Below are positions 1 to 64,000 of a stretch of 64,000 nt of DNA, piece by piece. This DNA is from Candidatus Omnitrophota bacterium. Lineage in GTDB: Bacteria; Hinthialibacterota; Hinthialibacteria; Hinthialibacterales; JAKPRU01. Position numbers and translations under genes: made by a program. The notes below the pieces were generated by a model. That model saw only the letters and a list, made by a program, of their open reading frames with translations. It made no database searches and was not told where the DNA came from. Numbering within the stretch: the first letter of the stretch is position 1; every line of letters starts with the position of its first letter. The stretch lies in assembly GCA_029570205.1 (NCBI GenBank), contig JAKQSI010000034.1:1-64000 (forward strand), written 5' to 3'.

Positions 1-2
1 GC

Positions 3-75
3 CGATGGGGGAGTCCTTCCGTTCCGTTCCGAGTCGCTTCGCTCCTCTTCACTCCACTTCAGGACTCCCCCATCG
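3..75. repeat. 15-bp perfect inverted repeat at the left edge
   Basis: Positions 3-17 and 61-75 are exact reverse complements (arm CGATGGGGGAGTCCT) around a pyrimidine-rich 43-base spacer. A minus-strand reading frame starting at ATG 116, behind a good GGAGGT ribosome site at about 121-126, would run through this hairpin and off the edge. Its sequence is low-complexity (many Glu, Arg, Ser), so I read the region as a palindromic repeat rather than a gene. A truncated gene start remains possible. Confidence 0.5.
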
Positions 76-136
76 CATTCCTCCGACCTTTCTTTTCGTC
101 TTCTTATCATCTTCATCTTTAACCTCCGTTTCTACA

Positions 137-358
137 CTAATTTCTCACAGGAGGTTGTCTCAGGGAATGTTGGCACAGAGGGCCAATGGAGTGGTCGAAT
201 CGTGTGTGAGTCGCGCCGGGATAAACCAGATGAGCCATGGCAAGTTGTTTGATCCGGCGAAGCCGCTGAAAAACGGATGTGTCGATGAGCTCGGCTTCCT
301 TTTCCGACCTGTTTACGAAGCCATGGATAGGATCTCGTATTTCCCTGGGATTTGCCAT
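137..358 (-). pseudogene. Truncated HD-domain phosphohydrolase N-terminus
   Basis: About 73 codons read like the beginning of the dGTPase-like HD phosphohydrolase family: [11 protein letters not shown], then [20 protein letters not shown], then [10 protein letters not shown], the segment carrying the first catalytic His. Full-length relatives run to 400 residues or more. Here the frame leaves the family directly after FDHSIG, adds an unrelated 15-residue tail and stops. I found no continuation in the other two minus-strand frames. ATG 358 has an AGGGGAA ribosome site and is preferred to the GTG two codons upstream. The catalytic HD pair is missing, so this is most likely a deletion remnant. 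Confidence 0.65.
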
Positions 359-494
359 CTTCACTTCCCCTGCCCAAATCGAGTCATAATCGAATGCGAA
401 ACAATACTCCTGGGTTACTCAGGATATAAGACTCTGCTTTTCACCTGCCCGCGATATGAGATTGGATAAAGGAATTAATGCTTAAGAGGGATTA

Positions 495-568
495 TGGCAG
501 AAATGATTCCTCCTGGCAAGCACATCACGATTTAAAATACTGTTCCCCAGGTGCGTGCATTTCTGCCA
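495..568. repeat. 11-bp perfect inverted repeat
   Basis: TGGCAGAAATG at 495-505 is exactly complementary to 558-568. A second small palindrome, ATTGTAAG-TC-CTTACAAT, lies at 579-596, just beyond the stop of the receiver gene at 605. There is no T-run for either direction, so a terminator role is uncertain. Confidence 0.4.
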
Positions 569-604
569 ATGCATGAGAATTGTAAGTCCTTACAATGAAG
601 GCGG

Positions 605-1042
605 TTACGCCACCTCTTCCATGTTCATTCCGTGGAACGGGCCGACACCGGGAAGGCGCTCGCAGGGGATTCCCATCGCATGGCAAACCGCGTTCAGAAT
701 CTGGTTCTCATCGGAGTTTCGAGAGATGATTGCATCGGCCCCGCGCGCGGAGGCATCGATGGTGCAAGAGCCGTGCTGGTGCTCCGAGACGATCATCAGC
801 GCGATGTTGGGAGCGGCCATCCGAATTGCCACCAGAAGGTTCTTGCCGTGAAGGCTCGGCATTCTCTCGTCCAATACCAGCAAATCCGCATGACGTGACC
901 CGGCATCAAAGACGGTCTGTTCCGGGGTTGAAGCCGGAAAGACAATAGCCCCCTGCGGCCGAACAACCTTCTGGATGTCATTAACCAGTTTCGGATCGGG
1001 CGATGCGATGATAATGCGTTTCTTTTTCAGGTGTACGTTCAT
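605..1042 (-). CDS. Response-regulator receiver-domain protein, atypical
   Basis: A stand-alone CheY-like receiver domain of about 145 residues with no output domain. The phosphoacceptor Asp is in LLVLDERMP and the switch Ser in LMIVSEH. The conserved Lys near the end of the domain is replaced (GADAIISRNS), and the N-terminal acidic pocket is SPDP instead of a DD pair. Phosphorylation chemistry may therefore be altered. The chosen start (MNVHLKKKR) has a GGGGGA ribosome site; an ATG five codons upstream at 1057 has none. No histidine kinase is visible nearby, so the partner is unknown. Confidence 0.75.
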   Translation of the reverse strand: MNVHLKKKRIIIASPDPKLVNDIQKVVRPQGAIVFPASTPEQTVFDAGSRHADLLVLDERMPSLHGKNLLVAIRMAAPNIALMIVSEHQHGSCTIDASARGADAIISRNSDENQILNAVCHAMGIPCERLPGVGPFHGMNMEEVA

Positions 1043-1057
1043 CTTTTTATCCCCCAT

Positions 1058-1388
1058 TCTAAAGGATCTTCAGTCTTCACTACAAAGTATATCCGAGTAA
1101 ACCCGGAAATGCCTGAAGTCGTGACAACTTATTACAACTTTGGGGGAAAAGGGGGGTTTTTCGGGGCGGGAGGCTTTTTCCTTACCCCGACCCTCTCTCC
1201 AAGGACCGAAAGGGGGAGGAAAAAAATGGGACAAATGAGACCACTGGGACTGATAGGACTTGAGGGGATAGAGAGGTGAGATGCCGATTCAGGGGATTCT
1301 TACGCGGACCATTTCCCGGCTGGAGAAGGAGCCGTTATACAGTTCTTCGGAGGGAGAGAGGAGAACTACAATCCTGTTGAAATGAGTC
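1058..1388. other. Intergenic, no gene; degenerate palindromic repeat
   Basis: No reading frame here has coding character. The stretch at about 1183-1222 (ACCCTCTCTCCAAGGACC followed by GAAAGGGGGAGG) resembles a pyrimidine/purine inverted-repeat family also seen at 49469-49490 and, weakly, near 39950. Two G-runs followed by T-runs occur at about 1141-1180. Confidence 0.4.
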
Positions 1389-1712
1389 TTATCCCTGCAG
1401 CCAGCTGCGGATGACGCCGGCGACGTCTTGAGGATTGGCGCTGCTATACTCGCGGACATGCTCTTCCATCTTGATGCGGCGCTGTTCCTCGGCGGGCAGG
1501 GCGGCAAGGTCGCCGAAGCGATTGATCCCCAGTTCCGAAAGGCTTAACTCCCGCCTGGTGATCACCGGTTCTGCCAAGTCCATGGCCTCGGGCAGTTCCT
1601 CATCGCGGATGGCCTTTTTTGGCCGGAAATCCGTGACCGCCATGATATACCCGGCCACACAGAAACTCAGCAGGCCGACAATTACGCTCAACATGGTAAG
1701 CAGGTCATCCAT
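1389..1712 (-). CDS. Small membrane protein with a FliF-like C-terminal tail
   Basis: A 107-residue protein starting MDDLLTMLSV, with one N-terminal membrane segment (about residues 4-25) and a charged cytoplasmic part. The tail NPQDVAGVIRSWLQ resembles the extreme C-terminus of FliF, the flagellar MS-ring protein, whose last helix (pattern VAxVIRxWL) binds FliG. The rest of FliF is absent. The frame stays open upstream to 1955, but that extension is Ser/Pro/Thr-rich and looks non-coding. No flagellar genes occur in the window, so a FliG-binding role is only a suggestion. It could also be a generic helical tail. Confidence 0.6.
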   Translation of the reverse strand: MDDLLTMLSVIVGLLSFCVAGYIMAVTDFRPKKAIRDEELPEAMDLAEPVITRRELSLSELGINRFGDLAALPAEEQRRIKMEEHVREYSSANPQDVAGVIRSWLQG

Positions 1713-2214
1713 TGTTTTACGCCCGGAGGGGTTCAGTCTGTCGGTATTATACAGCGGGAGGTGGGGGGAGGGAAATGGGGGGATAGAACGCCGGTGATTG
1801 TGCAACATGGGCTGGAAAGTGTGTGGAGGTGCATTGTGAGAAGGGGTTTGAGAGGAGGAGTAAGGGGAAGATGAGAATCGCGTTCGGGTGATGTCGGAAG
1901 GGATGATCGAGGTGGGAGTGGGTATAAAGATAATGGAAGGCATCGTTTTCAACATCCCACAGGGCGGGCGTGCCCGATTCGGCAGATCGTTTCGGTGGAG
2001 GCTTCGGAGATCAAAAACGTGGCCATCTATGTTTGACCTTACTTAATTCTTTCTGATTTCATGGGTTATCATGCGCATAAATACGCGACTTGCGGAATCG
2101 CTGCCTATCCGCTCGAAAACAGGGGATTCTTCTCGAAAATACCGAGATATTTGATGTTTCAATGTGAATTTATGATATCCTATGGGAAAAATTCCGTTCG
2201 TCCGGGAGAAAGGC
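1713..2214. other. Divergent intergenic region with a G-quadruplex-type motif
   Basis: This is the 500-base gap between the divergent FliF-tail-like gene and the Nif3-family gene. At 1756-1782 the plus strand carries four G-tracts of three or more (GGG, GGGGGG, GGG, GGGGGG) with loops of 4, 1 and 4 bases, a classic G-quadruplex pattern. A purine-rich stretch extends to about 1880. I found no convincing gene or consensus promoter. Confidence 0.35.
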
Positions 2215-3015
2215 ATGATTAACGCCAAGAAAATTCTTCATTATCTGATTTGCAGCAGTCCCTGGGTGAATCCGCGCCAGACGGTGGATACGGTCTATTT
2301 TGGCGAGGAAGAACGTGAGGTTGAGAAGGTCGGGGTATGTTGGATACCCGCCATTCAGACGCTCCGGGCCGCCCACAAGGCGGGATGTGGAATGGTGGTG
2401 GCTCACGAGCCTCTGTTTTGGGAACACCTGCCGACCGACCGGTACTGGTATGATAAAGAGCCTGGAATCACAAAACGGAAGTTCCTGGAAGAGACCGGCA
2501 TGGTGGTTGTCCGCGCGCATGACAGCTGGGATAACTGGCCGGAAATCGGCATTCGAGATTCCTGGGCGCAGGGACTTGGGCTGACCAAACGGATTCGGGA
2601 CGGCAGCAATTGGCGTTGGAATGGGCTTTATGAGATTCCCGAACAGACACTACGGGAGTTTGCGCAACATGTCGCCGACCGGATTAAACCTCTCGGCGAG
2701 GACAGTGTCCAAGTGATCGGGGATCCCGAAAAAAAGGTGAGTCGGCCCTCCATCGGTGTCGGATGCGGGGGGCCGGATGCCGAGATGGTGTCGTATGGCT
2801 CGGATGTGCTGATTGTTTGTTACGACGGAGCGACATATTGGTCAACCCGCGAGCGACTGGCGGAAATGGGCGTGGCCGTTCTCACTGTTGAACACGGAAC
2901 CAGCGAAATGTGGGGGCTGGAAAACCTCTGCAAACACCTGGCAGAGGTTTTTCCAGAGACCTCTTTTCAGTATTTTGCTGAACATCCTCGAACCTGGACA
3001 GTGAAGGGACGATAA
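2215..3015 (+). CDS. Nif3-like dinuclear metal-centre protein
   Basis: 266 residues of the Nif3/YbgI family, often labelled GTP cyclohydrolase I type 2 homologue, whose biochemical role is unsettled. Visible signatures are the first metal-binding segment VVAHEPLFW, a second His/Asp region VVRAHDSWD, and the C-terminal EHGTSEMWGL, which corresponds to the family GHxxSE metal motif. Length is close to that of compact family members. The ATG at 2215 is chosen because GGGAGAAAGG lies just upstream; a more distal in-frame ATG at 2182 has no ribosome site. The gene converges with the next one, leaving only 11 bases between stops. Confidence 0.82.
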   Translation: MINAKKILHYLICSSPWVNPRQTVDTVYFGEEEREVEKVGVCWIPAIQTLRAAHKAGCGMVVAHEPLFWEHLPTDRYWYDKEPGITKRKFLEETGMVVVRAHDSWDNWPEIGIRDSWAQGLGLTKRIRDGSNWRWNGLYEIPEQTLREFAQHVADRIKPLGEDSVQVIGDPEKKVSRPSIGVGCGGPDAEMVSYGSDVLIVCYDGATYWSTRERLAEMGVAVLTVEHGTSEMWGLENLCKHLAEVFPETSFQYFAEHPRTWTVKGR

Positions 3016-3026
3016 CTCCCGTAGAT

Positions 3027-4157
3027 TCAGGATTCCTCTGTCAGCGCCAAAACAGGCCAGGGAGATAAGTCCTCCAGCGGTTTTCTGTCCGAAGCGTTCC
3101 GCAGAATCACAACGGCCTGTCCGGGGCCGAATTGCGACAGCTCCAGGTCGCCCGCGAAACGCCATTCCTGCTCTACCGACCAATCCGCTCTGCCGGACCG
3201 CCCGCCTTGAACAAAGAGGTTCCCTTTGTCGGTCGAACCGCTGCTCTCGTATGTCACGGGTCGAGCGCCGAGCGAGAGGAGCATTTCCCGGTCCAGGGCG
3301 ATTCCGTATGGTTCATAGTTCCATCGTTGAAACCGTTTCCGATAGCGCATGGTTTCCATTGCGGGACCGGGAGGAAGCGCTGTGAACGCTATGGCCCTCT
3401 GACCGCCCGGCATCTTTGCGGCAGAACCTCGCAAGAGTCTCTCTTCAAGGATTCGCTTGAGCGTGGCAAGAGAGGACCGGGGATTTCCTGTGCCCGGTTT
3501 GGCAAGGTCGGCATAGTAATCGGCAGGTTTCTCGCCGGGCCAGGGACCTCCGAATGAATGTGTCCAATGGGTGAGATAGGGCCAGGTTTTCGGGAAAGTC
3601 CAGGCAGCCAGATCGCTCCTTTCGATCGCTTGGGCGCAGCAGCCCTCCATCGGACAATAAGCGACCCGATGTGTTTCGATGACCGGCTTCCCGCTGGAGA
3701 GGACCAGCCTCTCCAGATTCCCGCCCGGCCGGAGACTCACCGGCCAGATTTCATCCGCAAGAGAGATTACCAATCGGTCTCGCTCGGGCCAGCCGGATTT
3801 GGGTTGGCGTTTGGAGAGGGGAGCAGGAAGAAACAACCCTGTGAGTTGTTGCGGATCGAGCGCAAAGTTCTTTGCAACCTGTTCCAGGAAGGCTTCCGGA
3901 TTCCTCTCCGCGACCGGGTGTACCAAAGTGACCGGTATGCCTATGCCCCCGGCAGCCCAGAGGGAGACCTCCCAAGTTTTTAGTGCCAGAGATGTGACAA
4001 TCCCTTTACCCGAAGTGTGCGCATTGCGAACGGCCTCGCAGGTGGCACGAATCCATTCCTCACCGCATTGGGGGTATTTTCCCTGCCTGGAGTTGAGGAT
4101 GGTGACCCATGAAATGTCGGGACGTTCCGGGCCGATTCTCTGAGCCAAATCCATCAT
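3027..4157 (-). CDS. Hypothetical protein, possible SLOG/DprA-like Rossmann domain
   Basis: 376 residues, not confidently assigned. The N-terminal half shows a pattern seen in SLOG/DprA/LOG nucleotide-binding domains. There is an early beta strand ending NSRQ (where DprA has GSR), then a long helix. SLALKTWEVSLWAAGGIGIP follows where the family has a small-residue loop plus helix. Later comes PERDRLVISLADEIW then LRPGGNLERL, resembling the RNRIIAxLSD and SGxxxTA blocks. The C-terminal third (from about residue 255) is separate and contains SVEQEWRFAGDLEL; I do not recognise it. Alternatives are an uncharacterised conserved family or a toxin-type C-terminus. It starts with two adjacent ATGs behind GGTGGG. 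Confidence 0.55.
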   Translation of the reverse strand: MMDLAQRIGPERPDISWVTILNSRQGKYPQCGEEWIRATCEAVRNAHTSGKGIVTSLALKTWEVSLWAAGGIGIPVTLVHPVAERNPEAFLEQVAKNFALDPQQLTGLFLPAPLSKRQPKSGWPERDRLVISLADEIWPVSLRPGGNLERLVLSSGKPVIETHRVAYCPMEGCCAQAIERSDLAAWTFPKTWPYLTHWTHSFGGPWPGEKPADYYADLAKPGTGNPRSSLATLKRILEERLLRGSAAKMPGGQRAIAFTALPPGPAMETMRYRKRFQRWNYEPYGIALDREMLLSLGARPVTYESSGSTDKGNLFVQGGRSGRADWSVEQEWRFAGDLELSQFGPGQAVVILRNASDRKPLEDLSPWPVLALTEES

Positions 4158-4226
4158 AAGCCCACCGTTTTCCAGGACATACGAAATCTATCCTATCAGA
4201 CTGCGCACAAAAGGAACATGACGCTC

Positions 4227-4255
4227 TTGGAGAATTGAGCGATTGGACCTATAAT
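4227..4255 (+). promoter_or_regulatory. Promoter of tRNA-Leu
   Basis: A perfect -10 hexamer TATAAT at 4250-4255 sits 17 bases downstream of TTGGAG (4227-4232), a partial match to the -35 consensus. The predicted start point near 4262 lies about 30 bases before the tRNA, a normal spacing. Confidence 0.6.
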
Positions 4256-4292
4256 GTTGGAGTTCCGGTTGATTTCAAGGAATTGACGAATT

Positions 4293-4376
4293 GCCGGAGT
4301 GGTGGAACTGGTAGACTCGCTAGGTTCAGGACCTAGTGTCCTCCGGGACGTGGGGGTTCAAGTCCCCCCTCCGGCA
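4293..4376 (+). tRNA. tRNA-Leu (anticodon CAG)
   Basis: An 84-base class II tRNA. The acceptor stem is GCCGGAG paired with CTCCGGC, with discriminator A at 4376. The anticodon stem CTAGG/CCTAG encloses TTCAGGA, giving anticodon CAG at 4327-4329. A long variable arm with a GTCC/GGAC stem and a T arm GGGGGTTCAAGTCCCCC follow. The 3' CCA is not encoded. No integrase or duplicated 3' end is nearby, so there is no sign of use as an attachment site. Confidence 0.96.
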
Positions 4377-4820
4377 GTTTGATTTTTACAGATGGTTCAG
4401 GTGTCTTTGCAATTGCTCGCCCGCCCGCCGGTTTTCCGGCCCATGTTCCCGTACAATGAAATTGTTAGAGGGTAACTGCGAACGAAACGTTCCAGATTGC
4501 GCCCGTTCACGGGCGGGATCATTTCACGCAAGCGAGAATCGAGGTCCGACAAAGTCTCGATGGAACAATTTGGGTCGTTCACCCCACACCGGGGTTCCTG
4601 CCCTGCCGTCGGATCATGGATAAAAATTCGTGTCCTTTTCCTCTTGTCTCTGCTACCCTGGATATGGGATATTCTTTCGCGCAGACGCTGGGAACGAAAA
4701 TGGACTCCCGGTTTATCCGTGGAGCAGGCAAATTGGACCATTGCCGGATTATCATTTGAATCAGGCTTTCCTATATCGGAAGAGAATCTCATGGCTGAAG
4801 AGGCCCGAAAGGAGAATTGA
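4377..4820. other. Leader region before the chemoreceptor, no convincing gene
   Basis: Open frames exist on both strands (plus 4497-4820, minus 4397-4972) but neither looks like a known protein, and the minus one overlaps the chemoreceptor start. A small hairpin, CGCCCG-TTCA-CGGGCG, lies at about 4502-4517. The ribosome site AAAGGAG for the chemoreceptor is at 4808-4814. Confidence 0.35.
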
Positions 4821-4823
4821 GTG

Positions 4824-7187
4824 ATGTTCCAGATTCGTAGCATCAAGACCAAGATCCTGCTCCTGAGTATTTTGGCTGTTGTGTTGACCGCCGTTTGCCT
4901 CGTGGCCGTTGTTTCAATCAAAAAGATCGGACTTCGAGCAAGCGTCAACGAGGAGTTGGACAAACTGGCCATGAACGAGACGGAGAAGATCGCAAAAGAC
5001 GTGTATCTGATGTGCCGAGCGGTACAGGAATCGGTACAACAGAAAGTCGCCGGCGATCTGAATGTCGCACGATATGTACTGGGGCGTACCGGCGGGATTT
5101 CGTTGTCTCAGGAAACCAGCACGTGGAACGCGATCAACCAGGATACGCAGGCAATCCAACAGGTGACTCTGCCGAAAATGCTGGCAGGGGATGCCTGGCT
5201 TGCCGAGGCAGACAGCATCACCAAACGATACCCGATTGTGGACGACGTCAGGGATATGGTGGGAAGTATTATCACGATATTCCAGCGCATGGACGCTTCC
5301 GGCAATATGCTCCGGATCAGTACGACAGCTGTGAAGCAAGACGGTACACGGGAGATTGGAACGTATATCCCGGCAATTGATCGTGACGGCAAACCGAATC
5401 CGGTTGTGGCCGCGACAATCCGGGGAGAATCGTACCAGGGAAGAGCGCAGGTTCTGGGTGACTGGTGTGTGAGCGCCTACGAGCCGATCTTCGATTCCTC
5501 CAGGAATGTTATCGGGATTCTGGGCGTCGCCGTAAAAGAAGAAAGTGTCGAAAGCCTGCGAAAAGGCATCATGGATATTGTTGTCGGGAAGACCGGCTAT
5601 GTCTTCATCCTGGGCGGAACCGGTGAACAGAAGGGTCAGTACATCATCTCCTACAAAGGAGAACGCGACGGGGAGAACATTTACGAGGCCCAAGACGCTA
5701 AAGGAGAATACTTCGTAAAATCGATCATTGACAAAGCCCTCAAGCTGAAAGAAAGAGAGGTCGCTTTTGAACGATATCCATGGAAAAACGTGGGTGAGAC
5801 AGTGCCCCGTATGAAACTGACCGCCATTGCTTATTTCGCGCCATGGGACTGGGTGATCGGCGTGGGAGCCTATGAGGATGATTTCCGTGACGCTCAAATT
5901 CGGGTGGATCACGCTCTGAATTCCATGGTGATATGGACCATGGTGGCAGCTGTCATCCTGACAATCGCCTTTGTCTTCTTCTCGTTTGTGCTGGCGGGAA
6001 GGATCGCCAATCCGTTGCGACATGCCGCCGACTTTGCCCAGAAAGTGTCTGATGGCGATCTGACTCAAGTCATCCATGTCGAACAGAAAGACGAGGTCGG
6101 TCAGTTAGTCGATGCACTGAATCACATGTCAAAGAACCTGCGTGAAGTAATGAGCCAGATCCAGGATGCCGCCGAACAGGTAGCGTCCAGCAGTGAGGAA
6201 CTTTCGTCCTCCGCGCAGAATCTTTCCAGCGCTGCCACAGAACAGGCCGCCAGCCTGGAGGAGACCTCCGCTTCCATTGAGGAATTGACAGCCTCCGTGG
6301 AGCAGAACGCGCAGCACGCCAAGGAAACCGAGCGGATAGCCGGGGACGCGGCAACCGCCATGGATGAAAGTGTCTCACAAATGGTGAAAGCGGTGGAAAT
6401 CTGCGGCAACACCGTGCAAATGGCGAAAGACGGCGGTACGGCAGTCAACAGCATGGTCGGCGCGATGAACAATATCGCTCAGAGCTCCAAGAAAATCGCG
6501 GAGATCATTAAGGTGATCGACGATATTGCCGACCAGACCAACCTTCTGGCGCTCAATGCTGCCATTGAGGCCGCCCGCGCGGGCGAAATGGGTAAAGGCT
6601 TTGCCGTGGTTGCCGTGGAAGTCCGCAAACTTGCCGAACGCAGCCAGGTGGCCGCCAAAGAGATTACCGGAATGATTACAGATACCGTGAGCCGAATCGA
6701 AGGCGGCGTGGGCCTGGCCAACCAGTGCGGATCGAGCCTCGAAAAGATCGTCGGCGGCATCGCGGAGGTGTCACAGACAATTGATGAGGTTTCGCACTCC
6801 AGCCAGAACCTGGCGGAGAAAATCCGTCAGACTGCGCAACTTGTTCAGGAAATCAGCACGGCTTGCGAGGAACAGTCATCCGGGTCAAACCAGATCCGCC
6901 AGGCGGTCATCACACTCGATCAAGTGACTCAGCAGAATTCTGCGACCTCCGAAGAAACCGCCGCGGCCAGCGAAGAGCTCGCCGGCCAGGCACAGATGAT
7001 GCAGGAATTGATATCCCGATTCAAAATCGGAGCGGAGTTTCACGAGGCAACAAGAACGCCAAAAGCGTCCTCTGCCGGAAACCGTCGTCAAGTTGCACCC
7101 CGGTCAACCGCAGAAAAATTGCGACTGCCGCCTCCGAGAGGATCCGCTCACAAGGAGGACAGCGATCAGGAATTCACCGAGTTCTGA
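4824..7187 (+). CDS. Methyl-accepting chemotaxis protein with periplasmic Cache sensor
   Basis: 787 residues with the full chemoreceptor layout. The first membrane helix spans about 10-30 ([17 protein letters not shown]). A periplasmic double-Cache-type sensor follows to about 365, then a second helix ([17 protein letters not shown]), a HAMP linker ([18 protein letters not shown]) and a long signalling hairpin. The CheA/CheW-contact tip is the classic [11 protein letters not shown] then [17 protein letters not shown]. The protein ends EFTEF, which fits the tethered CheR/CheB-binding pentapeptide pattern. A GTG directly before the ATG is an alternative start; GGAG at 4811-4814 suits either. 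No che genes lie nearby, so it must feed a distant array. The ligand is unknown. Confidence 0.93.
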
Positions 7188-7205
7188 TTGGTTTGCCGGG
7201 ACGCG

Positions 7206-7247
7206 CGGCGGAGGAGAACAGCCTGTCTCCTCCGCCGTGTTTGCTTC
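7206..7247 (+). terminator. Rho-independent terminator after the chemoreceptor gene
   Basis: A perfect 12-bp stem CGGCGGAGGAGA/TCTCCTCCGCCG (7206-7217 and 7226-7237) with an 8-base loop, followed by TGTTTGCTT. It lies 19 bases after the chemoreceptor stop and may also block read-through from the converging gene. Confidence 0.75.
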
Positions 7248-7258
7248 ATTCGAAAGAA

Positions 7259-10200
7259 TTACCGTGGGGGGATTTCTTTCCGGAGATCATCCTGATACAG
7301 ACCGATTTCATCAATGGGAATCGGGCGGAAACCGGATATCCGCAGGCCCGGTGCATCCGCTTTCCACGCAAGGTTACCGGAAGTCAGGTCCAGAAAACCG
7401 GGGTCGATGCGAGTAACCGTATTGTCCAATGTGTCTTGTTTGTCCTCGCCGCGGACCAGGAAATTCACACAATTGACCGAAAGGTTACGCCAGATTCGAT
7501 TCACAAAGGGATTCTCCCGCAATCGCGCCAGATCGGGATACCGAGTACTGTACGGAGGTTCCGTCGCTTTGACAGCGTTTATGAATCCCTTGATGGTATC
7601 CGAATCCAGGAACTCGGCCCACCGCTCCTCGGTCCAGCACGAGAGACTGATGCCGAAACGGCAATCCACAAATAAATTATTATCAATCCAATTGTCCTTG
7701 CCGCCATGAATCTGTACCCCGCCAAAATTACCGTCCGACGCCCGGTAAAACACATTTCCATAGATGACCGTCCCGCAAATTGCGTCGTCCAGTCGAATCC
7801 CCGCCTGGCCGCACGCCTGTCCGCTGCCGATGTCATGCCAGAAATTGTAGCGAAAGACATTCCCCCGATAGGTCGGATTGAGAAACATGTCGATGCCCCC
7901 CTGATCGTCCGATTCGCGCACAACATTGTAGACATCGTTATATTCCACTAGATGATCGTTGCCTTCGATACGCATCGCATGGCATGGGGTGTCATGGAAA
8001 CGATTGTGCGCGACACGGATTCCCACACCGTCCATATACACCGCGGGCGTGTATGTGCGGTCGATTCGCGAGAAATCGTAGACATGACAATTCTCTAGGA
8101 CATGCCCGGCCGGTGTCAGAGTCTGCCGATTTCCTCCGCTCACGCTTAATCCTCCCCGCCCAAGCGTATACAGGTCGCACGCCATTACAATATGGTTCGA
8201 TCCGCCGCTGATCTGAATCCCCGTCCCGGCACAGCAACGTACCGTACAATCGAGAACACGGCAGGCCTCACCCTCCTTTATGGTCATCCCATCTCCCCGT
8301 CCCGATCCGAAGGTTAATCCTTTCAGGGTTACATGCGACACATCGCGGAGAGCAATCAGCGGGTCCTCGATTCTCGATATGACAACATCTGCATTACGGA
8401 GGTCGCCGGGCGGATAGAGGTACAGAATACCCGTTTCGCGGTCGAGATACCATTCGCCCGGCATATCAATCTCTTCCAGCAGATTGAACATTCGGAAGGG
8501 CTGACCTTCCTTGAAACCGTACCCCGCGCCGTCCGCCGTCGTGATTTCTCTTTTCTCGAAATCGATCTTGTCTACTCGGAGCGTTGCGTCCGCCCAGTCA
8601 TAATACCAGTAGCCATAGACCATGGGATCTCGGGCCGTCTTCCATCGGTCCATGCGGGGCGAATCGAAGATAAATTGTCCGGTTTTGTCTTTCCGGTCCG
8701 GATCCGGTTCAATGATTTTCCCTGTGCGGACAAATCCCTCATTCGGCCAGCGCGCAGGGATCATGGCTTTCTGATTCACAAACAATTCGAGCGAAACATT
8801 CCTCGGCTCTTTTGCGCCGAAACCTCGCGAAAAAAGACCGCCGTATTCCGTTATGTTCAACGCTTTCAGGTTCACCTGCAATACTTTGTCCCGCGCCTCC
8901 TCCGGCAGGCGGGCAAGAATCGCCGAATCGGTTACAGGGACAAAACCGCTAACGTGCGCACCGGCGTCAAACACCGCTTCCTGGCCCTCTGCTGTAGAAA
9001 ACACTACCGGCGAGTCTGCTGTCCCCGAAATCTCCGAAGTGATTTCTATCGAGGCAGAAAGCGGATAGGTACCCCCTGCAAATTGAACGTGTACTCCACC
9101 TCTCGGAAGTCCGGCCCGCTTGATCTTCCGCACCTCCTCAACGGCGCGCATGAAGGTCGCAAACGGCTTATCTTGAGACCCTGAATTCGTGTCGTCGCCA
9201 TCAGCCGCGCTTACAAAAAGACGGACAGCCGGTTCCGGCAGGGGTTCCAGCCGTGTCCGTGTCGCTTTCGGATCTCGTGCCGGAAGACCTTCTTTCAATC
9301 GTCGGAGTTCGCAAATGCGCTCATCCGTTTCCCAGCCATGGTGCGCTGGAATGCCGGGCAACTCCTTTACTTTTGCGTAAGCGCGAATGGCGGCGCCGTA
9401 TTTCCGCTCGAATTCGAAAGATCGCCCGATCTGCATTTGCGCGATGCTGCGACGTTCCGGTCCGGCCTGATTATTCTTAACCACTTTGTTCAATACCGAA
9501 CGAGCGTCATGATAGCGGCCGGCCTCAATCCGCATATTTCCCCACTCGATTCGCAAGTCCGAATCGGGGATATCCCTGTCCTCCAGCGCCTGAACGGCCT
9601 TTCGAAAATGTGCATCGGCAACCGAATAGTCTCTTTCGTCACGTGCTTCCCTGGCGAGACCGATTTCCAGTTTAGCCATCTGCTCTATGTCCGCCTGCCC
9701 CGCCAATAACTGTTCCAGTTTTTTTGCTGATTTCCCCCGATCCTGAATTCTAGCTTTGAATAAACCGATCATGTCCATCGGAATCGATTTGAATCCCAAT
9801 CCGAAGGCGGGTGAGTCAGCCTGTAGCCGGAAGTCATGTTTCGCTGCATCTACAAAATGGGGGGTATCACCGATCAAATTGTCTTGTATGGTCAAGTAAG
9901 GACGCGCAACGGCCTCCACACGATCCCATTCCCCACCCGCACAGATGTTTCGCGCAATAACGTTACCCCTGGGCGCTTTTGGTTCATCATCCAGGATGGA
10001 AAGAAGCTTCGGATATCTTGATTTATATGGTTCCTCTTTGTAGGCAATGTCGGAAAGGGTTCCCTTTTCTTTTGCCTCCTTGATCCACTCATCGGCGTGG
10101 TACGCCGCCCAACCGAGAGCGCGAGCGTCTACATGCAGCGCCGGATTACAGTCGATAAAGATATTATTCACTACCGTGCAATCCCGTCCGCCGCCAATAA

Positions 10201-11800
10201 AAGCTGCGGCGGTTACTTTGCGGAAAACATTCCCATAGATATCGGCCGACGCGAACATGTCGTCCAGGTACACACCGACACAGCCGCGATTTTCAAAGCC
10301 GGTTACATCATGCATGTAGTTGCAACGGATCACATTACCGCGCATGGTCCAATTCCGACCGGCATAAATCGCGCCTGCGTCGTTGGATTCAAAGCAGACA
10401 TGGTGGATTTCGTTGTACTCGATCACGTGTTCATTACCCCCGAAAAGGATGCCGATGTGCGGGGCCGAATGAATCAGATTATTGGCGACACGATTTCCGA
10501 CGCCTTCTATGGCTACCCCGGCCTGGTACATGCGGAATACACGGCCATAGTGATGAATATGATTGTTCTCGGCGAAGAGACCGCCCGGCTTCAATGTTAT
10601 GCGGTCGCCGCCGCGGAGGCTGACTCCGCCTCTTCCCGTCTGGTAGATTTCGCTGCCGATAACTCCGTGATTGTCCCCGGACAGTTCTGCGCCCTGACCG
10701 CCGAGGTTGCGCATGATACACCGCTCAATCCGGTTGTTCCTGCCTCCCTCGATGCGCACAGCCGTGCCCCGCGCAGCCTCCAGGGTAAATCCGGCCACGG
10801 TGACATTAGAGGTGTCCTTCATTTCAATGAGGTTATTGAGTACAGAGACAACGGTTGGACCGATATGTTTAAAAGCAAGCCAGGTGGGAGGCCACAGGTA
10901 AAGAATACCGGTTTCCCGGTCCAGGTAATACTCACCGGGTGCGTCAAGCTCGGACAGCATATTGAACGCATAATACCACTGGCCCTTTCGGTAGCCGTAA
11001 GAATGGTATGGAGGTTTGACGGCCAGGATCCTTTTATCTGAATCGATAGACTCGATCGGCTGGCGTTGATCCGACCAGTCCCAGAACCAGTACCCGTGAA
11101 GCCAGGGGTCTTTTTCCCGCAGCCATCGCTGAGGGCGGTCTCCTTCGTAATAGAACTTGCCCGTCTTGCTGCCCGGAATCCCATGGATGCTATGCCCATC
11201 CTCCTCTACCAAGCCTGCGATACGAACAAATCCTTTATTGGGCCACCGCGCGATCCGGAGAGGCATGTCATCGTGAAATACCTCCAGTCCGCCGCCATCG
11301 GGCGGCCCATAGTCGGTGATACCCTGGCTTTTGAGATCGGTCTGGTAGACGTGAACTCGCGCGGCATCATCCATCTGCTTCAGAACATCCGGGTCAGTAA
11401 CCTGCGTGAATCCGCCCACGGGACGCCCTCCGCAAAGGCGGACTTCCTCGCCGGGGTAAGCGGTATAGACGACCCGGGAATCATTTGTGCCGGAATCCTC
11501 CGAGGTCAATTGCAGCGGCTCCTGCATGTAATAAGTGCCCGCACGGACTACAACAAACACATCGCCATCCGGGAGGGTCCCGGTGTTTCGAAGCCGTCGG
11601 ATTTCATCCCGCGCGCGCTGGAGTGTCGCAAAAGGGCCATCCGACGCATCGCTATTGGGCCTGGCCGGCCGACCCGACCCGACATCGCTGCCCTGCCTGG
11701 AGACAAAGAAAACCGCCGAATTCTCGCTGCTTGCCCATACCGGCAGGCTGCTCCATGCCGCGATTGTGACGATCAGAACCAAAGCGCGTGTGCCGTTCAT
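7259..11800 (-). CDS. Secreted double right-handed beta-helix protein
   Basis: 1513 residues with a signal peptide (MNGTRALVLIVTIAAWSSLP, cleavage near VWA-SS). Two homologous halves each begin with the opening seen in secreted beta-helix polysaccharide enzymes: FFVSRQGSDVGSG with GPFATLQRARDEI at about residue 65, and LFVSAADGDDTNSG with KPFATFMRAVEEV at about 905. Each continues into Asn-rich coils such as GGRNNRIERCIMRNLGG, VEYNEIHHVCFESND and VEYNDVYNVVRESDDQGG. Between them (about 715-880) is a helical, TPR-like linker. The fold and export point to polysaccharide lyase or glycosidase activity, but I cannot identify catalytic residues. The start is set by GGAGG 8 bases upstream of ATG 11800. 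It is divergent from the next secreted protein. Confidence 0.85.
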   Translation of the reverse strand: MNGTRALVLIVTIAAWSSLPVWASSENSAVFFVSRQGSDVGSGRPARPNSDASDGPFATLQRARDEIRRLRNTGTLPDGDVFVVVRAGTYYMQEPLQLTSEDSGTNDSRVVYTAYPGEEVRLCGGRPVGGFTQVTDPDVLKQMDDAARVHVYQTDLKSQGITDYGPPDGGGLEVFHDDMPLRIARWPNKGFVRIAGLVEEDGHSIHGIPGSKTGKFYYEGDRPQRWLREKDPWLHGYWFWDWSDQRQPIESIDSDKRILAVKPPYHSYGYRKGQWYYAFNMLSELDAPGEYYLDRETGILYLWPPTWLAFKHIGPTVVSVLNNLIEMKDTSNVTVAGFTLEAARGTAVRIEGGRNNRIERCIMRNLGGQGAELSGDNHGVIGSEIYQTGRGGVSLRGGDRITLKPGGLFAENNHIHHYGRVFRMYQAGVAIEGVGNRVANNLIHSAPHIGILFGGNEHVIEYNEIHHVCFESNDAGAIYAGRNWTMRGNVIRCNYMHDVTGFENRGCVGVYLDDMFASADIYGNVFRKVTAAAFIGGGRDCTVVNNIFIDCNPALHVDARALGWAAYHADEWIKEAKEKGTLSDIAYKEEPYKSRYPKLLSILDDEPKAPRGNVIARNICAGGEWDRVEAVARPYLTIQDNLIGDTPHFVDAAKHDFRLQADSPAFGLGFKSIPMDMIGLFKARIQDRGKSAKKLEQLLAGQADIEQMAKLEIGLAREARDERDYSVADAHFRKAVQALEDRDIPDSDLRIEWGNMRIEAGRYHDARSVLNKVVKNNQAGPERRSIAQMQIGRSFEFERKYGAAIRAYAKVKELPGIPAHHGWETDERICELRRLKEGLPARDPKATRTRLEPLPEPAVRLFVSAADGDDTNSGSQDKPFATFMRAVEEVRKIKRAGLPRGGVHVQFAGGTYPLSASIEITSEISGTADSPVVFSTAEGQEAVFDAGAHVSGFVPVTDSAILARLPEEARDKVLQVNLKALNITEYGGLFSRGFGAKEPRNVSLELFVNQKAMIPARWPNEGFVRTGKIIEPDPDRKDKTGQFIFDSPRMDRWKTARDPMVYGYWYYDWADATLRVDKIDFEKREITTADGAGYGFKEGQPFRMFNLLEEIDMPGEWYLDRETGILYLYPPGDLRNADVVISRIEDPLIALRDVSHVTLKGLTFGSGRGDGMTIKEGEACRVLDCTVRCCAGTGIQISGGSNHIVMACDLYTLGRGGLSVSGGNRQTLTPAGHVLENCHVYDFSRIDRTYTPAVYMDGVGIRVAHNRFHDTPCHAMRIEGNDHLVEYNDVYNVVRESDDQGGIDMFLNPTYRGNVFRYNFWHDIGSGQACGQAGIRLDDAICGTVIYGNVFYRASDGNFGGVQIHGGKDNWIDNNLFVDCRFGISLSCWTEERWAEFLDSDTIKGFINAVKATEPPYSTRYPDLARLRENPFVNRIWRNLSVNCVNFLVRGEDKQDTLDNTVTRIDPGFLDLTSGNLAWKADAPGLRISGFRPIPIDEIGLYQDDLRKEIPPR

Positions 11801-11905
11801 CGGTAATCCTCCACAGTTGGAAACTGGTACCAATCATGCGACATATTCCGAAATCTTTCCAGTCCCCCGGATCTATCCACCGCCCCCCACTACAGGGAAC
11901 ATCTG

Positions 11906-11914
11906 TGCTATGCT
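11906..11914 (+). promoter_or_regulatory. Possible extended -10 promoter
   Basis: TGCTATGCT matches the extended -10 pattern TGnTATnnT and sits 65 bases before the 985-residue secreted protein. No -35 match is obvious, so this is tentative. Confidence 0.3.
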
Positions 11915-11978
11915 TTAAGGGATACAGAGCCACGCAAAGCGCTCAACTCATATCCGCCCGGAGTACAGGATTAACAAC

Positions 11979-14936
11979 ATGACAAGAACCCCGCAAAGTG
12001 ATTTATTCGCCACACAATCTGTTCGTTTAAACATTTTAGGATTAATTCTCATGCTTTTCTTTTTGTCCGCCGCGAAGGGACTGACAGAGTCGGCGGCTCT
12101 GAAACCCGGCGTGCGCATTTACATCCACCCCGTCGATCCCCGACAGCACCCGGATTATGACCGTCACCATGTCAAGCCGCCGAGCTGGGAGACATTCGGC
12201 AACCGAACGCATTTTACCTGCCTGCGGGGTTTTGCTACGGAGGATAGCCGTCTTGTCGGCTACGAAGAGGAACTCGACAAATACACGAACACATACAATC
12301 TCGGAGATGTCATCTGGCCTTCATATCCTGTTTTGTTTGCAGAGAACCTCGGCGATTTGCTCGATGCGATAAAACGGCGGGATCTGTACCTGTTCGATAT
12401 CTGGGGCTTTGTCCCCGGTTCCGGTCCGGGCGGTTATTGGCAACAGTTTACGGTCGATCCCTCTGTGTTGGAGTTAATGGAACAGAAACTTGGAGAGCGC
12501 TGGCTGGGGATGGATGTCGGGGAGCAGGATGGACGCTACATCGGGGGGTATGCCTCGATGATGGTCCCGATATCGGCTGGGCGGTGTGACCAGTACCTGA
12601 ATTTCCAACGTCACTTCGAGCGGATGTGCAACGATCTCGGCAACAAGATGGCGGCTCTTCTCTCATTGAATTTCGGGCATCATTTTCTGAAAGAAGGGGT
12701 ATACACGTTAATCGGCGCAGAGACCGCCCAGGGATTGCCCAATTCCCAGGTGTATTATTCGTTTATTCGCGGGGCGGGGAAGCAGTATGGTGTACTGTGG
12801 TTCGGGAATGCTTCCGTGTTCAATCGGTGGGGATGGAAGACTTATGGCCCAGAAGGGAAATCGGACGGATACGAATACGGGCCGACAAAAGGAAGTAGCC
12901 TGAGCCTGTTGAAACGCCTTCTGTACAGCCATATTCTCTACAATTCCGTCACCGTCGGGTTTGAAAACGGCTGGTTCGATTCCGAAGGCACGCTGTCTCC
13001 CATCGGGCGCATCCAACAGGCCGCGCAAGAATGGATAAACAGGAACGGGGAGCCTGGTGTGATGATTACTCCCATCGCGGTAATGCAAGACTTCTATTCC
13101 GGCTGGTCCTTCCCGCGGCACCTGTATACCGATAATGTTTACCGTGTGTGGGGTAATCTTCCATACGGCCAGGGCGACTATTTTACAGACGGGGTACTCG
13201 ACATGATCTATCCCGGATACCAGAATTCCTCATATTACCACGACGAAACCGGATTTCTGACCTCCACACCATACGGTGACGCAGCGGATTGCATACTCAG
13301 CGACGCACCCGATTGGCTTCTTCGGCGATATAATCTTGTGGTTGTCACAGGAGAATTAGAGGGGGGGCAGGAGATCGGAGATCGCCTTGAGGAGTATGTG
13401 AAACAGGGCGGGCACTTGGTAATCACCGCAGGAAATGTGCGGAAGTTCGCCCAGGGTGTCGGCGGGATTCGGGCAACCGGTCCGGTAAAGGAGTACCCGG
13501 CGGGGACGAGGGTTTTAGTTGATGAGCAGGAATACCTGGAAACACAGCCGTTCCAATTAACCGAATTGGAGATCCCCGAGGCCTCGGAAGTTCTGGCGTT
13601 CCATGACGAGACGCCCGTTGCTGCAAGGATTAAATGCGGCGAAGGCGATATCACGGTGTTCGCGAGTCTGTACGGAGTTCCATCGAAACCGGCCTGGGAA
13701 GGTCCGGTCAAGAGTGAAATCGACACACCGTTACCGAAACCGTATCCGTTACTGGAACATGTTCGGGCATTGATTGACGAGTCTCTGCGTGACCAATTAC
13801 TATTCGAAGCAGGTGACGGACTGGGGTGGGTCACATGCCGGAGAGGGGAAGGCGATTACCTGCTCGGTGTGTTCAACAATTCTTATCAGCAGAAACCTTT
13901 TGAAATCGTTTCTCACTGCGGTGACATTCTTGCAATCGAGGAGACTCCTCTTGATCGATCGGAAAGGGACGCGATCGGTTACCTGCCGGAATTGGTTAAG
14001 GGTTCGGAAATTGGGACAGGCGACGGAACGCATATCGCCGGGGGTGATGTCCGTATCTTTCGCGTCCGCACCAGGGAGAGAAATATCGAGGTTATTTCCG
14101 ACACGACATTACAGCAGACTCCAACAGAGTGTATTCTACTTCTTAGAGACATTCCATCAATAAAGGAAGCGGTACAGCGCCGCCCGACATTTTTCGAGCA
14201 CTGGGACGGCGTTATGGTCGATTGGCGGTATCTGCGAAATCGCGAGCGAAGGACAATTGAAGAAGAGGCCGGCTGGATTGATCGTCAGAGTCTCCGCGTG
14301 GTAGTTGATCTGTCGTCCGGTCTGAATCTGTATCCCGATCTTCGTCTCGTGGAGAACATGCCCGATGAGTATGCGGCCGGCATGGCGGCGGTCCGTGATG
14401 TGATTCAAAAGACAGCATTGCTGGGGGCACATGATCTGGTCATGTCGCTTCATCGTCCGCCGGAGACCAACTATACGCGGGAGCAGACTCGGAAAGACTT
14501 TGAGAATAGCCTGCGGGAAATCTGTCGACTATCCGGTGAAAAGGGAATTACCGTTTATCTCCGGGTTTCGCCCAATAAGCCGCCTTATTCCATCGAGGAA
14601 GCTCGGCAATACATTGAGGCTGTGGGTGCTCCGAATCTTCGAATAGCCGTATGTACCGCGGCCATATCGGCAGGAGAATCATCTGCGCGGGATTCACTGA
14701 AGGCGGTAAAGGATCATATAGGGCTTTGGCTCGTTGCCATGCCTGGATTTGACATCGCCGGCAAACTGTGGAGTGTACACGAACATCCGGCAGGACATTC
14801 ATCGGTGGAATCGCTACGCGACATTCTCACTGTCCTGCCGGACATACCGGTTGTGTTGGATTGCGTTTATTCCAATCACGATGAGGAATACGCGGATGTT
14901 AAGGTCCTGGAAGACATGGAACTGGGGATCAAGTAG
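11979..14936 (+). CDS. Large secreted protein, putative glycoside hydrolase-like
   Basis: 985 residues with an N-terminal signal (NILGLILMLFFLSAAKG). The first about 400 residues are rich in aromatic and acidic residues and look like a TIM-barrel carbohydrate enzyme (GVLWFGNASVFNRWGWKTYG, SVTVGFENGWFDSEG). Around 430-560 is an alpha/beta segment resembling the glutamine-amidotransferase-like domain attached to some glycosidases (YNLVVVTGELEGG, YVKQGGHLVITAGN). The C-terminal 300 residues contain a second barrel-like region (HWDGVMVDWRYLRNRER). I do not recognise the family, and catalytic Glu/Asp residues cannot be fixed by eye. Its position between a beta-helix protein and a sugar kinase supports a carbohydrate role. 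Confidence 0.65.
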   Translation: MTRTPQSDLFATQSVRLNILGLILMLFFLSAAKGLTESAALKPGVRIYIHPVDPRQHPDYDRHHVKPPSWETFGNRTHFTCLRGFATEDSRLVGYEEELDKYTNTYNLGDVIWPSYPVLFAENLGDLLDAIKRRDLYLFDIWGFVPGSGPGGYWQQFTVDPSVLELMEQKLGERWLGMDVGEQDGRYIGGYASMMVPISAGRCDQYLNFQRHFERMCNDLGNKMAALLSLNFGHHFLKEGVYTLIGAETAQGLPNSQVYYSFIRGAGKQYGVLWFGNASVFNRWGWKTYGPEGKSDGYEYGPTKGSSLSLLKRLLYSHILYNSVTVGFENGWFDSEGTLSPIGRIQQAAQEWINRNGEPGVMITPIAVMQDFYSGWSFPRHLYTDNVYRVWGNLPYGQGDYFTDGVLDMIYPGYQNSSYYHDETGFLTSTPYGDAADCILSDAPDWLLRRYNLVVVTGELEGGQEIGDRLEEYVKQGGHLVITAGNVRKFAQGVGGIRATGPVKEYPAGTRVLVDEQEYLETQPFQLTELEIPEASEVLAFHDETPVAARIKCGEGDITVFASLYGVPSKPAWEGPVKSEIDTPLPKPYPLLEHVRALIDESLRDQLLFEAGDGLGWVTCRRGEGDYLLGVFNNSYQQKPFEIVSHCGDILAIEETPLDRSERDAIGYLPELVKGSEIGTGDGTHIAGGDVRIFRVRTRERNIEVISDTTLQQTPTECILLLRDIPSIKEAVQRRPTFFEHWDGVMVDWRYLRNRERRTIEEEAGWIDRQSLRVVVDLSSGLNLYPDLRLVENMPDEYAAGMAAVRDVIQKTALLGAHDLVMSLHRPPETNYTREQTRKDFENSLREICRLSGEKGITVYLRVSPNKPPYSIEEARQYIEAVGAPNLRIAVCTAAISAGESSARDSLKAVKDHIGLWLVAMPGFDIAGKLWSVHEHPAGHSSVESLRDILTVLPDIPVVLDCVYSNHDEEYADVKVLEDMELGIK

Positions 14937-15041
14937 CGATGCGTGCCTTGTGCATACCTCGAAGGACAGCGCGAAGGGACTGGACGATTATTCGCGGGCG
15001 TAGTTGATAAAAATAGATTTTCTCGACATGGAGTGAGAGCG

Positions 15042-16559
15042 ATGAACGAAGAACCCTTGTTGGTCGGAGTCGATATTGGCGCAACAGGTATCAAAGCCGG
15101 TTTTTTCCGCACAGACGGAACGATTGCAGCCAAGGCACAACGTCCCAACGGCCCCCGGCCCCAACCGGGCGGCGAGAGCGGTTGGTGGATCTGGGATGCG
15201 GACGAAATGTGGAGGAAAGTTTGTTCCTGCCTGAAGGAATGTATGGAGGAGACCGAGCGTGGCAGGCCGGCAGCGGTGGCGGTTACGGGATTCGGCACGG
15301 ACGGTCTTCCCATCGACCGGCACGGGAAGGCGTTGTATCCGATTATCAGTTGGCATTGCTCTCGTACTGTTCCACAGCGCGACCGGCTTTTGCAACAGGT
15401 AGCCCCCGAGGAACTGTTCGATATCACCGGCTATCATCCGTATCCGATTAATGCGATTCATCGCTGGATGTGGCTGCGTGAATACGCCCCCGAGGCTCTC
15501 GATCAGGCGTATCGCTGGCTACAGGTTCAGGACCTCATTGCGTACCGTCTGTCGCGTGAATGCGCTACGGATGCGACAATCGCGTCTACCACCATGGCGC
15601 TGGATATCCGCAACCGGGCCTGGTCCGAGGGGCTTCTGGGGCTTTCCGGAATGCCGCCGGACCGCCTGTGCCCGATCCGCGAATCCGGTACCGTGATCGG
15701 TACCGTGACAAAAGAATCCTCCGAAAGCACCGGCCTGCCGGTCGGCATTCCTGTAGTCACCGGCGGACACGACTGCGAGCTGGGGGCGCTGGGCGCCGGT
15801 GTAAGCGATCCGTACACGTTTATCGATATTACAGGAACTTGGGAAATTATTGCGGCCGTAGTAAATGAATGTAACCCGACACCCGGCATGTACCGTGCCG
15901 GGCTGGATTACGAATGCCACGCTTTGCCGGGACAGTGGATTCTCCAGGGGCTGATGATCGCCGGTGGAATTATTGAGTGGCTCGGCCGGCAGTTCTATCG
16001 TGACATAACCGATGCCGAAACGCTGTATCAGGCCATGATCTCGGATGCGGCAAAAGTAATGCCCGGGAGTGAGGGAGTGTCCCTGTTCCCGTGCTGGGTG
16101 GGCGGAATGGGTCCATATTTCGCGTATGGGTCTCTGGGCGCCGTGACCGGACTATGTACAACTACCGATCGGTCGCATATCGCTCGCGCGGCGTGGGAGG
16201 CGCTGTGTTTTCAGTTGCGCCGCCAGTTGGATGCGATTGAAAAAGAGACCGGCGTTTCCGCACGCAAATTCCGTGTTATCGGCGGCGGGCAGAAGAATTC
16301 GTTCTGGAACAGAATGAAAGCCGATGTAACCGGCCGGACAGTCGAAATAGCCTGCTTTGAGGAGGCGACAATTCTTGGCGCAGCCATTGCGGCCGGGATC
16401 GGAGCCGGGATATATTACTCGGTCACGGAAGCGCTGGCGGCGATCTCATTCCCTGTCGAGGAAGCGGACCCCGACCCGAGCCTGCGGAACATCTACGACG
16501 ATCTTTATGAAAGCCGTACCGAACAACTACCGAAGGGATTGGCAATTGCTGCACAATGA
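15042..16559 (+). CDS. FGGY-family carbohydrate kinase
   Basis: 505 residues of the xylulokinase/gluconokinase-type FGGY family, which phosphorylate sugars or polyols with ATP. The N-terminal phosphate loop is VGVDIGATGIKAGFF. The catalytic Asp is in TGGHDCELGALGAG, an adenosine-side motif is ITGTWEI, and the C-terminal signature is GGGQKNSFWNRMKADVTGR, close to xylulokinase GGGxKSxxWxQ. Length is typical. The start ATG 15042 follows GGAGTGAGAGCG; an upstream in-frame ATG at 14943 lacks a good site. The gene probably lies in one transcript with the upstream secreted protein, consistent with using a released sugar. Substrate unknown. Confidence 0.88.
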   Translation: MNEEPLLVGVDIGATGIKAGFFRTDGTIAAKAQRPNGPRPQPGGESGWWIWDADEMWRKVCSCLKECMEETERGRPAAVAVTGFGTDGLPIDRHGKALYPIISWHCSRTVPQRDRLLQQVAPEELFDITGYHPYPINAIHRWMWLREYAPEALDQAYRWLQVQDLIAYRLSRECATDATIASTTMALDIRNRAWSEGLLGLSGMPPDRLCPIRESGTVIGTVTKESSESTGLPVGIPVVTGGHDCELGALGAGVSDPYTFIDITGTWEIIAAVVNECNPTPGMYRAGLDYECHALPGQWILQGLMIAGGIIEWLGRQFYRDITDAETLYQAMISDAAKVMPGSEGVSLFPCWVGGMGPYFAYGSLGAVTGLCTTTDRSHIARAAWEALCFQLRRQLDAIEKETGVSARKFRVIGGGQKNSFWNRMKADVTGRTVEIACFEEATILGAAIAAGIGAGIYYSVTEALAAISFPVEEADPDPSLRNIYDDLYESRTEQLPKGLAIAAQ

Positions 16560-16673
16560 CATGTCGCATCTTCACACTTCCGTGCACAAGGGGAGCAGGT
16601 TCCTCTTTCGCCGGAAGAGGGGCAGGAGGAGGGAGACAACTACACCGCATATCTTTTACTGAGGAAAATCTTC

Positions 16674-18074
16674 GTGAATCAAACAAGAAACCAATATGAA
16701 GCCCTCCTCTTCGATTTCGATTACACCCTGGCGGACTCTTCCAAAGGGATTGTCGAGTCTATGAATTACGCATTCAACTGCATGGGGCTACCGCCTGTGT
16801 CGTCGGCGGAAATATGCCGGACCATCGGTCTGTCGCTGTCGGATGCGTTAGCCGTTCTACAGGGTGAGGAGTACCGTGTCCGAACCGGGGAATTTACAAA
16901 CCTGTTCGTGTCCCGTGCCGATCAGATTATGGCGGACATGACCGTTATCTACAAGGATGTCCCGGAAACATTGGAATTGTTGAAAAGTCGCGGTTACCGG
17001 TTGGGAATTGTCTCGACAAAATATCGTTATCGAATTGAATGGATTCTGGAGCGAGCGCATCTGCTGCATTATTTCGATGTCATTATCGGCGGCGAGGATG
17101 TTTCCAGTCACAAGCCGGACCCGCAGGGCCTGTTGAAAGCGGTAGAGAAACTGCGAGTACAGAAAAGCCGGGTGCTTTATGTGGGCGACAGCGTAACGGA
17201 TGCGGAGACCGCTGCACGCGCCGGGATTTCGTTTGCCGCCGTTTTGACCGGAGAAACACCTGCTGGGGCCTTTGATCATCACACGACAATTGCCGTATTT
17301 CAGTGTTTACATGATCTACCGGAGTTCCTTGCCACTTCTGCTCCTGACTGGTGGGCCGAATGGTTCAATGAAGAGTATCTCCAGGTTTATCCGCATCGGA
17401 ACAGGCAGAATGCCGAGGGGGAATCCCGCGCCGCGATTGATTGGGTGGGACTTCAGCCGCAAGATCGAGTTCTGGACCTGTGCGGCGGAACCGGGCGACA
17501 TACATCGTGGCTGATCGATGCGGGGATTCGGCATGTCACCGGATTGGATTATTCGGAGACGATGCTGAACACAGCACGAAGGCGGTTGGGAAAGGACGCC
17601 GTCCTGGTGCGTGGGGATATGCGGGATCTTCCGTTTATGAGTTGTGTCGATGCGGTGTTAATGTTTTTTACCTCGTTCGGCTATTTTGTGACAGATAGAG
17701 AGAACGAGCGGGTTATTCATGAAATCTCACGGGTATTGCGACCCGGCGGCGGATTCCTGTTTGATTACCTGAACCGGGAGAAGATTATTCGTGAATTGGA
17801 ATCGGAAACCGTGCGAACCCTCGGCGAAACGGCAATTCGTGAAACGCGATATCTGGTAGAGAACGGAAAACGTGTGTTCAAGGAGATTGTCATTACCTGT
17901 AATGGAGAGACCCATCGATACAGCGAATCGGTGCGGCTGTATTCGCTGGAAGAGCTGATGTGTATGTTCGAGGCCGCGAAACTCATGCCGGAGAGGTTGT
18001 ACGGGGATTTCGACGGGACACCGTACACGAGCGCCTCGAGCCGTCTGATCCTGGTATCGGCCGTGCGGCGCTGA
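16674..18074 (+). CDS. Fusion of HAD-family phosphatase and SAM methyltransferase
   Basis: 466 residues with two complete domains. Residues 1 to about 222 form a phosphoglycolate-phosphatase-type HAD hydrolase: motif I LLFDFDYTLADS, motif II IVSTK, motif III Lys in SSHKPDP, motif IV YVGDSVTDAETAARAG. Residues about 230-466 form a class I methyltransferase: motif I VLDLCGGTGRHTSW, acidic residue in VTGLDYSETML, then ISRVLRPGGGFLFDYLN. All key residues appear intact. The start is GTG with GAGG upstream. The pairing suggests removal of a phosphate and methylation of the same or linked small molecule, which is inference. Confidence 0.85.
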   Translation: MNQTRNQYEALLFDFDYTLADSSKGIVESMNYAFNCMGLPPVSSAEICRTIGLSLSDALAVLQGEEYRVRTGEFTNLFVSRADQIMADMTVIYKDVPETLELLKSRGYRLGIVSTKYRYRIEWILERAHLLHYFDVIIGGEDVSSHKPDPQGLLKAVEKLRVQKSRVLYVGDSVTDAETAARAGISFAAVLTGETPAGAFDHHTTIAVFQCLHDLPEFLATSAPDWWAEWFNEEYLQVYPHRNRQNAEGESRAAIDWVGLQPQDRVLDLCGGTGRHTSWLIDAGIRHVTGLDYSETMLNTARRRLGKDAVLVRGDMRDLPFMSCVDAVLMFFTSFGYFVTDRENERVIHEISRVLRPGGGFLFDYLNREKIIRELESETVRTLGETAIRETRYLVENGKRVFKEIVITCNGETHRYSESVRLYSLEELMCMFEAAKLMPERLYGDFDGTPYTSASSRLILVSAVRR

Positions 18075-18137
18075 GGCACATTGCATGGCTGGAGGTTGCT
18101 GTGTATAATTTCTGATAAGACTTACGATGGAACGGTG

Positions 18138-18290
18138 ATGGCCAGCGCTCCGTCATTGGGGGGAAACAGGTTTGTGATTACGCCAACAATTCCGAACGCG
18201 CAGAGGAATGCGCCCACGTTTATGGCTATCTTCTCTATCGTGTGTTTCCTCTCAGTTCCGATTTTACTCCTTCTTCACCTTCGACGCTAA
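18138..18290 (+). CDS. Possible 50-residue tail-anchored membrane peptide
   Basis: A short frame ending in one hydrophobic segment (FMAIFSIVCFLSVPILLLL) and two Arg. It overlaps the 3' end of the convergent prfB gene by 27 bases, and its ribosome site is weak. It may be chance; nothing homologous is recognised. Confidence 0.22.
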   Translation: MASAPSLGGNRFVITPTIPNAQRNAPTFMAIFSIVCFLSVPILLLLHLRR

Positions 18291-19380
18291 ACTGTAGCGC
18301 AAGTACGAACTAATGAACTCATCCAAATCACCATCCATTACCCGTTGTACATCGCCCCGCTCTACGCCGGTGCGTAAATCTTTAATCAGGCTGTACGGGT
18401 GAAATACATAAGAACGGATCTGGTTGCCCCAGGCGATCTCCTTTTTCTCGCCGGCGATCTTTTCCATTTTTTCGCGCTGCTCCTGCATTCTGCGCTCGTA
18501 AAGTCTGGAGCGAAGAACTTTCATAGCCGTTGCGCGATTCTTGTGCTGGGAGCGTTCGTTCTGGCAGCAGACAACGATGCCGGTCGGAATATGTGTAATG
18601 CGCACGGCGGAATCGGTTACATTCACATGCTGGCCGCCCGCGCCGGATGAGCGGTACGTGTCGATCCGCAGGTCCTCTTCTTTCATCTCTACATCGATAT
18701 CATCCTCAATCTCGGGCATGGCATGAACGGCCGCAAACGAGGTATGCCGTCGGCTGTTGGAATCGAACGGCGAAATGCGCACCAGCCGATGAATGCCGGT
18801 TTCCGCTTTCAAAAAGCCGTGCGCATACTCGCCTTGTACATGAATGGTAGCATTCTTGATTCCGGCTTCCTCGCCGGGCTGACGGTCGATCAGTTCCGTC
18901 TTGAATCCCCGGTTCTCCGCCCAGCGCAGATACATGCGAAGCAGCATATCTGCCCAGTCGCAGGATTCCGTTCCCCCCGCGCCGGGATGGATGTTCAGAA
19001 AACAATTCTGGATATCCAGCGGGTCCGAGAGCGTGCATTGCACCTCAAAGTGGCGGAGTTTCCTGTCGATTTTCTCCAATTCCGATTCGAACTCTCCATC
19101 ATGTCCCGCCTCGCCTTCCTCGGCGGCCAGTTCCATTAACTCCGCCAAGTCACGGGCTTCCGAAGACAGGTTGCTAAAAAGGGTTGTAACATCTTTCAGT
19201 TGCTTGATTTGCCGTCCGGTTTCCTTGGCCTTTTCGGGGTCATCCCAGAATCCGGGCCGGTTCATCTGCTCTTCAAGGGCGGCAATGGCCTGTTTTTTGC
19301 CGTCGATGTCAAAGATACCCTCCCAGCTCTTCGAGGTGTTCATTCAGTCCTTTGAGGCGATACCGTAGGTCTTCATACAT
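18264..19380 (-). CDS. prfB: Peptide chain release factor 2, with programmed +1 frameshift
   Basis: 371 residues after the frameshift. RF2 ends translation at UGA and UAA. Visible are the stop-codon recognition tripeptide SPF (RLVRISPFDSNSRRH) and the catalytic GGQ loop (SSGAGGQHVNVTDSAVR). The true start is ATG 19380 behind AAGGAG. The first 23 codons (MYEDLRYRLKGLNEHLEELG...) end at CTT-TGA, where ribosomes shift +1 to read GAC and continue DIDGKKQAIAALEEQ. A simple frame call would miss this N-terminus and begin at 19343. No partner gene is coupled to it. Confidence 0.97.
19307..19325 (-). promoter_or_regulatory. RF2 autoregulatory +1 frameshift site
   Basis: On the minus strand the sequence reads GGGAGGGTATCTTTGAC. 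CTT (19314-19312) is followed by the in-frame stop TGA (19311-19309), and a GGAGGG Shine-Dalgarno-like block lies just upstream. This is the classic slippery context by which low RF2 levels favour frameshifting and RF2 synthesis. Confidence 0.95.
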
Positions 19381-19456
19381 TGCAGAGTAATCTCCTTATG
19401 TGGATTTGCACAACATGAAATGCCGGGTTTAGTGTATCACTCCGGGGAAGGAAACG

Positions 19457-20872
19457 CTAAACACCAAACAGCAAATTGGCAACACGCTTGACAGCGGCCC
19501 GGCAGTATCGCCAGGCAACCAGAGGCGAGCCGGTCGCCGCCAGGGTTCGGATAACATAGCCGGGGCGAAGGTATAACCGCCACAGTGCGGCCCGGCGCAA
19601 CTGCTCCAGACGTTCGGCGGAGACCGTCCGGGTCCGAAGCGCGGCCACCGAATAGCCTCCCTGCTTCAGCCGCTCCAAATCGCAAAGTCCATCCTCTACA
19701 ACCATCCGATACAACTCCGTCCCCGGAATGGGAAAAGCCAGGTTAAAATCGAAGAAATCCGGATCCAATTCCAGTGCGAAGTCGATAGTTTTCCGAATGG
19801 ATTCCTCTGTATCCCAGGGAAATCCGAACACAAAAAAGGCATGAGATCGAATGCCGCACTCCCGGCACAACCGAATGGCCTGTCGCGCCTGTTCGGTTGT
19901 CGTGTTCTTTCCCATGGCTTGCAAATGCTCATCCATGCCGGACTCAACACCGAATCCGATAATTCGACACCCCGCGCGTTTCATCCATTCCAGCCGTTCT
20001 TTGTCAATCGTATCGACCCGGCTGTTTGCGGCCCATTCGATAGCAAGTCCCTGCTCTACAATTGCCCGGCAAAGGTCCACAACCCACTGTTTCTTGAGGG
20101 TGAATGTGTCGGCGTGGAACAGGAAATGGCGGATATTGAATCGGTTGACGCACTCGTGAAGTTCACCCAGGATGCTTTCCACGCTTCGGAAGCGAACCCG
20201 CCTGCCCGTGAGCGGAACCACGGGGCAAAAAATGCACTCGAACGCGCATCCCTGGGAGGTGACAACCGTGGTCATCGGATCGCCGGTTTCCGGCCATGGA
20301 TAGAGCGAATTGTCCAGTAAGTCCCGTGCCGGAAATGGAAGTCTGTCCAGGTCAAGGAGTTCGGTGGGGGCCGGATTGCGCCGAATGCCGCTGTCCGATC
20401 GAGCGGTCACACCGGGGATCTCCTCCAAGGCCATGCCTTCCACATACCGTTTTAGAATCCCTTCGGCCTCTCCGCGCAAAACAAAGTCAATCGCGGGGTA
20501 ATCGCGCAGCATTCGTTCGTCAAGGAAATTGGCCGGTTCGCCTTTCACGGCGACAGAGAGGTCGGATTTCCATTGTTTCATCCATCCTGCAAGTTGCAGG
20601 TCATTTTCCAGGGTGGGTGCAGTGCAGGTATAAATGACAGAATTCGGGGCGAATTCGGTCAAATCCCTTTGCAGGTGCGAAATCCCCCGGCGGGATGCCG
20701 GGTAATCGGTAATGCGGACCTCAAGCCCGGCCTGTCGAAGAATCGCCGCCATGTAGGCCAAATCCAGGGGCGGAAAGATTGCGCGGATGGTCTGGTCTGC
20801 AACCTTCGACTGGCAGCGGTCATCCCGGCGATAGAGACTTCCGGGTGGAATGAACAGAAAAAAGCGGGCCAT
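19457..20872 (-). CDS. B12-binding-domain radical SAM protein
   Basis: 471 residues. The N-terminal about 150 residues have the cobalamin-binding-type Rossmann layout seen in this class (FPPLDLAYMAAILRQAGLEV, then PNSVIYTCTAPT), although the DxHxxG cobalamin loop is not obvious. The radical SAM cluster motif is CAFECIFC at about residue 215, preceded by LPFPARDLLDN. A barrel continues to SGMDEHLQAMGKNTT and AFFVFGFPWDTEES. Members modify lipids, cofactors or natural products; the substrate cannot be told. A paralogue lies at 57862-59301. ATG 20872 with AGAGGAA upstream is preferred to an unsupported start at 20995. Confidence 0.85.
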   Translation of the reverse strand: MARFFLFIPPGSLYRRDDRCQSKVADQTIRAIFPPLDLAYMAAILRQAGLEVRITDYPASRRGISHLQRDLTEFAPNSVIYTCTAPTLENDLQLAGWMKQWKSDLSVAVKGEPANFLDERMLRDYPAIDFVLRGEAEGILKRYVEGMALEEIPGVTARSDSGIRRNPAPTELLDLDRLPFPARDLLDNSLYPWPETGDPMTTVVTSQGCAFECIFCPVVPLTGRRVRFRSVESILGELHECVNRFNIRHFLFHADTFTLKKQWVVDLCRAIVEQGLAIEWAANSRVDTIDKERLEWMKRAGCRIIGFGVESGMDEHLQAMGKNTTTEQARQAIRLCRECGIRSHAFFVFGFPWDTEESIRKTIDFALELDPDFFDFNLAFPIPGTELYRMVVEDGLCDLERLKQGGYSVAALRTRTVSAERLEQLRRAALWRLYLRPGYVIRTLAATGSPLVAWRYCRAAVKRVANLLFGV

Positions 20873-20922
20873 GCGGATTTCCTCTTGGGATTCAGGGTAG
20901 CAAAACAGCGGCATGATCCGGT

Positions 20923-20982
20923 AGACAGGCACGGAGGCCTGTCCCACCTCATTACCCCAGTAGGCCAAGCGTCCCTGCCCGG
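20923..20982. repeat. Dispersed palindromic repeat, copy 1
   Basis: This segment contains the hairpin GACAGGC-ACGGAG-GCCTGTC followed by an AGTAGGCCAAGCGTCCCTGCC block. It aligns along most of its length with the 90-bp units duplicated at 49182-49361 (GACAGGCACAGAGGCCTGTC, then AGTGGGCCGGGCGTCCCTGCC). It is intergenic, between the radical SAM and aminotransferase genes. Confidence 0.6.
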
Positions 20983-21038
20983 TCAAACAGGGCAATGTCA
21001 GGCACGGGGGCCTGCCCCTGCGGCGGCAATAGATCGTA

Positions 21039-21062
21039 GGGGCAATCCCCCTGTGGTTGCCC
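21039..21062. repeat. Short palindromic repeat-like hairpin
   Basis: GGGGCAATCCCCCTGTGGTTGCCC forms a GGGCAA/TTGCCC stem. Together with the neighbouring repeat it fills the 337-base gap 20873-21209, which holds no gene I can support. Confidence 0.35.
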
Positions 21063-21209
21063 GCCGTATAGTTCTTCGCGGCGGAATCTGTGAACCGTTG
21101 ACCCCCGCCGGTAAATAACTCTATAGTTATTTTTCAATTCCACGCCGTTGACGTGTGCGGAATCGAACGCACTATTTGTCACGGATCGTGCAAACGGAGG
21201 TTCACTGCA

Positions 21210-22391
21210 ATGTCCCCACGAGCTGATTTGAAGCCCCGGCTGTATTCACCCGGACCCACCGAAGTGCCGCCCTATGTGCTCCAGGCGCTCGGTTCGCCCA
21301 TCACCCATCATCGTTCACCGGTTTTCAGCGAATACCTTATGGAAGTGAGTGAGAATCTGAAATATGTCGTGAAAACCGGGCAGGATGTATACATCATTCT
21401 TGCTTCGGCCACGGGCGCGATGGAGGCCGCCGTCTCCAACCTGCTTTCGCCCGGCGATAAGGCGATCTGTGTGCGGGGCGGTAAATTCGGGGAACGTTGG
21501 TCGGAGATATGCACTGCGTATGGTGTGGAGGCAATCAACATCGACGTGGAATGGGGATACGCCGTCGATCCCGCCGTCATCGCGGACACCCTCAAAAAGA
21601 ATCCCGATGTCAAAGCGGTCTATACGACCCTGAGCGAAACCAGCACCGGAATTGTGACCGATGCCAAGGCGGTCGCCGAGGTAATCGGGAAAACAAACGC
21701 GGTCATGGTGATTGATGCGACAAGTTCGCTGGGCGCAACCCCGCTGCTGACCGATCAGTGGGGAGTGGATGTAGTGGTCGGCGGCGGACACAAGGCTTTG
21801 ACCATCCCGCCCGGACTGGCCTTCATCAGTCTGAGCGAAAAGGCGTGGAAACTCACCGCAGCCTCCAAATGCCCGAAATACTACCTGGACCTGAAAAAAT
21901 ATCGCTCTTCCCTGGCGAAACAGACCACGCCGTTCACGCCGGGAGTAAATCTGGTGATGGGACTGCGCGAGTCTCTCAAGGCATTTCGCGAAGAGGGATA
22001 TAATCGCACCATGCGTCGTCACGAGATTCTCGGTGAGGCGATGCGAGCCGGTGTCAAGGCGATGGGCCTGGAGGTCTATCCGAAAGCCCCGTTCAACGGT
22101 CTGACCGCGATCCTGGCTCCCGATGGAATGGACGCCGGAGAAATCGTCAAGACATTGCGCAATAAGTATGGAATCACCATTGCGGGCGGCCAGGACAGCC
22201 TGAAAGGAAAGATATTCCGGTTCGCCCACATGGGTTATGCCGACCGGATGGATGTTCCGCTGATGCTGGCAGCAACGGAGATGGTTTTGGCGGACCTTGG
22301 ACGGCCTGTGCCGGAGGCCGGAAAAGGTGTCGGAGCCGCCATGGAGATTCTCAACCGGGAATGGCCGAATCTTGCATCGATTACGGACTGA
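21210..22391 (+). CDS. Class V PLP-dependent aminotransferase (serine-glyoxylate/pyruvate type)
   Basis: 393 residues of the alanine-glyoxylate / serine-pyruvate aminotransferase family. It opens with YSPGPTEVPPYVLQALG and the active-site block TGAMEAAVSNLLSPGDK. VIDATSSLGATPL carries the Asp that contacts the cofactor ring, and VVVGGGHKALTIPPGLAFI carries the Schiff-base Lys. The next gene, serA, starts 34 bases downstream. In several lineages this aminotransferase-serA pair supplies serine or phosphoserine in place of SerC, so I infer a role as serine-pathway transaminase. A photorespiratory-type role is less likely. ATG 21210 has ACGGAGG 9 bases upstream. Confidence 0.88.
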   Translation: MSPRADLKPRLYSPGPTEVPPYVLQALGSPITHHRSPVFSEYLMEVSENLKYVVKTGQDVYIILASATGAMEAAVSNLLSPGDKAICVRGGKFGERWSEICTAYGVEAINIDVEWGYAVDPAVIADTLKKNPDVKAVYTTLSETSTGIVTDAKAVAEVIGKTNAVMVIDATSSLGATPLLTDQWGVDVVVGGGHKALTIPPGLAFISLSEKAWKLTAASKCPKYYLDLKKYRSSLAKQTTPFTPGVNLVMGLRESLKAFREEGYNRTMRRHEILGEAMRAGVKAMGLEVYPKAPFNGLTAILAPDGMDAGEIVKTLRNKYGITIAGGQDSLKGKIFRFAHMGYADRMDVPLMLAATEMVLADLGRPVPEAGKGVGAAMEILNREWPNLASITD

Positions 22392-22424
22392 CAACATACG
22401 CGCCTTGGGAGAACGGAGACAACC

Positions 22425-24017
22425 ATGCCATTTAAAATTCTGATCAGCGACAAACTGGAGAACGAAGCCGTTGAGATTTTCAAGAAAGCAAAAGACCTGG
22501 AAGTGGATATAAAAGTGGGGCTTCCCCCGGAGGAACTGGCTGCGATTATCGGCGATTACGACGGGTTGATTGTCCGAAGCGCCACCAAGGTCACGGCCGA
22601 TATCATCTCCAAAGCGAGTCGGTTGAAAATTATCGGACGCGCCGGGGTTGGTGTGGATAATGTCGATTTGAATGCTGCTACGGAGCGGGGGATCATTGTG
22701 ATGAACACCCCCGGCGGGAATACCGTTTCCACGGCGGAACATACATGGAGCCTGATGATGAGCCTGGCCCGAAATGTGCCGCAGGCCACGCAGTCCATGC
22801 GCGAAGGCAAGTGGGAAAAAACGAAATTCAAGGGCGTGGAGCTGTTCGGAAAAACGCTGGGAGTGATCGGCGTGGGGCGTGTCGGGAGCATTGTCGGCAG
22901 CCGCGCATTGGCCTTCGGGATGAAGGTGCTGGCCTGCGATCCGTATACCGCCGAAGAACAGATCAGGAGGATGGGCTTCGAACCTTCCGACCTGGAACGC
23001 GTTTACCGGGATGCGGACTTCATTACGTTTCATTGCATCCTCACAAACGAGACCCGCCATATAGTCGACGACAACGCCTTGGCGAAAATGAAAAAAGGTG
23101 TCCGAATCATCAACTGTGCGCGCGGGGGGATCATCGACGAAGAAGCCCTGTTCCGCGCGCTGGAGTCCGGGCATGTCGCGGGGGCCGCACTGGATGTGTT
23201 TGAGAAGGAACCGGTCGATCCCGGCAATCCCCTGTTAAAACATCCCAACTGCATTATGACTCCCCACCTCGGAGCTTCCACGACGGAAGCGCAGGTTAAT
23301 GTGGCTATCGCCATTGCTCACCAGGTTGTGGACGCTCTCACCGGCGGTGAAATCAAAAACGCCGTCAACATTCCGGCGTTGGACCCTAAAATAAAAAATG
23401 TCATCGCCCCCTATCTGCTCGTCGCGGAAAAACTCGGGATGTGTGGGATTCAATTACTGTCCCGGACTCCGGAACATGTGGAAATTATTTATGCCGGAGA
23501 AGTGAGCGAATTAGACACGTCTCTATTGACTGTAAACGTGCTTAAAGGGATTCTGTCACCGATCACGGAAGAGACGGTCAACGAGGTAAATGCTCCGTTC
23601 CTTGCAAAACGGCGGGGGATTCGGTTTTCCGAAACCAAGACGGGAGACAACGAGGGGTACAGTTCCCTGATTACCGTTCGGCTTCAGGCAAAGGAAGAGG
23701 AATACTCTTTGAGCGGCACGATCTTCCCGCCGAAGGATCCCCGGATTGTGCGGCTGAACGGCTACCACATCGATGCGCGTCCGGATGGATATCTGGTCAT
23801 TCTCCGCAACACGGATGAACCGGGGATTGTGGGGCATGTCGGTACGGTTCTCGGAAAAGCGGGAATCAATATCGCGGATATGAAACTCGCCCGCAAGGAA
23901 CCCGGCGGTCCCGCATTCACGGTGTTGAATGTGGATCAACATCCGAACCAGGAACTCGTTGAGCGGATCGGAGCCATTCCGCAGATTCTCGATGTAAAAA
24001 TGGTTAACCTGAAGTGA
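22425..24017 (+). CDS. serA: D-3-phosphoglycerate dehydrogenase
   Basis: 530 residues, the long form of SerA, which oxidises 3-phosphoglycerate in the first step of serine synthesis. The substrate domain contains DGLIVRSATKV. The NAD-binding domain has GKTLGVIGVGRVGSIVG. The catalytic Arg is in NCARGGIIDEEAL, the Glu in FEKEPVDPGNPLL and the His in MTPHLGASTTEAQ. An intervening domain follows, and a C-terminal ACT domain (YLVILRNTDEPGIVGHVG) probably senses serine. The stop overlaps the start of mqnA by four bases (GTGA), indicating translational coupling. Confidence 0.95.
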   Translation: MPFKILISDKLENEAVEIFKKAKDLEVDIKVGLPPEELAAIIGDYDGLIVRSATKVTADIISKASRLKIIGRAGVGVDNVDLNAATERGIIVMNTPGGNTVSTAEHTWSLMMSLARNVPQATQSMREGKWEKTKFKGVELFGKTLGVIGVGRVGSIVGSRALAFGMKVLACDPYTAEEQIRRMGFEPSDLERVYRDADFITFHCILTNETRHIVDDNALAKMKKGVRIINCARGGIIDEEALFRALESGHVAGAALDVFEKEPVDPGNPLLKHPNCIMTPHLGASTTEAQVNVAIAIAHQVVDALTGGEIKNAVNIPALDPKIKNVIAPYLLVAEKLGMCGIQLLSRTPEHVEIIYAGEVSELDTSLLTVNVLKGILSPITEETVNEVNAPFLAKRRGIRFSETKTGDNEGYSSLITVRLQAKEEEYSLSGTIFPPKDPRIVRLNGYHIDARPDGYLVILRNTDEPGIVGHVGTVLGKAGINIADMKLARKEPGGPAFTVLNVDQHPNQELVERIGAIPQILDVKMVNLK

Positions 24018-24832
24018 CTGAATCGGTTCGACCCGTTTCCAAAGGCCGCCGTCCCGCCTTGCGCGTCGGTTGCGTGCCCTATTTGAATGCCAAACCGCTG
24101 ATTTATCAGTTCTCCGAGGTGTGGCCCGAGGCATCCCTGATTCTGGAGGTGCCCCGCAAACTGGGCCACATGATGGATGAGGGGGAAATCGACATTGCCA
24201 TGGTCTCTTCGATCCATCAGATGCACCGCGACTATCAGAGCATTCCTCATATTGGAATCGTCTCGGACGGGCCGGTGAGAAGCATCCTTCTGCACAGCCG
24301 CGTTCCCCTGGAGGAACTCGAAACGGTCGCGCTATTGGAAGACTCCATGACCTCCTGCGCACTCACGAAAATTATCCTTGAAGAGTATTACGGCCGTCGC
24401 CCGACATACCATTATTATCATCTGCCTGTCGAGCAGGGCCTTTTCCTCGGAGAGGCTGCGTTAACCATCGGCGATCCCAGGTATTATTTTCTCCATCCGG
24501 AGCAGTACGTGTTCGATCTCGGCGAGGAATGGAAAAAGGCTGTGGGATTGCCGTTCGTCTACGCACGCTGGCTGGCAACGGATCATGTCGATATTGAGGC
24601 CGTTACCCCGCTGTTTCTGGAAATGAAACAACGGGGATGCGCCAACCTCGATCGTATCATCGAACAAACCCCCCAAAGCCGGAAGTTCAACGCCGATTTT
24701 ATTCGCGAGTTCCTCACGCAGAATATCTTGTTCGATGTCGGTCCCCGTGAACTGGAAGGGCTGGAGATGTTCTTTAATCTGGTCGAGCGCGTAAACAAAC
24801 GTGCAGTACAGGAGGCCCGGCATCCGCATTGA
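24014..24832 (+). CDS. mqnA: Chorismate dehydratase MqnA (futalosine menaquinone pathway)
   Basis: 272 residues. MqnA removes water from chorismate to give 3-[(1-carboxyvinyl)oxy]benzoate, the entry step of futalosine-dependent menaquinone synthesis. The substrate-binding fold is recognisable from LRVGCVPYLNAKPLIYQF, the strand and loop EGEIDIAMVSSIHQMHR, and GDPRYYFLHPEQYVFDLGEEWKK followed by GLPFVYARWLA. Length is typical. The GTG start overlaps the serA stop. No other mqn genes are in the window. Confidence 0.88.
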   Translation: MTESVRPVSKGRRPALRVGCVPYLNAKPLIYQFSEVWPEASLILEVPRKLGHMMDEGEIDIAMVSSIHQMHRDYQSIPHIGIVSDGPVRSILLHSRVPLEELETVALLEDSMTSCALTKIILEEYYGRRPTYHYYHLPVEQGLFLGEAALTIGDPRYYFLHPEQYVFDLGEEWKKAVGLPFVYARWLATDHVDIEAVTPLFLEMKQRGCANLDRIIEQTPQSRKFNADFIREFLTQNILFDVGPRELEGLEMFFNLVERVNKRAVQEARHPH

Positions 24833-24862
24833 ATTTCATCTCGGCAGTCGGAACTTTAGCGT

Positions 24863-25699
24863 ATGCGTCCATCCCTTCCCTCTATTCCGTTCGGTCGGTA
24901 TGACATTTCCCGGTTAATTATCGGTGGAAATCCGTTCCGTGGCTATTCACACCTTTCAGAAACCCTGGACCGCGAGATGGCCGAGTATTACACCGCCGAC
25001 CGTGTAGTCGAGACCCTTTTCGATGCCGAACGAGCGGGAATCACCGCGATGGTTTCACGCGGAGACCGGATTGTCATGGGGTGGGTAGACGAGTACCGAA
25101 ATCGGGGCGGCGCCATGCGCTGGATTGTCCAAACGGCTACCGAATGGGGTGACATTCCCGACAACATCCGCGAAATCGCCAAACATCATCCGATTGCCGT
25201 CTACCACCACGGAAGCTACACGGATGAACTCTGGAAAGCGGGCCGGATCGACGAGATACAGGAGTACCTGAAAATTATCCGGGATTTGGGATTGCAGGTT
25301 GGAATCTGTTCCCACATCCCGGAGGTACTTGCGTACTGCGAGGAACACGGCTGGGATATCGATTTTTACATGGCCTGCTGTTACAACATCAGCCGAGTGG
25401 AACGGCAAAGCCTGCTGGCCGGTGGAAAACGTGTCGAGGAACCGTTCATCGAGGAAGATCGGGATCGGATGTGTCGTTTTGTGTGCGAGACCGATAAGAC
25501 CTGCCTCCTGTTCAAGATTCTTGCGGCGGGGCGGAAATGCGGGTCATCCGAAGAAGTTCGCGAGGCGTTCCGATTTGCGTTCGCTCATATCAAACCCAAT
25601 GATGCTGTAGTTGTGGGAGTCTTTCCGAAATACAAAGACCAGATTTCTGAAAATGTAGAGATTGTGAGGGAAATCCATTCCGGGCAAGATCAGCCCTGA
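24863..25699 (+). CDS. Conserved hypothetical protein, aldo/keto-reductase-like barrel
   Basis: 278 residues in the same direction 30 bases after mqnA. It opens FGRYDISRLIIGGNPFRGYS, similar to aldo/keto reductase starts, and alternates strands and helices as a TIM barrel would (ITAMVSRGDRIVMGW, KHHPIAVYHHGSY, IRDLGLQVGICSHIPEV). The Tyr-Lys catalytic pair of aldo/keto reductases is not evident. Cys residues cluster at CCYN and RMCRFVCE, then KCG. The function is unknown; an enzyme with bound metal or a reductase relative are options. Confidence 0.6.
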   Translation: MRPSLPSIPFGRYDISRLIIGGNPFRGYSHLSETLDREMAEYYTADRVVETLFDAERAGITAMVSRGDRIVMGWVDEYRNRGGAMRWIVQTATEWGDIPDNIREIAKHHPIAVYHHGSYTDELWKAGRIDEIQEYLKIIRDLGLQVGICSHIPEVLAYCEEHGWDIDFYMACCYNISRVERQSLLAGGKRVEEPFIEEDRDRMCRFVCETDKTCLLFKILAAGRKCGSSEEVREAFRFAFAHIKPNDAVVVGVFPKYKDQISENVEIVREIHSGQDQP

Positions 25700-25923
25700 T
25701 TGTTTACGAGTACCTGTTTAAAGGCCACTTTTTATGGCGTAAACAGGGTCGCAATAAAAATTAAGAGTTTACAGGATGCCGCCGTGTGTGGAGACGGCGT
25801 TTCGTTACTGGAAAAATTGGCGGCATCTTCGCCCGGCGCGGCATTATTTGGGCCGACGGAATGATTACGAAACCTGGGATAAGACAGATTCAACGACCTC
25901 GCCATCCCCGGTTCAAGAACGCT

Positions 25924-28065
25924 TCAACAGGTGACCTCAATTCCCCCGGCGGCTTGTCCGGCTTCGCGGATCAGAATCATTGGGCTTGTTTGATAACGAC
26001 GTGAGAAGTGGAAGATATGGAGACGTTTTACATCCGCCTCTCTGGCGAGGGACCCGGCCTGAAATGCTGTAAGATGGAATTTGCGTTTGGCCTGTTCTGC
26101 ATCCAATTGCTGAGAGAAAGCCGCCTCGCAGAGAAACAGGTCGGCATGACGCGCCAGTTCGACAATGCGTGCCCGCGTTTCGTCGGTAAACACAGTGTCT
26201 ACCACATAAGCCACTTTCCGCCCCGGATACTCTACCAGTAAATCTTGCGCCAGCGGCCGCGCAGGATACTCTTTGCCCCGGATATCAATCGTCGTTGCAT
26301 CCAGCGTACCGGAACGCCAGGCGGTCTTCAGCGCATTCAGCCAGGGTCCAGGGCACAGACCGGAAGATTCCAGACGGTCCTTATCAACTCGGACAAAGGC
26401 AGGTTCCTCGATGGCATATCCCAGACAAGGCATTCCATGGCGCAAAGTTGCCGCTCGAAATAAGAATCGCTCCGTCTCAAAAATGACCCCGTGGTGCGGA
26501 TGGGAGGCCTCCTCTTCACGGCGCGCAAACGCTGTCTGCATCGAGATATTCGATATGGTGACAGCCGATTCGTCGATCTCATGGATCCGAATATCTAATC
26601 GAAGCGATCGTCGCAGATTCCAGATATAACTTCGCAGGCGGTGTTGAACCTGCGCGGCAATATGTGGAGGACCGAAAACGTGGAGCAGGTTCGGGCGGTT
26701 GAGTGAATGGCGAAGAATGTGATCGAATCCGATGAAATGGTCGATATGGCTGTGCGTAACAAAGAGGTAATTCATGCGGCGGATATCGGGAGGACGAAGC
26801 GGAAAGGTGCGCCCCAGATCGAACAGCCCACACAGGTCCAGGTTTCCATCAAAGAAAAACACACAGGGATCTCCCGTTCGTCCGGAAATAACACGAACTC
26901 CAAAAACACAATCGTTTTCCGCTGTTGCCTCCGAATAGGCCCGCAGAGGTGTTCGGCGGACCTTCCGGCGAAGATGAAACTGTTCGGTACAGGTTTGCTC
27001 GAATTGATGGAGGTCACGCAGCAGACCGGGAGGGATTTCAACACCGGCCAGACGTTTTGCGCGGAGTATGATCTGGTCCACATTGATCAGCAGGTCTTTC
27101 CAGGCAGCGGGGATCGTATCGGGGCGAATACACCCGCAAACCGCCCCTGCGATGGCAGTGACACTTCCCGCATCCGGCCTCGCGTGGAGGATTTCCGTGA
27201 TGGTCCCCTCGAAATCGAACGCCCGGCTCGATGCGAACCAGATTGCCGATGAAACTCCGGCAAGTGACAGGCCCGCTGAAGCGGAAACCGGGGCGCCGAA
27301 CAGTTCGGATGCCCGCCCCGCAATTTGTTCCAACGCGCTCTCCCGATCCAGGTCCAGGCTGGTTTCCACCGCTTGCAGCATTTCCGACATCTGGTGAAGG
27401 AACGGCGCGGAATCCAGCGTAATCCGGTTGCGGTAATCCCTGTCCATGCGGTTTTCCGCTTCCGACACGGTTTCGATGGTTCGTCGCAGGCGCACCGATG
27501 CGACGGTCTCATCCTGTTCTCCTCGTCCACTCTGTCCACTTATTTCATCGAAAATCAAAAACGCGACCGCAACAGCCGCCGCAATCGCCCTCGGATCGCG
27601 ATGGGTCGGCAGGGACAGGCGAATAGCCTGCTCGATCAATTCGGTCCGGTCCGTGGCAACCAATCCCAGGGGTGCGATTCGGGCCGCTGCGCCCATTCCG
27701 GGCGAGTCCGCTCCCGATTGATCCCAGGCCCAACCCGCTTTCAATTTATCGATGGACATGCGGAAATTCCGCCCCGGCCGCCGGAAACTCCCCAGCGGCA
27801 GGTGTTTCGGACCCTCCGACATGCGAAGAAATCGGGCACACAAATCCTCCGGATTGGGTCCCCCACATTCGGCCAGCGATTCCGCCAACAGCAAAGCGCG
27901 TTGCGTGTCTGACGTGTACAGAAGAAATCCGCCCGGCAGTCTTCTCGGCGAATGATCCGATGGAGCCTTGGACCGGTCCGGATTCCCGCCGTGCGCGTTT
28001 GTCCCGAACGCATCGCCGACGGCAAGCCCGACCAGGCAACCGATATATTTTTCGATGGGATTCAT
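25924..28065 (-). CDS. Fusion of ADP-ribosylglycohydrolase-like and RNase Z-like domains
   Basis: 713 residues. Residues about 1-330 resemble ADP-ribosylglycohydrolases: GCLVGLAVGDAFG, TSDTQRALLLAESL (family TDDT), LPTHRDPRAIAAAVAVAF, then RPDAGSVTAIAGAVCG (family GxDxDTxAAIxG). Two metal-binding Asp appear lost (TDD to TSD, DxDT to DAGS). Residues about 390-713 form a metallo-beta-lactamase domain of the tRNase Z type with intact signatures: VTHSHIDHFIGFD, TLRHGMPCLGYAIEE, VAYVVDTVFTDE, LFLCEAAF, FHLTAFQAGSLA and HFSRRY. Such enzymes cut tRNA 3' trailers or act as phosphodiesterases. ATG 28065 is preferred to a TTG at 28077. The fusion is not one I recognise. Confidence 0.82.
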   Translation of the reverse strand: MNPIEKYIGCLVGLAVGDAFGTNAHGGNPDRSKAPSDHSPRRLPGGFLLYTSDTQRALLLAESLAECGGPNPEDLCARFLRMSEGPKHLPLGSFRRPGRNFRMSIDKLKAGWAWDQSGADSPGMGAAARIAPLGLVATDRTELIEQAIRLSLPTHRDPRAIAAAVAVAFLIFDEISGQSGRGEQDETVASVRLRRTIETVSEAENRMDRDYRNRITLDSAPFLHQMSEMLQAVETSLDLDRESALEQIAGRASELFGAPVSASAGLSLAGVSSAIWFASSRAFDFEGTITEILHARPDAGSVTAIAGAVCGCIRPDTIPAAWKDLLINVDQIILRAKRLAGVEIPPGLLRDLHQFEQTCTEQFHLRRKVRRTPLRAYSEATAENDCVFGVRVISGRTGDPCVFFFDGNLDLCGLFDLGRTFPLRPPDIRRMNYLFVTHSHIDHFIGFDHILRHSLNRPNLLHVFGPPHIAAQVQHRLRSYIWNLRRSLRLDIRIHEIDESAVTISNISMQTAFARREEEASHPHHGVIFETERFLFRAATLRHGMPCLGYAIEEPAFVRVDKDRLESSGLCPGPWLNALKTAWRSGTLDATTIDIRGKEYPARPLAQDLLVEYPGRKVAYVVDTVFTDETRARIVELARHADLFLCEAAFSQQLDAEQAKRKFHLTAFQAGSLAREADVKRLHIFHFSRRYQTSPMILIREAGQAAGGIEVTC

Positions 28066-28083
28066 ATAGTGAAACAAGCCATT

Positions 28084-29082
28084 CTACTGGGATTTCACAT
28101 TGTCGGCGTGTTCCACCTGGCCGATCACAGCGCGGCCATCCGGAGAAACAAGACGAACCTCCACCTGCATGGGGGAAAGCGCAATTTCCGGAGGGATTCG
28201 ATATTGTCCCCGATATCGGCCCGGGGCGATCTCGGTCAGTGGAAACAACCGATTCATGTCATCAAAGAAAAAGGATGCCGCACAGCCTGCTGTTCCTTCG
28301 ATGATGACTGTCAGCGTATTCTCCTCCAAAACGGCATTGACAGCGCCGATCGCCAAACTGGGTTCCTTTGATTCGGACCGAGCGTTCGCCCTTTCCTTTT
28401 GTTTGGAAGAGGTTGACTTGATTTGCCGAGTGGATTCTCTTGCCTGTTCCTGACTTGTCGGTTGCGGCATAAGGCATTCCCACAGCCCGTGGGTGGCATC
28501 GAATGCGCATTCATGCAGGAACCGTTTTCTCATGCCGCGCAAAGGTTCTAAAGCGAGGGCCGTTAGGCCGGTTGGAATGCCGGTCAGGCCCTTCTGGAAT
28601 CTCGCTTTCGATTCCGCCTCCCAAACCCGCTCGCCGGTGTGTCCATCGACCATGGATGCCCGGACAGCAACAGAGGTCTGTGACTGTAAAAGGAAATATC
28701 GCTGTGTCCACGCAGTCAACTGGGGATAAATCAGAAAATCCACATTGAGTAACTCGGCGAGGACTTTGGGATCTTGCTCGCTCCAGCGACTGTCCTGCAA
28801 AAGACCCTTTTTCTCAAGAAGGTGGTCTACGGCAGCCGGTTCCATGAGGCGAAACTCCGGGATTTCCAGTAACTCACCATAGAAAGCGCGGCGGGTATGG
28901 CGCGAACCTTCTTCCCAATTCTCTTTCGCCTCCATCGGCAAAAGGGCCACACGGACCGGCCTGTTGAGATCGATCTTTGGAGCAACGACTATTTTTTTCG
29001 AGACAGAAGATTGAACAGAACTCGCCGGAATGCAGATCAAAGCGACAAACAGAATGTAATGGATACGGACAGGCGCCTTCAT
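28084..29082 (-). CDS. Exported GNA1162/DUF799-like protein, copy 1
   Basis: 332 residues with a signal peptide (IHYILFVALICIPASSV). The central region resembles the GNA1162 lipoprotein family, which is related to the CsgG/TolB-N fold: VRVALLPMEAKENWEEG, FRLMEPAAVDHLLEKKGLL, LAELLNVDFLIYPQLTAWTQ, then MVDGHTGERVWEAESKA. A charged linker (about 230-260) leads to a C-terminal beta-sandwich-like region (FPLTEIAPGRYRGQY), which its upstream neighbour shares. No lipobox Cys is apparent. The start ATGA overlaps the neighbour's stop, so the two are translationally coupled. A role in an envelope complex is likely but unproven. Confidence 0.65.
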   Translation of the reverse strand: MKAPVRIHYILFVALICIPASSVQSSVSKKIVVAPKIDLNRPVRVALLPMEAKENWEEGSRHTRRAFYGELLEIPEFRLMEPAAVDHLLEKKGLLQDSRWSEQDPKVLAELLNVDFLIYPQLTAWTQRYFLLQSQTSVAVRASMVDGHTGERVWEAESKARFQKGLTGIPTGLTALALEPLRGMRKRFLHECAFDATHGLWECLMPQPTSQEQARESTRQIKSTSSKQKERANARSESKEPSLAIGAVNAVLEENTLTVIIEGTAGCAASFFFDDMNRLFPLTEIAPGRYRGQYRIPPEIALSPMQVEVRLVSPDGRAVIGQVEHADNVKSQ

Positions 29083-30014
29083 GGGAGTGTCACTGCCTCC
29101 TGTTCGACTCGCCGTACCGCGGCCACCCCAAGGCGGGATTCCAGACGAATCCGCACTTCCTGACTCGCGGCGGAATCGTTCGGCTGGGCGATATAGCTGC
29201 CTCGATATATCCCGCTTTCCACTTCCCAAAGCGGGATGTATCTTCGAAAAGATCCGATATCGAATGTGGCGATACAATCGGGAGTCCCCCGGATTTCAAC
29301 GGTAATCTCTTTCGGCGGACCGGGTTCGATTTTCACCTGGCCGGTTTCTATCACCGGCGTGAGAATCACCAGATTTTCGGCCGGCGGAAGAGTCAACAGG
29401 ATTTTGCGCATAGCATCTCTCACAGTGTTTTCTAACGTCCGTCGGCGTTGCGCCTCGTTGCTTGAGAGTTCGGAAAGGAATTCGGTTGCCAGCCCAGTAT
29501 GGAGTAGAAGTCCGCCGTACCGTTTGGATTCCGCCGTTCCCTGCCAGTGCAACGTTTCGGATTTTCCATCGACAAAGGAAATCCGAATGCCGAAAACTGT
29601 GCGGTTCCAGAGGCCGCTCTTGCCCAGAGAGGCTTTTGTGATCTCGCCTTCCACCAGTGTTCCCGCGCCGATGAGGGATGCCAGATCGCTTGATTTCATT
29701 GTCTGCCAACGGTTCTCTTCCAGCAATCCTGCATCGCGGATCTTCTTGAGGACTGCCGCTTCGTCCATGTCTTCATAAGGCAGGGCTGTGAAGGACTCCG
29801 CAAATATCCTGCGCGCGAGCCGGGGAAGGTCTGCAAGGCTTTCTCGGACTTTCGGTTTGACCGCCTCGTTCCAGGTGAACGGGAGAACCGCAACCGGGGA
29901 GGCCAGATCAAGAGACGCCGCGTGAACGCCGGGGATCTCCTTTTTGGCCAAGCTGTATCCGGGGAACATGCAGATCGACAGCAGAACCAGACAGGGTAAA
30001 GAAATCCGAAACAT
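29079..30014 (-). CDS. Exported GNA1162/DUF799-like protein, copy 2
   Basis: 311 residues with a signal peptide (ISLPCLVLLSICMFPGYSLA). The layout matches its downstream partner: SPVAVLPFTWNEAV, YEDMDEAAVLKKIRDAGLL, LASLIGAGTLVEGEITKASL, WQGTAESKRYGG. A C-terminal Ig-like segment follows, with GTPDCIATFDIGSFRRYIPL and EVESGIYRGSY. The two proteins look like diverged paralogues that may form a hetero-oligomer at the outer membrane or in the periplasm. It is first of a two-gene unit and lies 150 bases after the Pro-rich gene, with a terminator in between. Confidence 0.62.
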   Translation of the reverse strand: MFRISLPCLVLLSICMFPGYSLAKKEIPGVHAASLDLASPVAVLPFTWNEAVKPKVRESLADLPRLARRIFAESFTALPYEDMDEAAVLKKIRDAGLLEENRWQTMKSSDLASLIGAGTLVEGEITKASLGKSGLWNRTVFGIRISFVDGKSETLHWQGTAESKRYGGLLLHTGLATEFLSELSSNEAQRRRTLENTVRDAMRKILLTLPPAENLVILTPVIETGQVKIEPGPPKEITVEIRGTPDCIATFDIGSFRRYIPLWEVESGIYRGSYIAQPNDSAASQEVRIRLESRLGVAAVRRVEQEAVTLP

Positions 30015-30110
30015 GTCAATCCTGTTTTCTATAGATTTGTATTATTGTGCAGGTTTCGGGCGGATGTGTCTACCGTGATACGCTGATTGTTGCTCGTCCG
30101 TTTTGTCGAC

Positions 30111-30140
30111 AAAAAACCGCCGAGGTTTCCCCGGCGGTTT
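30111..30140 (-). terminator. Rho-independent terminator of the Pro/Ala-rich gene
   Basis: On the minus strand AAACCGCCG-GGGAAACCT-CGGCGGTTT is followed directly by a run of T. It lies 24 bases after the stop at 30164 and separates that gene from the GNA1162-like pair. Confidence 0.85.
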
Positions 30141-30163
30141 CGTTGGGCAGCAGAACGATTGTC

Positions 30164-31921
30164 TTACGGATTTTCCCAGAGCTTCGGACGTCGGTTGGCG
30201 GCAGCAGAAGTTGTAAGCGAGGGACTGGTCTGTGTGAATCCGGGGGCCTGTTTCTCTCGCGCCTTATAGAGGGCTTCGAGGGCAGCAGCCAGTTCAGGGT
30301 CCATTTCCGCCGGAGAGGGCATGGGTGAAGAAGGCTCTTTCCGGATGATATCCTCTGCGGGTATTTCAGTGGTTCCCGGATTCATGGCTGCGGAGGCAGT
30401 CAGGGCTGCCGTGGGAGCATTTGCTGCGGCCACAGCCGCTCCCATTCCCAAAGTCCCGATGGTTTCGACTCCTTTCCGAAATCCCGTATTGCGTACGCCA
30501 AGGAATCGCGGATCGGTCGAGTTGTACTCGGAAGCCTTCAGGTTGGTGGCAATCGGCACTCCCCAGTTTCCATCCTGTCCGGCGGCTCCAACCCGTTCCC
30601 AGGCTTCACCGGCGGGTATCACATCGGCCGCATAGCTCGCACCGACCTGGGTATTATCGAATGTTGACGTAGTGAGTTGCCTTCCGGCGGGAGCGTTCCC
30701 GATAGTGGCATCCGGTACGGCTTCGCCGGTGTTCAGAGCTGCCAGACTTGTATGCTCCCCGGCATGAATCAGGCTGCTCGGAACACCGATAACCAGGTCT
30801 TTCATCACCCCATCCACAACAATTTTCTTGAATGGATACGCTACACGGCTAAGCCCCGTTGGAGCCTCTTGCCCCTTCGGACGATAGATCCCCAGGGTTA
30901 CTCCACTGGCAATGTCTTTTCCGAAATTGCCCAGAGTCTTGAAGAATCCCCGATGCTTTCGTGCCTGGATTTGGCCCGATTCATCCCGGTAGTGTGTTAC
31001 CGATCCGGTCGAGAGGTCCCCCACGGCATCTTTCAAGTTCTCTTTTGCATCGGTCAGGTCTTTGCCGACGCGCTGGGAGAACTGCGTGTGATCGTAGTCG
31101 GGATCGACCTCCATGGTTTCGCCTGTGCGGATGTAGTTGTCTCCGCCTGCATTAGAGAGCAACTGTTCGTCTTTATAGGCAGCAAGAGCCTCCCCGACAG
31201 GTGTCTTCTGTTTGGCAGGTTGGGACGGCTCAGATTCCGTGACAACCGGGGTCAACGGGGTAGTGGAAGCGGCCGGTCCAGAGGGGGTCGCCGGGCCGGC
31301 GGGTGCGGTCAGAATTGGAAATGGCGATCTGGGTTCCCGGAAAGACGCTCCGACAGACGGTTCCTGTACAACAGCGCTCTGTTCACTTTGTGCGATGGCT
31401 TGTCTGAACGGAATGGCGGTTTCGGGCGAGACCGGCAGCGGGGAAGTCGGTCGAAGGTCCACCGATTCGGGTATGGCCTGAGACGATCCGGCATCCGCCT
31501 GAGACCGATCGTCCATCATTTGCTGATATTCTCTGTAATCGGAAACCACCTGCTCCGCCAGACCCTCGGACGCGGCCTGCCGGGCTGTAACCGGTGCGGA
31601 CTGTGTAGCGGTTGGGCTGACCGGTCGAGCAATGATCGTTGACGATGTCTGGGTGTTTCCGGCAAGTGGAAGCGGTCGGAAGAGGCGAACGGAGGACGGC
31701 GTGGAAACAGCGTTTTTCGGTTTGAAGTTGACGGAGGCCGGCGGCAGTTCCAGGGCGGAGGCACGGGCGGGAGCAGGAGCAGCCTGCCCCTTCTGTTTCG
31801 GCTGCGAGTCCGCTGCCGCAACCAGGGTGTTCTCAAACGCCCCGGCGGATGGCTGAAATGAGGATTTCTGTGCAAACGGGGGTCGGGGAGAAGTCGATTC
31901 AACATTTGTGACAGTGGACAT
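30164..31921 (-). CDS. Pro/Ala/Ser-rich protein of unknown function
   Basis: 585 residues, not recognised. Residues 1 to about 270 are low-complexity, rich in Pro, Ala, Ser and Thr, with no signal peptide. A more ordered part (about 280-500) contains YIRTGETMEVDPDYDHTQF, VGKDLTDAKENLKDAVGDLS, GFFKTLGNFGKDIASGVTLG and two Gly/Ala-rich helices (GTLGMGAAVAAANAPTAAL). The C-terminus is again disordered. It could be a scaffold or a substrate of a secretion or adhesion system. ATG 31921 has AGGAGAA upstream. It is transcribed away from the divergent AsmA-like gene. Confidence 0.6.
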   Translation of the reverse strand: MSTVTNVESTSPRPPFAQKSSFQPSAGAFENTLVAAADSQPKQKGQAAPAPARASALELPPASVNFKPKNAVSTPSSVRLFRPLPLAGNTQTSSTIIARPVSPTATQSAPVTARQAASEGLAEQVVSDYREYQQMMDDRSQADAGSSQAIPESVDLRPTSPLPVSPETAIPFRQAIAQSEQSAVVQEPSVGASFREPRSPFPILTAPAGPATPSGPAASTTPLTPVVTESEPSQPAKQKTPVGEALAAYKDEQLLSNAGGDNYIRTGETMEVDPDYDHTQFSQRVGKDLTDAKENLKDAVGDLSTGSVTHYRDESGQIQARKHRGFFKTLGNFGKDIASGVTLGIYRPKGQEAPTGLSRVAYPFKKIVVDGVMKDLVIGVPSSLIHAGEHTSLAALNTGEAVPDATIGNAPAGRQLTTSTFDNTQVGASYAADVIPAGEAWERVGAAGQDGNWGVPIATNLKASEYNSTDPRFLGVRNTGFRKGVETIGTLGMGAAVAAANAPTAALTASAAMNPGTTEIPAEDIIRKEPSSPMPSPAEMDPELAAALEALYKAREKQAPGFTQTSPSLTTSAAANRRPKLWENP

Positions 31922-32132
31922 GGTATTCTCCTGTTCTTTCCGTCTCCTGGGACAATCGAAAGCAACTCCAATGCCAAATATGGATCGTTTAATCCATGAT
32001 ACGAACCGATCTAATCCGAATATCGCAAGTCGGCCTCCGCCGTCTGCTTGCATTCTCTGAGTATTAACGATCCGAAAGGTGTATACTCAGTAAGGATTGT
32101 TGTGTCCGGAATTATCACAAAGGTGGGTCGCT

Positions 32133-34262
32133 ATGGACGGAAGAAAGTTCTTTTTATCAGGTCATCGAGGCAGAAAATTCCTCCTGGTCATTGTCGGGAT
32201 TCTTGTAGGATTGTACCTGATCGCGTATCTGGCCATGTATTGGTTTCTGACCACCGGGTCGGGTCAGGAATGGATTGGGAAACAGATTGCCTCCCATGGT
32301 GTAAAAGCCGAATGGCAGCGGGCAACTGTCTCGCCATTCTTGCAGCCGTCTCTGTTAAACGTGGCGGTTGAAATTGCCCCCAAAGAAGGCGAGACCCGGC
32401 GGCTGAGTGCGGACAAGTTGGTCTTGAAATGGTCGGTGCTGGGCGAGGGTGAAGTAAGCCTCCGTGAGATTCACTCCCCATCCGGGCTTGCGAAAGGATT
32501 GGACATTGCCGTCCCAGCGATTGACGTGGGCTGGAAGCGAACGGAAGCCGGCCGGAGAGTCGCTGTCGAGATTGACAGACCGGATGTTGCGATCCAGGGG
32601 GGCGGTGGGGAAAAGGCTGAAAAATCCGGAAAGGTATTCACTCCGGACAACCTGCGTAAAATCCTCACAACGGTGGAGGACTTATGTATGAACTTGCTGG
32701 GGGATTTCAAGATCACAGATGGGAAGTTTCATGCCGCGATGGGCGGAGGAAAGATTGAACTTAAGAATATCTCCATTAAACGGGATATGAAGGCGGATCG
32801 ACTTCACCTGATCGGAAGCGCGAAATCCCCCGACGGATCAAAGGTCGAAGTGGAGACTCGCACACAAGGATTCTCTCCGCAGGATAAGGGCGCGTCAATG
32901 ACTTTGCGGACGGACGGATTCGGCTGGCTTCCCGCATCGTTTGTTCCGAAGTGGATTCCATCAAATCTTCAAAACGGGGCGTCCTGTTCGGCAACCTGCC
33001 CGCCGACCGGACCGTTGGATGTTCTTCTTCGCCTGGGGGCGATGGAAGCCGCACAGAATTCGCCCTGTTTGATCTCTATGCAAATCGCATCCCTGTCGCC
33101 CTTCTCCGCGCAGACCGCGATCAACCTGAGTCAGGTTGCGTTCTCAAGCGGCCGGAATACCCCCCCACTGAAAATCGCTTCCGCATCAGGACAAATCAAT
33201 ATCCCGTCAACCCAGACAGGCGATGTGTCCATGAATGTATTTCTCGATCCTTTTGAGTATTCAAGACCCGGATTTCATATCAAAACTCGGGCGGGTCAGC
33301 TGGATCTTCAATCCACGATCCATCCACAAACCGGCATTGAGAAAGGCACGCTGGAATTCTCCGCAGAGGTCGATAGCCTCCAGGCGGGAGGACGTGCGCT
33401 GGATGTCTCTCGGCTGAACCTGTCCATCGGCCAGATCACAAGCGCAGGCTGGAAAGCATTTACGGCGGATCGCATTTCGCTCGATGCACCGGGACTTTGC
33501 CGGATCGTTGGAAACCTTTCGGGAAAAGCTTCGCCTTCGCTCGAAATGGATGGGGATCTTCAGAGCAAGAAGTTGTCGCTGGATCGCCTCTGGACTCTCG
33601 CAATTCCCGGCACGGCGGCAAAAGATACTCCTTCCGGCATGGCAGACCTGGAGACGAAATTCTCTATTCGCCCGACTGAAAAACACCTGGATCTTGTGAC
33701 GGCAATTGCCGACCTTGTCGTTCCCAGCGCAACATTCTCCGCCTCGGAACTCCGTATGAACAGCCAGGTGATCCAACGCCAGGAAGGATCACTGGCCGGA
33801 AATGTTTCCATTTCAGCCAATCAACCCAAGTGGGAGAGCCTCACACTTCCCCAATTGGATTTCTCCGCGCAGATCACGCGGCAGAATAACACGGCCCCCA
33901 TCGAGATTTCGGACATTCAATCCTCCTGCGATCTGTTCACTCTCACAGGAACCGCCGTCGCCACTACGGATTCCAAGGGACTGAAGTCGATTACTTATGA
34001 CCTTGTGCTTCATTTGAAAGATCTTGCGCAGTTTTATTCCTCCGCGAAGCAGATATGGAAAAGTCTGCGGTTGGAGGGGCTGGATTTCGGCGGGAAAGCA
34101 GATATTCAAGTACGCGGCGAATGGATTCGGGAGCGAGACTGGAAGGCCGGCGCACAGGCAACGTTGAACGAGAGTTGTCTTTTGGCGGGATTGAGCGAAA
34201 TCCCGGTCCAACAGGAAAACCTGAATGCAACATTGAAAGTCGATGCCCAATCCGATTCGTAA
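32133..34262 (+). CDS. AsmA/YhdP-like inner-membrane-anchored protein
   Basis: 709 residues with a short cytoplasmic N-terminus, one membrane helix (about 14-36, FLLVIVGILVGLYLIAYLAM) and a long beta-rich periplasmic region. The start (GSGQEWIGKQIASHGVKAEW, then ATVSPFLQPSLLNVAVEI) matches the opening of AsmA/TamB-type bridge proteins. Repeated short amphipathic strands continue to the end, with recurring LDLQSTIHPQTG and ISLDAPG elements. These proteins move phospholipid or aid outer-membrane assembly. Sequence alone does not identify which branch this belongs to. ATG 32133 follows AGGTGGG. Confidence 0.6.
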   Translation: MDGRKFFLSGHRGRKFLLVIVGILVGLYLIAYLAMYWFLTTGSGQEWIGKQIASHGVKAEWQRATVSPFLQPSLLNVAVEIAPKEGETRRLSADKLVLKWSVLGEGEVSLREIHSPSGLAKGLDIAVPAIDVGWKRTEAGRRVAVEIDRPDVAIQGGGGEKAEKSGKVFTPDNLRKILTTVEDLCMNLLGDFKITDGKFHAAMGGGKIELKNISIKRDMKADRLHLIGSAKSPDGSKVEVETRTQGFSPQDKGASMTLRTDGFGWLPASFVPKWIPSNLQNGASCSATCPPTGPLDVLLRLGAMEAAQNSPCLISMQIASLSPFSAQTAINLSQVAFSSGRNTPPLKIASASGQINIPSTQTGDVSMNVFLDPFEYSRPGFHIKTRAGQLDLQSTIHPQTGIEKGTLEFSAEVDSLQAGGRALDVSRLNLSIGQITSAGWKAFTADRISLDAPGLCRIVGNLSGKASPSLEMDGDLQSKKLSLDRLWTLAIPGTAAKDTPSGMADLETKFSIRPTEKHLDLVTAIADLVVPSATFSASELRMNSQVIQRQEGSLAGNVSISANQPKWESLTLPQLDFSAQITRQNNTAPIEISDIQSSCDLFTLTGTAVATTDSKGLKSITYDLVLHLKDLAQFYSSAKQIWKSLRLEGLDFGGKADIQVRGEWIRERDWKAGAQATLNESCLLAGLSEIPVQQENLNATLKVDAQSDS

Positions 34263-34524
34263 GGAAGCATCCGCGTACAGACATAGACAGCCCAGCCGGA
34301 TTTTGCTGCCTCATGCCGAGTGAGTTCTATCCGGATGGCTCTAACGGTCCCGGACAGGGAGTTGTCTGGTTACTCCCTTGCAGCCAATCATTCGAGTCCC
34401 CCTGATATTCCTGCAAAAAGATCAATCCCCTCAAGCGGCTGTAACCCTTCTGATTCGATATTCGGGAACATTTCCACATCCTTTACACTCGCAGAAAACG
34501 TCATTACGCTCAAACATTCGGCCT

Positions 34525-34549
34525 GGATTCCAGCTTGCGCCGGAATGAC
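34525..34549. repeat. Dispersed palindromic element
   Basis: GGATTCCAGCTTGCGCCGGAATGAC has inverted ATTCC/GGAAT arms. This phrase resembles small intergenic palindromes common in many bacteria. A related but shorter trace, GCTGGAATGACA then GTCATTTCGAACGGAGG, lies at about 52556-52590. Confidence 0.5.
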
Positions 34550-34561
34550 GGGGGGAAGGTG

Positions 34562-34597
34562 GTGGACCGGGTGGACGGGGTGGACAGAGTGGACAGG
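34562..34597. repeat. Four tandem GTGGACNNN nonamers
   Basis: Exact 9-bp periodicity: GTGGACCGG, GTGGACGGG, GTGGACAGA, GTGGACAGG. Two more units (GTGGACAGA, GTGGACGAG) occur on the minus strand at about 27526-27543 inside the ADP-ribosylglycohydrolase/RNase Z gene, where they encode a Gly/Ser/Gln linker. Confidence 0.8.
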
Positions 34598-34667
34598 GGA
34601 AGCGGCCTGGATTTCGGGCTTGGACGGAAAATGGATGAGGTTTAAGGCTTGAAGGACCCTGAAATAC

Positions 34668-36560
34668 ATGTGCGGAATTGTGGGAATATGGAATACTGAC
34701 GGGTTTGTCGATGAGCGCGTCATCACGGAAATGTGCCGGGTGATTGCCCATCGCGGCCCCGATGATGAAGGACATTATCTGCAAGGCTCCTTTGGGATGG
34801 GGATGCGTCGGCTCAGCATTATCGACCTCTCCACCGGGAAGCAACCCATCACAAACGAGGATCGGAGTTGCTGGATCGTCTTCAACGGTGAGATCTACAA
34901 TTACCGGGAACTCCGCGAGGATCTCCTCAAAAATGGGCATCAATTCTCCACCAGGACCGATACGGAGACCATTCTTCACCTGTACGAAGAACTCGGCTCG
35001 TGCTGTGTGCAGGAATTGATCGGCATGTTTGCCTTTGCGATCTGGGATGAACGAAATCAACGTCTTTTCCTGGCCCGGGACCGCATGGGAATCAAGCCTC
35101 TCTATTATGCGCAGCAGGGAACCACATTCCTTTTCGCGTCGGAAATCAAATCCATCCTCGCGACAGGATTCATCCCCAAAGAGCTGAACCTGGAGGCGAT
35201 CTGGAATTACCTCACATTCCGGTATGTTCCCCAACCGGGTACAATCTGGAAGAACATCCGAAAACTCCCACCGGGACACACATTGACTCTCGAAACCGGA
35301 AGAACCGATCCTGTTCCGGATCGTTATTGGGAGATTCCTTACCCGGAGGAATCGATGCCGACCGATGAGGAAGACGATTACCGGGAGTTTTCGGAGTTAT
35401 TTCTGGATGCGGTCAAACGTCGGCTTATTGCGGATGTTCCGATAGGAATCCTCCTAAGCGGCGGCCTGGATTCAAGCACAGTAGCCTCGGCAGTGGCGGA
35501 AGTGCACAACACACCGCTGAGTACCTTCTCTGTCGCGCTCGCTGACAAGCATGCATTCAATGAATTACCCTACGCGCGGGAGATTGCCCGGCGATACAAG
35601 ACCGACCACCATGAGATTGAAATCACCCTGCAGGATTTCGTCGACTTCCTGCCGGAGTTTGCCTGGCACACCGATGAACCGCTGGCCGATCCGGCGTCGA
35701 TTCCCCTGTATTTCGTTTCGAAACTGGCGGCAAAGCATGTGAAAGTCGTTCTTTCGGGAGAAGGAGCGGATGAGATTTTCGCAGGATATACATTGGACCG
35801 TGCGGCCGCGTATTGGGATAAAATCCGGACGTTGCACCGGCTTCCGTCCTTGCTTCGAGATACGCTGCCGCGAGGATTATTTCGATTGCTGGGAAACACC
35901 CGTGCCGTCGAGCGAATCGACCGCCTGAATATCCCGCTTGTGCAGAGGAACGCGGTCTTCCGACCCTACATCACGGATTTTTTCACGACACAGGAAAAGT
36001 CGGTTCTCTGGCCCAACGCGCCGGAATATGCCGACTCTCGGGAGATCATTGCCGGGTATTACCGGACGGTCCGTGCGAAAGAGCCGCTGCACCAGGTTCT
36101 GTATGCCTACTGCCAGGATTGGCTTGTGGAGGATCTCCTGATGAAGGCGGACAAGATGACCATGGCGACTTCCATTGAGCTGCGGGTTCCGTTTCTGGAT
36201 CACCGCCTGGTGGCCTGGGCGGCGCAACGCCCGCCGGAACGAAAGATCAAACGGGATGCAACCGGCAAGTACATTACCAAGTATCTGCTTCGGCGGTTTG
36301 CGCACGACCGTCTCCCGGATTCCATTCTCACGCGCCCGAAAAAGGGATTCCCCGTTCCGCTGGATTTATGGATGCAAGACAAGTTTGGACAGTATGTGGA
36401 AGATGCGCTTCTTTCCAAAGATACTTTTATTGAAAGCCTGTTCCGAAAAGAAGCCATTCGGGAAGTGATTCAGACCGCCAGGAGCGGCGGGACCTCAACC
36501 GACGTGCAAAAAGCCTGGATACTATTTGTTCTCGAAATCTGGGCGAAAAGATGGCTGTGA
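34668..36560 (+). CDS. asnB: Asparagine synthase, glutamine-hydrolysing
   Basis: 630 residues. The N-terminal glutaminase begins MCGIVGIWN, with the catalytic Cys directly after Met, and includes HRGPDDEGHY and FNGEIYNYRELR. The synthetase domain has the ATP pyrophosphatase loop LLSGGLDSSTVAS, then SGEGADEIFAGY and KADKMTMATSIELRVPFLD. Such enzymes make asparagine, but family members beside glycosyltransferases often amidate sugars in surface polysaccharides. The next gene overlaps by 10 bases and is a glycosyltransferase, which favours that reading without proving it. Confidence 0.95.
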   Translation: MCGIVGIWNTDGFVDERVITEMCRVIAHRGPDDEGHYLQGSFGMGMRRLSIIDLSTGKQPITNEDRSCWIVFNGEIYNYRELREDLLKNGHQFSTRTDTETILHLYEELGSCCVQELIGMFAFAIWDERNQRLFLARDRMGIKPLYYAQQGTTFLFASEIKSILATGFIPKELNLEAIWNYLTFRYVPQPGTIWKNIRKLPPGHTLTLETGRTDPVPDRYWEIPYPEESMPTDEEDDYREFSELFLDAVKRRLIADVPIGILLSGGLDSSTVASAVAEVHNTPLSTFSVALADKHAFNELPYAREIARRYKTDHHEIEITLQDFVDFLPEFAWHTDEPLADPASIPLYFVSKLAAKHVKVVLSGEGADEIFAGYTLDRAAAYWDKIRTLHRLPSLLRDTLPRGLFRLLGNTRAVERIDRLNIPLVQRNAVFRPYITDFFTTQEKSVLWPNAPEYADSREIIAGYYRTVRAKEPLHQVLYAYCQDWLVEDLLMKADKMTMATSIELRVPFLDHRLVAWAAQRPPERKIKRDATGKYITKYLLRRFAHDRLPDSILTRPKKGFPVPLDLWMQDKFGQYVEDALLSKDTFIESLFRKEAIREVIQTARSGGTSTDVQKAWILFVLEIWAKRWL

Positions 36561-37807
36561 TGGAGAATCCTGTGCGCTCATTGCTGGCATTATCCTGCTA
36601 CTATCCCCCACTGCTCAGTCCCCAGTCCATCCAGGTTCAGCGCACCATCGCTAACTTGCCTGCAATAGGATGGAACGCAACGGTCCTCTGTGGGAAACCG
36701 GACACGCTCTGGGGCAAGCATGATCCGGAACTGGCTCAAATCTATCCTCCGATCCGTGAACGAATCGAGGTCAGCGCGGACCCGCTGCTCAAGAAATGGT
36801 ACGGTCGTCTGTTGCAGATATTTCCGTTTGCGGGCCGCGTGCCGGACCGCTATTTGCCGTGGTCAGTACGGACCGCAAGGGTTGCTCTAAGGAAACTCAA
36901 ACCGGGCGATTTCGGCGCCATTGCAACATTCGGGAATCCCATGTCGGTCCATCTTGCCGGGGTGATTCTCCGGCGTGCGTGGAAGAAACCATGGATTGCG
37001 CATTTCAGCGACCCCTGGGTGGATAATCCCTATTCCGAGCGGCATTTGTTCTCAGATGCCGTCCAGAGAAGGCTTGAAGCTCATGTGATCGGCCATGCGG
37101 ATGCCGTGGTGTTCACTTCGGAATACACTCGTGAACTGACCATGAGAAAATACCCGTCTTCATGGCAACAAAAATCGCAGGTCATTCCGCATTCTTTCGA
37201 CAGCGACCTCTATCCGCAGGTAAGATTGCGCAATGAAAGACTGCTGTTTCGTTCCATCGGGAACTTTTATGGACCGCGTAGGCCCAAGCCGTTGCTGGAG
37301 GCGCTTGTGCGTCTCCGGCAGACTCGCCCGGAAATCCTGAATAACTATTTTTTTGAATTTATCGGGAATTGTTCTGCGGATTCCGCCGAACTTGTCGAAA
37401 AATATGATCTCTCAACGGTTGTCGCATTTCGGGGATCGGTCGGATACCTGGAAAGCCTCGCGTTGATGAAAACGGCGGATGTTCTGTTGCTGATCGATGC
37501 CCCCATGGATGTGAATTTGTTTCTTCCCTCCAAGTTGATTGATTACCTGGGCAGCGGAAATACCATTCTCGGCATCACTCCGAAAGTCGGGGCATCCGCG
37601 GATGTGATCCGCTCCGTCGGCGGCGTGGTGGTTCCCCCGGAAGATATTGAAGGAATCACGGAGGCGGTTTTCTCCCTCCATTGGAAATGGCTTGCTGGGG
37701 AATTGCAGCAGAACCTGTACGATCCGAATGCGATCCGGCCATTTACTATCGCTGCAATCCTGGACCGGTGGAAAGATATCCTGGACCGGAACCGGATGCC
37801 CCTGTAA
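36551..37807 (+). CDS. Glycosyltransferase of the GT4/GT-B type
   Basis: 418 residues. The N-terminal Rossmann half includes LSCYYPPLLSPQSIQVQRTI, an opening typical of GT4 enzymes, and IAHFSDPWVDNPYSERHLF. A linker, ADAVVFTSEYTRELTMRKYP then IPHSFDSDLYP, leads to the donor-binding half with FRGSVGYLESLALMKTADVL and FLPSKLIDYLGSGNTILGI. The usual EGFG/E donor motif is replaced by PSKLIDYLGSG. An alternative start at 36560 would give stop-start overlap with asnB. Likely a surface glycan enzyme co-expressed with asnB. Confidence 0.85.
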   Translation: MAVMENPVRSLLALSCYYPPLLSPQSIQVQRTIANLPAIGWNATVLCGKPDTLWGKHDPELAQIYPPIRERIEVSADPLLKKWYGRLLQIFPFAGRVPDRYLPWSVRTARVALRKLKPGDFGAIATFGNPMSVHLAGVILRRAWKKPWIAHFSDPWVDNPYSERHLFSDAVQRRLEAHVIGHADAVVFTSEYTRELTMRKYPSSWQQKSQVIPHSFDSDLYPQVRLRNERLLFRSIGNFYGPRRPKPLLEALVRLRQTRPEILNNYFFEFIGNCSADSAELVEKYDLSTVVAFRGSVGYLESLALMKTADVLLLIDAPMDVNLFLPSKLIDYLGSGNTILGITPKVGASADVIRSVGGVVVPPEDIEGITEAVFSLHWKWLAGELQQNLYDPNAIRPFTIAAILDRWKDILDRNRMPL

Positions 37808-37880
37808 AAGCCCCTTTTCTATGCTAATTTTCTAAATACAAAGATACCTGATCATTCCGAAACGTACAGGAGAACAAAGC

Positions 37881-38861
37881 ATGAGTGACCGAAACGATCC
37901 CAACCGCCGAGATTTTATTCATACATCCTGCGCCTGCCTGGCGGGCGCAGGCTTGCTTGCCAAGTCGTCACTCGGATGGTCCGCCAATACGGAAAAGAAG
38001 CCTGTCATTGCCTGCCGAGATGCCAATCTTGGCGAGGTCAAAGCCGCAAGTCCCTGGGAGGCGATGAAAGCCATTGGTGTGGAGGGCGTGGAGGTATACG
38101 TGGATTTCGACCGGAGTTGTCCCGGAGTCTCGAAAGGCACAAAAAAATACTCCATCGGGTCGGCGGAAGGAATCGCCGACCTTCGGAACGATGTCACCGA
38201 ACAGGGTGTGCAGATTACCTCATTCTGTCTCGGTAATCATTTTGATGAACGCCCTGAAGAAGAGGTTGCCTTTGTGAGCGATGTTGTCCTTGCGGCCAAA
38301 CAGCTGAATGCGAAGGTTATTCGGATCGATGTGGTGCCACGGAGACTGAAAGATCGCGCCAATTTTCTTCGATTCTCGACCTCGATATGCAGACAACTGG
38401 TGGACCTCGTCAAGGGCACAGAGATCCGTTATGGAATCGAGAACCATGGCGATACGACGAACGATCCGGAGTTCCTGGACAAGCTGTTTGATGGAGTCGG
38501 CTCCGACGCACTGGGACTGACCCTGGATACGGGGAACTTCTACTGGTTCGGCCATCCCCTGGAGGATCTCTACAAGATCTATGAGAAATACGCGCCCCGC
38601 GTTTACCACACACATTGCAAGAGTATCAATTATCCCGACGACAAACAGAACATCCGCCGCGAGATCGGATGGGAGTATGGGAAGTACTGCTGCCCGATTT
38701 ATGAAGGGGATATTGATTTCAAGAAGGTGGTGGCGATTCTTCGAGCGGCGGGGTATTCAGGAGACTATTGCATTGAGAACGAATCGCTGGAACGTTTCCC
38801 GCAGGAAGAACGGGGCGCGATTTTGAAGAAGGAAGCGGAACTGCTCCGGAGCCTGGTTTGA
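37881..38861 (+). CDS. Tat-exported sugar phosphate isomerase/epimerase-like protein
   Basis: 326 residues with a twin-arginine signal (NRRDFIHTSCACLAGAGLLA), predicting export in folded, metal-loaded form. The mature part is an AP-endonuclease-2-type TIM barrel. Metal-binding positions are recognisable: Glu in YGIENHGDTTNDP, Asp in LTLDTGNFYW, His in YHTHCKSIN and Glu in YCIENESLE. Relatives isomerise or epimerise sugars. The following sugar-kinase gene starts 36 bases after the stop, so the two probably handle the same amino sugar or sugar acid. Confidence 0.85.
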   Translation: MSDRNDPNRRDFIHTSCACLAGAGLLAKSSLGWSANTEKKPVIACRDANLGEVKAASPWEAMKAIGVEGVEVYVDFDRSCPGVSKGTKKYSIGSAEGIADLRNDVTEQGVQITSFCLGNHFDERPEEEVAFVSDVVLAAKQLNAKVIRIDVVPRRLKDRANFLRFSTSICRQLVDLVKGTEIRYGIENHGDTTNDPEFLDKLFDGVGSDALGLTLDTGNFYWFGHPLEDLYKIYEKYAPRVYHTHCKSINYPDDKQNIRREIGWEYGKYCCPIYEGDIDFKKVVAILRAAGYSGDYCIENESLERFPQEERGAILKKEAELLRSLV

Positions 38862-38897
38862 AATCCGAAATCAGAGTTTTCATGGCGAGCCGCGACA

Positions 38898-39914
38898 ATG
38901 CAGGACCTCTCTTGCGTGATCGGGATTGACGGCGGAGCCACCCAGACCCGCGGTATTCTCGCCGACCTCGGGGGACACATCCTCGCCCGGTGGAAAGCGC
39001 CGGGTACCAATTACCACCACACCGGATTGCAGGAAACGGCCGATATTCTCCATCGCCTCTGTCAGGACTTGCTGAAACAGGCGGAACGGAAGCCGGAGTG
39101 TCTCCGATCTGTCTGTATGGGATTGGCAGGCGTGGGAAGATCGACCGACCGCCAACTTCTGCAGGGACAACTCTCCGCGCGATTTCCACAGGAAATCATA
39201 CTCTTGGACACGGACGCAAGCATTGCGCTTCATGGAGGCTGTCTGTTCGGGGAGGGAATCCTGGTTATCGCCGGAACCGGTTCGATTGTTTATGGGCAAC
39301 GAAAGGATGGATTAACCGCGCGAATGGGCGGATATGGCCCTCTTTTGAGCGATGACGGAAGCGGATATGCAATCGCCCGGGCCGGTTTGCGGGCGATCAT
39401 GCTCGCGAGAGACGGAATGGTTTCCCCCACGGCGATTCGTGACAAGATACTGGGAAGACTGGGTCTCCAAAGCGAAGATGAACTTGTTGAATGGGCTATG
39501 AACCCCCAGACGGATAAGGCAGAGATCGCCCGGCTGGCCTGTGGGGTATTCGAATCCTTTATCGAGGGTGATGAAACAGCCCAGCGAATCGTCCGCGATG
39601 CCGCCGGTATGGTCGGACAGGCCGTGCAGTGTGTTGCGGGCAAGCTGAATCTCGGCGAGATGTTCGTTGCAGTACTGACCGGCGGGGTGATGGAACACCA
39701 TGATGTGTATTTCGATCTTGTGAAAGGAGAAATACAGGTTCGGCTGCCGGGAGCGGAAGTGATTCATCCGATCCTGGAGCCGGTGAAAGGCGCCGTGCTG
39801 AAAGCGCTGGAATCCCTGGGTATCCCGACGGAGGAATCCCTGATCGCGAATCTGAAAGAATCCGAGATGTCCGGGGAATCAGGAACCAATATCACCGAGG
39901 CGGAGTGGGCCTGA
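38898..39914 (+). CDS. BadF/NagK-type sugar kinase, likely N-acetylglucosamine kinase
   Basis: 338 residues of the BadF/BadG/BcrA ATPase group. The phosphate loop is IGIDGGATQTRGILADLGG, the catalytic region LLDTDASIALHGGCLFGEG, and the adenosine loop VIAGTGSIVYGQRKDG then GGYGPLLSDDGSGYAIARAG. The GGYGPxLxDxGSG motif is typical of N-acetylglucosamine kinase-like members. It follows the exported isomerase. The sugar substrate is inferred from the family only. Confidence 0.85.
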   Translation: MQDLSCVIGIDGGATQTRGILADLGGHILARWKAPGTNYHHTGLQETADILHRLCQDLLKQAERKPECLRSVCMGLAGVGRSTDRQLLQGQLSARFPQEIILLDTDASIALHGGCLFGEGILVIAGTGSIVYGQRKDGLTARMGGYGPLLSDDGSGYAIARAGLRAIMLARDGMVSPTAIRDKILGRLGLQSEDELVEWAMNPQTDKAEIARLACGVFESFIEGDETAQRIVRDAAGMVGQAVQCVAGKLNLGEMFVAVLTGGVMEHHDVYFDLVKGEIQVRLPGAEVIHPILEPVKGAVLKALESLGIPTEESLIANLKESEMSGESGTNITEAEWA

Positions 39915-40039
39915 TCGGTCTGATGAATTCAACTCCCATCTAACCTCCCCCGATCTTCGGAGGAGGGAAATCCAGAGGCTTTTGAGACAGGCTCAGGAGC
40001 CTTGCCCCCCTGCCCGATGACATTGAGTTCGGAACCGAT

Positions 40040-41050
40040 TCAGCCGGTACGTTGATCGATCCGGAAACTGCTTTTCCGCACAGTCTGGTCTTTCGAGATA
40101 CTCTTTGCGTACTCTTTCATCTCGGCGGACAGTTCGGAGATTTTCAGGAAGTTATCCAGTCTGCGGTATTGATTGGTAACCACACCGATCGAGATGGTCA
40201 TTATGGGGAACTGCACAGGCTGGTGTTGACGGCTCTGGGCTTCAATGTATCCCTTAGCCATGTCCTCTTCATCGTATTGGAATGGGATCAGCGTATCAAA
40301 GGAATTCGTAATATATGTGCAGATCGGATCTGCGCAATGATAATCGACAACAAGGATGAAATCGTCTCCCCCGATGTGACCGACAAAATCTCCCTTCCGC
40401 CCATACATCACAACGCTCTCGTTGAGAATCGTTGCGGTAATTCGAATGATATTGTCGCCCCGAGCGTACCCATACTTATCGTTAAACGCCTTGAAATTAT
40501 CGAGGTCCGCATAACAAACAGCAAGAGGCAAGCCGGCATCCACACGGCGCATGATCTGTTCCTCAATATAGATACTGCCGGGAAGACCGGTAAGTGGGTT
40601 TGAAATCTGAAGACGGGTATTCCTTCGCAGCGCGGTCTCCACCCTCGCAACCAGGATTTCGGGAGCGAACGGTTTGTTGAGGTAATCTTCCGCCCCTGCC
40701 TCCAGGGCTTTGATTTCCCCCTCCAGACTTTTCCGGCCGATAATAATCGTGATCGGCATGGTAAAGGTCATGGGGTTTTCTTTGAGCGCCTCGGTGATAC
40801 GCAGAGCGCGCTCCCCCAAACTGTCCATGTCGAGAATCAGGATATTGGGAACGCTTCGGAGAATATGTTCCTGCAAGCCTTTCTGGGCCGGTTGGACGTC
40901 GATGACATATCCCGCACGGGCCAGGTAATTTAAATACTCTTGATTCTCATCGGATATCCCTGCCACCAAAAGCGTTCTTGGTTCGCAAATCCGGCGGTTA
41001 TCAACCCCGAGAGGTTTTCGTAAATCAAGTGGCACAACCTGACTCGCCAT
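40040..41050 (-). CDS. Receiver-GGDEF diguanylate cyclase
   Basis: 336 residues. The receiver domain (about 25-140) keeps the Asp in LILDMDSLGE and the Lys in DYLNKPF, though the switch Thr position is Gly (IIIGRKS). The GGDEF domain (about 155-330) begins NPLTGLPGSIYIEEQI and contains YADLDNFKAFNDKYGY and the active loop HIGGDDF. The fourth motif residue is Asp instead of Glu. RKGD lies exactly five residues before GGDDF, matching the product-inhibition I-site RxxD. It likely makes cyclic di-GMP in response to phosphorylation; activity with Asp is plausible but not certain. No cognate kinase is close. Confidence 0.88.
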   Translation of the reverse strand: MASQVVPLDLRKPLGVDNRRICEPRTLLVAGISDENQEYLNYLARAGYVIDVQPAQKGLQEHILRSVPNILILDMDSLGERALRITEALKENPMTFTMPITIIIGRKSLEGEIKALEAGAEDYLNKPFAPEILVARVETALRRNTRLQISNPLTGLPGSIYIEEQIMRRVDAGLPLAVCYADLDNFKAFNDKYGYARGDNIIRITATILNESVVMYGRKGDFVGHIGGDDFILVVDYHCADPICTYITNSFDTLIPFQYDEEDMAKGYIEAQSRQHQPVQFPIMTISIGVVTNQYRRLDNFLKISELSAEMKEYAKSISKDQTVRKSSFRIDQRTG

Positions 41051-41231
41051 AATGACTCATCGCCATCCATAGAGACCCAAAAAGTCAAGACCACGAAATT
41101 CCACTCAAGACTTTACGGATACAGACTACACCAGTGAATTGATAAAACCACAGTGTATCACGCGATCATTGGAAACGCAATAAAACTTTACCCGAAAAAA
41201 TGCGATCCTGATGGGCCTCCCCGTCGAGGAA

Positions 41232-41993
41232 TCAGGCAAAAAGGTCCAGGCGGGTCCCGGAAGACGGGATGGACCCCTGTCCGCTACCATACAATGCGCC
41301 AAGGAGATTGGCCGCCGTCCCGAGATTTCCCGAAACGGCATTTCCGGTGATCTGCTGCGCCCTTTCGAGGTTTTTTTGAAGCCGGTCCAGCTCGACCTTC
41401 CGCTTTTCGCGATCAATCCTCTCTTCTTTTCGCTCCAGTTCGTTGACTTTTCTTTTGGCGGCGAGCGTCTCTGTCAAATCGCCTTCGCTCATGGCCTGCT
41501 CGAGCTGCCGTTCCGTTCGCTCTTTTTTGTTCTCCACCCGGTCTTGCTGAATATCGAGAGTCCGTTTATCCCGTTCAATATCCTGAGTATTCGGGCCTTG
41601 TGCCGTGGCACGCATCTTGTCCTGCGGAGAGGTTTCTTCGGCTTTCTCTGTGTTCCTTTCCGGAGCGACGCGATTGTCTCGATCCTGTTCCCGTTCCGCC
41701 TCAATAATCGGATTCGCAGGTCGATCCCGGCTGACCACGGTTGTCAACCCGGCGTTATAGACAGGATACCCGTTGCGGTTGCCCTGAGTGAAAGTCCGAT
41801 GGGAATACAGAACGTCCTCGCCGCGCAGAAGGGCTCGGGTTCGCAGGCGCGTTTCATTCCGTTGCTCCTGGGCAGTGACCAGAAAGGCGGTTTGCCTGGG
41901 GGTAGCCGTAACATCCACCGCCGGTTCACCGGGGTCCGGTGTGAACCGAATAGTCGGCGGCGGAGAATAGGATGCGGAAATCGGATCGACCAT
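41232..41993 (-). CDS. Coiled-coil protein of unknown function
   Basis: 253 residues, no signal peptide. The N-terminal part is Pro/Thr-rich (YSPPPTIRFTPDPGEPAVD). Residues about 100-215 are strongly charged and predicted as a long coiled coil (RTLDIQQDRVENKKERTER, AAKRKVNELERKEERIDREK). The C-terminus is Gly/Ala/Ser-rich. Similar small proteins elsewhere are uncharacterised. ATG 41993 is set by a GAGGAG element upstream. Confidence 0.6.
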   Translation of the reverse strand: MVDPISASYSPPPTIRFTPDPGEPAVDVTATPRQTAFLVTAQEQRNETRLRTRALLRGEDVLYSHRTFTQGNRNGYPVYNAGLTTVVSRDRPANPIIEAEREQDRDNRVAPERNTEKAEETSPQDKMRATAQGPNTQDIERDKRTLDIQQDRVENKKERTERQLEQAMSEGDLTETLAAKRKVNELERKEERIDREKRKVELDRLQKNLERAQQITGNAVSGNLGTAANLLGALYGSGQGSIPSSGTRLDLFA

Positions 41994-42056
41994 AACCGTG
42001 TGAGTCTCCTCAAACAGAGCTCTACAGTGCAAGTATATCTCACAAATCATGCAAAA

Positions 42057-42794
42057 TCAATCGGTTGTCGATTCCGATTCAGGAGAATCGAATTGCCCGA
42101 GGATATTCTCCCATCCTGTCGCGTCCATGGAGAACAAACTTAGATTCAACTCCTGCGCGAGAGTTTCGGCAAAAGGATGACAGAATTGGTCGGCGCTGGG
42201 GCTGTGTCCGATTTCTCGACGGATCGAGGTGACAATCATATCGGGCATTCCACACGGAATCAGGTATGAAAACGCATCCAGATCGGGATCGAGATTGACC
42301 GATAGGCCGTGCATGGTTCGACCGCGACGCAGACGTATTCCGATGGAAGCAATTTTCCGATTCTCAATCCACGCTCCGGGATGCCCGGGAACCGTCGTGC
42401 CCGAAAGCCCCCATAATTCCAAAACACGGAGGATTGTCGTCTCCAGGACATCGACATATCGACGGGGTGAACAAGAAAGACTTCGGAGTCCGATCAACGG
42501 ATAGGCGACAAATTGCCCGGGACCATGATAAGTCGCTTTTCCGCCGCGTTTCACATAAACGATCGGGATATTTTTCCCCCGCAGTTCGGTTTCATCTGTT
42601 CGCAGATCACCGGAGCCGCCGGATGTCCCGATGGTGATCACCGGCGGATGCTGCAAAGTCAAGAGCATATCGGGACACCTGTTCTGTTCCTGTATCCCGC
42701 ATATTTGTTCCTGAACTTGAAGTGCCTTCTCGTACGGAACAAGGCCAAGATGAACATGAAAAAGACAGCCGTGATTCACTGCATGGATCTCCAT
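42057..42794 (-). CDS. lipB: Octanoyl-(acyl carrier protein):protein octanoyltransferase
   Basis: 245 residues. LipB moves octanoate from acyl carrier protein to lipoyl domains. The signature RGGKATYHGPGQFVAYPLI is intact. KIASIGIRLRRGRTMHGLSV carries the catalytic Lys region, and IPCGMPDMIVTSI the nucleophile Cys. Length is slightly above the family norm because of a short C-terminal tail. LipA is not in the window. It is followed after 63 bases by the coiled-coil gene. Confidence 0.95.
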   Translation of the reverse strand: MEIHAVNHGCLFHVHLGLVPYEKALQVQEQICGIQEQNRCPDMLLTLQHPPVITIGTSGGSGDLRTDETELRGKNIPIVYVKRGGKATYHGPGQFVAYPLIGLRSLSCSPRRYVDVLETTILRVLELWGLSGTTVPGHPGAWIENRKIASIGIRLRRGRTMHGLSVNLDPDLDAFSYLIPCGMPDMIVTSIRREIGHSPSADQFCHPFAETLAQELNLSLFSMDATGWENILGQFDSPESESTTD

Positions 42795-43013
42795 GTTTTA
42801 TAGTAGCATGGATTGTGGATTGCGGATTGAAGAAGGGACAGGTAAAGGATGAGTCCGGTGAATTCTATCTTCCCCGCGTCTTCAGTGGTCTTTTTGGGGA
42901 ATCGTGCGTGGAAACGTGAGAGATGAAACAGATTCTCCAATGCGACTTGAACTTTATGCAGGCGATGTTCCATGTAGAATCTCAATCATCATGAGAAGAC
43001 ACGAGAGGCCATT

Positions 43014-43889
43014 GTGAACGCAGACGATCAACAACCCCCTACTCCCGATAATCCCTTTGGTGCGGAGGATTCCGGCACACCCGGCAATTCCGATCAGCCG
43101 ATGCACCCTGCGAGTGACGGACAGCAGGAAAGCAAATCGACAGGCTTGGATTCGCAGACTTTCCAATGGGGAAATGAAGGCAAATCCCGAATGTGGAAAT
43201 CGGATGGAACAATCGGAGGCGGGGAGGAATATTACACACCGGCCTGGGAACGTCGGTCCGAGATCGGCTTTTCCGGCGCGCTATTCAAGACCATCGGAGA
43301 GGTTCTTTTCAATCCTGCTGAGGCATTTCGCTCGGTGCCGGTGCGGGGAGATATCGGCGGGCCGTTGCTGTTTGCGGTCCTGCTGGGCACAGTGGGGACA
43401 GTGTTCCAGGCATTCTATCAGGTTGTGTGGATCGGCCTCAGCCTGACAGAGGATTTTGGCGTCTCGGATGTGGGCACGAGAGTCACGGCAACTATTGTGA
43501 TGTTGGTACTGTCGCCGGTGATGGTAGCCATCGGAACTTTTCTCTTTGCCGCCATTCTTCACGTTTTCCTGTTCTTGTTGGTGGGCGCGAATCGGCCGTT
43601 CGAGGCTTCATTCAAAGTGATCGCTTATGTCGGTGGCGCTACCGCCATTTTCGATCTTATTCCCGTATGTGGCTTCCTGTTCATTCTGGTTTGGGGCACG
43701 GTTTGCACGATCATCGGGGCAAAGCAGGCGCACAAGACAGATACGTGGCGAGCGGTTCTGGCGGTGCTTCTTCCAATGTTGTTCTGCTGTTGTTGCCTGG
43801 CTGCGCTTGCGGCTATGGCCGCTTCCGTGGGGATTCTCGGAGCGGAGATGGCGTCACAGGCCAATCTCTTTGAAGGGCTTTTGAGGTAG
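43014..43889 (+). CDS. YIP1-family membrane protein
   Basis: 291 residues. A disordered, Pro/Gln/Asp-rich cytoplasmic N-terminus of about 85 residues precedes the Yip1-type membrane domain. That domain starts IGEVLFNPAEAFRSVPVRGD and has about five helices (LLFAVLLGTVGTVFQAFYQV, VTATIVMLVLSPVMVAIGTF, LLPMLFCCCCLAALAAMAAS). The family role in bacteria is unknown. The start is GTG. It is followed after 20 bases by a DUF2752 gene; such pairings are common in membrane-protein operons. Confidence 0.8.
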   Translation: MNADDQQPPTPDNPFGAEDSGTPGNSDQPMHPASDGQQESKSTGLDSQTFQWGNEGKSRMWKSDGTIGGGEEYYTPAWERRSEIGFSGALFKTIGEVLFNPAEAFRSVPVRGDIGGPLLFAVLLGTVGTVFQAFYQVVWIGLSLTEDFGVSDVGTRVTATIVMLVLSPVMVAIGTFLFAAILHVFLFLLVGANRPFEASFKVIAYVGGATAIFDLIPVCGFLFILVWGTVCTIIGAKQAHKTDTWRAVLAVLLPMLFCCCCLAALAAMAASVGILGAEMASQANLFEGLLR

Positions 43890-43909
43890 AATGATCGGGA
43901 GGAAGCAGA

Positions 43910-44326
43910 GTGATCCTGTCTATCCGGCGTTTGGGAAAGCAGGAAGTCGATCACGAGATGATCTGGGGGGCCGTGATTCTTTTTGTTTTTGCAGCGGCAC
44001 GCTGGTTTCCATTTCAGACAATTCACCCGCCTTCGTGTCCGTGGAAGATGCTCACCGGATATCCATGTTGCACATGTGGAATGACCCGAAGCCTGCTGGC
44101 TTTTGCGCAAGGTAACCCGGTAACGGCCCTGCTGTGGAATCCATTGATCGGAATGCTCGCGATAGCCGCGTCGATCTATTTTCTTTATGCGCTTGTTGTG
44201 TTGAGCCTGCGTTTGCCCCGCGTCCGCATTTCCCTGACCGGAATCCGGGAACGAAATGGAATCCGTCTCCTCATCCTTTTTGCGATTGTCGGGAATTGGA
44301 TGTACCTGATTATACAGGGACGGTAA
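43910..44326 (+). CDS. DUF2752 membrane protein
   Basis: 138 residues with three predicted membrane helices. The family hallmark CPWKMLTGYPCCTCGMTRSL is clear, corresponding to CPxxxxTGxxCPxCGxTRA, with one Pro replaced by Cys. A GTG start follows GGGAGGAAG. The function of the family is unknown; the paired Cys suggest metal or redox use. Confidence 0.85.
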   Translation: MILSIRRLGKQEVDHEMIWGAVILFVFAAARWFPFQTIHPPSCPWKMLTGYPCCTCGMTRSLLAFAQGNPVTALLWNPLIGMLAIAASIYFLYALVVLSLRLPRVRISLTGIRERNGIRLLILFAIVGNWMYLIIQGR

Positions 44327-44340
44327 TCCGTCCTGCATAT

Positions 44341-44373
44341 CCCGCCGGGGGGCCTTTTTCCGGCAGGTTTATT
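44341..44373 (+). terminator. Probable terminator between convergent genes
   Basis: CCCGCCGG (44341-44348) pairs with CCGGCAGG (44360-44367), with one mismatch, and is followed by TTTATT on the plus strand. A second small hairpin GGACGG-TAAT-CCGTCC overlaps the DUF2752 stop. Confidence 0.45.
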
Positions 44374-45031
44374 CCACTTGGGATTTCGCCAGTTTGAGCA
44401 TCAATGAAGCCAGCTGATCGTTCAAAGCGGTTCCGGGATTCATGCTGTCCTGAATGTAGGTTCGATAGCCCAAGACATCGAAATAAGCGATTCGATATTC
44501 TGTAATGAGATATCGGATCAGGTCCAGCATAGCCTCTTGCTGTTTTGGAGGCGGCAACGTGGACTCATAATCTCCCAGGAGCAACACAAGGATATGTCCT
44601 CTGCAGTCAATGGTTTTTCCACGCATGGGGTGATTCTGGGGAACTTCCGAGCGGAAGAATCGATCGCCGTAGGTCAGCTGTCCGACCGTATTGACGGGTC
44701 TGCCGGCCAGGATGCCTCCTTTCTGATCGATAATATAATGGACAGGGATATCCCCAACACCATTGGAATCAATGTAGTCTTCCGCCAATTGTTTTAAGTA
44801 TGCGCCGGGATTGTCGGGATCGAATCCATTGGGTGTATCAAGAATGGTGATATAGGCGGGAGTCTGGGTTTTGTAAGCTCCGCTGGGCATCCCGCCCGCC
44901 CAATTGGATCGGGGAAGAATGGTCGGAACCGGGGGTTTTTTCTTCCCGCCCGGTGAAAAAAAGAGTCGCCCCGCACAACCGGTAAACAAAAAGATGGCGC
45001 AACACAGACCGCAGAGAACTCTTCGATTCAT
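44369..45031 (-). CDS. Lipoprotein with degenerate amidase_2/PGRP domain
   Basis: 220 residues with a lipoprotein signal (LFTGC at the lipobox). The rest follows the N-acetylmuramoyl-L-alanine amidase/peptidoglycan-recognition fold: ILPRSNWAGG, then GDIPVHYIIDQKGGILAGRP, then GHILVLLLGDYE and LIRYLITEYRI. The zinc ligands appear replaced: the usual HHT is LDT (YITILDTPNG), the GHRD His is Tyr (DVLGYRTYI), and the CPG Cys is Asn (SMNPGTAL). It is therefore probably a non-catalytic peptidoglycan-binding lipoprotein. The alignment was made by eye. Confidence 0.72.
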   Translation of the reverse strand: MNRRVLCGLCCAIFLFTGCAGRLFFSPGGKKKPPVPTILPRSNWAGGMPSGAYKTQTPAYITILDTPNGFDPDNPGAYLKQLAEDYIDSNGVGDIPVHYIIDQKGGILAGRPVNTVGQLTYGDRFFRSEVPQNHPMRGKTIDCRGHILVLLLGDYESTLPPPKQQEAMLDLIRYLITEYRIAYFDVLGYRTYIQDSMNPGTALNDQLASLMLKLAKSQVE

Positions 45032-45249
45032 CCATACCTCCGACGGGGAAAGAAGAACTGGGACTTATAGGAAAGTGTATCGCCATTCATCCTTCATCGT
45101 CCACTGACGGCCGATAAGGCTTTTCTGCGCGGGGGGCGCAATGGGAATTCGAAAAGCGAGGGGTCAGGGAGGGAACACAAAGAATGGTATAGGCAATGAC
45201 TCGCCACACCCGCCGAGGATCCTCCTCGGGGGTGAGGTCAGACATTGGC

Positions 45250-45456
45250 TTACTTCTTCGATCCGCAGCAGGCCTTCTTGGCCGGGGCCTTCTTTTTGGC
45301 CGCCGGTTTTTTTGCTACGGTCTTTTTGGCTGCGGGTTTCTTGACCGCCGCCTTCTTCGCTACGGTTTTCTTTGCTGCTGTCTTTTTCTTGGCCGTAGTC
45401 TTTTTTTTCGCCGCAGTCTTCTTCACTGCACTTTTCTTTGGAGCCGCTTTTACCAA
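45250..45456 (-). CDS. Lysine/alanine-rich histone H1-like protein
   Basis: 68 residues made almost wholly of AAKK/VAKK/AVKKP repeats, resembling bacterial histone H1-like nucleoid proteins (the HctB/HC2 and AlgP type), and ending KKACCGSKK. Expected to bind DNA or RNA by charge. The longer frame from ATG 45522 is rejected: that ATG abuts the promoter -10 element. TTG 45456 instead lies 8 bases after AAAGGAGGTGAT, a full anti-16S match, giving MVKAAPKKSAVKK. The paired Cys in the tail is unusual and could bind metal or crosslink. Divergent from a pilin-like gene. Confidence 0.8.
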   Translation of the reverse strand: MVKAAPKKSAVKKTAAKKKTTAKKKTAAKKTVAKKAAVKKPAAKKTVAKKPAAKKKAPAKKACCGSKK

Positions 45457-45522
45457 CCCGATCACCTCCTTTCGGAATACGTCGGTCGCTATAAACTCTC
45501 CGAGCTTTCGCGACCCACGCAT

Positions 45523-45552
45523 GTTATATTACACCCAATGTAACTTTGTCAA
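45523..45552 (-). promoter_or_regulatory. Near-consensus sigma-70 promoter for the histone-like gene
   Basis: On the minus strand TTGACA (45552-45547) is followed after 18 bases by TATAAC (45528-45523). Transcription would begin near 45515, leaving a leader of about 60 bases before the TTG start and strong ribosome site at 45472-45461. Confidence 0.75.
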
Positions 45553-45570
45553 GCTCCATTTTTCATTTTC

Positions 45571-45594
45571 TTGCATTCGAATGCAATTTTTTTT
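45571..45594. promoter_or_regulatory. 16-bp perfect palindrome with adjacent T-run
   Basis: TTGCATTCGAATGCAA (45571-45586) is followed by eight T. It sits between the divergent histone-like and pilin-like genes, 19 bases upstream of the former's -35 element. It could be a repressor or activator operator. As a hairpin plus T-run it could also terminate plus-strand transcripts, but no plus-strand gene precedes it. Confidence 0.5.
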
Positions 45595-45804
45595 CCTCGA
45601 TCTTCAACGAAACATTCTTTCTCGAATTACGATTTAATGTCCTGCAAAAATATCTGCATATTTCTTTTGGTCCGATCTGCACTGTGTGGTTTGGGGTTGC
45701 CTCGTTCTCGGAGGTATCGGAGAATATGTGCATGGGTCGTTTTTAAATCGGGTCAAGTCGACCGGGGAAGCCCCGAATGGATTGAATACGGAAAGGAGCT
45801 CCCA

Positions 45805-46410
45805 ATGAAACGCCATGGATTCACTCTGATCGAACTGTTGATCGTCGTTGCGATCATCGGCATTCTGGCGGCGATTGCGGTCCCGAATTTTCTGAATGCG
45901 CGTACCAAGGCACAAATCGCGCGGGTATTTGCGGATATGAAAGCATTGGGCGCCGCCATGGATATGTATGGCCTGGATAACGGCAACAAGTATCCGTATA
46001 CGCACGATACGAATGTGGATGTCCTGAAACCGTTCCAGCGCTTGACAAGCCCGGTTGCTTATATGAGCGCTCTGCCGCAACGAGACCCGTTCGTTCCAAA
46101 GTACGATGCCAAACATGCGGCAGATCGGCCCGGCGGGATCAGTTGGAACTGGTGGGACCCTTACCTGCTGGTTACATTCGACTCTCCCCGAATGTACGGC
46201 GCCAACGATCTTTCCCAGGGGATGTATGCGGTCGGTCCGTTGATGTATTTCATTGACAGTATCGGCCCCGACGGCATCTATGACCCGTTTGAATATAATT
46301 ACGGGCACGCCTGGGTTCCTTATACACCGTCAAATGGGCTGACGAGTCGAGGGGAGATTTTCGTGTACGGTCCCGGAGGAACCACTTCGGACTGTGTAAC
46401 GCGGAAATAG
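45805..46410 (+). CDS. Type IV pilin/GspG-like secreted protein
   Basis: 201 residues. The prepilin signal is textbook: short basic leader MKRHG, then FTLIELLIVVAIIGILAAIA and VPNFLNARTKAQ. PilD would cleave after Gly5 and methylate Phe. The helix continues FADMKALGAAMDMYGLDN, followed by a globular domain (LTSPVAYMSALPQRDPF, then GPDGIYDPFEYNYG) typical of pseudopilin-like proteins in uncultured phyla. These usually occur as scattered paralogues; another lies at 50148-50720. ATG 45805 follows AAAGGAG. No secretion machinery lies nearby. Confidence 0.9.
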   Translation: MKRHGFTLIELLIVVAIIGILAAIAVPNFLNARTKAQIARVFADMKALGAAMDMYGLDNGNKYPYTHDTNVDVLKPFQRLTSPVAYMSALPQRDPFVPKYDAKHAADRPGGISWNWWDPYLLVTFDSPRMYGANDLSQGMYAVGPLMYFIDSIGPDGIYDPFEYNYGHAWVPYTPSNGLTSRGEIFVYGPGGTTSDCVTRK

Positions 46411-46474
46411 TCTGTTCTCGATCTGCGAGAGAGACAAAAACGCTATTGTACGTCACGGCGCACTCGCGCCGGTT

Positions 46475-46500
46475 GCAGCCAATCCGGCTGCTTATTCTTT
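46475..46500 (+). terminator. Terminator after the pilin-like gene
   Basis: GCAGCC-AATCC-GGCTGC (46475-46491) followed by TTATTCTTT, 65 bases beyond the stop. The region between this and the convergent maturase gene also contains the phrase TTTTCGACAGGCTCAGGACA at about 46562-46581, with a partial echo (GAGACAGGCTCAGGAG) near 39983. Confidence 0.6.
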
Positions 46501-46625
46501 GGGCCGGACCTCCTGCGGCGCCGCGATCAATCTATTGAATTCAGCGCCTCTGCATCTCGCTTTTCGACAGGCTCAGGACAACGTCCGATCCCTGGAGAGA
46601 AAGTTCTGCGCATATTTCGTTCGAC

Positions 46626-47909
46626 TTACAATCCCTGCCTCAAACAGCAATGCTTATACTTTTTCCCGCTCCCACAGGGGCAGGGATCGTTCCGTCCGAC
46701 ATTCTGGGGGGATCTTGTAGCCTGCGATTCCGTAAAGGAAGCGTTCGGTTGCACAAGAACGCCGTTGTATGTAAGCCATTGTTTCGCCAAGCGCCGGAAA
46801 TCCGCATTCGCATGTTCAAAAAACATCCGGTAGGCTTTGCAGAAATGATTCGAGCCGCCATCTCGCGGATCGTTCAAGCGGTCTTTCGGACACCCACCGT
46901 GACAGTGGGGTAGCCATCGGCAGGTTTCACATTCGGGGGGGCGTTTCGATTTCCGTCTGCCGAATGCGGATTGACGCGGGGAATTAAGAAAATCGACTAA
47001 CGATCCCTCCAGCACATTCCCCAGCCGCCACTCCGGGTCTACGAAGAAATCGCAGGAATAGACATCGCCGTTATGTTCGACTACCAGGTATGTCCCGCAT
47101 TCGGGAAGAAGGGTGCACTCGGGAATTTCTACACCGACATACGTCGCAAACACCGAGTCAAACCACCGGACAGAAATACGCGGAACCCCATCCCGAAAGT
47201 GTTCTTTCCAGACATCGAATATCTCACACAGGAAATGTCCTAATGCTTCTCCCGGGACGGAGAAGGTCGCCGCACGGTCCGGAGAATCGGGGTCCGGCTC
47301 CACACAGGGAATGAACTGAAGGAATGTAAATCCGAAATCGACCAGGTACTCAAATATCTCCCGCGCATACCGGGACGAATACTCCGAAACGACTATCAGC
47401 GCGTTGACATCCACGCCCCGTTCCATCATCAGTCGTGCGGCGGCTGTGACACGTTCCCAGGAAGGTGTGCCCCCACGAGTGAGCCGATAATGATCGTGAA
47501 CAGGCTGCGGGCCGTCGAGCGAAAGGCCGACCAGAACATGGTACTCCCGCAGGAAGGCACACCAGTCTTCATTGATAAGAAGACCGTTCGTTTGGATCCC
47601 GTTGCCGACCGTTTGCCCGTCCCGTCCGTACTGTTTCTGGAACGCGACGGCACGCCGAAAAAAATCCACACCCATCAGCGTCGGTTCCCCCCCCTGCCAG
47701 CCGAACGAGAGACAGGGTCCGCCCTGGGACATGACTTGCCGGATCATTTCTTCGAGTATCTCGCCGCTCATGCGGTGGAGGCGGGATTGAGCGAACAGAT
47801 GCTCCTTTTGCAGGTAGAAGCAGTATCGACAGGCAAGGTTACAGTCCGGCCCGGCGGGTTTAACCAGGATATTGGTCAGCGGTTTTGCAGCAGGACGTTT
47901 TTCAGGCAC
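46626..47909 (-). CDS. Anaerobic sulfatase-maturase-type radical SAM enzyme with SEC-C tail
   Basis: 427 residues. The radical SAM motif is CNLACRYCFYL, followed by LSFGWQGGEPTLMG and GLSLDGPQPVHD. The SPASM region supplies auxiliary cluster Cys (CTLLPECGTY, SCDFFVDPEW, CETCRWLPHCHGGCPKDR). Anaerobic sulfatase-maturing enzymes oxidise an active-site Cys or Ser to formylglycine. The C-terminus ends in a SEC-C zinc motif, NDPCPCGSGKKYKHCC, found also on SecA. No sulfatase is in the window, so the substrate lies elsewhere. The start is GTG with GAGGTG upstream. Confidence 0.88.
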   Translation of the reverse strand: MPEKRPAAKPLTNILVKPAGPDCNLACRYCFYLQKEHLFAQSRLHRMSGEILEEMIRQVMSQGGPCLSFGWQGGEPTLMGVDFFRRAVAFQKQYGRDGQTVGNGIQTNGLLINEDWCAFLREYHVLVGLSLDGPQPVHDHYRLTRGGTPSWERVTAAARLMMERGVDVNALIVVSEYSSRYAREIFEYLVDFGFTFLQFIPCVEPDPDSPDRAATFSVPGEALGHFLCEIFDVWKEHFRDGVPRISVRWFDSVFATYVGVEIPECTLLPECGTYLVVEHNGDVYSCDFFVDPEWRLGNVLEGSLVDFLNSPRQSAFGRRKSKRPPECETCRWLPHCHGGCPKDRLNDPRDGGSNHFCKAYRMFFEHANADFRRLAKQWLTYNGVLVQPNASFTESQATRSPQNVGRNDPCPCGSGKKYKHCCLRQGL

Positions 47910-47999
47910 AACGCACCTCTCGATACTGTCATAAAAACTCCGTTAAATCTTCCTTTCTCCGTCCTTGGAGACGGGGTCGGGGGGATGAGGGAAATCCCA

Positions 48000-49085
48000 T
48001 CAGGCCAGCCATTTCTTCAGCCACTCGACTGCCGCCACGCCGTGCCACCGATGTTCGCCTTCGAAAATATCGTGGTACAGCCGATCCCCCGCGCCGAGGG
48101 CCGTGTAGGCACTCTTGGCAATCTTTACCTGGGCCAGGACGTTATCGATCCCACTTTTGCCATTGAGGCTGTCGCAGGTTCCGGTTTCGATCAGGAACGG
48201 CCGTGGCGCAATGAGAGCGGCCAGGTCGCCCATGTCTGCGTATTCCCACAAATGAGGAACATAGTTGCAGGAGCAATTGGCGGCTTTCTCCAGCAGGGAT
48301 TCCAGCACGCCATAAAAGTAGCCGCTGCACACGCCGCACCGGATTCGCTCGTCCATGGCGCACAGATATAAAGTCTGGAGGCCGCCGCCCGACAAACCGG
48401 CGCATCCGATCCGCTGAGGATCGCAGTCGGGACGTTGCGAAACGTAATCCGCGAGGCGCATCAGGTCCCAGGTCCACATTCCGGCCACTGTCTGCCCCAA
48501 CGGAATCGCTATATGGTTGAGAACCTCACAGGAGCTGTGGATGAAATTGTCTTCATCATCTTTCTGGTAGTATTTCTCCCGGCGTTCACCAAATCCCCGG
48601 GCATCCGGGCAAAAGACAATAAATCCCTCCTGTACCAGTTGAACCCCGTAAGCATAATTGTAATAGGTAGCGGCTTTTTCAATCACCGGAATATCCGTCC
48701 GACCCGCGACAGAGAATTTGCCGCCGCTTCCGTGTCCGTGCGGCGCAATCACAGCGGCTCGTCGTTCACCGGATTTCAGGTCGTTCGGAATGAGGGCATA
48801 AAACGGCATTACCACTCCCGGTTCAGTGCGAATCTCGATCCGTTGCCGCTCATATCCGTCGCACGGAACCCGCTCTGTGATGTTCTCATCCGGCGGGCAG
48901 GCGATCATGGTCGACAGTCCCAGGAGTTCGGCAACCTTGCCGCGCAGCTGGACCTGCCAGGCTCGCGCGTCTTCCGCCGTCTCCGCGCGAAATCCCAACT
49001 GTCGGGAAAAACGTCGAAACCGTTCTTTCAGATAGTCCTCACTGGCAAAATAACGTTCAATGTGGAGGGTCTGTGTTTCACTCAT
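48000..49085 (-). CDS. Alpha/beta hydrolase, acetyl-xylan-esterase or dienelactone-hydrolase-like
   Basis: 361 residues without a signal peptide. The oxyanion region is AAVIAPHGHGSGGKF and the nucleophile elbow is GCAGLSGGGLQTLYLCA, where Ser lies in GLSGG. The acid is probably in RPFLIETGTCDSLNG and the His in FEGEHRWHGVAA. The layout suggests carboxylic-ester hydrolysis, as in the family that de-acetylates plant polysaccharides. It lies 90 bases downstream of the maturase gene on the same strand. ATG 49085 has a GGAAGGA element at a rather long distance. Confidence 0.8.
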   Translation of the reverse strand: MSETQTLHIERYFASEDYLKERFRRFSRQLGFRAETAEDARAWQVQLRGKVAELLGLSTMIACPPDENITERVPCDGYERQRIEIRTEPGVVMPFYALIPNDLKSGERRAAVIAPHGHGSGGKFSVAGRTDIPVIEKAATYYNYAYGVQLVQEGFIVFCPDARGFGERREKYYQKDDEDNFIHSSCEVLNHIAIPLGQTVAGMWTWDLMRLADYVSQRPDCDPQRIGCAGLSGGGLQTLYLCAMDERIRCGVCSGYFYGVLESLLEKAANCSCNYVPHLWEYADMGDLAALIAPRPFLIETGTCDSLNGKSGIDNVLAQVKIAKSAYTALGAGDRLYHDIFEGEHRWHGVAAVEWLKKWLA

Positions 49086-49181
49086 CGGTGTGTCGTGTCC
49101 TTCCTTTCGAATGGCGGGAAAGTGCCTTGCCTTGTCGAGGCGCTCCATTCTCCTGCTGAAAAAGGAAAAAATCTACCTTTT

Positions 49182-49361
49182 CAGGCAGTACGATATGGCC
49201 CCGACAGCGACAGGCACAGAGGCCTGTCCTACCATTATTCCAGTGGGCCGGGCGTCGCTGCCTGGCAGCTACAGGCAGTACGATATGGCCCCGACAGCGA
49301 CAGGCACAGAGGCCTGTCCTACCATTATTCCAGTGGGCCGGGCGTCCCTGCCTGGCAGCTT
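49182..49361. repeat. Tandem duplication of a 90-bp palindromic repeat
   Basis: Two head-to-tail 90-bp units (49182-49271 and 49272-49361) differ at one or two positions. Each holds the hairpin GACAGGC-ACAGAG-GCCTGTC and a GTGGGCCGGGCGTC block. A related single copy lies at 20923-20982. The unit length is a multiple of three, so a spurious reading frame runs across both copies. They fill most of the 435-base gap 49086-49520. Confidence 0.9.
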
Positions 49362-49468
49362 CACTGTTGGTTTTTGTGCGGGGCAGCCAGGAGATCCTCC
49401 TTTGCGATTCGGAGAACAACTCGGTAACCTACCGGGGAGAAGGACAGGTGTGAGATCCCCCACCCTAA

Positions 49469-49490
49469 CCCTCCCCGTGAACGGGGAGGG
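49469..49490. repeat. 10-bp perfect palindrome upstream of folE
   Basis: CCCTCCCCGT-GA-ACGGGGAGGG at 49469-49490 is a compact hairpin with no T-run after it on the plus strand. The family looks like the degenerate copies near 1190 and 39950. It lies 31 bases before folE and may be a mobile palindrome rather than a regulator. Confidence 0.5.
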
Positions 49491-49520
49491 AGAAGAAGTC
49501 AGAATGCTCAAGCTGAAAAG

Positions 49521-50129
49521 GTGACGGCATTGTCAGAATCGAAAAATAAACCGGACCTCTCGAAGGTATCCATGGAAGACCTTGTGACGGAAATGCTCCT
49601 TCGCGTGGGCGAGGACCCGAACCGTCCGGGGCTTGTGCATACACCGTACCGCGTTGCGCGGGCGTGGGAGTTCTTTTCCTCCGGATATCGTGAGAACATT
49701 CATGATCTGGTGAACAGCGCTCTATTTGAAGACAAATGTGATGAGATGGTTGTGGTAAGCGATATTGATATTTTCAGCCAATGCGAACACCACATGCTGC
49801 CGTTCTATGGAGTGTGCCATGTGGGGTATCTGCCGAAGGGCCGGCTGATCGGACTGTCGAAAATCCCTCGGATTGTGGAAACGTTCAGTCGGCGGTTGCA
49901 ATTACAGGAACGCCTGACCCAGGAGATAGCCCAATGCCTCAACGAGATTCTGCGTCCCCAGGGGGTCGGGGTGGTGATGGAATGCCGTCATTTATGCATG
50001 ATGATGCGCGGCGTGGAGAAAGCCGGAAGCAACACAATTACCAGCGCCATGCTGGGTCTGTTCCGCAGCAATCACAATACACGCAGTGAGTTCCTGGAGA
50101 TCATCAAGAACCAGCGCAAGTGGCGGTGA
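49521..50129 (+). CDS. folE: GTP cyclohydrolase I
   Basis: 202 residues. FolE converts GTP to 7,8-dihydroneopterin triphosphate, entry to folate and pterin synthesis. Zinc ligands are visible in QCEHHMLPFYG (Cys and His) and ECRHLCMMMRGV (the second Cys). The substrate loop and C-terminus (SNTITSAMLGLFRSN) are typical. Position 49521 is a GTG; a TTG three codons on at 49530 has better spacing from AAAAGG, so the N-terminus is uncertain. It converges with a pilin-like gene 18 bases away. Confidence 0.95.
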   Translation: MTALSESKNKPDLSKVSMEDLVTEMLLRVGEDPNRPGLVHTPYRVARAWEFFSSGYRENIHDLVNSALFEDKCDEMVVVSDIDIFSQCEHHMLPFYGVCHVGYLPKGRLIGLSKIPRIVETFSRRLQLQERLTQEIAQCLNEILRPQGVGVVMECRHLCMMMRGVEKAGSNTITSAMLGLFRSNHNTRSEFLEIIKNQRKWR

Positions 50130-50147
50130 GGGGAACTGCAGATCCAG

Positions 50148-50720
50148 TTAAAAATTCCCCGGCGGGAACTTGTAATCGCCACGTGGGTCGCCGGGAACGT
50201 CTTTGACGATCATTCCAAGGCTTAGAGTCCCGTTTGTGGCATCGTAGGAGCCACCCCCGCTTTTGAGGCTGGGTCCGAGGCTGGTGTTGTATCCGACCAG
50301 GTTTGGAGCGTTCTGAATCAGGCTTTCGGTCACAGTCAGGTCCGTATATCCGCCGTGCGGCTCCCAGTGGATGGTCTTCTTGGCGTATTTTTCTAGTGGG
50401 TTCCGGCTGTCCTCCAGCTTTTCCTGAAAGATGTCGATCGGCCAGATGCTCAGATAAGCCATGGGGGTGGTGAGAGGAACATGCTGCTGCGGCCTGTGGG
50501 AATGCGCATGGAACGTGTTGTTGTCCATGCGATACATCATCATGGCGGTCAGCAGCGCCCGATGGTCCGCCTCCATGCGTGAAACTTGGGCGCGAATCCG
50601 GGCGTTCATGAAGTTCGGGACGGCAATCGCCGCCAGAATGCCGATAATCGCCACGACAATCAGTAACTCAATCAGCGTAAACGCCGCTTTCCATCTTGTC
50701 TTCTGCATCCGAATTTCCAT
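50148..50720 (-). CDS. Second type IV pilin-like protein
   Basis: 190 residues. The prepilin leader is longer than usual and basic (MEIRMQKTRWKAA), followed by FTLIELLIVVAIIGILAAIA and VPNFMNARIRAQ. The residue before the cleavage site is Ala where Gly is normal; Ala can sometimes be processed, more slowly. The globular part shares the pattern LTTPMAYLSIWPIDIF with the other pilin-like protein (LTSPVAYMSALPQRDPF). ATG 50720 follows GGAG. It ends the minus-strand membrane-gene run, 19 bases after the TMTC-like gene. Confidence 0.88.
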   Translation of the reverse strand: MEIRMQKTRWKAAFTLIELLIVVAIIGILAAIAVPNFMNARIRAQVSRMEADHRALLTAMMMYRMDNNTFHAHSHRPQQHVPLTTPMAYLSIWPIDIFQEKLEDSRNPLEKYAKKTIHWEPHGGYTDLTVTESLIQNAPNLVGYNTSLGPSLKSGGGSYDATNGTLSLGMIVKDVPGDPRGDYKFPPGNF

Positions 50721-50739
50721 TTTATCTCCGCTGTGCTCC

Positions 50740-52461
50740 TTACGGTTGAGCAGGATTCGGCGCAGACTGCCTGGATCTGATCTCTGACCATAGTGCGCGA
50801 GTCTGCCGGTCGTGAGGATTGTATTTCAACGATTGTTCCACCGCCTTCCGAGCTTCCTCATGCCGCCCCGATTCCAGAAGAAGTTGCGCCAGATCACGCC
50901 AGGCCATGGCCGCTTTTTGGGCGGTGTCCCGCTTTCCCCCTATATGTTCCACCGCGCGAGACATCCACTGAATCGCCTCCTCAAGATTTCCGCGCTCTTT
51001 GTATAAAGCGGCCAGATTGTAGAGCGCAACCCCGTAATCCGGCACAATCCGCAGGGCTTCCCTGTAGTGAAATTCCGCCGCATCGAGCTCACCCTTTTTA
51101 TGGTAGAGACTTCCCAGGTTTATATGAGCCTCTGCATAATCCGGTTTCAGCTCCAGAGCCGTTTTCCATTCCTGTTCGGCCCGGTCCCAAAGGTCTTTGT
51201 CGGAATAGGCATTTCCCAAGTTGAAATGCACCTTCGGGTTAGAAGGCTCGTACCGGACAGCAGAACTCCAGAGAGAAATCTCATTTCTCCAATCCCAATT
51301 TCGGTTCACCGTCGCGAACGTAAATCCCGCGATAAGCAAAGATACAGCGATGGCCACAATCCTGCGTGGAGTTTCCTCCAGGCGATACATAAGATGTAAT
51401 ATCCAGTCGGACAGGAACAGGCAGAATCCCACACAGGGAATGTACATATAGCGGTCCGCAAGCAAGTACGTCGCCGGAATGATACCGGAAGTCGGCAGCC
51501 AGGCGATGAGTATCCAGGCCAGGCCGATGGTCCGCACGGGATACCGTCGAAATCGCCACAAAAGAGCTACGACTGCAAGAAAAACAATAAATCCTGCCAT
51601 CCAGCGAAGATCACCCCACGAAACAACCGGCGCAAACGTGCGTTCGATCGTCAGCGGATACGGGACCAACAACAGTCGCACGGCCGCTCCCCACATGGCC
51701 CATCCGGTCAGGAATGGATGCGTCAAGTCCGCATGGCGGGCCGAGGGATCGTAATAGGTCCCTCGCTGCAAGGCCTCCTTCGCGGTTTCTACGACGCGAA
51801 GCGAACCCACGGAAAGCGCCAGCGTAACAACCAGAAGCACGCCCAGAAGCGCCGCGACCCGCTTCTGCGACAGAGTCCGACGGCCTCCCAGGACACAAGC
51901 AATCATTCCAACCTGCAACGGAAACGCCACCGCGACCTGCTTGGAAAACAGCGCCAGGAAAAGAGCCAGAATCGTTGCCACGGCATACCCATGGAACCAC
52001 ACACCGGCCCGCAGAAACCTCAGAAACGACCACACTCCGAAAAGTTCAAAAAACAGACACAACAGGTCCTTCCGCCCGGAAATCCATGCTACGGCTTCCG
52101 TATTGATCGGATGGACGGCAAATAACAGCGGCCCCAGACATGCCTGCCATTGTTCCACACCCAATTCTCGAAGAATCCCCCAGATCAAAAGGACATTGAA
52201 AATGTGCCAGAATAAACTCTGCAAATGGTATCCAAACGGGCGGGTTCCCCAAATCCGATGATCCAGCCAGTAGGTGAACTCCCGAACCGGGCGGTCCCAG
52301 GTTAAAACCTCCCGCCATCCGACCAGCCCGTTGAGAAAAGGATTTTCCAACACGGTCAGCGTAACGTCATCATAGACAAAATCGCCGTTCAGGCTGTTCG
52401 CGTAGGCCGCAATACAGGCCAGGGACAGCAGAAGGATGGGGAGAGAACGATTCTCATTCAT
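50740..52461 (-). CDS. TMTC-like membrane glycosyltransferase with TPR domain
   Basis: 573 residues with about nine to ten membrane helices and a cytoplasmic or periplasmic C-terminal TPR array (about 430-560: VHFNLGNAYSDKDLWDRAE, AHINLGSLYHKKGELDAAE, ALYNLAALYKERGNLEEAI). The N-terminus matches the TMTC/GT-C layout: SLNGDFVYDDVTLTVLENPF has the acidic pair that binds the lipid-linked sugar, and FAVHPINTEAVAWISGRKDL is the family signature. Animal TMTCs O-mannosylate cadherins; bacterial relatives are uncharacterised. A role in polyprenyl-sugar-dependent glycosylation is plausible. Confidence 0.85.
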   Translation of the reverse strand: MNENRSLPILLLSLACIAAYANSLNGDFVYDDVTLTVLENPFLNGLVGWREVLTWDRPVREFTYWLDHRIWGTRPFGYHLQSLFWHIFNVLLIWGILRELGVEQWQACLGPLLFAVHPINTEAVAWISGRKDLLCLFFELFGVWSFLRFLRAGVWFHGYAVATILALFLALFSKQVAVAFPLQVGMIACVLGGRRTLSQKRVAALLGVLLVVTLALSVGSLRVVETAKEALQRGTYYDPSARHADLTHPFLTGWAMWGAAVRLLLVPYPLTIERTFAPVVSWGDLRWMAGFIVFLAVVALLWRFRRYPVRTIGLAWILIAWLPTSGIIPATYLLADRYMYIPCVGFCLFLSDWILHLMYRLEETPRRIVAIAVSLLIAGFTFATVNRNWDWRNEISLWSSAVRYEPSNPKVHFNLGNAYSDKDLWDRAEQEWKTALELKPDYAEAHINLGSLYHKKGELDAAEFHYREALRIVPDYGVALYNLAALYKERGNLEEAIQWMSRAVEHIGGKRDTAQKAAMAWRDLAQLLLESGRHEEARKAVEQSLKYNPHDRQTRALWSEIRSRQSAPNPAQP

Positions 52462-52668
52462 GATGTTTGAGAATTCCTGATGGGATGACCCGCAGACCGG
52501 CTTGAAGCCCACCCTGCTTCTCAACCCACCCTGCGCCTGAGATTCCTCCTATTCGCTGGAATGACAATGGGCCTGTCATTTCGAACGGAGGAAGAAATCC
52601 CGCCGGGATCTCATGGTCTTTGCGCTTTTCGCGCTTTCGTGATTCACTTGATTTTCCGCCGTTTCCCC

Positions 52669-53553
52669 TCACCCCGATCGCGGCTCTCCGCGCAATCCAA
52701 GATACTCCTGCAGCAAGCCGCCTGTCACCACCTCCAGCGCCGGATCTTCCGTGAGTGAAATCCGCAGCGTGTCTCCAATCCCTTCCCTCAACAACACACC
52801 GATTCCGGCCCAGGAATTGATTACTGCCGCACGCCCAAACCCTGCCTCGGTCACGCCCAGGTGCAGCGGATAGACGCACTGTTTCGCCATCCGGCGGTAC
52901 GCCTCGATGGTCAGTTTCGCCGAATTGGCTTTGAGTGAGACAACCAGGTCCCGGCATCCTTCATTCTCGAGAATCTCTAAGGATCGCCTTGCGCTTTCCG
53001 CCAATGCCACCGCTGAATGCGGACCGTATTGCTCCAGAAGATCTTTCTGTAAAGACCCTGCATTTACGCCGACACGAATCGGGATTTTTCGTCGAATGGA
53101 TTCCTGTGCGATTTCACGGATGAGGCCCGGATCGCCGATATTGCCGGGATTGATCCGCAATTTGTGGCAACCTTTCTCCATCGCTGCCAGCGCCAGCGGC
53201 GCATGAAAATGAATATCCGCCACCACGGGTAATGGAGATCCCGCCACAATTTCGCCGAATGGCTCCACAGAATCCCGGTCCGGAACACTGACGCGGGTGA
53301 TATCGCAGCGAAAAGGGCCACAGCGAAGGGCATCTTCCCAAAGGTTCAATTCTTTCAAAACAAGAATCTCGCGTTCGCCGAGGTCCCGTGGATACACACA
53401 GGCGGTGCGCCGAATCTCATCAAGCACTTTCGCTGCGTTGGTTGTCGGCTGCTTGACCATGGTTTGCACACGGATGGGAGCCTGGCCGCCAAGGGCCACA
53501 TCCCGAATACATACGGATCGTGTCGGTCTGCGCGCTTTACAGGTCAGGATCAT
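52669..53553 (-). CDS. IspG-like TIM barrel lacking the Fe-S domain
   Basis: 294 residues matching the barrel of 4-hydroxy-3-methylbut-2-enyl diphosphate synthase (IspG): SVCIRDVALGGQAPIRVQTM, PVVADIHFHAPLALAAM, KLRINPGNIGDPGLIREIA, IRVGVNAGSLQKDLLEQYG, YPLHLGVTEAGFG and EGIGDTLRISLTEDP. IspG normally continues with a [4Fe-4S] domain of about 80-100 residues (CPxCGR...). Here the stop falls exactly where that domain should begin, and I found no continuation in other frames. An insertion of about 35 residues sits near residues 48-85. The start overlaps the O-antigen-ligase stop by four bases. On its own it probably cannot make HMBPP. Confidence 0.8.
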   Translation of the reverse strand: MILTCKARRPTRSVCIRDVALGGQAPIRVQTMVKQPTTNAAKVLDEIRRTACVYPRDLGEREILVLKELNLWEDALRCGPFRCDITRVSVPDRDSVEPFGEIVAGSPLPVVADIHFHAPLALAAMEKGCHKLRINPGNIGDPGLIREIAQESIRRKIPIRVGVNAGSLQKDLLEQYGPHSAVALAESARRSLEILENEGCRDLVVSLKANSAKLTIEAYRRMAKQCVYPLHLGVTEAGFGRAAVINSWAGIGVLLREGIGDTLRISLTEDPALEVVTGGLLQEYLGLRGEPRSG

Positions 53554-55292
53554 GGCCGCCGTTCTTTCTCGATTCGTTCGATCTCTTCTGCCCGTTTCAA
53601 ACAGCGATCCGCTTCCTCACGGTTTCCGATCAGGTACAGGTATCTTGCCCGCTGACGAAGGTACAGGACTTTTTTCGGAAACAGTTCAATGGCGGCCTGA
53701 ATTTCCGCAAGCGCTTCCTCAACATGCCCGGTTTGAGAAAGCGCTTCGGCAAGATCGCCGTGAAAATAAGCCTGGTATGGATTCAACGTTACCGCTTTTC
53801 GAAGAAGAAACAATCCTCTTTCCCGCAAGCCCGGAATACCGGAATCAAAGAGGATCTGCCCGTACTGGTTGCAGATGGCCGCGTCCTGCGGCGTCCATCG
53901 CAAAGCCGTCTCGAAGTATCGGACTGCCGGCTGCTTTACGGTAAGCGCATCGAGTGCGCGTTGATGATTGCTTTTGCCCATATACGGACAGAAAATCAGA
54001 ATCCACCACAGGAATAGCGATATTACGATACCGGGGACGAGAAGAATCAAACGGGGTGAGGGGATCCGCTCGAACCGTTGCCCTGTGCAAAGTCCCTGCA
54101 AAACAAAGAACAGGAACAAAATCTCCGCGATTTCGTTATGAAAATCAATACTGGACAACACTAGAAAAGAAACAAACGAGCCGAATCCCACAACGGATCG
54201 AATGCCCGCTCCTCGGCCTTTCCATCGCAATCCCGTGACAGAGAACCACACCATGGCCAGCAGCCCAATAAGACCGCTTTCGGATGCGGCCCCCAGAAAG
54301 AGATTATGCGGGTAAAGCGATTCGAGTTCCCCCGGCCGAACATACCGGCACGCGAGAAATCGAAACGATTCCAGTCCGGTTCCGTCGGGGAAATGATCCG
54401 CGATCAGCTGCAACGCATGGCGGAAAAAATGAACCCGCGCCAGGATGGTACTTGTTACAAATAACCGTCCTCCGAACGCGGTTCCGCCCCAGAGCGCCAG
54501 AGCGGCAATCCCCACGACAAACGCAGCGCCGCCGATCCACAGCAGTCTTCGCCGCCACGCCCGAAGTTTCCCGCCCAGTCGCCACACCAGCAGGATCGCC
54601 ATGGAAATCAGAAGGACAAGCAGCCCGCTGCGCGAATACGTTCGATAGATGCAGAGCGCCTGAATCACCATCGCCCCTCCGAGCGCGATGCGCTGCCAAC
54701 GCTCGCGGCAATCCGGCCACAACATCACAGCCGCCCACAATGCCAGAATCAAGTACCCCGCCAAATGGTTGGGATTACCGAACCGGCCGAGCGTGCGACC
54801 CGCCTCCAGCGTTTGAATCAGATCGTGTTGCATCACGGGATCGCAGGACAATTCGTTCCGCAGGGATTCGAGAAGATCCGCATAGCCGGCGGACTGGTGC
54901 GATACCGCCTCCATGGACAAAAGAACGGCTCCGGTAATCGCTCCAATAATCAACATTCGCCGACAACGTTCATCAGCAGTGAGCGCCGCCGTAAGGACAT
55001 ACAGCATTGCGCCCAGCAGAAGACGCACGAATTTCTCCTGGGACTGATACGGATAGATGGAGTGAAATACATAAATCAGCGCGGTCACAAGTACGGCACA
55101 AAGCGGATAAAACAACGGGAGACTCGAAAGTCGCCGCCAGGAAATCCCCGGAGAGATGCAAATCAGCAAAAACAAAAGGGGAATCAGGGAACCGTAAAAA
55201 AACCGGGAGGCCGGATGCGACATCTGCGGATAAAGCGGTAATGCCGCCAGAGAGAAGGCAAACAGATATGAGACGAACCTTCGATCGATCAT
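53550..55292 (-). CDS. O-antigen ligase/polymerase-like membrane protein with TPR tail
   Basis: 580 residues with about 12 membrane helices and a C-terminal TPR-like region (about 440-575: YFETALRWTPQDAAICNQYG, YFHGDLAEALSQTGHVEEAL). The Wzy_C signature region has the large periplasmic loop and Arg/His-rich stretch FFRHALQLIADHFPDGTGLE then YPHNLFLGAASESGLIG, where YPHNxFL is characteristic of O-antigen ligases. It transfers or polymerises polysaccharide from undecaprenyl carriers. ATG 55292 is preferred to a TTG at 55304. It overlaps the next gene, the IspG-like barrel. Confidence 0.85.
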   Translation of the reverse strand: MIDRRFVSYLFAFSLAALPLYPQMSHPASRFFYGSLIPLLFLLICISPGISWRRLSSLPLFYPLCAVLVTALIYVFHSIYPYQSQEKFVRLLLGAMLYVLTAALTADERCRRMLIIGAITGAVLLSMEAVSHQSAGYADLLESLRNELSCDPVMQHDLIQTLEAGRTLGRFGNPNHLAGYLILALWAAVMLWPDCRERWQRIALGGAMVIQALCIYRTYSRSGLLVLLISMAILLVWRLGGKLRAWRRRLLWIGGAAFVVGIAALALWGGTAFGGRLFVTSTILARVHFFRHALQLIADHFPDGTGLESFRFLACRYVRPGELESLYPHNLFLGAASESGLIGLLAMVWFSVTGLRWKGRGAGIRSVVGFGSFVSFLVLSSIDFHNEIAEILFLFFVLQGLCTGQRFERIPSPRLILLVPGIVISLFLWWILIFCPYMGKSNHQRALDALTVKQPAVRYFETALRWTPQDAAICNQYGQILFDSGIPGLRERGLFLLRKAVTLNPYQAYFHGDLAEALSQTGHVEEALAEIQAAIELFPKKVLYLRQRARYLYLIGNREEADRCLKRAEEIERIEKERRP

Positions 55293-55353
55293 TTCAAGCA
55301 ACAATTTGTTTCGGTTCTCCGATTGTAGTCATTCCATCGTAGAGATTGAACCG

Positions 55354-56496
55354 TCATGCGGATATTCGTATTTTGGAAGGGTTCTCTTGATCGGTTTTCC
55401 ATTCGTAAAGAAGAAACAATAGAACGGCGGTAATGGAAAGGACCAACGGCCAAAGCGCGAGGGGCGATTGGAGATACAGCGCCGCAACAACCGCCGAAAC
55501 CCAATAACGTGAGAAAGACAATCGGTTCTCAAACAATTGCAGCCCCCGACAGACCAGCGGCAGGATGACCGGAAAAGCGTAAAAAAGCAGTCGGTGGACA
55601 TCGACTGCGACCGTCATGGGTAATAAAACAAAAACGAGATGGACCGCAATTATTAGAAGATCCCGCAGGCCCAACCCCATTATCCCCAGAACCGCCCAGG
55701 GTAGCAGCTGACCGAACAACCATCGCAGAATCTCTTGATCGAGAAGAATGGCGAAGCCGCGCTCCCGATAAAACCGAACGGTCTCCCGTATGTTGTCGGC
55801 CATGATGGAGGAATGAGTGTAGCCGATTCCGACATCGACAATCCGGGGCCAGCAGAATTCGATCAGGAATGACGCAATTACGGCGGGGGCTATGCAGGCC
55901 ACAAACAGAAGTAGCCGCTTGACTCGAAAGGGATATTCTACAAATGCAACCGCCGCAACGGGAATCAGAAAAAGAGTCTGCTCGCGGTTTACAGTCCCCA
56001 GAAACAATGCGGCTCCAGTTAATGCGTCGAGCCGGTGCCTCAGTCCGAAAAAGAACAGGACGTACGCCAGGAATGCCAGGGGATCGACAAACCAATAATT
56101 AGCGAAACAGAACTTCAGAGTCTGCGAACAGTAGAACAGGATTAAACCGATTCCGCTCAGACGTTGGGATACTCCCCAACTTCTCAGCAGGAAAAACAAG
56201 GCCGCGCCGCACAAATATAAAGCGCCTGTCGTAACGATTCGAAAACCCGTGTCGATGTCGAACGGGAGAAGAAACACGAGAAATGGAGTAAATAATCGTC
56301 TGCCGTACGGATAGATTTTTAACGTGAGCGGAGAAAAAGCCATTTCCCGGTACACCGAGACAGGACACCGGTCGGAGGGCGGGACCAGTCTCCACAGAAC
56401 GACCATGCACATTGCCGCAAGGCCCAACGCGAGGAGGAAATCGGACCGGCCGAATACCGGCAATCGCTTCCGGTCAGTGGAAATCTTTGCGGACAA
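55354..56496 (-). CDS. Multi-pass membrane protein of unknown function
   Basis: 380 residues with about ten predicted helices. There is a periplasmic-type loop after the first helix (RCPVSVYREMAFSPLTLKIY), and the strings NYWFVDPLAFLAYVL and GTVNREQTLFLIPVAAVA resemble GT-C-type membrane proteins (Asn-Arg-Glu after a helix). The family cannot be named with confidence. The start is TTG 56496 with GGAG 8 bases upstream. Its 5' end overlaps the end of the upstream gene by 23 bases, so expression is coupled. Confidence 0.65.
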   Translation of the reverse strand: MSAKISTDRKRLPVFGRSDFLLALGLAAMCMVVLWRLVPPSDRCPVSVYREMAFSPLTLKIYPYGRRLFTPFLVFLLPFDIDTGFRIVTTGALYLCGAALFFLLRSWGVSQRLSGIGLILFYCSQTLKFCFANYWFVDPLAFLAYVLFFFGLRHRLDALTGAALFLGTVNREQTLFLIPVAAVAFVEYPFRVKRLLLFVACIAPAVIASFLIEFCWPRIVDVGIGYTHSSIMADNIRETVRFYRERGFAILLDQEILRWLFGQLLPWAVLGIMGLGLRDLLIIAVHLVFVLLPMTVAVDVHRLLFYAFPVILPLVCRGLQLFENRLSFSRYWVSAVVAALYLQSPLALWPLVLSITAVLLFLLYEWKTDQENPSKIRISA

Positions 56497-57160
56497 AATA
56501 GGCGCTCCGGGTGTAATCGTAAAAATAAACGGAATGAATCAATAGAAAACCGGGGCGGTCCGCCGGCATCATCACGGCAAAGGCATCATAGTCGCCCAGG
56601 CGTTTCCCCGAATCTTTCAGATTAATGATTGACGGAAGTATAAGGCGTACGCCAAGTTCGGTCTGGGGATACAGCTCCTGTCGATATCCGCTGAAGAAAC
56701 CGATTTCTTTCTGCTCGTTCAGACAACAGAAACCCACCCGGGACGCTGGGGAACCCGTGTACGCGAGCAAGAAAATGATTCCTACCATTTCCGGTTCCTC
56801 GGGCAATCCCAATGCCTTACGGTCCACAGCAATCCATTGCCGGACACCATTCCGGGATTCGATACTCAACATGGGAGTTCCATCGGATGCCTCAACCGAT
56901 GGGATTCCATCCTGATAGCCGCTACAAAAGACTGCGGATGGATTCTGTTCGATAAAAGGAATCGGTTGGAAGGATCCGAGAAGCCTGGGCCGCGCCCAAT
57001 ATCCGAGAACAAACAGCACACATAACCAAAGTCCAAGTGCACCGATTGAACAATACGATAGTCGAGTTATCCAAATCCGAACGACCTGTGGAACGGATGG
57101 CTGGTTCACGGAGGCTGCCTCGAGAACGGTGATGTGTATTCCACCTTGGAACTTTCCCAT
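56474..57160 (-). CDS. Membrane-anchored protein of unknown function
   Basis: About 228 residues from ATG 57160 with one hydrophobic helix (about 32-54, LSYCSIGALGLWLCVLFVLG) and an extracytoplasmic region rich in beta strands (VGIIFLLAYTGSPASRVGFC, QTELGVRLILPSIINLKDSG). Starts at 57214 (ATG) and 57268 (TTG) are possible, as none has a convincing ribosome site. It is the first gene of the minus-strand membrane run and overlaps its follower. Function unknown. Confidence 0.55.
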   Translation of the reverse strand: MGKFQGGIHITVLEAASVNQPSVPQVVRIWITRLSYCSIGALGLWLCVLFVLGYWARPRLLGSFQPIPFIEQNPSAVFCSGYQDGIPSVEASDGTPMLSIESRNGVRQWIAVDRKALGLPEEPEMVGIIFLLAYTGSPASRVGFCCLNEQKEIGFFSGYRQELYPQTELGVRLILPSIINLKDSGKRLGDYDAFAVMMPADRPGFLLIHSVYFYDYTRSAYFVRKDFH

Positions 57161-57326
57161 GTTTACGATACATGATACAAGCCTGCATGTTGAAGCCTCC
57201 AACGTGGAGGAAACCATATCCGACAGACGGTCCTTTCGATAGGATGGCCCTATGCAGGCCTTTCCCAAACATTGAGCACGCTCATCGTCTCTGCTATCCT
57301 ATGTCCCTGGAATCAGGAGGAGAGTT

Positions 57327-57515
57327 ATGTCGAATCTGCTGGAAAAGAACGAGGCACACAGGTTGATCGACCGGATGCCGCCAAACGCGACGTGGGATGA
57401 TCTCATGCGGGAAATCTATGTCCGCGAGGCAATCGAGCGGGGGCTTGCAGACAGTGAGGCCGGACGAACAATAGATGTCAAGGACGTCCGGGCAAAATAC
57501 GGCGTGCCCGAATGA
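57327..57515 (+). CDS. Antitoxin of a ParE-type module
   Basis: 62 residues. The sequence pattern (LIDRMPPNATWDDLMREIYV, IERGLADSEAGRTIDVKDVR, KYGVPE) is typical of small antitoxins that accompany RelE/ParE toxins and neutralise them by wrapping the toxin. The last codons overlap the toxin start (ATGA), so the two are translationally coupled. The ribosome site AGGAGG precedes the ATG. Confidence 0.8.
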   Translation: MSNLLEKNEAHRLIDRMPPNATWDDLMREIYVREAIERGLADSEAGRTIDVKDVRAKYGVPE

Positions 57516-57811
57516 GAGTCCACTGGACCAATACGGCTCCGGAACACCTGGAAGCAATCCATGATTACATTGCGCGAGATTCCACAACGTATGCCAGGCA
57601 ATTGGTTCATCGCCTGACCCGTAAGTCCCAACAGATTGTGAATTTTCCATTCTCCGGACGCAAGGTTCCGAAATACGACTCGGACCGGACTCGCGAAGTG
57701 ATCGAGTTCCCGTATCGAATCATTTATTTCATCAAGTCAGACCGGATCGATGTTCTTGCCGTGATCCACGGAGCAAGGGATATTCTTCAAACGCCGGAAG
57801 AATGTGACTGA
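57512..57811 (+). CDS. RelE/ParE-family toxin
   Basis: 99 residues. The ParE-type features are VHWTNTAPEHLEAIHDYIAR near the start, the central PFSGRKVPKYDSDRTREVIE, and the C-terminal strands YRIIYFIKSDRIDVLAVIHG. ParE toxins poison DNA gyrase, whereas close RelE relatives cut mRNA on the ribosome. The FSGRxVPEY-like pattern favours the ParE branch, without proof of target. Confidence 0.88.
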   Translation: MRVHWTNTAPEHLEAIHDYIARDSTTYARQLVHRLTRKSQQIVNFPFSGRKVPKYDSDRTREVIEFPYRIIYFIKSDRIDVLAVIHGARDILQTPEECD

Positions 57812-57861
57812 GCCTTGGAAGTCGGCGCTTATCCTGCTTGTTCGGCAACCAGAACTGTGCC

Positions 57862-59301
57862 ATGCAACCAAATAACAACCACATCGTCCTTATCAGGCCG
57901 CCCACGGGTGCGCCACGGCTTTCGTTTTTGTCCCTTCAGCCGCCGATCAACCTGGCTTATCTCGCCGCGGCGGTCCGTCCGGCCAATTTCCAGGTGGAAA
58001 TCTGGGACTACGGGATGGATCCTTTCAGCCGGGATGATCTGGAAATGCGCGCGCAGCGGTTCCGTCCCGGCCTTGTGGGAATCTCCTGTCTCACACCGAC
58101 CATTCCGTTCGGTTATGAAATCGCTACGGCGGTTAAGGAGATCTCACCGGATACCAAGGTTGTTATGGGCGGTTCGCATTCCAGCGCGCTTCCGCAGCAG
58201 ACCCTGGAGGAATGCCCGGCGCTGGATGCGGTCGTTGTGGGAGAAGGAGAGCAAACGTTTCTGGAATGCGCGGAACGGGTGCGCTCCGGCAATTCCCTCG
58301 TGGGCTGCGCGGGGTTGGCACACAGACAGGGGGGCAGCCTCATCGTAGAGCCGCCTCGACCGTTGGTTTCCTCGCTGGATGAGTTGTCGTTTCCGGCGCG
58401 GGAATTGCTGGATCACGAAAGGTATTCAAAGGTACAGCATTCTCGCGGTATTTCGGAACAATTCGGCCCGCAGACGGAGATCTTCACCTCCAGAGGATGT
58501 CCGGGCCGGTGCATTTTCTGTGCGGTAAATGTCAACTACGGCTCTCGCGTGCGGTTTCGGAGCGTAGAGAATGTCTTGGCGGAGGTGGAAGAATGCCAAC
58601 GGTGTTTCGGTATTCGGCATTTCATTATCCAGGATGATACGTTCAATCTTCGGGAAAGCCGTGTCGCAGACCTCATGCGCGGATTTCGTAAACTGGGGGT
58701 CCCGTCGTTCTCGTGTGATGCGCGAGTGGATACGGTCAGCCGCGAAATGCTGGCGGAAATGGCGCGATCCGGTTGCCGAAAAATCTCGTTTGGGGTGGAA
58801 TCCGGCAGTCCGCGCATTCTTGCGCTGAATGGGAAAGGAATCTTGCGGGATCAGGTTGTGCGGGCGTTCGCATGGGCACGCGAGGTCGGCATCGAACTGC
58901 TGGAAGCAACATTCATGATCGGGAGTCATCCCGATGAGACGGAGGAGGATCTGCGTCAGACGCAGGATTTGATCCGCGAGATCCGACCGGACATCCTGTT
59001 CTGCTCCGTGGCGGTTCCGTATCCGGGAACGGAATTGCGCAATCTCCTGCAGCAGGCCGATTGTTACCCTTCCGAGGAACATTGGGAACATTTCGCGATG
59101 TTCACAAACACCCCGGTCTGGCGGACTTTTCATTTCTCCCCGGAGGAGCTGGTGCGCGCGCGAGACAGAGCGCTTCGGTCCTATTATCTCACGCCACGAT
59201 ACCTTTTGGGTCGGTTGGGAAAATTGCGTAGCGGAACAGAAGCGAAATACTGGATTCGCGCGGGGATGGATTATCTTCGAGCGACATTCCGGGGCCGTTA
59301 A
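57862..59301 (+). CDS. B12-binding-domain radical SAM protein, second copy
   Basis: 479 residues. An N-terminal cobalamin-type Rossmann domain (SLQPPINLAYLAAAVRPANF, VMGGSHSSALPQQTLEECP, VVVGEGEQTF) precedes the radical SAM motif SRGCPGRCIFCAV at about residue 215. The barrel continues with VESGSPRILALNGKG and FMIGSHPDETEEDLRQT. It shares layout, the FPARELLD element and the C-terminal pattern with 19457-20872, so the two are paralogues. Substrate unknown. ATG 57862 is preferred to TTG 57838. Its stop overlaps that of the convergent cyclase gene. Confidence 0.86.
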   Translation: MQPNNNHIVLIRPPTGAPRLSFLSLQPPINLAYLAAAVRPANFQVEIWDYGMDPFSRDDLEMRAQRFRPGLVGISCLTPTIPFGYEIATAVKEISPDTKVVMGGSHSSALPQQTLEECPALDAVVVGEGEQTFLECAERVRSGNSLVGCAGLAHRQGGSLIVEPPRPLVSSLDELSFPARELLDHERYSKVQHSRGISEQFGPQTEIFTSRGCPGRCIFCAVNVNYGSRVRFRSVENVLAEVEECQRCFGIRHFIIQDDTFNLRESRVADLMRGFRKLGVPSFSCDARVDTVSREMLAEMARSGCRKISFGVESGSPRILALNGKGILRDQVVRAFAWAREVGIELLEATFMIGSHPDETEEDLRQTQDLIREIRPDILFCSVAVPYPGTELRNLLQQADCYPSEEHWEHFAMFTNTPVWRTFHFSPEELVRARDRALRSYYLTPRYLLGRLGKLRSGTEAKYWIRAGMDYLRATFRGR

Positions 59302-60659
59302 GCAGGATCTTGTTTTGTCTCCTGCCCCATCTTTGTCAGGCGCATCAGCCCGCGCTCGATTTTCCGCTGGTCGGCGTTCTCCCGCAGTTGTCGTTCCGTT
59401 CGGTGCCAGATGACCTTGTAAACATCTTGGGGTTCTTCAACCCCTTTCATCTTGAAGGTATCCACAAATCGCATGTCATACCGATCCTCTTCTTCGAGAA
59501 TCTCGTATAAGGCTTTCGAGAGGTAAATGTCATCGGCTTGCGCTACCCCTTGAACGCCCTTTCCGATGCCCAAGTCCACTGTTTGCACAATTTCTTTGCG
59601 CTGGCGAACCACATCACCGATGTGAACACCGATTGCGGCCCGGACATGCTTCTTCGCATCCAGGACGCTGTTTCGGCGAAACAGAAGCGCCTGTATCTCA
59701 ATGGCGGCATCAACGGCACGATCCGGCTGTTTTCCGGGGAAACAGGCCATTACCTGATCGCCCTCTCCGGATTCCAGGTAGGTCGCACCATGTTTTAGCA
59801 GAACCGGCTCGACGATATTGCGATAATCCTTAATCAGTTCGTTCCCCATGCGGTCGCCAAGCGTCCAGAACTTCTTACTGGACTCGCTGACATCAATATA
59901 GAAGATAGCGTGCCGTTCCCTGTATCCCTCCACGGTCCCACCGGATGGCGCTTCATGCTCCACCTCGACGATCACGTCCGCCCAGTTGAACAAATACAGA
60001 TCCTGAGGAACCGGGATGTTTTTCACCTGCGCAGTTCGAGCAAACAGGATGGGATATCGTTCGTTTTTGCACAGGGCATTGTAGATTGGTTTGGACAGGA
60101 AGATCTGTCCCGGTTTCGCCTCTGTCTGAACCCGTTTGGCGAGATTGCAGGCGTTGGATTGTTGCAGCTCCCCCCGATCATAAACCACATCGCCGAAATG
60201 GATTCCGATGGACGGAATGAGATGTTTGGCACCTTCATGGGGTGGGTCCCACGCCATCAGAATGTGCTGAACCTCCAACGCGGCCTCTGCGGCCTCTTCC
60301 GGTTTTTCGAAACACACTACAACCTGTGACCCTTCCGAGTTGGAGATATAGGTCGCATCATGCCGCTGCAAAACAGGGCGAATGACCTGCTGAAACTCTC
60401 GCAAAACCAGCACAGGAGTTTCCTCATTAATCAGCCACAATTCCTTGGATGACTCGGAAACATCAATGAACATAATCGCCCACTTGCGGACGAATTTTTC
60501 ACGATAGATCTGCTCGGACCGCCTTCCGGCCTCCAATGCCGCATACAGTTTCGCGGTCATTGGATCCTCAGGTTGTTTCTCGCCGGGTTTTCTCAGATTG
60601 CGTTCGTCTAAGACAGGTTGTTTTTTCTTGTGGATGGAGAGATTTCGTTCGTCCAACAT
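59298..60659 (-). CDS. Protein with two class III nucleotide-cyclase-like domains
   Basis: 453 residues, apparently cytosolic. The N-terminus repeats LDERNL twice. Domain 1 (about 60-230) has the first metal Asp in MFIDVSESSKEL, but the second metal Asp site is Ser (EGSQVVVCF); it keeps the transition-state Asn and Arg (NACNLAKRVQ). Domain 2 (about 250-425) keeps both metal Asp (FYIDVSESSKKF, EGDQVMACF) but lacks the Asn/Arg pair (LGIGKGVQGVA). This complementary split mirrors the C1/C2 arrangement of animal adenylyl cyclases, in reversed order. The base-specifying Lys appears absent, so the substrate is open. Confidence 0.75.
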   Translation of the reverse strand: MLDERNLSIHKKKQPVLDERNLRKPGEKQPEDPMTAKLYAALEAGRRSEQIYREKFVRKWAIMFIDVSESSKELWLINEETPVLVLREFQQVIRPVLQRHDATYISNSEGSQVVVCFEKPEEAAEAALEVQHILMAWDPPHEGAKHLIPSIGIHFGDVVYDRGELQQSNACNLAKRVQTEAKPGQIFLSKPIYNALCKNERYPILFARTAQVKNIPVPQDLYLFNWADVIVEVEHEAPSGGTVEGYRERHAIFYIDVSESSKKFWTLGDRMGNELIKDYRNIVEPVLLKHGATYLESGEGDQVMACFPGKQPDRAVDAAIEIQALLFRRNSVLDAKKHVRAAIGVHIGDVVRQRKEIVQTVDLGIGKGVQGVAQADDIYLSKALYEILEEEDRYDMRFVDTFKMKGVEEPQDVYKVIWHRTERQLRENADQRKIERGLMRLTKMGQETKQDPA

Positions 60660-60749
60660 GATAACCGCGCCTCATTCGCGGGAATAAACGATCTTTTGGT
60701 GTTTGTAAATAATTTTGACACCGGCTCCCGCGAAATACAAGCCTGAGAG

Positions 60750-61805
60750 TCAACCGCGGATGGAAACCCCGGCCGCAGGATGCTGTTCACCGGGAGCGGC
60801 GGCTGCCACCCCCTGCGGTTCGTACAGCAGGCAGCGCACCTGCCGCCCATCTTCAAGGGTCCGCAGTTCCGGCTCGATTTGCGAACAGCGCTCCATGCGC
60901 TGTTCGCAGCGCGGATGAAAACGGCAGCCGGGTGGGTAGCGCAACGGGCTGGGAACCGCTCCCTCGATTACATGCAACGGTTCCCCGGGTTGCGCATCCA
61001 GCCGTGGGATAGAGCGGAGCAATCCGCGCGTGTATGGGTGCAGAGGGTCGGCAAAGATCGGATGCACCGGCGCTTCCTCAACAATCTTCCCCGCATACAT
61101 TACCGCCACCCGATCGGCAACCTCGGCGATCACTCCCAAGTCGTGCGTGATCAGGATGATCCCCGCATCCATTCGTTTCTTGAGGTCCTCCATCAGGGCC
61201 AGAATCTGCGCCTGCACAGTAACATCGAGGGCTGTGGTCGGTTCATCGGCAATCAGCAGGTCGGGACTGCACGCAAGCGCCATGGCGATCATCACCCGCT
61301 GGCGCATTCCGCCCGACAGTTGGTGCGGATATTCATTCGCCCGCCGGCGGGGTTCCGGGATGCGCACCTTTTCCATCATCTCGACCGCAGCCTCAAACGC
61401 CTCCTGGCGACTCATTTTCCGGTGTATCCGAAACACCTCGGCAATCTGGTCTCCCACAGTGAACACCGGATTGAGAGCGGTCATGGGTTCCTGAAAAATC
61501 AGGGAGATGGCATTTCCGCGAATTTTGCGCATCTCGCGTTCGGAAAGAGTGAGAAGATCATTCCCCCGAAAGAAAATTTGTCCGTTCACAATCCGCCCGG
61601 GTGGAGACGGTATCAGACGCAGAATGGAAAGTGCGGTGACACTTTTCCCGCAGCCCGATTCCCCCACCAATCCCAGGGTCTCGCCGCGCCGGACGCCGAA
61701 TGTGACTCCATCTACCGCTCGGCAGACCCCATCGCCGGTATAGAAATACGTGTGCAAATCCCGAACATCCAGGAGGAATCTGGTTGTCTTTTCCGGTTCG
61801 TTCAT
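60750..61805 (-). CDS. Dipeptide/oligopeptide ABC transporter ATP-binding protein
   Basis: 351 residues of the OppD/DppD type. Walker A is [11 protein letters not shown], the signature [17 protein letters not shown], Walker [13 protein letters not shown] and the switch His in ILITHDLG. The C-terminal peptide-transporter extension with its four-Cys cluster region ([16 protein letters not shown]) is present, which can hold an Fe-S cluster. ATG 61805 has GGAG upstream. Neither the partner ATPase nor the permeases are adjacent: pheT lies 279 bases upstream and the cyclase-like gene follows downstream. Confidence 0.92.
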
Positions 61806-62083
61806 CTTCACTCCAAGGCGCGGCAAAAGAACCGCCGGCAAGAAGCCTGAGAACAGCAGTATCCTGAGCAACATCGAGGGGGTCAAGGCGTGCGGGTCCT
61901 TGACGCCTGGAAATCGGTCGCGCCGTGCCGGTGGAGAAGGAGCCAATCGCCTGCCCGGGGAATTCCGTCAGGATGTCTCAAAGATATTGAATTTACACTC
62001 AAGGATTGGGGACGATAAAAACGTGAGGCCGTTCACCCCCTCCCTCTGTGTCTTCCGCCGATGTGCGGGAACACCATGCGCCC

Positions 62084-64000
62084 TTACGCCTCACGAATCC
62101 GCAAATCGTTTTCCGACAGGAATGCCAGAAACCGGTCGTTGAAAGCGGCGATTTCCTCTCCGGTCAGTGTCCCATCAGGTTTGTATAGCGAGAATCGGAA
62201 TGTGTAACTTCGCACATCCGCCATTTCGCCGGTTCCTTCATAGGCGCATACGTAATCTCGACGAAGAATCATCGGATGGGAGAATCGGTTTAAAATATCC
62301 TCTAATTCTCCGAACGGCCGCTCTTTCGGGAGAAGAATCGAGTAATCTTTTTCGCTGATCGGAAACCGTGGCGGTTCCTGGAACACGGTTTCCACTTTCG
62401 GCAGATCGAGAATTGCCTGCAAGTCGATTTCAAAACAGGCCAATACCATCCCGCGCGGAAAACATGATAATACATCCGCGCTGGGAATACCGACAGAGCC
62501 GATGATTCTGTCGCCGACCTGAATCGACAAGCTGGTCGGCTCATCGAACCAGGGAATCGACTCATCGGATTGGAAGGCTTTCCAGCGGGGTGGCTCAACG
62601 CGCGCCGTTTCCAGGATAGCCTCCACAATCCCCTTGGCACGGTTAAAGCAGGCTTGGGCGGGGCGCACGGATTTCCGGGCACACAATACACCGGCGAGCA
62701 TCGGGGTCTCGATGCGGGAATCTCCTTGCGCAATGTACTTTTTCCCGATTTCAAAAATGTCGACATGATCCGTATGCCGCAGGTTCTGCCGCACCGCGCG
62801 CAGCAGGTTCGGCAGAAGGTGTGTCCGCATACAGGTGTTATTATCGGTACATGGATTCTTGAGGGTCAGGCCGTGGGTGGGTGTGTAGCCCAGTTCCGCA
62901 AGCCAATCGTTATCGAACCATCCATACGTGTAGATTTCCGACATTCCGAAGGTCTGGCTCAGCATAATGCAGAGACGGCGTTCCATTCGCCGCTTTTCGT
63001 TGAATGTCCCCTTCTCCATTTGGATCATGGGCATAGCCGGCTCGATGTTATCGAATCCGAAAATCCGCGCGACCTCTTCGACAATATCCGCCGGAATGGA
63101 GATGTCCCGCTCGCTGCGGTAAAGAGGCACGGTTACCAGAACATCCTCGCCCGATTTTTCCACACCAAATCCCAGGGACCGCAGAATCTCTTCTGCGCGT
63201 CCGGGCGGCAGCGGGCGACCGATCAGACGGTCCACACTGCCGGACTTGAGACGAATTGTGCGGTCTTTGCTGTCCAGTTCCGGAGCCGAGTCGAACAGAC
63301 AGGAGACCACTTCGGCTTTCGGGAAAGCGGTCCGGAGAAGAGCCAGGAATCGCTGAACCCCCACTTGTGTGTTGTGATGAGGCTGTCCGCGTCCGAATCG
63401 CTGGGCGGCATCGGTGCGAAGCCCCAGGCGCAGCGAGGTTCTCCGGATCGTGCTTGGATCGAAATTCGCGCTCTCCAGAAAGACGCGGCGGGTTTGTGCA
63501 GTGATTTCTGTTTCCGCGCCACCCATCACCCCGGCAATCGCGATCGGTTTCGTTCCGTCCAGGATCATCAGATCTCCGGGGATCATAGGGCGGGCAACGT
63601 TGTCCAGGGTAATGAATGCCCCCGCTTCTTTCATCGTGTCGATCCGCACGTTTTTGACGGTGTCCCAATCGAACGCATGAAGCGGTTGGGCCAGTTCGGC
63701 CATGACAAAGTTTGTCAGATCGACCGCCAGATTGATCGGTCGCATCCCAATCTGCAGAAGAACAATCTGAATGGATAATGGAGCCGGAACGGGAGGCAGA
63801 TTCTCAATCCCGATAGCGCAATAGCGCGGGCAACGCTGTGTGTCGAGCACTTTTACATCCAAGGCAGGCAAGCCGCTGAAGCGAGCGGTATCGACCAGAT
63901 CCAGCGGTTTCAGGGGGACACTGTAAATAGCGGCTAACTCCCGCGCCAGGCCATAATGCCCCCAGAGATCGGGCCGGTGGGTTAATGACTTGTTGTCTAC
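62084..64000 (-). CDS. pheT: Phenylalanyl-tRNA synthetase beta chain, partial at 5' end
   Basis: 639 codons are in view including the stop; the start lies beyond 64000. The visible N-terminal edge reads [19 protein letters not shown], the conserved B3/B4 region of Phe[21 protein letters not shown] and [14 protein letters not shown] follow, then the B5 domain, the catalytic-like core ([14 protein letters not shown]) and the C-terminal anticodon-binding-type domain ([20 protein letters not shown]). The first in-window codon is in frame at 64000-63998, so nothing is broken. PheS is presumably just outside. Confidence 0.97.

Follow-up and report, generated by a model that had tools for sequence, protein, structure and literature searches.

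Results

A two-domain gene on the minus strand

Within the window, as we call the 64,000-nucleotide stretch of DNA that was analysed, the minus strand carries at positions 25924-28065 one intact gene of 713 codons plus stop, with its ATG at 28065 and its stop codon at 25924-25926; the strand was missing from the original prediction. The encoded protein joins an N-terminal ADP-ribosylglycohydrolase-like (ARH) domain, probably catalytically dead (residues 1-345; 27031-28065, minus strand), to a C-terminal RNase Z of the PRK02126 type with a metallo-beta-lactamase (MBL) fold (residues 386-713; 25927-26910, minus strand). Between them the predicted model places a helical linker (residues 346-385; 26911-27030, minus strand), which contains HLRRKVRRTPLR and is less conserved, with 72.5% identity to the orthologue in the congeneric genome G001.

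Two further genes lie upstream on the same strand. Gene B (28084-29082, minus strand), which ends 18 nt before the fusion, encodes a GNA1162-like putative lipoprotein (PF05643, E = 2.8e-10); gene A (29079-30014, minus strand) is its paralogue (about 26% identity), the two overlapping by 4 nt. The order A, B, fusion is conserved in three species, the other two being the congeners G001 and G002. These tandem putative lipoprotein genes (28084-30014) are odd neighbours for a tRNA enzyme, and the gene cluster of the fusion holds no ADP-ribosyltransferase partner. Elsewhere in the window (16674-18074, plus strand), a 466-aa frame combines a HAD-family phosphatase with a SAM methyltransferase domain.

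The joining of the two domains within 713 residues, as originally predicted, was confirmed by Pfam and NCBIfam profiles and by intact orthologues in the genus. Pfam detected ADP_ribosyl_GH at residues 9-314 (E = 2.5e-40) as well as Lactamase_B_2 (E = 2.3e-13), and sequence matches in the PDB divided in the same way, the N-terminal half matching the Thermus ADP-ribosylglycohydrolase and DraG and the C-terminal half the RNase Z of B. subtilis and E. coli. The gene is present in one copy in its own genome, which is 93% complete. A search for the same fusion in related genomes, proposed at the outset as a check, found it open and intact in two further species of the genus (96% and 85% identity, no internal stop). 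Since these sequences come from separate assemblies, the fusion is not an assembly error, and the identical gene order in the three species likewise rules out a chimera. No close relative was seen to carry the two domains as separate genes; the genomes of the same order and class lack the PRK02126 half entirely. Chance as an explanation of the observation is excluded by the profile E-values, the conservation and dN/dS values well below 1 in both halves.

The ARH and MBL folds were aligned apart; when ARH-only and MBL-only sequences were placed in one alignment, the former were misaligned to the MBL half. In the full-length structural model the ARH half and the domain arrangement are unreliable (pLDDT mostly < 60 there).

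The nuclease half retains a complete tRNase Z active site

Residues 388-707 match nearly the full length of the NCBIfam profile PRK02126 'ribonuclease Z' (NF002558; E = 8.6e-90), at a score of 301-304 bits that lies slightly under the curated cut-off of 315, with the next-best profiles below 130 bits. The RNase Z signatures quoted in the original prediction are all there: HSHIDH (438-443), RHGMPCLGYAIEE, VVDT, FHLTAFQAG and HFSRRY. The first of these (26737-26754, minus strand) is the zinc-binding motif II, HxHxDH, invariant in our alignments, and together with the His, Asp and His of motifs III-V it accounts for the seven metal ligands H438, H440, D442, H443, H543, D623 and H686, all of them kept. 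Also kept are the HEAT Glu (E647, in a CEAA variant) and the HST His (H664, in an HLT variant). These nine residues are invariant in an alignment of 17 sequences and likewise in one of 33.

Motif definitions for tRNase Z, including the flexible arm with its GP motif, were taken from PMC3161902. The arm, or exosite, of the fusion spans residues 555-612 (26230-26403, minus strand), with PGPW at 572-575; its motif LCPGPWLNALK lines up with the arm of canonical RNase Z, and the predicted model shows it as a high-pLDDT insert. The PxKxRN loop, the CCA antideterminant, is absent both from the fusion, which has RTGDPC instead, and from the aligned PRK02126 members, and we therefore do not file the protein as a canonical bacterial-type tRNase Z. 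The Thermotoga-type tRNase Z likewise has no such loop (PMC3161902).

AlphaFold2 modelled the nuclease half with a pLDDT mostly above 90. Upon comparison by Foldseek and VIA-align, the best match was B. subtilis RNase Z in complex with pre-tRNA (4gcw; Z 29.1, rmsd 2.4 over 277 residues), so that both the PRK02126 profile and the superposition of the predicted structure back the proposed tRNase Z nature of this half. Against G001 its dN/dS is 0.05. With metal ligands, HEAT Glu, HST His and GP arm intact, the nuclease half looks fully functional.

The ADP-ribosylglycohydrolase half has lost its metal site and remains under selection

The ARH fold assignment is solid by sequence (PF03747, 139.4 bits against a gathering cut-off of 26.2) and is supported by Foldseek on a weak model (pLDDT 53), for which the top rows were mostly ARH3, DraG and other ADP-ribosylglycohydrolases, and also included 2cwc. 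A fold of another kind, which had been named as grounds for rejecting the prediction, was thus not found.

Alignments place the degenerate TDD metal motif at T51-S52-D53 (27907-27915, minus strand; NSD, with N51, in G001) and the degenerate DxDT motif at D298-A-G-S301 (27163-27174, minus strand). The loss of two metal-ligand Asp residues noticed at first (TDD to TSD, DxDT to DAGS) is real and occurs in all three species. To this we add a further loss, that of the Glu-flap Glu of GDAxGxxxE, which is replaced by His (Pro in G001); the complete binuclear metal site and Glu flap of an active ADP-ribosylglycohydrolase are accordingly missing throughout the genus as sampled. With one metal Asp gone from either motif, and the Glu flap gone too, the ARH half is probably dead as a hydrolase.

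Whether such a domain would bind instead of cleave, as had been suggested, can be judged against human ARH3, in which hydrolysis suffers when any of the four Asp ligands is mutated (PMC8141533). By alignment, Asp77 of ARH3 corresponds to Ser52 of the fusion and Asp316 to Gly300. The D77A exchange removes Mg-A and abolishes catalysis while affinity for ADP-ribose goes up 23-fold, which favours the suggestion; Asp316, however, coordinates Mg-B, and loss of Mg-B in D314A makes ADP-ribose binding 44 times weaker (PMC8141533). One of the two exchanges thus speaks for retained binding and the other against it, and loss of hydrolysis is the safer prediction.

Compared with G001 across > 340 codons, where gaps are very few, the ARH half has a dN/dS of about 0.17; its rate of evolution is roughly three times that of the MBL half. 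Purifying selection at this level shows that the ARH half is still selected for some role.

The nearest stand-alone ARH gene is found in an unrelated genome (G053, L007:1312-2685, minus strand); its 458-aa product (32% identity) has intact TDD-type and DTDT motifs. Because this relative keeps the metal motifs, the losses in the fusion probably followed or accompanied the joining of the two domains. The same protein carries a long, strongly basic C-terminal tail (RRGRPAPAKTREKPSAQVRKGKRQK...) that is suggestive of nucleic-acid binding. An origin of the ARH half from paralogues of its own class was ruled out, no match at E <= 1e-3 being found in the class outside the genus despite the PF03747 genes there.

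tRNA 3' ends and the distribution of RNase Z genes

Encoded CCA is absent from 41 of the 42 tRNA genes of the genome, and a 3' endonuclease acting ahead of CCA addition is therefore expected. No second RNase Z-like gene was recognised in this genome or in either congener, the next-best profile matches in the former being a PhnP/GPMC-type protein, a COG1235-like MBL and a class-B-like MBL. At 93% completeness a further RNase Z could sit in a gap of the assembly; both relatives are also without one. As the sole RNase Z-like gene in a genome with almost entirely CCA-less tRNA genes, the fusion is the probable housekeeping tRNase Z.

Two genomes of the same class (G010 and G012) are devoid of both PRK02126 and canonical RNase Z, and CCA is encoded in 19 of their 22 sampled tRNA genes. 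The sister family, represented by G003, likewise has no PRK02126 and no canonical RNase Z, and 10 of 11 sampled tRNA genes are without CCA. This genome, which belongs to the same order, does encode an MBL of 270 aa that has no arm and is partially similar to RNase Z (L188:603-1415), with similar-sized matches in G004-G008; it may be the tRNase Z of the sister family, whose tRNA genes mostly lack CCA.

Among 386 genomes, PRK02126 was found in 32 and canonical RNase Z (counted at E <= 1e-60) in 63, with an overlap of 0 against 5.2 expected (P = 0.0026 under independence, phylogeny being ignored). This mutual exclusion fits replacement of one by the other. A rule by which PRK02126 goes with CCA-less tRNAs was ruled out; the pattern is mixed, and stand-alone PRK02126 genes are also present in genomes whose sampled tRNAs encode CCA (G018, G044, G137 and G257). 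Plasmid copies of the stand-alone gene were encountered in Pseudomonadota, in both alpha- and betaproteobacteria. Given its presence on plasmids and beside CCA-encoding tRNAs, the subfamily need not share one function. We found no experimental characterisation of any PRK02126 protein in the literature.

Distribution of the fusion and likeness to known proteins

Beyond the three genomes of the genus, the PRK02126 profile scan of 386 genomes yielded no ARH-PRK02126 fusion, nor was there one in 5 and 77 genomes from two PRK02126-bearing phyla. It was equally absent from 55 named loci among the matches listed by a GTDB-wide scan with one motif pattern, which rare members may escape. In phage and plasmid records, where no fusion was found, matches were MBL-only or ARH-only. 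The PADLOC defence-protein models gave no match for the fusion protein, and on this absence a defence gene was ruled out. The initial statement that no system of this form has been described is borne out within the literature searched, which leaves aside most subscription journals: no paper pairs 'ADP-ribosylglycohydrolase' with 'ribonuclease Z', and none names PRK02126. The combination of ARH with a PRK02126 RNase Z was thus seen in one genus alone among the genomes searched and in none of the papers.

The closest relatives of the C-terminal half are the stand-alone PRK02126 proteins (NF002558), which share 28-40% identity over about 320 aa and all active-site residues with it and, unlike the fusion, have no N-terminal ARH domain. 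With the bacterial-type tRNase Z of B. subtilis (RNase Z) and E. coli (RNase BN/ElaC) the fusion has in common the MBL fold, metal ligands, HEAT and HST residues and GP arm (Z 29.1 and 27.9, respectively); it differs from them in having neither the PxKxRN loop nor the longer C-terminal tail, in a longer insert after motif II and in the attached ARH domain. In overall plan it resembles the long-form RNase Z (ELAC2, yeast Trz1), where an active C-terminal MBL nuclease and a dead N-terminal partner share one chain. In ELAC2, however, the exosite is provided by the dead half, itself a second MBL; the dead half of the fusion has an unrelated ARH fold, and the arm stays with the active half.

The N-terminal half shares its fold and the motifs GxxxGDAxG, SDT and TH with DraG, ARH1, ARH3 and Thermus 2cwc, from which it is set apart by the loss of two metal-ligand Asp residues and the Glu flap and by the attached nuclease. 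Among vertebrate proteins, ARH2 (ADPRHL1) has an ARH fold suspected to be catalytically inactive (PMC7050489) and is in this sense a pseudo-hydrolase like the head of the fusion, but it has no link to a nuclease.

PRK02126 domains are joined to other partners as well. Three loci (L100:3008-5038, L121:2936-4966 and L096:1835-5014), from Chromatiaceae, Thioalkalivibrio and deltaproteobacterial MAGs, encode an N-terminal Clp1-like P-loop NTPase (PF16575) ahead of PRK02126. The nuclease subfamily is the same and the N-terminal partner unrelated, a P-loop NTPase of the Clp1/Grc3 RNA-kinase type with intact Walker A in place of ARH; these proteins possibly combine an RNA kinase with an RNase Z-like nuclease. 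On a plasmid of Limimaricola variabilis (L211:5980-7629), a PRK02126-type MBL is fused to C-terminal GXWXG and DUF4334 domains, and relatives of this nuclease occur as stand-alone copies on rhizobial, Methylocella and Eleftheria plasmids.

Discussion

We favour the interpretation, to which we assign a probability of about 0.58, that the fusion is the housekeeping tRNase Z of the genus, carrying a pseudo-ARH head kept as an accessory module. Its C-terminal domain would cut the 3' trailer of pre-tRNA after the discriminator base, whereupon CCA could be added. The N-terminal domain, having presumably lost catalysis, would serve by binding a ligand such as ADP-ribose or NAD, by binding a partner, or by aiding dimerisation or tRNA placement. 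In a version of this proposal that we consider improbable, the dead pocket would bind ADP-ribose, NAD, or an ADP-ribosylated protein or RNA, thereby switching or directing the only RNase Z of the cell, so that tRNA 3' processing is gated by an ADP-ribose reader.

Three other explanations have to be weighed against the housekeeping reading. The head might be a stand-alone ARH gene that was joined by chance, lost its function and remains as a scaffold for folding or stability. The degenerate catalytic site and the threefold faster evolution of the ARH half (dN/dS 0.17 vs 0.05) agree with such a history, and ARH-fold subunits in PDB entries of chloroplast FtsHi motor complexes (Foldseek ranks 1 and 17) offer a possible non-hydrolase precedent; a dN/dS of about 0.17 sustained over > 340 codons nevertheless represents more constraint than a decaying domain should experience, and we consider a neutral origin unlikely. 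The original prediction went in another direction and envisaged recognition of ADP-ribosylated RNA ends. More broadly, the ARH head could bind ADP-ribose carried by modified RNA ends or by proteins bound to RNA, upon which the RNase Z would cut the RNA in repair or quality control. ARH3 can reportedly act on ADP-ribosylated RNA in mammals, and the nuclease of the fusion is intact. The effect of D77A, equivalent to Ser52, in ARH3, where catalysis is abolished and ADP-ribose affinity rises 23-fold (PMC8141533), would also suit a reader. Against this stand Gly300, which affects the Mg-B site on which binding by ARH3 depends, the lost Glu flap, and the apparent status of the protein as the sole RNase Z, which points to housekeeping duty. 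With no ADP-ribosyltransferase in the operon and nothing specific pointing to ADP-ribosylated RNA ends, the predicted recognition found no direct support; we regard the reader model as improbable, and the genome data are explained more simply by an ordinary tRNase Z whose head has been repurposed.

Least probable, in our estimation, is an action on proteins, in which the MBL domain would strip AMP from AMPylated proteins and the ARH head would help to recognise modified proteins. ARH enzymes are, after all, classical erasers of protein modifications. The RNase Z enzymes of E. coli, yeast and human have been described as potent deAMPylases, a newly reported activity of RNase Z for which the exosite matters (PMC12663964). 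The ARH site of the fusion is degenerate, however, and the AMPylase SelO was found in none of seven genomes (its own, the two congeners and four class relatives) by a search that covered SelO among the AMPylases and whose control was positive in 4 of 14 genomes. Because SelO was not found in the genome and its relatives, a SelO-linked deAMPylation is weakened.

Bacterial tRNase Z has been described as a short, single-domain form, and dead partner domains are known from the eukaryotic ELAC2. The bacterium studied here appears to have made a two-domain tRNase Z by use of an unrelated pseudo-hydrolase, and thus an accessory domain of a new type. PRK02126 itself has received little study; in several lineages it appears to stand in for canonical RNase Z, and elsewhere it is joined to different partners. 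Should the ARH pocket have kept the ability to bind ADP-ribose or NAD, tRNA maturation in this genus could be coupled to NAD state or to ADP-ribose signalling.
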